DNA from: Aspidapion aeneum
Lineage: Eukaryota > Arthropoda > Insecta > Coleoptera > Brentidae
Direction of reading: 5' to 3'
Assembly (NCBI GenBank): GCA_963576565.1
Contig: OY755047.1
Coordinates: 7,844,931-7,908,930 of the forward strand
DNA: 64,000 nt
Within the stretch, counting starts at the first letter, position 1, and each line of letters begins with the position of its first letter. Positions 1 to 64,000 of this stretch are shown here, in pieces. The translations under genes and the position numbers were made by a program. Under the pieces are notes generated by a model. The model was not told the origin of the DNA and searched no databases. It saw nothing but the letters and a program-made list of their open reading frames with translations.

Positions 1-593
1 TGATACCACACAAGCCATGTTTTGACTTAAACTTTAATTTTCCAAATCTACCCCCACCTTTTTTTTAAACTAAAATGTATTTTGTTTAACTCCAGACGCA
101 ATTACCTTTCGTTTGATATCACACACGCCATATTTCCACATAAACACTAATTTTTTTAATTTACCCCCACCCTTTTTTTAAATTGAAATGTATTTTATTT
201 AACTCCAGACGCAATTACCTTTCGTTTGATATCACACACGCCATATTTTTAAATAAACTCTAATTTTTGAAATATACCCCCACCCTTTTTTTTGGCTTGT
301 GTTTGGTGGATTTTGTTCATTTTTAAATGGGACCATCTTGACCCAAAACCCCGCGTAGGTACCAAATTTCATTAAAATCGGGCAAGCGGTTTTTGAGTTA
401 TGCGCGTTGGTCGTTACAGACAGACAGACATACAGACAGACAGACAGACAGACGGCGCAACAAAAAAGTTTCAAAATCATCTGAAACGCAAAGATATATA
501 AAAAATTTTGAAATTGGAGCAACTTTTTTTTTCTTGAAAAAATTAGGATCACTATAGCTCACACTACTATAGTATAGTAGTAGTGTGAGCTAA
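1..593 (+). mobile_element. Helitron/HINE-like non-autonomous element, copy H1 (cut by window edge)
   Basis: Imperfect repeats of about 110 bp (with ...TTTCGTTTGATATCACACAC...) are followed by a core (CAAGCGGTTTTTGAGTTATG), a short GACA run at 417-453, and a terminal palindrome built on AGCTCACACTACTATAG ending GTGTGAGCTAA. The same order occurs in copies at 1018, 21491 and 63193. A GACA microsatellite, internal tandem repeats and a 3' hairpin before CTAA resemble DINE-1/HINE-type Helitrons; the class is inferred. Confidence 0.6.
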
Positions 594-703
594 TACTTAA
601 AATAAAAATTGCTTAGAAGAGTCCAAGGGCACGAACTTTTTTAATCGGACCACCACCGAGTCTATTGTGGCTCAGGTAACATAAGTATTATTATTTATTT
701 CAG

Positions 704-45186
<44,483 letters not shown>

Positions 45187-45718
45187 GCAGGTCTCCTCGG
45201 ACAAGCCAGGTATGTTTGATCAAATTTTGATTAATGCTCTTTCGTCGAACTTTCAACGTAGTTTTACAGGATTTCAACAGCCAAAGCCAGGACTGTTTAT
45301 GCGTAAGCTAATAAGGATTTGACAGAGAATAGTCTTCTTTGTTTATGAGGTGAAGAGATAAGGGAATAGTCCTAGATACAGTGTGTACGAAAAGGCGAAA
45401 TAGTTTTTTTGCTTGAACTGAAAAAAAATACTACTACAAACATACGTAAAAAATGTGAAAAATGCCTTAAATGTCATATTATAAATTATATATTAGCTCT
45501 CTCGTAGTGATATTTGAATGGTTTTTTATTTTGTAAAGAAAATTCAAAAATGTAATCTTTGTTATACTGATTTTAGTCTATGATATGCATATACGTAATA
45601 TTCCAATACTCCTTGTTACCTATTTACACAATGGTTGACGTTTGATGCAAACAATCAGAAATAAAGGTACGAAAAATGCACAGATGCCAAATTTACATAG
45701 ACAGAGTTTTTGTCAACT
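45187..45718 (+). other. ADGRA 3' UTR region
   Basis: After the stop a strong donor-like site CAG-gtatgt lies at about 45210, so the transcript may splice to a distal 3' UTR. No AATAAA is close to the stop. Otherwise featureless. Confidence 0.45.
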
Positions 45719-46960
45719 CAAGGCCAACACAAAAATAGAGGCCACGACCCTGAAAAAATCAGCTGTTCTCCCGGGGCTGAATTTTACATTGGGTCTTATG
45801 GGAGGTCAGACGTTTTTTTATGATATTTTCAAAATGGCACTACAGATTTCCGCAAAATTTCAGTGAAATATTCTCAGACACCATCCCGATATTCCACCAA
45901 AGGATTGTAAGGAAGCAACATGATTAAAAGGTTAAAATCTTCAAGATTTAGCATTCCTTATTTTGAATTCAAATTACCCGCCATGTACCACATGCCAACT
46001 GTTATATTTGACATGTATTTGACTTTGTTATCTGTGATTGTCACATTCGCTTCTGCTTTAAACTAAATTTTTGTGTCAGCTAATGAAGCGGCTATGAAAA
46101 ATTAAGGATTACTATACATTTTAAAAAAATTGTTCTGCCAGAATAATGTAAAAACAATCTCGAAAATGGCTTTATTTGAAAAAAAATCAAATATTCATGA
46201 ACCGCCATTCCAACTTCAATATTTTAAAGACAATCAGCTGTGTCGTAACGTGACCATCGAAAAAAATCAGCCCCGGATGTGACGTCAACAAAGTGGAGGA
46301 TCGTGGCCCGTCCATTTTGATAGCCCTGATATGATATATCAAGGCCAACCAGGGCTATCAAAATGGACGGGCCACGATCCTCCACTTTGTTGACGTCACA
46401 TCCGGGGCTGATTTTTTTTTTGATGGTCACGTTACGACACAGCTGATTGTCTTTAAAATATTGAAGTTGAAATGACGGTTCATGAATATTTGATTTTTTT
46501 TTAAATAAAGCCGTTTTTAAGATTGTTTTTACTTTATTCTGGCAGAACAATATTTTTTAAATGTATAGTAATCCTTAATTTTCATAGCCGCTTCATTAGC
46601 TCACACAAAAATTAAGTTTAAAGCAGAAGCGAATGTGACAATCACAAATGACAAAGTCAAATACATGTCAAATATAACAGTTGGCATGTGGAACATGGCG
46701 GGTAATTTGAATTCAAAATAAGGAATGCTAAATCTTGAAGATTTTAACCTTTTAATCAAGTTGCTTCCTTACAAACCTTTGGTGAAATATCGGGATGGTG
46801 TCTGAGAATATTTCACTGAAATTTTGCGGAAATCTCTAGTGCCATTTTAAAAATATCATAAAAAAACGTCTGACCTCCCATAAAACCCAATGTAAAATTC
46901 AGCCCCGGGAGAACAGCTGATTTTTTCAGGGTCGTGGCCTCTATTTTTGTGTTGGCCTTG
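45719..46960. mobile_element. Large fold-back element E, 7-bp target duplication
   Basis: Ends CAAGGCCAACACAAAAATAG and inverse, flanked by GTCAACT (45712-45718, 46961-46967). Two arms of about 600 bp meet near 46340 with almost no loop. No transposase. The duplication length does not fit a common superfamily exactly. Confidence 0.85.
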
Positions 46961-46967
46961 GTCAACT

Positions 46968-47690
46968 GTACGCCGATGATTTGACGTAACGAATACAAGA
47001 ATAAAATAATATTCATGCGTAAAAGTATAACCAATCAGGACATTTTATCTTAAGGACCGCAAAAAGGATAGACTTATATCCATTGATATTGCTATTTCAA
47101 ATATGTTTGCATTCTGCATTGTAAGGTACCGTAGGTATTGCAATAATACGTACTATATGGAAATAATATGGATATGTCTTTGAAAGCAACCAATCAGGTC
47201 GTTTTTGCTTAAAGACCCCAAGGCCCTCATGTTTGCATCATAAATGGGCAGTTGGAATATTATATATATGATGATATGTGTGTCAAATAATGTGAAAAAT
47301 TGTGTGTATATGCTCAAATATGTGTGCAATAATTTTTTAAGGCTATTTTTTGATTCTTTTGAAGCCAAAAAAAAAAATTCCTACTATTATTTTATAGAAT
47401 CTCTCCTTTTCACAATTTTTTTTTATAACTTGGTAGACTATGAAAACATAAAAAACCATAAAACTGTGATAATATTTAAAATTAAAAAAATAGATGAACC
47501 TCATTCAAATTTTTACCTCAGTACAATTTTGGAAGAAATAAAAACTGTTTAATAAAAATTTAAGAAATTAAGATAAAAATTGTGTCAAAGAATTTTAGTT
47601 TTTTGTAAAAATTTTTAAATTATTTTTAAGTAAATAAAAACTAATTAATAACAAAGCTTAACGCCTTATCAAGCTTAAATGTCATTTGTC
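46968..47690. other. Intergenic sequence
   Basis: AT-rich, no recognisable gene or repeat; short ORFs only. Confidence 0.5.
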
Positions 47691-48119
47691 CAGGGTGTCT
47701 CATTATATTTTTCCCACCCTTTTAGACCATTAATAATTGATGTAGGAATATAAAAGAAATTGTGTTCGAATTCGCCAAATTTTTACTTTCAAATTGCATC
47801 TTGACTTTATTCCTGATGCTTACCGTATTTGACAGGCGCTCAAATTTATAGTTTTTGTAAATTGGATGCTCTTTATATTATTTAATTAATAAATTAGGCT
47901 TGGAACATATTTTCCAAAAATACCCGATATGCCGTAGTTTAGAGCCATAGTTTCTGAGATATTAGCAATTATAACAGTACCGCTCTTGTGCTAATTTTAG
48001 TATCCTTATTCCAAATTATGTTAGTCCCCATGTATCAACAGTGACAATGACACAACTTTGTTGTCGTTACCGGTTGTCATTTTGAGCGTGATTAAAAAAA
48101 AAATAGTTGTCATTGTCAC

Positions 48120-48635
48120 GTTTGTTAGTATTATTTGGCTTAAAAATTCCGTTGATTGACGCTCACTGTCTTGATGACGGGTAAAAATGTAAAATGCGTT
48201 GATCCGGCCTGAAAAGACAAAGAGCTGTCGTAGGTCACGGACTATAGTTGTTTTCTTTTATTTGCATTCGATCTTTTCATTGATCGATATTGTATAGCAG
48301 TGTTTTTCCCTGCTTTTGGTTTTTTGTTTCTCTCGTATCTCGGTAGATGGCGCCTCTTGCTATAGTTCGCTCACTAATTACATTTAATTAGAGACCAAAC
48401 CGTCTGATTAACTTCGCAAGATTTGTCACTTGACCAGCAGTGTTCTGAGGAGTCCCATAAGGACGAAACCGTTAACTGTCAACACTTATTAGGTGTCCAT
48501 TAGATCTTGGACCCCCGTGAGGTTAAGCTTTCAAGCTACCCACGGAAAAATATAAGGGAAACAAAAAACTCCTTTTTACCCGATTAGCCATGAAACTTGT
48601 TTGATTTTTAAATTCACGGGTATGAAATTTCATGT
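48120..48635 (+). mobile_element. 516-bp hammerhead element, monomer
   Basis: Begins GTTTGTTAGTATTATTTGGC and ends GAAATTTCATGT, flanked by TTGTCATTGTCAC at 48107-48119 and 48636-48648. Its length equals the unit spacing of the multimer at 39.3-40.5 kb. It includes one hammerhead motif and no ORF. Confidence 0.86.
48439..48486 (+). ncRNA. Type I hammerhead motif, one stem III change
   Basis: Same as 40326-40373 except stem III reads ACCG/CTGT, giving one C-U mismatch in the 4-bp stem. The catalytic core is intact. Confidence 0.8.
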
Positions 48636-49172
48636 TTGTCATTGTCACTGTTTATACATGGGGACTAACATAATTCGAAATAAGGACACTGAAATTAACA
48701 CAACAGTGGTAATGTTATTTTTTTATCATTTAAAAATTTATCGCTAATATTTCAGAAACTATTTATTAAAACTGCGACATAAGGGGTATTTTTGGAAAGT
48801 ATATTTCAAGTCTAATCGATTAATTAAATAATATAAGGAGCATCCAATTTACAAAAACTATAAATTTGAGCGCCTGTCAAATATGGTAAGCATCAGGAAT
48901 AAAGTCAAGATGCAATTTAAAAGTAAATATTTCGCGAATTTAAACACAATTTCTTGTATATTCCTATATCAATTACTAATGGTCTAAAATGGTGGGAAAA
49001 AATATAATGAGACACCCTGTACATAGTAGATAGATTATTTTAAAATCTTAAAACTAATTTTAGGTATGTTTTTTTTTTAATTATTAGTTTTTAATATTTT
49101 TGTGTTTTAGCAAATCCAAACTGTATAATATTTTTTTGAGTGAAAGACTGTATTACAGGGTCTATAGTTGAC

Positions 49173-49851
49173 ACAAGACGCTAGCGCTACCAAGTCCACT
49201 TCCAATCCCTGGCTTCGCATGCGTAGATCTACCAATATTATTTACCTCATGTATTAGAATCGATGTACAGGGTGATTTTCACTTGAATGATTCTAACCAC
49301 ATGAAAATAGAAAGTTTCAAAAACCTAACCTAACAAAACCTAATCAGATCTAACCGAACCGAACCAAAGCAAACTAAACCAATATTTTTTTTCAAAAAAA
49401 AAAACTTTCCTGACTTCCTACCTGGGATGCTAGAGGATATGAATCCGAACCGGACCGTACCGAACCGAACCTATCCAAACCTAACCCTACCCAACTAAAC
49501 CTAATTAGCAGTACGTGTTGTAGTTTAGTTTGGATAGGTTAGTTTTGGTTTAGTTTAGTTAAATTCGGTTTGGTTCGGTTCGGATTCACATCCTCTAGGA
49601 TCCCGGGCAGGAAGTCAGGAAAGTTTTTTTTTTGAAAAAAATTGTTGGTTCAGTTTCCTTCGGTTCGGTTAGATTTGATTAGGTTTTGTTAGGTTAGGTT
49701 TTTGAAACTTTCTATTTTCATGTGGTTAGAATCATTCAAGTGAAAATCACCCTGTATGCATCTATTCTAAGACATGAGGTAAATAATATTGGTAGATCTG
49801 CGCTTGCGAAGCCAGGGATTGAAAGTGGACTTGGTAGCGCTAGCGTCTTGT
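49173..49851. mobile_element. MULE-like fold-back element A2, 9-bp target duplication
   Basis: Termini ACAAGACGCTAGCGCTACC and inverse, flanked by ATAGTTGAC (49164-49172, 49852-49860). 679 bp. Preserves the empty site for the element nested in A1. Arms contain degenerate telomere-like CCTAACC/CCGAACC repeats. Confidence 0.88.
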
Positions 49852-49997
49852 ATAGTTGACCTGTCACATTTGATATTCCGGCAATGTCAAAAACGACGTT
49901 ATGCTATAGACCTTTGACCTGATCCAAAATTTTGCCTTTTTCTGCATTTACTTCTGTTATTCTCGAAAATGTTGAATTTATACAGCCAGAGAACATA

Positions 49998-50718
49998 CAG
50001 GGTGTCTCTAAAAGGTCTGTACAAAATCTTACCACATATTTCTAAGGTTAAAGTAAGTCGATTTAATGCAAATTACCTTAGTCCAAAATTGCTCCGTTTT
50101 AGAGATACAGGGTGAATTTAAAAATTAAATTTTTAAATTAAAAAATTTAATGAGCGAAATTTTCGAAAAGCAACAAACTTGAATAAAGCTTTGAGAACAA
50201 TAGTCAGTAGAAAACTGGCCATTGCTATGACATTTTGCCAGTATAAAACAGTCTAGTGAAATAGTCATTCAAAATAATTTCAGTATTTCGTTGCGGCATC
50301 GAACAATAAAAACGGAAATATCTCGAAAACGACTTATTTTAGCGCATGTCAACAAGAGTACCTTTTTGGCTTAAAAAGATTGAGGAAAATATTTTTGTAA
50401 CAAAGAAACTTAAAAGTTACACTGAGAAAAAAGTTATAGGCATTTTAAACTATAAAAAGAGTATTGTGAACGGCCAAAGTGAAAAGGTATCCATATTTAG
50501 GTTTCGCATTCTAAAAAACCCCCGAGTACCAATTTTTAAAGTAATGCGTTGAGAAATGTTCAGAAATTTTAAGACAATCGATTTTTAATTTTTAAATTTA
50601 CCACCCTGTATCTCTGAAACGGAGCAATTTCGGACTAAGGTAAGTTGCTTTAAATCGACTTATTTTCACCTCAGGAATACGTGCTAAAATTTTGTACAGA
50701 CCTTTTAGAGACACCCTG
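49998..50718. mobile_element. Fold-back MITE, TA duplication
   Basis: CAGGGTGTCTCTAAAAGGTCT at the left and inverse at the right, TA at 49996-49997 and 50719-50720. Inner inverted segments match (TCCGTTTTAGAGATACAGGG versus CCCTGTATCTCTGAAACGGA). A + strand ORF of 68 codons in the loop is not credible. Confidence 0.88.
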
Positions 50719-51069
50719 TATAACGTCCAGTTATACCGCGTGAACAAGTTTATATCTAGGGGTATAATATTCCATAAGAGGTCAAAAAACAGATAGAGTA
50801 TAGCGTTTATTAAAAAGAGACCGCGATATGCCCGAGTCCCGTAGAAAGCTTTCCAGCGTTGTCAAAGGTAACCTTGATAAATTACTACAGGCGCACGCGG
50901 TGGCACTCGTCAAAGGGCAGACAATTTGAAACATTTTTATAGGGCGAAAATTATTACTTGACTTGTCATCATACAAGAAGTGGACTATTAAAAACGTGAA
51001 CATTTTATTTTTAAAATTTTATTAAATGTGATTTATTTAGTTCCTAAGACACCTAGATCGGATAATTAT

Positions 51070-51159
51070 TTATGCAGCCATTTTCTTTTCTCCAACAGGA
51101 AAATTTTTTAAGTACATCAGCTCCGGCAGCTGTTCATCTGGAGGCATTGGGTCATAGGT
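51070..51159 (-). pseudogene. Possible 3'-terminal exon inside the 2.4-kb repeat
   Basis: On the - strand a T-rich tract and TAG precede ACC TAT GAC..., giving TYDPMPPDEQLPELMYLKNF, PVGEKKMAA and stop. It looks like a real protein end with an acceptor. Units 2 and 3 carry an inserted stretch (near 53470 and 56070) that introduces a stop, so only unit 1 keeps it. No matching upstream exon was found. Confidence 0.35.
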
Positions 51160-53682
51160 CTAAAAAAATAATATGAAGCGATCTTAATGAGTAGATGTTA
51201 ACTCTGAATAATTTGATTTTAACGCCACTTAATTTTTATTTAGGAAAAATTAAGAAAAAACTACTGAAATTATTATTTAGTAATTACTGAATTATTATAT
51301 ATTTTTAATTAATTTATGAAGCCTTTAGTTCCTTTGCTTAAAGATATAAATTGGAAGGGGTTTTTTAAATTTAACGAAAATGTTTAAATACAAAAATAAG
51401 GGCAATTATATTTTTATTAAAAATTGCATGGGGTTACAACCCTTCTGTAAAAAAATAATTAGAACGTATTTAAATAGGTAAAAAATGTGAAAGAACTGTC
51501 CTTAACTACTTAATAATAAGATTGTCTGTCTCAATTCACGATAACTCAAGAACACCTCAAACGATTTTAACCCAATATGATACACAAGTTTTATGTCGGC
51601 ATTAGATTTTGGTTAAAAAAAAGGGTTAGTTAAAAGTATTATTTAACCAATTTTACCTTAAAACTATCAACTTTACTATCAACTTTTTTTGTTGTGTCGA
51701 TTTTTGTTTAAAAATGTTCCTTTTGTATTTAAAACATTTTTGCTTATGGCGCATGTCGCCTGCGAGCATTTAAAGTAACATTACTACCTAATTTTTTTTG
51801 AAAATTTTAGTTTTTGGTTTAAAAAGCATTACTAATGAGCTCCGTGGAACTACTTTTGAGGCTCAATACCACCTCTGCCGCCCCCCTCAGGTCTCGACCA
51901 CCCTTCCGCGTCCTATAACCACGCTGCGTTTACTGGTATACCATTACCCTTGTTAGGGTTAAACTAAAAATGCATTAAAAAAAAACCTAACATTACATAA
52001 TAGTTAGCTTACGAATAGATTGGTAAACTGTGGTGTAAAAAAATTGACTTTTGTGAATGTGAAACGAAAATCAATAACAAGAATAACACTTTAAAATTCT
52101 GTTTGTTTGTAAAAGTAAATGAATTATTTACATTTAGGAACAAGCAGAATTTTAAGGTATTATTCTGGTTGTTTATCACCCCGTTTGACGAATGCACTTA
52201 CATAAAACTGAAAAGTTGACCTTTCGCGAACCAAGTAGCGGATTATACTGATATTTTCGCTAAACTGGCAACGTTGTTTTATTCTCCCATGCAATCCTTA
52301 TGGCCGATACAAAAATTCTACCCCTAGATAAAAGGCTGGCCACGCGATATGTTCTCTGACACAGCGTATCCCAAATAAAGATAACTATATAGAAATTTCG
52401 GACATGGTTCCAAAAAAAAGTCGGAATTTTCAAAATATTGATCAAGCAAAAACTAAAAATTATTTTTTTTTCGAAAAATTGAATTTTTGCAATCTCCTCG
52501 TACTTATCTTTAACTGGGAAATCCTGTATTTGTATCTGTTAGAGAAAGAGAAAAATAGAAGACAGCAGCAAAAAGTGAAACTATGGTTTAGACTTAACTA
52601 TTAAAATTTGGCAAAAATTTAATATATATAACATATAAATAAATGTTAAATTGCGAAATGAGTATATTTATAAAAAATTGATGACGTATACATATGTAAG
52701 TGTTTTCGATGTAAAGCGGCGCAAAAAATAATTACAAAAATGTATATTAAAAGAAGTGATAACACATGTTTAAAAATTAAAAATTGTTTTTTTTTTATTT
52801 CGGTCCTTACAAAACTAAATACAAACCTGTATAAAATTTACAACTGGAAAATATATATCCTAAAAAGAGAATATAAAATATATTGTATAATAATTATTCT
52901 TTTTGAAGTATCAAAATAAAGGCAAATTTATCTAGAATAGAACAGTGGAGTACACAAAAAAATCGCATTAAGGGGCCTGGAAAATATTTTTCCTTTTTTT
53001 TTATACACAGTAAAAAGTCGGCAAATATACACAGGGTGTTATAGAGTAACATGCTAATGTTTAAGAAGGTAATTCTTTATTATTTTATAGAACCAGAATT
53101 TTATAAGATCTTAAAACTTAGCATTTTAGACCGAGGTTAAAAAACAGATAGAGTATAGCTTTCATTAAAAAGAGACCGCGATACGCCAGAGTCCCGAAGA
53201 AAGCTTTCCAGCGTTGTCAAAGGTAACTTTGATAAATTACTACAGACGCACGCAGTCGCACTCGTCAAGGGGTGGACAATTTGAAACATTTTTATAGGGC
53301 GAGAATTATTACTTGACTTGTCATCATACAAGAAGTGGACTATTAAAAACGTGAACATTTTATTTTAAAAATTTTATTAAATATGAGTTATTTAGTTCCT
53401 AAGACACCTAGATCGGATAATTATTTATGCAGCCATTTTCTTTTCTCCAACAGGAAAATTTTTTAGATAAACCTATTTTCAAAAAAAAATAAGTACATCA
53501 GCTCCGGCAGCTGTTCATCTGGAGGCATTGGGTCATAGGTCTAATAAAAAAAAATATGAAGCGACCTTAATGAGTAGATGTTAACCCTGAATAATTTGAT
53601 TTGGACGCCACTTAATTTTTATTTAGGAAAAATTAAGAAAAAACTACTGAAATTATTATTTAGTAATTACTGAATTATTATA

Positions 53683-53868
53683 CAGTCGAACCTCTCTAAC
53701 TCGAACCTCCATAACTCGAACCTCTCTATAACTCGAACCTTTTAAGTGGTCTCTGCACATTTTTATATGTATTTTAACCTCTTTAATTCGAATTTCTATA
53801 ACTCGAACTCTCCATAACTCGAACTGTTTTGGTGGTCCCTTTAAGTTCGAGTTATAGAGGTTCGACTG
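53683..53868. mobile_element. 186-bp Tigger-like MITE, TA duplication
   Basis: CAGTCGAACCTCTCTAACTCG and inverse, TA at 53681-53682 and 53869-53870. Units 1 and 3 of the array preserve the empty site (GAATTATTATATATTTTTAA), so it inserted after the array formed. Confidence 0.92.
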
Positions 53869-56800
53869 TATATTTTTAATTAATTTATGAAACCTTTAGT
53901 TCCTTTGCTTAAAGATATAAATTGGAAGGGGTTTCATAAGTAAAAGAAAATGTTTAAATACAAAAATAAGGGCAATTATATTTTTATCAAAAATTGCATG
54001 GGGTTACAACCCTTCTGTAAAAAAATAATTAGTACGTATTTAAATAGGTAAAAAATGTGAAAGAACTGTCCTTAACTACTTAATAATATGTCTGTCTCAA
54101 TTCACGATAACTCAAGAACACCTCAAAGGATTTTAACCCAATGTGATACACAAGTTTTATGTCGGCATTAGATTTTGGTTTAAAAAAAAGGGATAGTTAA
54201 AAGCATTACGTAACCAATTTTACCTTAAAACTATCAACGTTACTATCAACTTTTTTTGTTGTGTCGATTTTTGTTTAAAAATGTTCCTTTTGTATTTAAA
54301 ACATTTTTGCTTACGGTGCATGTCGCCTGCAAGCATTTAAAGTAACATTACTACCTAATTTTTTCTGAAAATTTTCGTTTTTGGTTTAAAAAATATTACT
54401 ACTTATAATTATGATATTTATCTTGAAAAAGTATTAAATAAGCTCCGCGGAACTACTTTTGAGGCTGAATACAACCTCTGCCGCCCCCCTAAGGTCTCGA
54501 CCACCCTCCCGCGTCCTATAACCACGCTGCGTTCACTGGTATACCATAACCCTTGTTAGGGTTAGACTAAAAATGCATTAAAAGAAACCTAAAATTACAT
54601 AATAGTTAGCTTACGAATAGATTGGTAAACTGTGGTGTAAAAAAATTGACTTTTGTGAATGTGAAACGAAAATCAATAACAAGAATAACACTTTAAAATT
54701 CTGTTTGTTTGTAAAAGTAAGTGAATTATTTACATTTAGGAACAAGCAGAATTTCAAGATATTATTCTGGTTGTCTATCACCCCGTTTGATGAATGCACT
54801 TACATAAAATTAAAAAGTTGACATTTCGTGAACCAAGTAGCGGATTATACTGATATTTTCGCTAAACTAGCAACGTTGTTTTCTTCTTCCATGCAATCCT
54901 TATGGCCGATACAAAAATTCTACCCCTAGATAGATGGCTGGCCACGCGATATGTTCTCTGACACAGCGTATCTCAGATAAAGGCAACTATATAGAAATTT
55001 CGGAAATGGTTCCAAAAAAAAGTAGAAATTTTCAAAATAACGATCAAGCAAAAACTAAAAATTATTTTTTTTTTCGAAAAATTGAATTTTTGGAATCTCC
55101 ACGTAGTTACTTTTAACTGGGAAATCCTGTATTTGTATTTCTTAGAGAAAGAGAAAAATAGAAGACAGCAGCAAAAAGTGAAACTATGGTTTAGACTTAA
55201 CTATTAAAATTTGGCAAAAATTTAATATATATAACATATAAATAAATGTTAAATTGCGAAATGAGTATATTTATAAAAAATTGATGACGTATACATATGT
55301 AAGTGTTTTCGATGTAAAGCGGCGCAAAAAATAATTACAAAAATGTATATTAAAAGAAGTGATAACACATGTTTAAAATTAAAAATCGTTTTTTTTTTTA
55401 TTTCGGTCCTTACAAAACTAAATACAAACCTGTATAAAATTTACAACTGGAAAATATAATTCCTAAAAAGAGAATATAAAATAAATCGTATAATAATTAT
55501 ACTTTTTGAAGTATCAAAATAAAGGCAAATTTATCTAGAATAAAACAGTGAGAGTACACCTAAAAATCGCATTAAGGGGCCTGGAAAATATTTTTCCTTT
55601 TTTTTATACACAGTAAAAAGTCGGCAAATATACACAGGGTGTTATAGAGTAACATGCTAATGTTTAAGAAGGTAATTCTTTATTATTTTATAGAACCAGA
55701 ATTTTCTAAGATCTTAAAACTTAGCATTTTAGACCGAGGGTAAAAAACAGATAGAGTATAGCCTTCATTAAAAAGAGACCGCGATACGTCCGAGTCCCGT
55801 AGAAAGCTTTCCAGCGTTGTCAAAGGTAACCTTGATAAATTAGTACAGGCGCACGCGGTCGCACTCGTCAAGGGGCGGACAATCTGAAACATTTTTTTAG
55901 GGCGAGAATTATTACTTGACTTGTCACCATACAAGAAGTGGACTATTAAAAATGTGAAAATTTTATTTTTAAAATTTTATTAAATATGAGTTATTTAGTT
56001 CCTAAGACACCTAGATCGGATAATTATTTATGCAGCCATTTTCTTTTCTCCAACAGGAAAATTTTTTAGATAAACCTATTTTCAAAAAAAAATAAGTACA
56101 TCAGCTCCGGCAGCTGTTCATCTGGAGGCATTGGGTCATAGGTCTAATTAAAAAAAATATGAAGCGACCTTAATGAGTAGATGTTAACCCTGAATAATTT
56201 GATTTGGACGCCACTTAATTTTTATTTAGGAAAAATTAAGAAAAAACTACTGAAATTATTATTTAGTAATTACTGAATTATTATATATTTTTAATTAATT
56301 TATGAAGCCTTTAGTTCCTTTGCTTTAGAAAATTGGAAGGGGTTTTATAAGTAAAAGAAAATGTTTAAATACAAAAATAAGGGCAATTATATTTTTATTA
56401 AAAATTGCATGGGGTTACAACCCTTCTGTAAAAAAATAATTAGTACGTATTTAAATAGGTAAAAAATGTGAAAGAACTGTCCTTAACTACTTAATAATAA
56501 GATTGTCTGTCTCAATTCACGATAACTCAAGAACACCTCAAACGATTTTAACCCAATGTGATACACAAGTTTTATGTCAGCATTAGATTTTGGTTTAAAA
56601 ATGTTATTTTACCTTAAAACTATCAACGTTACTATCAACTTTTCTTGTTGTGTCGATTTTTGTTTAAAAATGTTTCTTTTATTTTTAAAACATTTTTGCT
56701 TATGGCGCATGTCGCCTGCGGGCATTTAAAGTAACATTACTACCTAATTTTTTCTGAAAATTTTCGTTTTTGGTTTAAAAAGCATTACTACTCATAATTA

Positions 56801-58137
56801 TGATTGTTGTCTTGAAAAAGTAATAAATGAACTCCGCGGAACTACTTTTGAGACTCAATACCACCTCTGCCGCCCCCCCCTAAGACCCTAAGGTCTCGAC
56901 CACCCTCCCGCGTCCTATAACCACGCTGCGTTCACTGGTATACCATAACCCTTGTTAGGGTTAGACTAAAAATGCATTAAAAAAAAACTAAAATTACATA
57001 ATAGTTAGCTTGCGAATAGATTGGTAAACTGTGGTGTAAAAAAATTGAATTTTGTGAATGTGAAACGAAAATCAATAACAAGAATAACACTTTAAAATTC
57101 TGTTTGTTTGTAAAAGTAAGTGAATTATTTACATTTAGGAACAAGCAGAATTTCAAGATATTATTCTGGTTGTCTATCACCCCGTTTGATGAATGCACTT
57201 ACATAAAATTAAAAAGTTGACATTTCGTGAACCAAGTAGCGGATTATACTGATATTTTCGCTAAACTAGCAACGTTGTTTTCTTCTTCCATGCAATCCTT
57301 ATGGCCGATACAAAAATTCTACCCCTAGATAGATGGCTGGCCACGCGATATGTTCTCTGACACAGCGTATCTCAGATAAAGGCAACTATATAGAAATTTC
57401 GGAAATGGTTCCAAAAAAAAGTAGAAATTTTCAAAATAACGATCAAGCAAAAACTAAAAATTATTTTTTTTTTCGAAAAATTGAATTTTTGGAATCTCCA
57501 CGTAGTTACTTTTAACTGGGAAATCCTGTATTTGTATTTCTTAGAGAAAGAGAAAAATAGAAGACAGCAGCAAAAAGTGAAACTATGGTTTAGACTTACC
57601 TATTAAAATTTGGCAAAAATTTAATATATATAACATATAAATAAATGTTAAATTGCGAAATGAGTATATTTATAAAAAATTGATGACGTATACATATGTA
57701 AGTGTTTTCGATGTAAAGCGGCGCAAAAAATAATTACAAAAATGTATATTAAAAGAAGTGATAACACATGTTTAAAATTAAAAATCGTTTTTTTTTTATT
57801 TCGGTCCTTACAAAACTAAATACAAACCTGTATAAAATTTACAACTGGAAAATATAATTCCTAAAAAGAGAATATAAAATAAATCGTATAATAATTATAC
57901 TTTTTGAAGTATCAAAATAAAGGCAAATTTATCTAGAATAAAACAGTGAGAGTACACCTAAAAATCGCATTAAGGGGCCTGGAAAATGTTTTTCCTTTTT
58001 TTTTGATACACAGTAAAAAGTCGGCAAATATACACAGGGTGTTATAGAGTAACATGCTAATGTTTAAGAAGGTAATTCTTTATTATTTTATAGAACCAGT
58101 ATTTCCTAAGATCTTAAAACTTAGCTTTTTAGACCGG

Positions 58138-58471
58138 GTTTAAGTATCAAGTCTATATACTTGATACCGACCGGTTTAAGTGTATTTTTTTTAATATACA
58201 GGTCAAATAACTCCAGAGATTCAGTTCAGCCTAATGTGCAATATGATAGTAAGCATTTCTCAATGAGTTTTATCTCATATAAATTCAAATTAGCTTTAGA
58301 AATAAAGAAAAACCACATAAAAAAATTGTAAGGAAATGTCATTTTTTGGAAATTTAGTCGGTGCAGACATAGGATTCCCGTTAAAAATTGTCTCAAATTG
58401 TAGTACCACACCTGAGGTGTGGTTTAAAGTTCGAAAAAAACAATAGAAATAATCCATGATTGATAAAAAAT
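58138..58471. other. Unique segment between array and T4
   Basis: No gene recognised; contains a short palindrome CCACACCTGAGGTGTGG near 58408. Confidence 0.5.
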
Positions 58472-59335
58472 GGATGATTCTACCAAAAGTGGGCTATATG
58501 GATATCATTTTTGGTCATTGCCTTTAAATAACAGTACAGCACAGTAAATAATTTTGTTTTTTTAAATTTATGTAACTAATTAGGTGTAAGCTAAGAAATA
58601 TTTATTTTCCCGAATTTTAGGAATTATTGCATAAAAATTTCAGAGGGATGAGTACCAGATGAATGAGTTTTTTAATGGTTTTCCAATTTAAATCAAAATC
58701 TATTTAGACTACTTAACTTAAGTTTTTATATAAACAAAGTTCCTATACTTATAATTTTAAAACAATCAACAAAAATATTATACTATTGATATCAGTCGAA
58801 TATTTACTTACCAGAGGAATGATAATTGAAGCGTTCCTTTTTGATTTCTCTGAAAAAAAACTAATTTTCTGCCGAAAATAAAAAGACAACTTGTCACCCT
58901 CACAAGTAAATTAGATATCCAGGGCCGTCTCTTTCTCTAGAAATTAACCGGTGGTTTTCACAAATATTGTGTTATTAAAAATGGAGCACGTTTAAAATTG
59001 TAAAATTTTCCGGAGAAAATGTAAATTCGGATTTTCAAAAATATGGCTGCAAACTTAAGTTTTATCAATTTTTTGATAAATAGTTAAGACTTGGTTAAAT
59101 ATTATTTATTAGGATATTTTTTTCAATCTGAGTTTTTAATATTTGGTTTGGGACTACACCAGAGGAATGAGGTATTTGCTTTGTAATAAAAAAAATTATA
59201 AACTTGCAATTTTTTTTATACATTAAACTCAAATGCTCCATAAAGAAAACATTTCGTTTTAAATCTTATAACTAAAACTATGCTTCATTTGCAGTCTGTG
59301 TTTGAAAAATATGCATTCCCACTCCACAGCACCAT
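58472..59335 (+). mobile_element. T-family TIR element, copy T4, right end missing
   Basis: Starts GGATGATTCTACC and follows T1 to CCACAGCACCAT, then stops before the TTTTTGTAGAATCATCC terminus. An internal deletion removes about 25 bp near 58887. Confidence 0.75.
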
Positions 59336-59760
59336 CAAAGTTAAATAAATTCATAAATAACTGAAAACTATGTCTGTAGATGCATTCGGTCAATTGAACA
59401 TCGCTTTAATCATTGCTAACATGTCTAAAAAATTAACATGTAAAATATAGCGGACAGCTGACACTGACTTACACCGTTTTTATTCGACATTTCCTAGTGA
59501 CGTTTGGAGGTTTAAATATGGCTACCATTTTTAAACCAAAATATTATATTCTTTTTATTTATTTCTATCCTTTGTGTGGAAATAATGTCTTTGTTACAAC
59601 GAAAAAAGATGTCAGTGGTTTTTTAGAAAACAAATAAATATTTGCTTAACAAAATTTGAAAAACTTATCTTTTTGACAAACAACACTAGTACGAAGTTTC
59701 GATTGTTCTTCTACAATCGTTCTCAACTTTTTTCCTAAAAATGAGCCTTCTTAAATATAT
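59336..59760. other. Unique segment between T4 and T5
   Basis: No gene, repeat or structure recognised. Confidence 0.5.
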
Positions 59761-60645
59761 GGATGATTCCACCAAAAGTGGGATATATGGATATCATTTT
59801 TGGTCATTGCCTTTAAATAACAGTACAGCACAGTAAATAATTTTGTTTTTTTAAATTTATGTAACTAATTAGCTGTAAGCTAAGAAACATTTATTTTCCC
59901 GAATTTTGGGAATTGCATAAAAGTTCCAGAGGGATGAGTACCAGAGGAATGAGTTTTTTAATGGTTTTCCAATTTAAATCAAAATCTATTTAGACTACTT
60001 AACTTAAGTTTTATATAAACAAAGTTCCTATATTTATAATTTTAAAACAATCAACAAAAATATTATACTATTGATATCAGTCGAATATTTACTTACCAGA
60101 GGAATGATAATTGAAGCGTTCCTTTTTGATTTTTCTGAAAAAAACTAATTTTCTGCCGAAAATAAAAAGATCTATAACTTAAACCAAACTAAAGTTGACA
60201 TTATCTGTCACAACTTGTCACCCTCACAAGTAAATTAGATATCCAGGGCCGTCTCTTTCCCTAGAAATTAACCGGTTGTATTCACAAATATTGTGTTATT
60301 AAAAATGGAGCACGTTTAAAATTCGGATTTTCAAAAATATGACTGCAAACTTAAGTTTTATCAATTTTTTGATAAATAGTTAAGACTTGGTTAAATATTA
60401 TTTATTAGGATATTTTTTTCAATTTGAGTTTTTAATATTTGGTTTGGGACTACACCAGAGGAATGAGATTTACCTTGTTATAAAAAAAATTATAAACTTT
60501 AAATTTTTTTTATAAATTAAACTCAAATGCTCCATAAAGAAAACATTTCGTTTTAAATCTTATAACTAAAACTATGCTACGTTTGCAGTCTGTGTTTGAA
60601 AAATATGCATTCCCACTCCACAGCACCATTTTTGTAGAATCATCC
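59761..60645 (+). mobile_element. T-family TIR element, copy T5
   Basis: GGATGATTCCACC to GTAGAATCATCC, with ATGGATG/CATCCAT extending the inverted ends. Internal ACCAGAGGAATGA motifs retained. Lies about 140 bp from the OAT stop codon. Confidence 0.75.
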
Positions 60646-60786
60646 ATTACCATGTTATTAAATAACCCCCTGTGTATTTTTTTAACATAAAAATGTATTT
60701 ACAGGTTCTTGGAAGGGTTTTGAGTCTTCAACCCCACCGCCTCTATACGCTTATGAAAATATTGGCAGATTACTCACGTTGGAGTT
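60646..60786 (-). other. Probable OAT 3' UTR
   Basis: Sequence after the OAT stop on the - strand. On the + strand tttacag-GTTCTTGG at 60703 could be an acceptor for a distal ADGRA 3' UTR exon; undecided. Confidence 0.35.
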
Positions 60787-60965
60787 CTAGCTTTTTCCAG
60801 CAGCAATACTGTTGATAGTTTTTGTGATGATTTCAACTGATTCGTGGACTTGTTTTTCGTTGATGACAAGTGGAGGGGCAAACCTGATTATGTCTCCATG
60901 AGTCGGTTTCGCTATCAAGCCGTTTTCTTTCAGTTTAAGGCATACGTCCCAGGCCTCCGCGTAGT
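60787..60965 (-). CDS. Oat: Ornithine aminotransferase, last coding exon
   Basis: On the - strand an acceptor attattttag precedes ACTACGCGG at 60965 and the stop is TAG at 60787-60789. The product [20 protein letters not shown], then [18 protein letters not shown] and a helical end, is the C-terminal domain of the mitochondrial PLP enzyme that converts ornithine to glutamate semialdehyde. The [20 protein letters not shown] stretch is close to invariant in OAT. It enters with one base carried from the exon at 62773, giving VVINN-YAEAWD. It is convergent with the ADGRA gene. Confidence 0.93.
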
Positions 60966-61108
60966 CTAAAATAATTAATATCATCTCTACAGGATGTATT
61001 TGTATTTTAAACAGTAACAATAATATCTAGAGCAAAATTACAGATATTAATAAAAAAGGATATTTTTTTAAAAATGTTTAACACCCTGTATCTCAAAAAA
61101 AAACTGGA

Positions 61109-61440
61109 AACGTAAAGTACATGGCATGGGAATACAACTTTAACGACGGATTTATCATATACACACTACAGTTTGCTGACGACCAAGTAATTGTAGCTAA
61201 TGATAAAGAAGACATGGAGTATATGATGAGAAAGTTAACGGAAGAATACCAAAAGTGGGGATTAACAGTGAACGTGGACAAGACACAGTACTTATCTATT
61301 GAAAACGAAACCAGTGAGAACTAGACAATGGACAAACAATATCTCCATGCAATGATCATGTATACTTGGGTGTCACATTTGATAAGGCAGGAACAGACTG
61401 TAAAGAACTGGAAAAAAGAATAGTAAAAGCAACAAAGGTA
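61109..61440 (+). pseudogene. RTE/CR1-like LINE RT fragment in the OAT intron
   Basis: YTLQFADDQVIVANDKEDME and KWGLTVNVDKTQYLSIENET, then, after a stop at 61322, NGQTISPCNDHVYLGVTFDK. Same family as 38356-39180. Ends abruptly at about 61440 against another LINE. Confidence 0.8.
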
Positions 61441-62430
61441 GACACATATTTTAAATTTTAGATGTGATCTGAATACTATTCAACTACAGAATGAAAATAT
61501 TACAAACCAAGGTATTAATAAGTTTTTGGGTATCATAATTGATAATTCACTGAAGTTTGATCAACATATTAAAAAGTTAAATGGTAAAATTGCTTCAGGC
61601 TGTTTTGCTCTAAGATTAGTAGCACAGAACTTGGATTTTGTTACGGCAAAAAATGTATACTATTCTTTGGTTCAATCACATCTCTCTTATGGCATATGCT
61701 TTTGGGGATGCTGTTCAAATCAACTTTTTAAATCGGTATTTACTTTACAAAAGAGAGCAATCAGAAATCTTTGTAGAGTAAAAAGACGTAGTTCCTGTAG
61801 ACCTTTATTTCAGGAACATAAAATACTAAACTTGTGTTGTGTCTTTATTTTGGAGACTGTTTGTTTGGTGTTTAAAAAATATCGAGGTGAATTAGAAAGA
61901 CATAGTTAAGACATGTTTACTCTAGTCGTCGTCCCTTTTTATTGCAACTCCCAATTCCGCATTCTACCTTCTTTAAAAACTCATTAATATACAATGGAAA
62001 AAAAATATTTAATCATTTATCGGTAGAAATTAGGCAAATTGTTTGCTATAAAAAATTCAGAAGGATGACAAAAGAATTCTTAGCCACAAAGAGCTATTAT
62101 AGCTTGGAAGAATTTTTTTCTCACTAGATAAATAAAAACGAAATATCCTTTCTTGGATTCAAATTTTAATAAATTTTAAGTAAGCTTACACATTTCCAGT
62201 TTTATAGATTCGACTATTATAAAACCAGAATAAAATTTACTTGCTGGTAATAATTATTATTTTATTTTAATTATATTGTAAGAATAGGTATACTTATATT
62301 TTCTTACTAATAGTAACCTATACAGTGCAGATTAAGTAGACATTAAGTTAGATAAGCATGGCTTTGTCAATGTAATATTCTTCTACAGACAATAAAGCTA
62401 CTTTTTGACTTGACTTTGACTTATATAAGG
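61441..62430 (+). mobile_element. CR1-like LINE 3' end
   Basis: Two frames: 61526-61909 (GIIIDNSLKFDQHIKKLNGK, YYSLVQSHLSYGICFWGCCS, TLQKRAIRNLC) and 61942-62127 (HSTFFKNSLIYNGKKIFNHL). Frameshifted near 61905. The 3' UTR ends AATAAAGCTAC and a TGACTTGACTTTGACTT tail, a short-repeat tail typical of CR1/L2-like LINEs. Confidence 0.82.
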
Positions 62431-62514
62431 AAGATTAGAGAGTTGGATGACTTGGTCGAGTTAATACCCTGAGAGTTTCTCGTTCTTGTATTGAGACACC
62501 GAAATTTATGTGTG

Positions 62515-62586
62515 GCTTCGGTGGTTCAGTGGTAAGAATGTTTGCCTAGATAGCAAGAGACCCGGGTTCGATTCCCGGCCGAAGCA
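62515..62586 (+). tRNA. tRNA-Gly-like gene with an AGA anticodon loop
   Basis: The 72-nt segment folds as a cloverleaf. Acceptor stem GCTTCGG/CCGAAGC, D arm GGTTCAGTGGTAAGAAT, anticodon stem TTTGC/GCAAG with loop CTAGATA, short variable loop AGAC, T arm CCGGG-TTCGATT-CCCGG, discriminator A. The A box (GGTTCAGTGGTAAG) and B box (GGTTCGATTCC) are intact and a TTTTTT terminator follows within 10 nt. The body is typical of eukaryotic tRNA-Gly, but the loop places AGA at 34-36, a serine anticodon, without a serine-type long variable arm. It may be a variant or decayed tRNA-Gly or the head of a SINE. Confidence 0.75.
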
Positions 62587-62772
62587 GAAAACTTTTTTCT
62601 TATTTTTCTTTCTTTAATTTCACTTGTTGTTTATAGTTTTAGGTCCTTGCATTATTTGCAATTTGGTATTTGATAAAGTCACGGTTATCAAAAAGGAAAA
62701 AACATATGTGTATTTTAATGTTATGCTACATGCTGTCAAATGCTTTGTTGTAATCTCTAATGCAATACTTAC

Positions 62773-63002
62773 TATTGTTAATGACTACGGCATTCAACAG
62801 TCCTTTTCCTCTAATGGTGATGGCTATTTTTTTGTCTAGACCTCTCTGTAGTTCTTTCCTAAAAATGTCTCCCATATTTCTTGATCTTTCAGCGAGTTTT
62901 TCATCTTCCAAAACGTCTAAAGCTGTAATTGCTACTTTAGAACCTAGTGGGTTTCCACCGAACGTTGAACCATGGGTACCTAAAAGAATTGGTCTATTTA
63001 AG
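62773..63002 (-). CDS. Oat: Ornithine aminotransferase, penultimate coding exon
   Basis: The donor is gtaagt immediately below 62773. The exon encodes THGSTFGGNPLGSKVAITAL, then DVLEDEKLAERSRNMGDIFR and IRGKGLLNAVVIN. HGST(Y/F)GGNPLG is the OAT signature downstream of the PLP lysine, and RGKGLLNA is also diagnostic. The 5' boundary is uncertain: cttatag ending at 63003 or ttcttttag ending at 62980 both work as acceptors, and the second would start at GTHGST. The catalytic lysine and N-terminal exons are beyond the window or displaced by the LINE fragment that begins at about 63010. Confidence 0.88.
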
Positions 63003-63009
63003 CTATAAG

Positions 63010-64000
63010 AAAAATGATAAAAGAAAAAACTCAGAGCTACAACCTGAAATAAGCAAAGCGGAAATAAAGAGAGCATTAAAGAAAATGAAAAATTACAAAT
63101 CACCTGGAAAAGACGGAGTAACGGCAGAAATGCTCAAATACGATGGTAAAGCTGTAGTTAGTACCCTACTGAATAAAATACTATACTAAAAGAAATACTC
63201 TGCCAATCTATGGGCACCTAAACTCACACTAGGTACTATAGTTATAGTGTACGTGTCAGCTAATATAACTAGAAACTGAAATATATTTTATTGAACTCCA
63301 GACTCAATTACCTTTTGTTTGATACCACACAAGCCATGTTTTGACTTAAACTTTAATTTTTCAAATTTACCCCCACCTTTTTTTTTAAACTAAAATTTAT
63401 TTTGTTTAACTCCAGACTCAATTACCTTTCGTTTGATATCACACACGCCATATTTCCACATAAACACTAATTTTTTTAATTTACCCCCACCCTTTTTTTA
63501 AAAGTAAAATGTATTTTATTTAACTCCAGACGCAATTACCTTTCGTTTGATATGACACACGCCATATTTTTACATAAACTCTAATTTTTGAAATATACCC
63601 CCATCCTTTTATTTGGCTTGTGTTTGGTAGATTTTGTTCATTTTTAAATGGGACCATTTCGACCCAAAACCCAGCGTAGGTACCAAATTTCATTAAAATC
63701 GGTAAAAGCGGTTTTTGAGTTATGCGCGTTGGTCGTTACAGACAGACAGACAGACAGACGGCGCAACAAAAAAGTTTCAAAATCATCTGAAACGCAAAGA
63801 TATATAAAAAATTTTGAAATCGGAGCAAATTTTTTTTTCTCGAAAAAATTAGGATCACTATAGCTCATACTACTATAGTATAGTAGTAGTGTGAGCTAAA
63901 AATAATCCCAAACAACTGGAAAGAATCAATAACCATTATTCTACAGAAGAAAGGCGATAGAACAGACCGAAAAAACTATCCACCTATAACACTGCTCAAT
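63010..64000 (+). mobile_element. RTE/CR1-like LINE RT fragment split by H4
   Basis: 63010-63189 encodes NSELQPEISKAEIKRALKKM, KNYKSPGKDGVTAEML, and resumes at 63899 with IPNNWKESITIILQKKGDRT, DRKNYPPITLLN up to the window end. Normal RT order, interrupted only by the Helitron-like element. Confidence 0.85.
63193..63898 (+). mobile_element. Helitron/HINE-like element, copy H4
   Basis: AAATACTCTGCCAATCTATG to GTGTGAGCTAA, three 110-bp repeats, short GACA run at 63739-63758, hairpins at both ends. Its insertion into the LINE gives independent limits for the family. Confidence 0.7.

Follow-up and report, generated by a model that had tools for sequence, protein, structure and literature searches.

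The 514-nt hammerhead repeat described here, from a 64,000-nucleotide stretch of Aspidapion aeneum DNA (the window) and from a sample of the same genome, is probably a non-autonomous retrozyme whose RNA circle is copied by a Penelope-like enzyme from both strands of a cut target. The structure of its insertions, their two end sites, the pairing of these sites, the target duplications, the single variant in each insertion and the conservation of the ribozyme can all be read from the sequence. These scars bear on which enzyme moves animal retrozymes, with a pattern of the Penelope-like element (PLE) type at many insertions, and the unit is short enough for every lap to be read.

The assembly that holds the window (1.286 Gb in 149 contigs) was searched twice. 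The first search gave at least 105 matches from the 40 scored of 359 candidate places, and the second, with a diverged copy as query, gave at least 82 from the 40 scored of 2375, a sample biased to close relatives. The preliminary description of this DNA had proposed a retrozyme with target duplication, copied from circular or multimeric RNA, and the genome-wide search for 516-bp units supports this at many loci, where there are arrays that repeat every 514 bp and target duplications of 10-15 bp. Besides the two window copies, 52 loci were mapped, comprising all 38 from the first search and 14 of the 37 further loci from the second; 13 stretches were also taken with longer flanks. The 14 were picked for pieces in both orientations, which biases the head-to-head share among them, but the pairing of end sites was no criterion; in the unselected first set, 23 of 40 clusters are head-to-head (hand count). 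Pieces separated by gaps of less than 60 nt were taken as one cluster, and nested insertions thus split some (L052, L075). Lap and ribozyme counts predate the last six loci and cover 51 clusters.

Two insertions in the window and their ribozymes

The preliminary description had placed a 516-bp element with no open reading frame between identical 13-bp flanks at 48.1 kb, and both statements hold (Table 1): the longest stop-to-stop frames that overlap the unit, of 78 and 63 aa, exit it. The unit is non-coding with a G+C content of 38.9%, in keeping with the low G+C of metazoan non-LTR retrozymes, and an open reading frame for a reverse transcriptase (RT) and GIY-YIG endonuclease, as in Penelope-like elements, is absent from it. 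In unit coordinates the copy begins at about 1 and ends at 516-520, within the site that we call B below. It interrupts one of the two arms of an inverted-repeat element; the second arm reads through and so preserves the empty site (329 of 387 positions identical). A clean monomer this copy is, but the form is atypical for the family, found in one of the 25 clusters with duplications of at least 10 bp.

The copy at 39.3 kb had been regarded as having a repeat unit that matches the monomer. The length agrees, since 516 fits its 514/518-bp spacing, but the copy is no direct repeat: its two arms are inverted head-to-head and share one base at their joint. Because the arms differ at 10 of 485 sites, an assembly fold-back is disfavoured as their origin. 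The insertion interrupts the reverse-transcriptase gene of a non-LTR retrotransposon, and joining the flanks with a single copy of the duplication yields an open RT stretch across the joint (RVT_1, E 1.3e-15). The RT fragment in the window has 68 relatives; 30 are named to species, and 27 of these are from beetles (Sitophilus, Coccinella, Cylas, Diorhabda and others; hand count).

Table 1. Retrozyme copies, duplications, ribozymes and target element in the window
Feature	Position	Strand	Remarks
Left target-site duplication, 39.3-kb copy	39294..39306		TTTTGCCTTACTA, 13 bp
Left arm, 39.3-kb copy	39307..39888	-	582 nt (1.13 laps), antisense on + strand; outer end site B
Type I hammerhead, left arm	39460..39507	-	helix III of four pairs
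Right arm, 39.3-kb copy	39889..40494	+	606 nt (1.17 laps), sense; outer end site A
Type I hammerhead, right arm	40326..40373	+	helix III of four pairs
Right target-site duplication, 39.3-kb copy	40495..40507		TTTTGCCTTACTA, 13 bp
Inverted-repeat element (target), left arm	47687..48052	+	target sequence without insert; empty-site witness
Left target-site duplication, 48.1-kb copy	48107..48119		TTGTCATTGTCAC, 13 bp
Retrozyme monomer	48120..48635	+	516 bp, a single lap of the 514-nt unit
Type I hammerhead, monomer	48439..48486	+	predicted cut after C48480; C-U mismatch in helix III
Right target-site duplication, 48.1-kb copy	48636..48648		13 bp, identical to TTGTCATTGTCAC copy
Inverted-repeat element, right arm	48637..49023	-	entered by the retrozyme

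The type I hammerhead core reported earlier was recovered, with a descriptor of this type matching exactly three times in the window, at 39501 (-), 40332 (+) and 48445 (+), and never in 100 first-order Markov copies of it. A search with the Rfam Hammerhead_1 covariance model agrees on all three, but at 23.5-24.7 bits they fall under the gathering score of 34. Helix III is made of four pairs with a UUAA loop in the 39.3-kb copies, whereas a C-U mismatch in the 48.1-kb copy leaves two pairs. As the other two ribozymes of the window lack this mismatch, the one at 48.1 kb is predicted to be the least effective. In the 39.3-kb form, the helix III strand of 12 nt is self-complementary along its whole length when G-U pairs are counted, so two such ribozymes could also cut as a dimer, as has been described for other hammerheads (PMC7229834). 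The common form of the family, with its four-pair helix III, is thus the canonical type I hammerhead of metazoan retrozymes and not the minimal hammerhead without helix III of Penelope-like elements.

Across the genome sample (51 clusters), the catalytic core is kept in 150 of 155 complete copies, and in 29 of the 51 clusters two or more hammerheads on one strand have an intact core and intact stems I and II. The hammerhead diverges less than the rest of the unit (77/7647 vs 1311/70083, with laps that are not independent of one another). The circular unit RNA showed no unusual predicted stability (z -1.7; 5 of 100 shuffles equally low). A hammerhead pattern scan of viral contigs gave no matches, and in a scan of genome contigs the hammerhead stem II pattern matched only once, on a contig of Candidatus Shapirobacteria (L001:2375-2399).

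Other repeats are found in the window. One tandem family of 113-119 bp forms four arrays (1-292, 1089-1403, 21565-21922 and 63273-63614), three of them followed by (ACAG)n, and they resemble a non-autonomous mobile element built round a central satellite. Two copies of a self-complementary foldback element, 94% identical and in opposite orientation (31851-32486 and 49192-49832), match a plant microRNA model below its threshold, and a 169-bp tandem repeat runs for 5.6 copies at 13045-13984. Apart from transposon fragments in the ten ORFs scanned, the only gene-like stretches seen are a tRNA gene (62515-62586) and an exon of a class-III aminotransferase (62726-63133; Pfam PF00202, E 1.7e-13).

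Two paired outer ends

With the predicted ribozyme cut after position 361 of the unit, the three outer ends in the window, at which cDNA synthesis must have begun, lie at 486-490 (right arm of the 39.3-kb copy), 516-520 (48.1-kb copy) and 520-525 (left arm of the 39.3-kb copy). As none of them is at the cut, a linear self-cut monomer is ruled out as the template; in the sample, one outer end (L060) is close to it. The outer ends of head-to-head clusters gather at two sites, site A at 481-498 (median 491, 32 ends) and site B at 518-540 (median 523.5, 34 ends), about 33 nt downstream of A.

The two sites are used as a pair. Among 37 head-to-head clusters, 28 have one end at A and one at B, one has A at both ends, none has B at both, and eight have an end elsewhere; one of these eight looks like an A+B pair split by a later insertion (L052) and another ran past the retrieved stretch (L054). 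The 28 of 37 have the form of Penelope-like insertions, which are inverted head-to-head and carry, at one of their ends, a tail of about 31-40 nt. Six loci were taken after the A and B windows had been fixed, and all five of their two-ended clusters are A+B. The 20 single-orientation clusters end ten times at A and ten times at B. If, as modelled on these, A and B were used equally and independently in each arm, at least 28 mixed pairs among 29 would arise with a probability of about 6e-8, the loci being taken as independent.

Target duplications of at least 10 bp, 10-15 bp long, flank 25 of 58 uncut clusters as against 9 of 1143 permuted flank pairs, and so exceed the 4 bp above which they are counted in metazoan retrozymes. 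Every head-to-head pair with such a duplication (24 of 24) is A+B, and the 25th cluster is the 48.1-kb monomer. In the other 33 of the 58 a duplication of this length is missing, perhaps through decay or nested insertions or because their ends are of other types.

The inner ends behave differently from the outer ones. They are scattered: the A and B windows hold 11 of 76 (about 9 expected), and 2 of 76 lie within 10 nt of the ribozyme cut. Their positions look random and take no account of that cut. An apparent fixed 5' end at unit position ~452 proved to be an artefact of query ends, and inner ends vary once mapped. Inner joints, arm lengths and lap numbers likewise change from insertion to insertion, and an inner joint shared across many insertions is absent from the sampled loci, which is hard to reconcile with a DNA transposon or foldback element that has inverted repeats and carries the hammerhead as a passenger. 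Such an element would offer inverted arms, defined outer ends and duplications, and the 48.1-kb copy does sit inside an inverted-repeat element, but the 20 single-orientation clusters and the position of the outer ends, at two sites of one sense strand with no terminal inverted repeat, also speak against it. We consider this explanation highly improbable.

Template and enzyme

Laps of the 39.3-kb copy differ by a C/T variant, which argues against a single template there; the variant lies in a possible CpG, and informative non-CpG sites were therefore used to compare templates. At 24 such sites, discordance is 4.3% between laps of one arm and 4.0% between arms, as against 28.3% between insertions. 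Overall, the median difference is 1.8% both within and across arms and 3.9% from one insertion to another. Often the nearest other insertion is no more distant than a sister lap, probably because young copies stay near the family's common sequence, so shared variants are the better test of one template. The array L013/L014 has 21 laps in two arms, ~12.5 one way and ~7.8 the other, which differ by 0.35% both within and across arms. One variant per insertion is as expected if a single RNA circle were copied by rolling, and many-lap insertions with a single variant would then testify, at the sequence level, to reverse transcription that rolls round RNA circles.

Many laps could also come, with no circle at all, from a long linear RNA transcribed across a homogeneous tandem array. 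Arrays of this kind exist (L013/L014, L054), and a lizard PLE used uncut RNA in vitro, where ribozyme mutants inserted equally well (PMC11167929). Against such a template stand the single variant in both arms, over up to 21 laps, and the 48.1-kb copy, which starts and stops within ~10 nt of one unit position (~4% by chance). Intact ribozymes, moreover, should cut long multimers, and we regard a linear template as rather unlikely.

With a circular template, the insertions could arise as follows. Transcripts with at least two same-strand hammerheads would cut themselves to unit length and be closed into circles. A Penelope-like RT/endonuclease would take up a single RNA of this kind, or sister RNAs from a common source, and cut the target with a stagger of ~12-13 nt, and the two target 3' ends would then act as primers within the RNA, at site A (unit ~491) in one case and at site B (~523) in the other. 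Each cDNA would run for 0.07 to ~13.6 laps round the template and stop anywhere, and the two, to judge from the scars, would be joined head-to-head. The 48.1-kb monomer would have come from a cDNA on one strand only that made almost exactly one lap. Self-cleavage, circularity and the identity of the enzyme are what we infer from these genomic traces.

The four junctions with the target in the window share 4-5 nt with the circle, whereas random pairs reach 4 nt in 2.4%, and sampled ends overlap the target by a mean of 4.3 nt (an automatic value that counts imperfect extensions). Such microhomology at primed ends, together with 10-15 bp duplications, fits insertion of the retrozyme by the enzyme of a LINE (non-LTR) element, fragments of which occur in the window, and the head-to-head pairs would then be products of L1-like twin priming. 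In L1 twin priming, one strand primes at the 3' tail of the RNA and the second at an arbitrary internal position. The retrozyme has two fixed starts, 33 nt apart and one per strand, both its arms can exceed a full lap, and no tail or repeat was found at the three cDNA starts in the window. Hammerhead repeats with 15-bp duplications in a sea anemone have been likened to LINEs (PMC4918200), but for the present family we hold a LINE enzyme to be quite unlikely.

Penelope-like elements and other retrozymes

GIY-YIG domains are frequent in this genome, with at least 91 matches from the 150 scored of 633 candidates. Two loci (L070, L071) carry a PLE-type RT and endonuclease by motif reading, and neither matches a minimal hammerhead descriptor. 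Three loci picked for paired opposite endonuclease matches (L078, L079, L080) are head-to-head inverted Penelope-like copies. One of them (L079, C1:117917100-117920200) has one arm ~38 nt longer than the other (by eye) and lies in a TA-rich target, a TA repeat in which a duplication is not readable. Among the pieces of five PLE loci, no partner with a matching start region was found; their matches to the unit are short and weak (best 23 nt, E 0.003), and three of the loci have none at E 0.01.

PLEs have been proposed as the movers of retrozymes on the basis of co-occurrence, shared hammerheads and tandem form (PMC7229834), and the scars can now be set beside what is reported of PLE integration. 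Rotifer PLE copies are bounded by inverted pseudo-LTRs, mostly head-to-head, some with duplications of 8-10 bp and with an optional 31-bp tail on one pseudo-LTR (PMC3846280). The PLE protein of a lizard is reported to cut both strands and extend them, and to use two neighbouring internal start sites that account for the tail (PMC11167929). The two-start pattern of the retrozyme has the same form, at 33 nt, and on these accounts the two have in common head-to-head inverted copies, a hammerhead, starts at internal sites on both strands and, at one end, a tail of 31-40 nt that may be missing (PMC3846280, PMC11167929). The retrozyme differs in having no RT/endonuclease gene, a full helix III, duplications of 12-13 bp as against 8-10 bp, and microhomology at its starts. 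The last point counts against a PLE, since the lizard enzyme is described as beginning RNA copying with no homology to the cut DNA (PMC11167929), whereas retrozyme ends overlap their target. That a Penelope-like enzyme regularly primes both target strands on a single RNA, at sites 33 nt apart, and rolls round a circle is a generalization for which we see the chances as even. If it is true, Penelope-type integration would follow A+B pairing as a rule in vivo, and the tail long known from these elements would have its explanation. With two start sites that are paired almost strictly, a step of PLE integration becomes testable in vitro.

The pDo500 repeat of Dolichopoda cave crickets has a unit of about 500 bp. 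It too is an insect repeat with a hammerhead, described in the sources as a satellite, and we liken it to the retrozyme by that description (PMC2837043, PMC2808323). The preliminary description had considered an insect family with so long a unit to be notable. Neither host nor length makes it strongly so, as hammerhead repeats of insects, including that of cave crickets, were already reported (PMC7229834, PMC2837043), although 514 nt is above the 170-400 nt given for animal units (PMC7229834). Animal retrozymes, their circles, their occurrence in insects and the proposal that PLEs mobilise them are likewise published (PMC7229834; reviews PMC7761336, PMC11722881), and in the literature covered, which is an incomplete selection, no description of head-to-head retrozyme insertions with paired start sites was found.

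The family is close to what is reported of metazoan non-LTR retrozymes (Cervera and de la Pena 2020, PMC7229834), with which it shares a type I hammerhead, no open reading frame, low G+C, tandem laps, target duplications of more than 4 bp and a proposed copying from circles. It differs from those in that account by its longer unit, and by insertions that are often head-to-head and bounded by two paired end sites.
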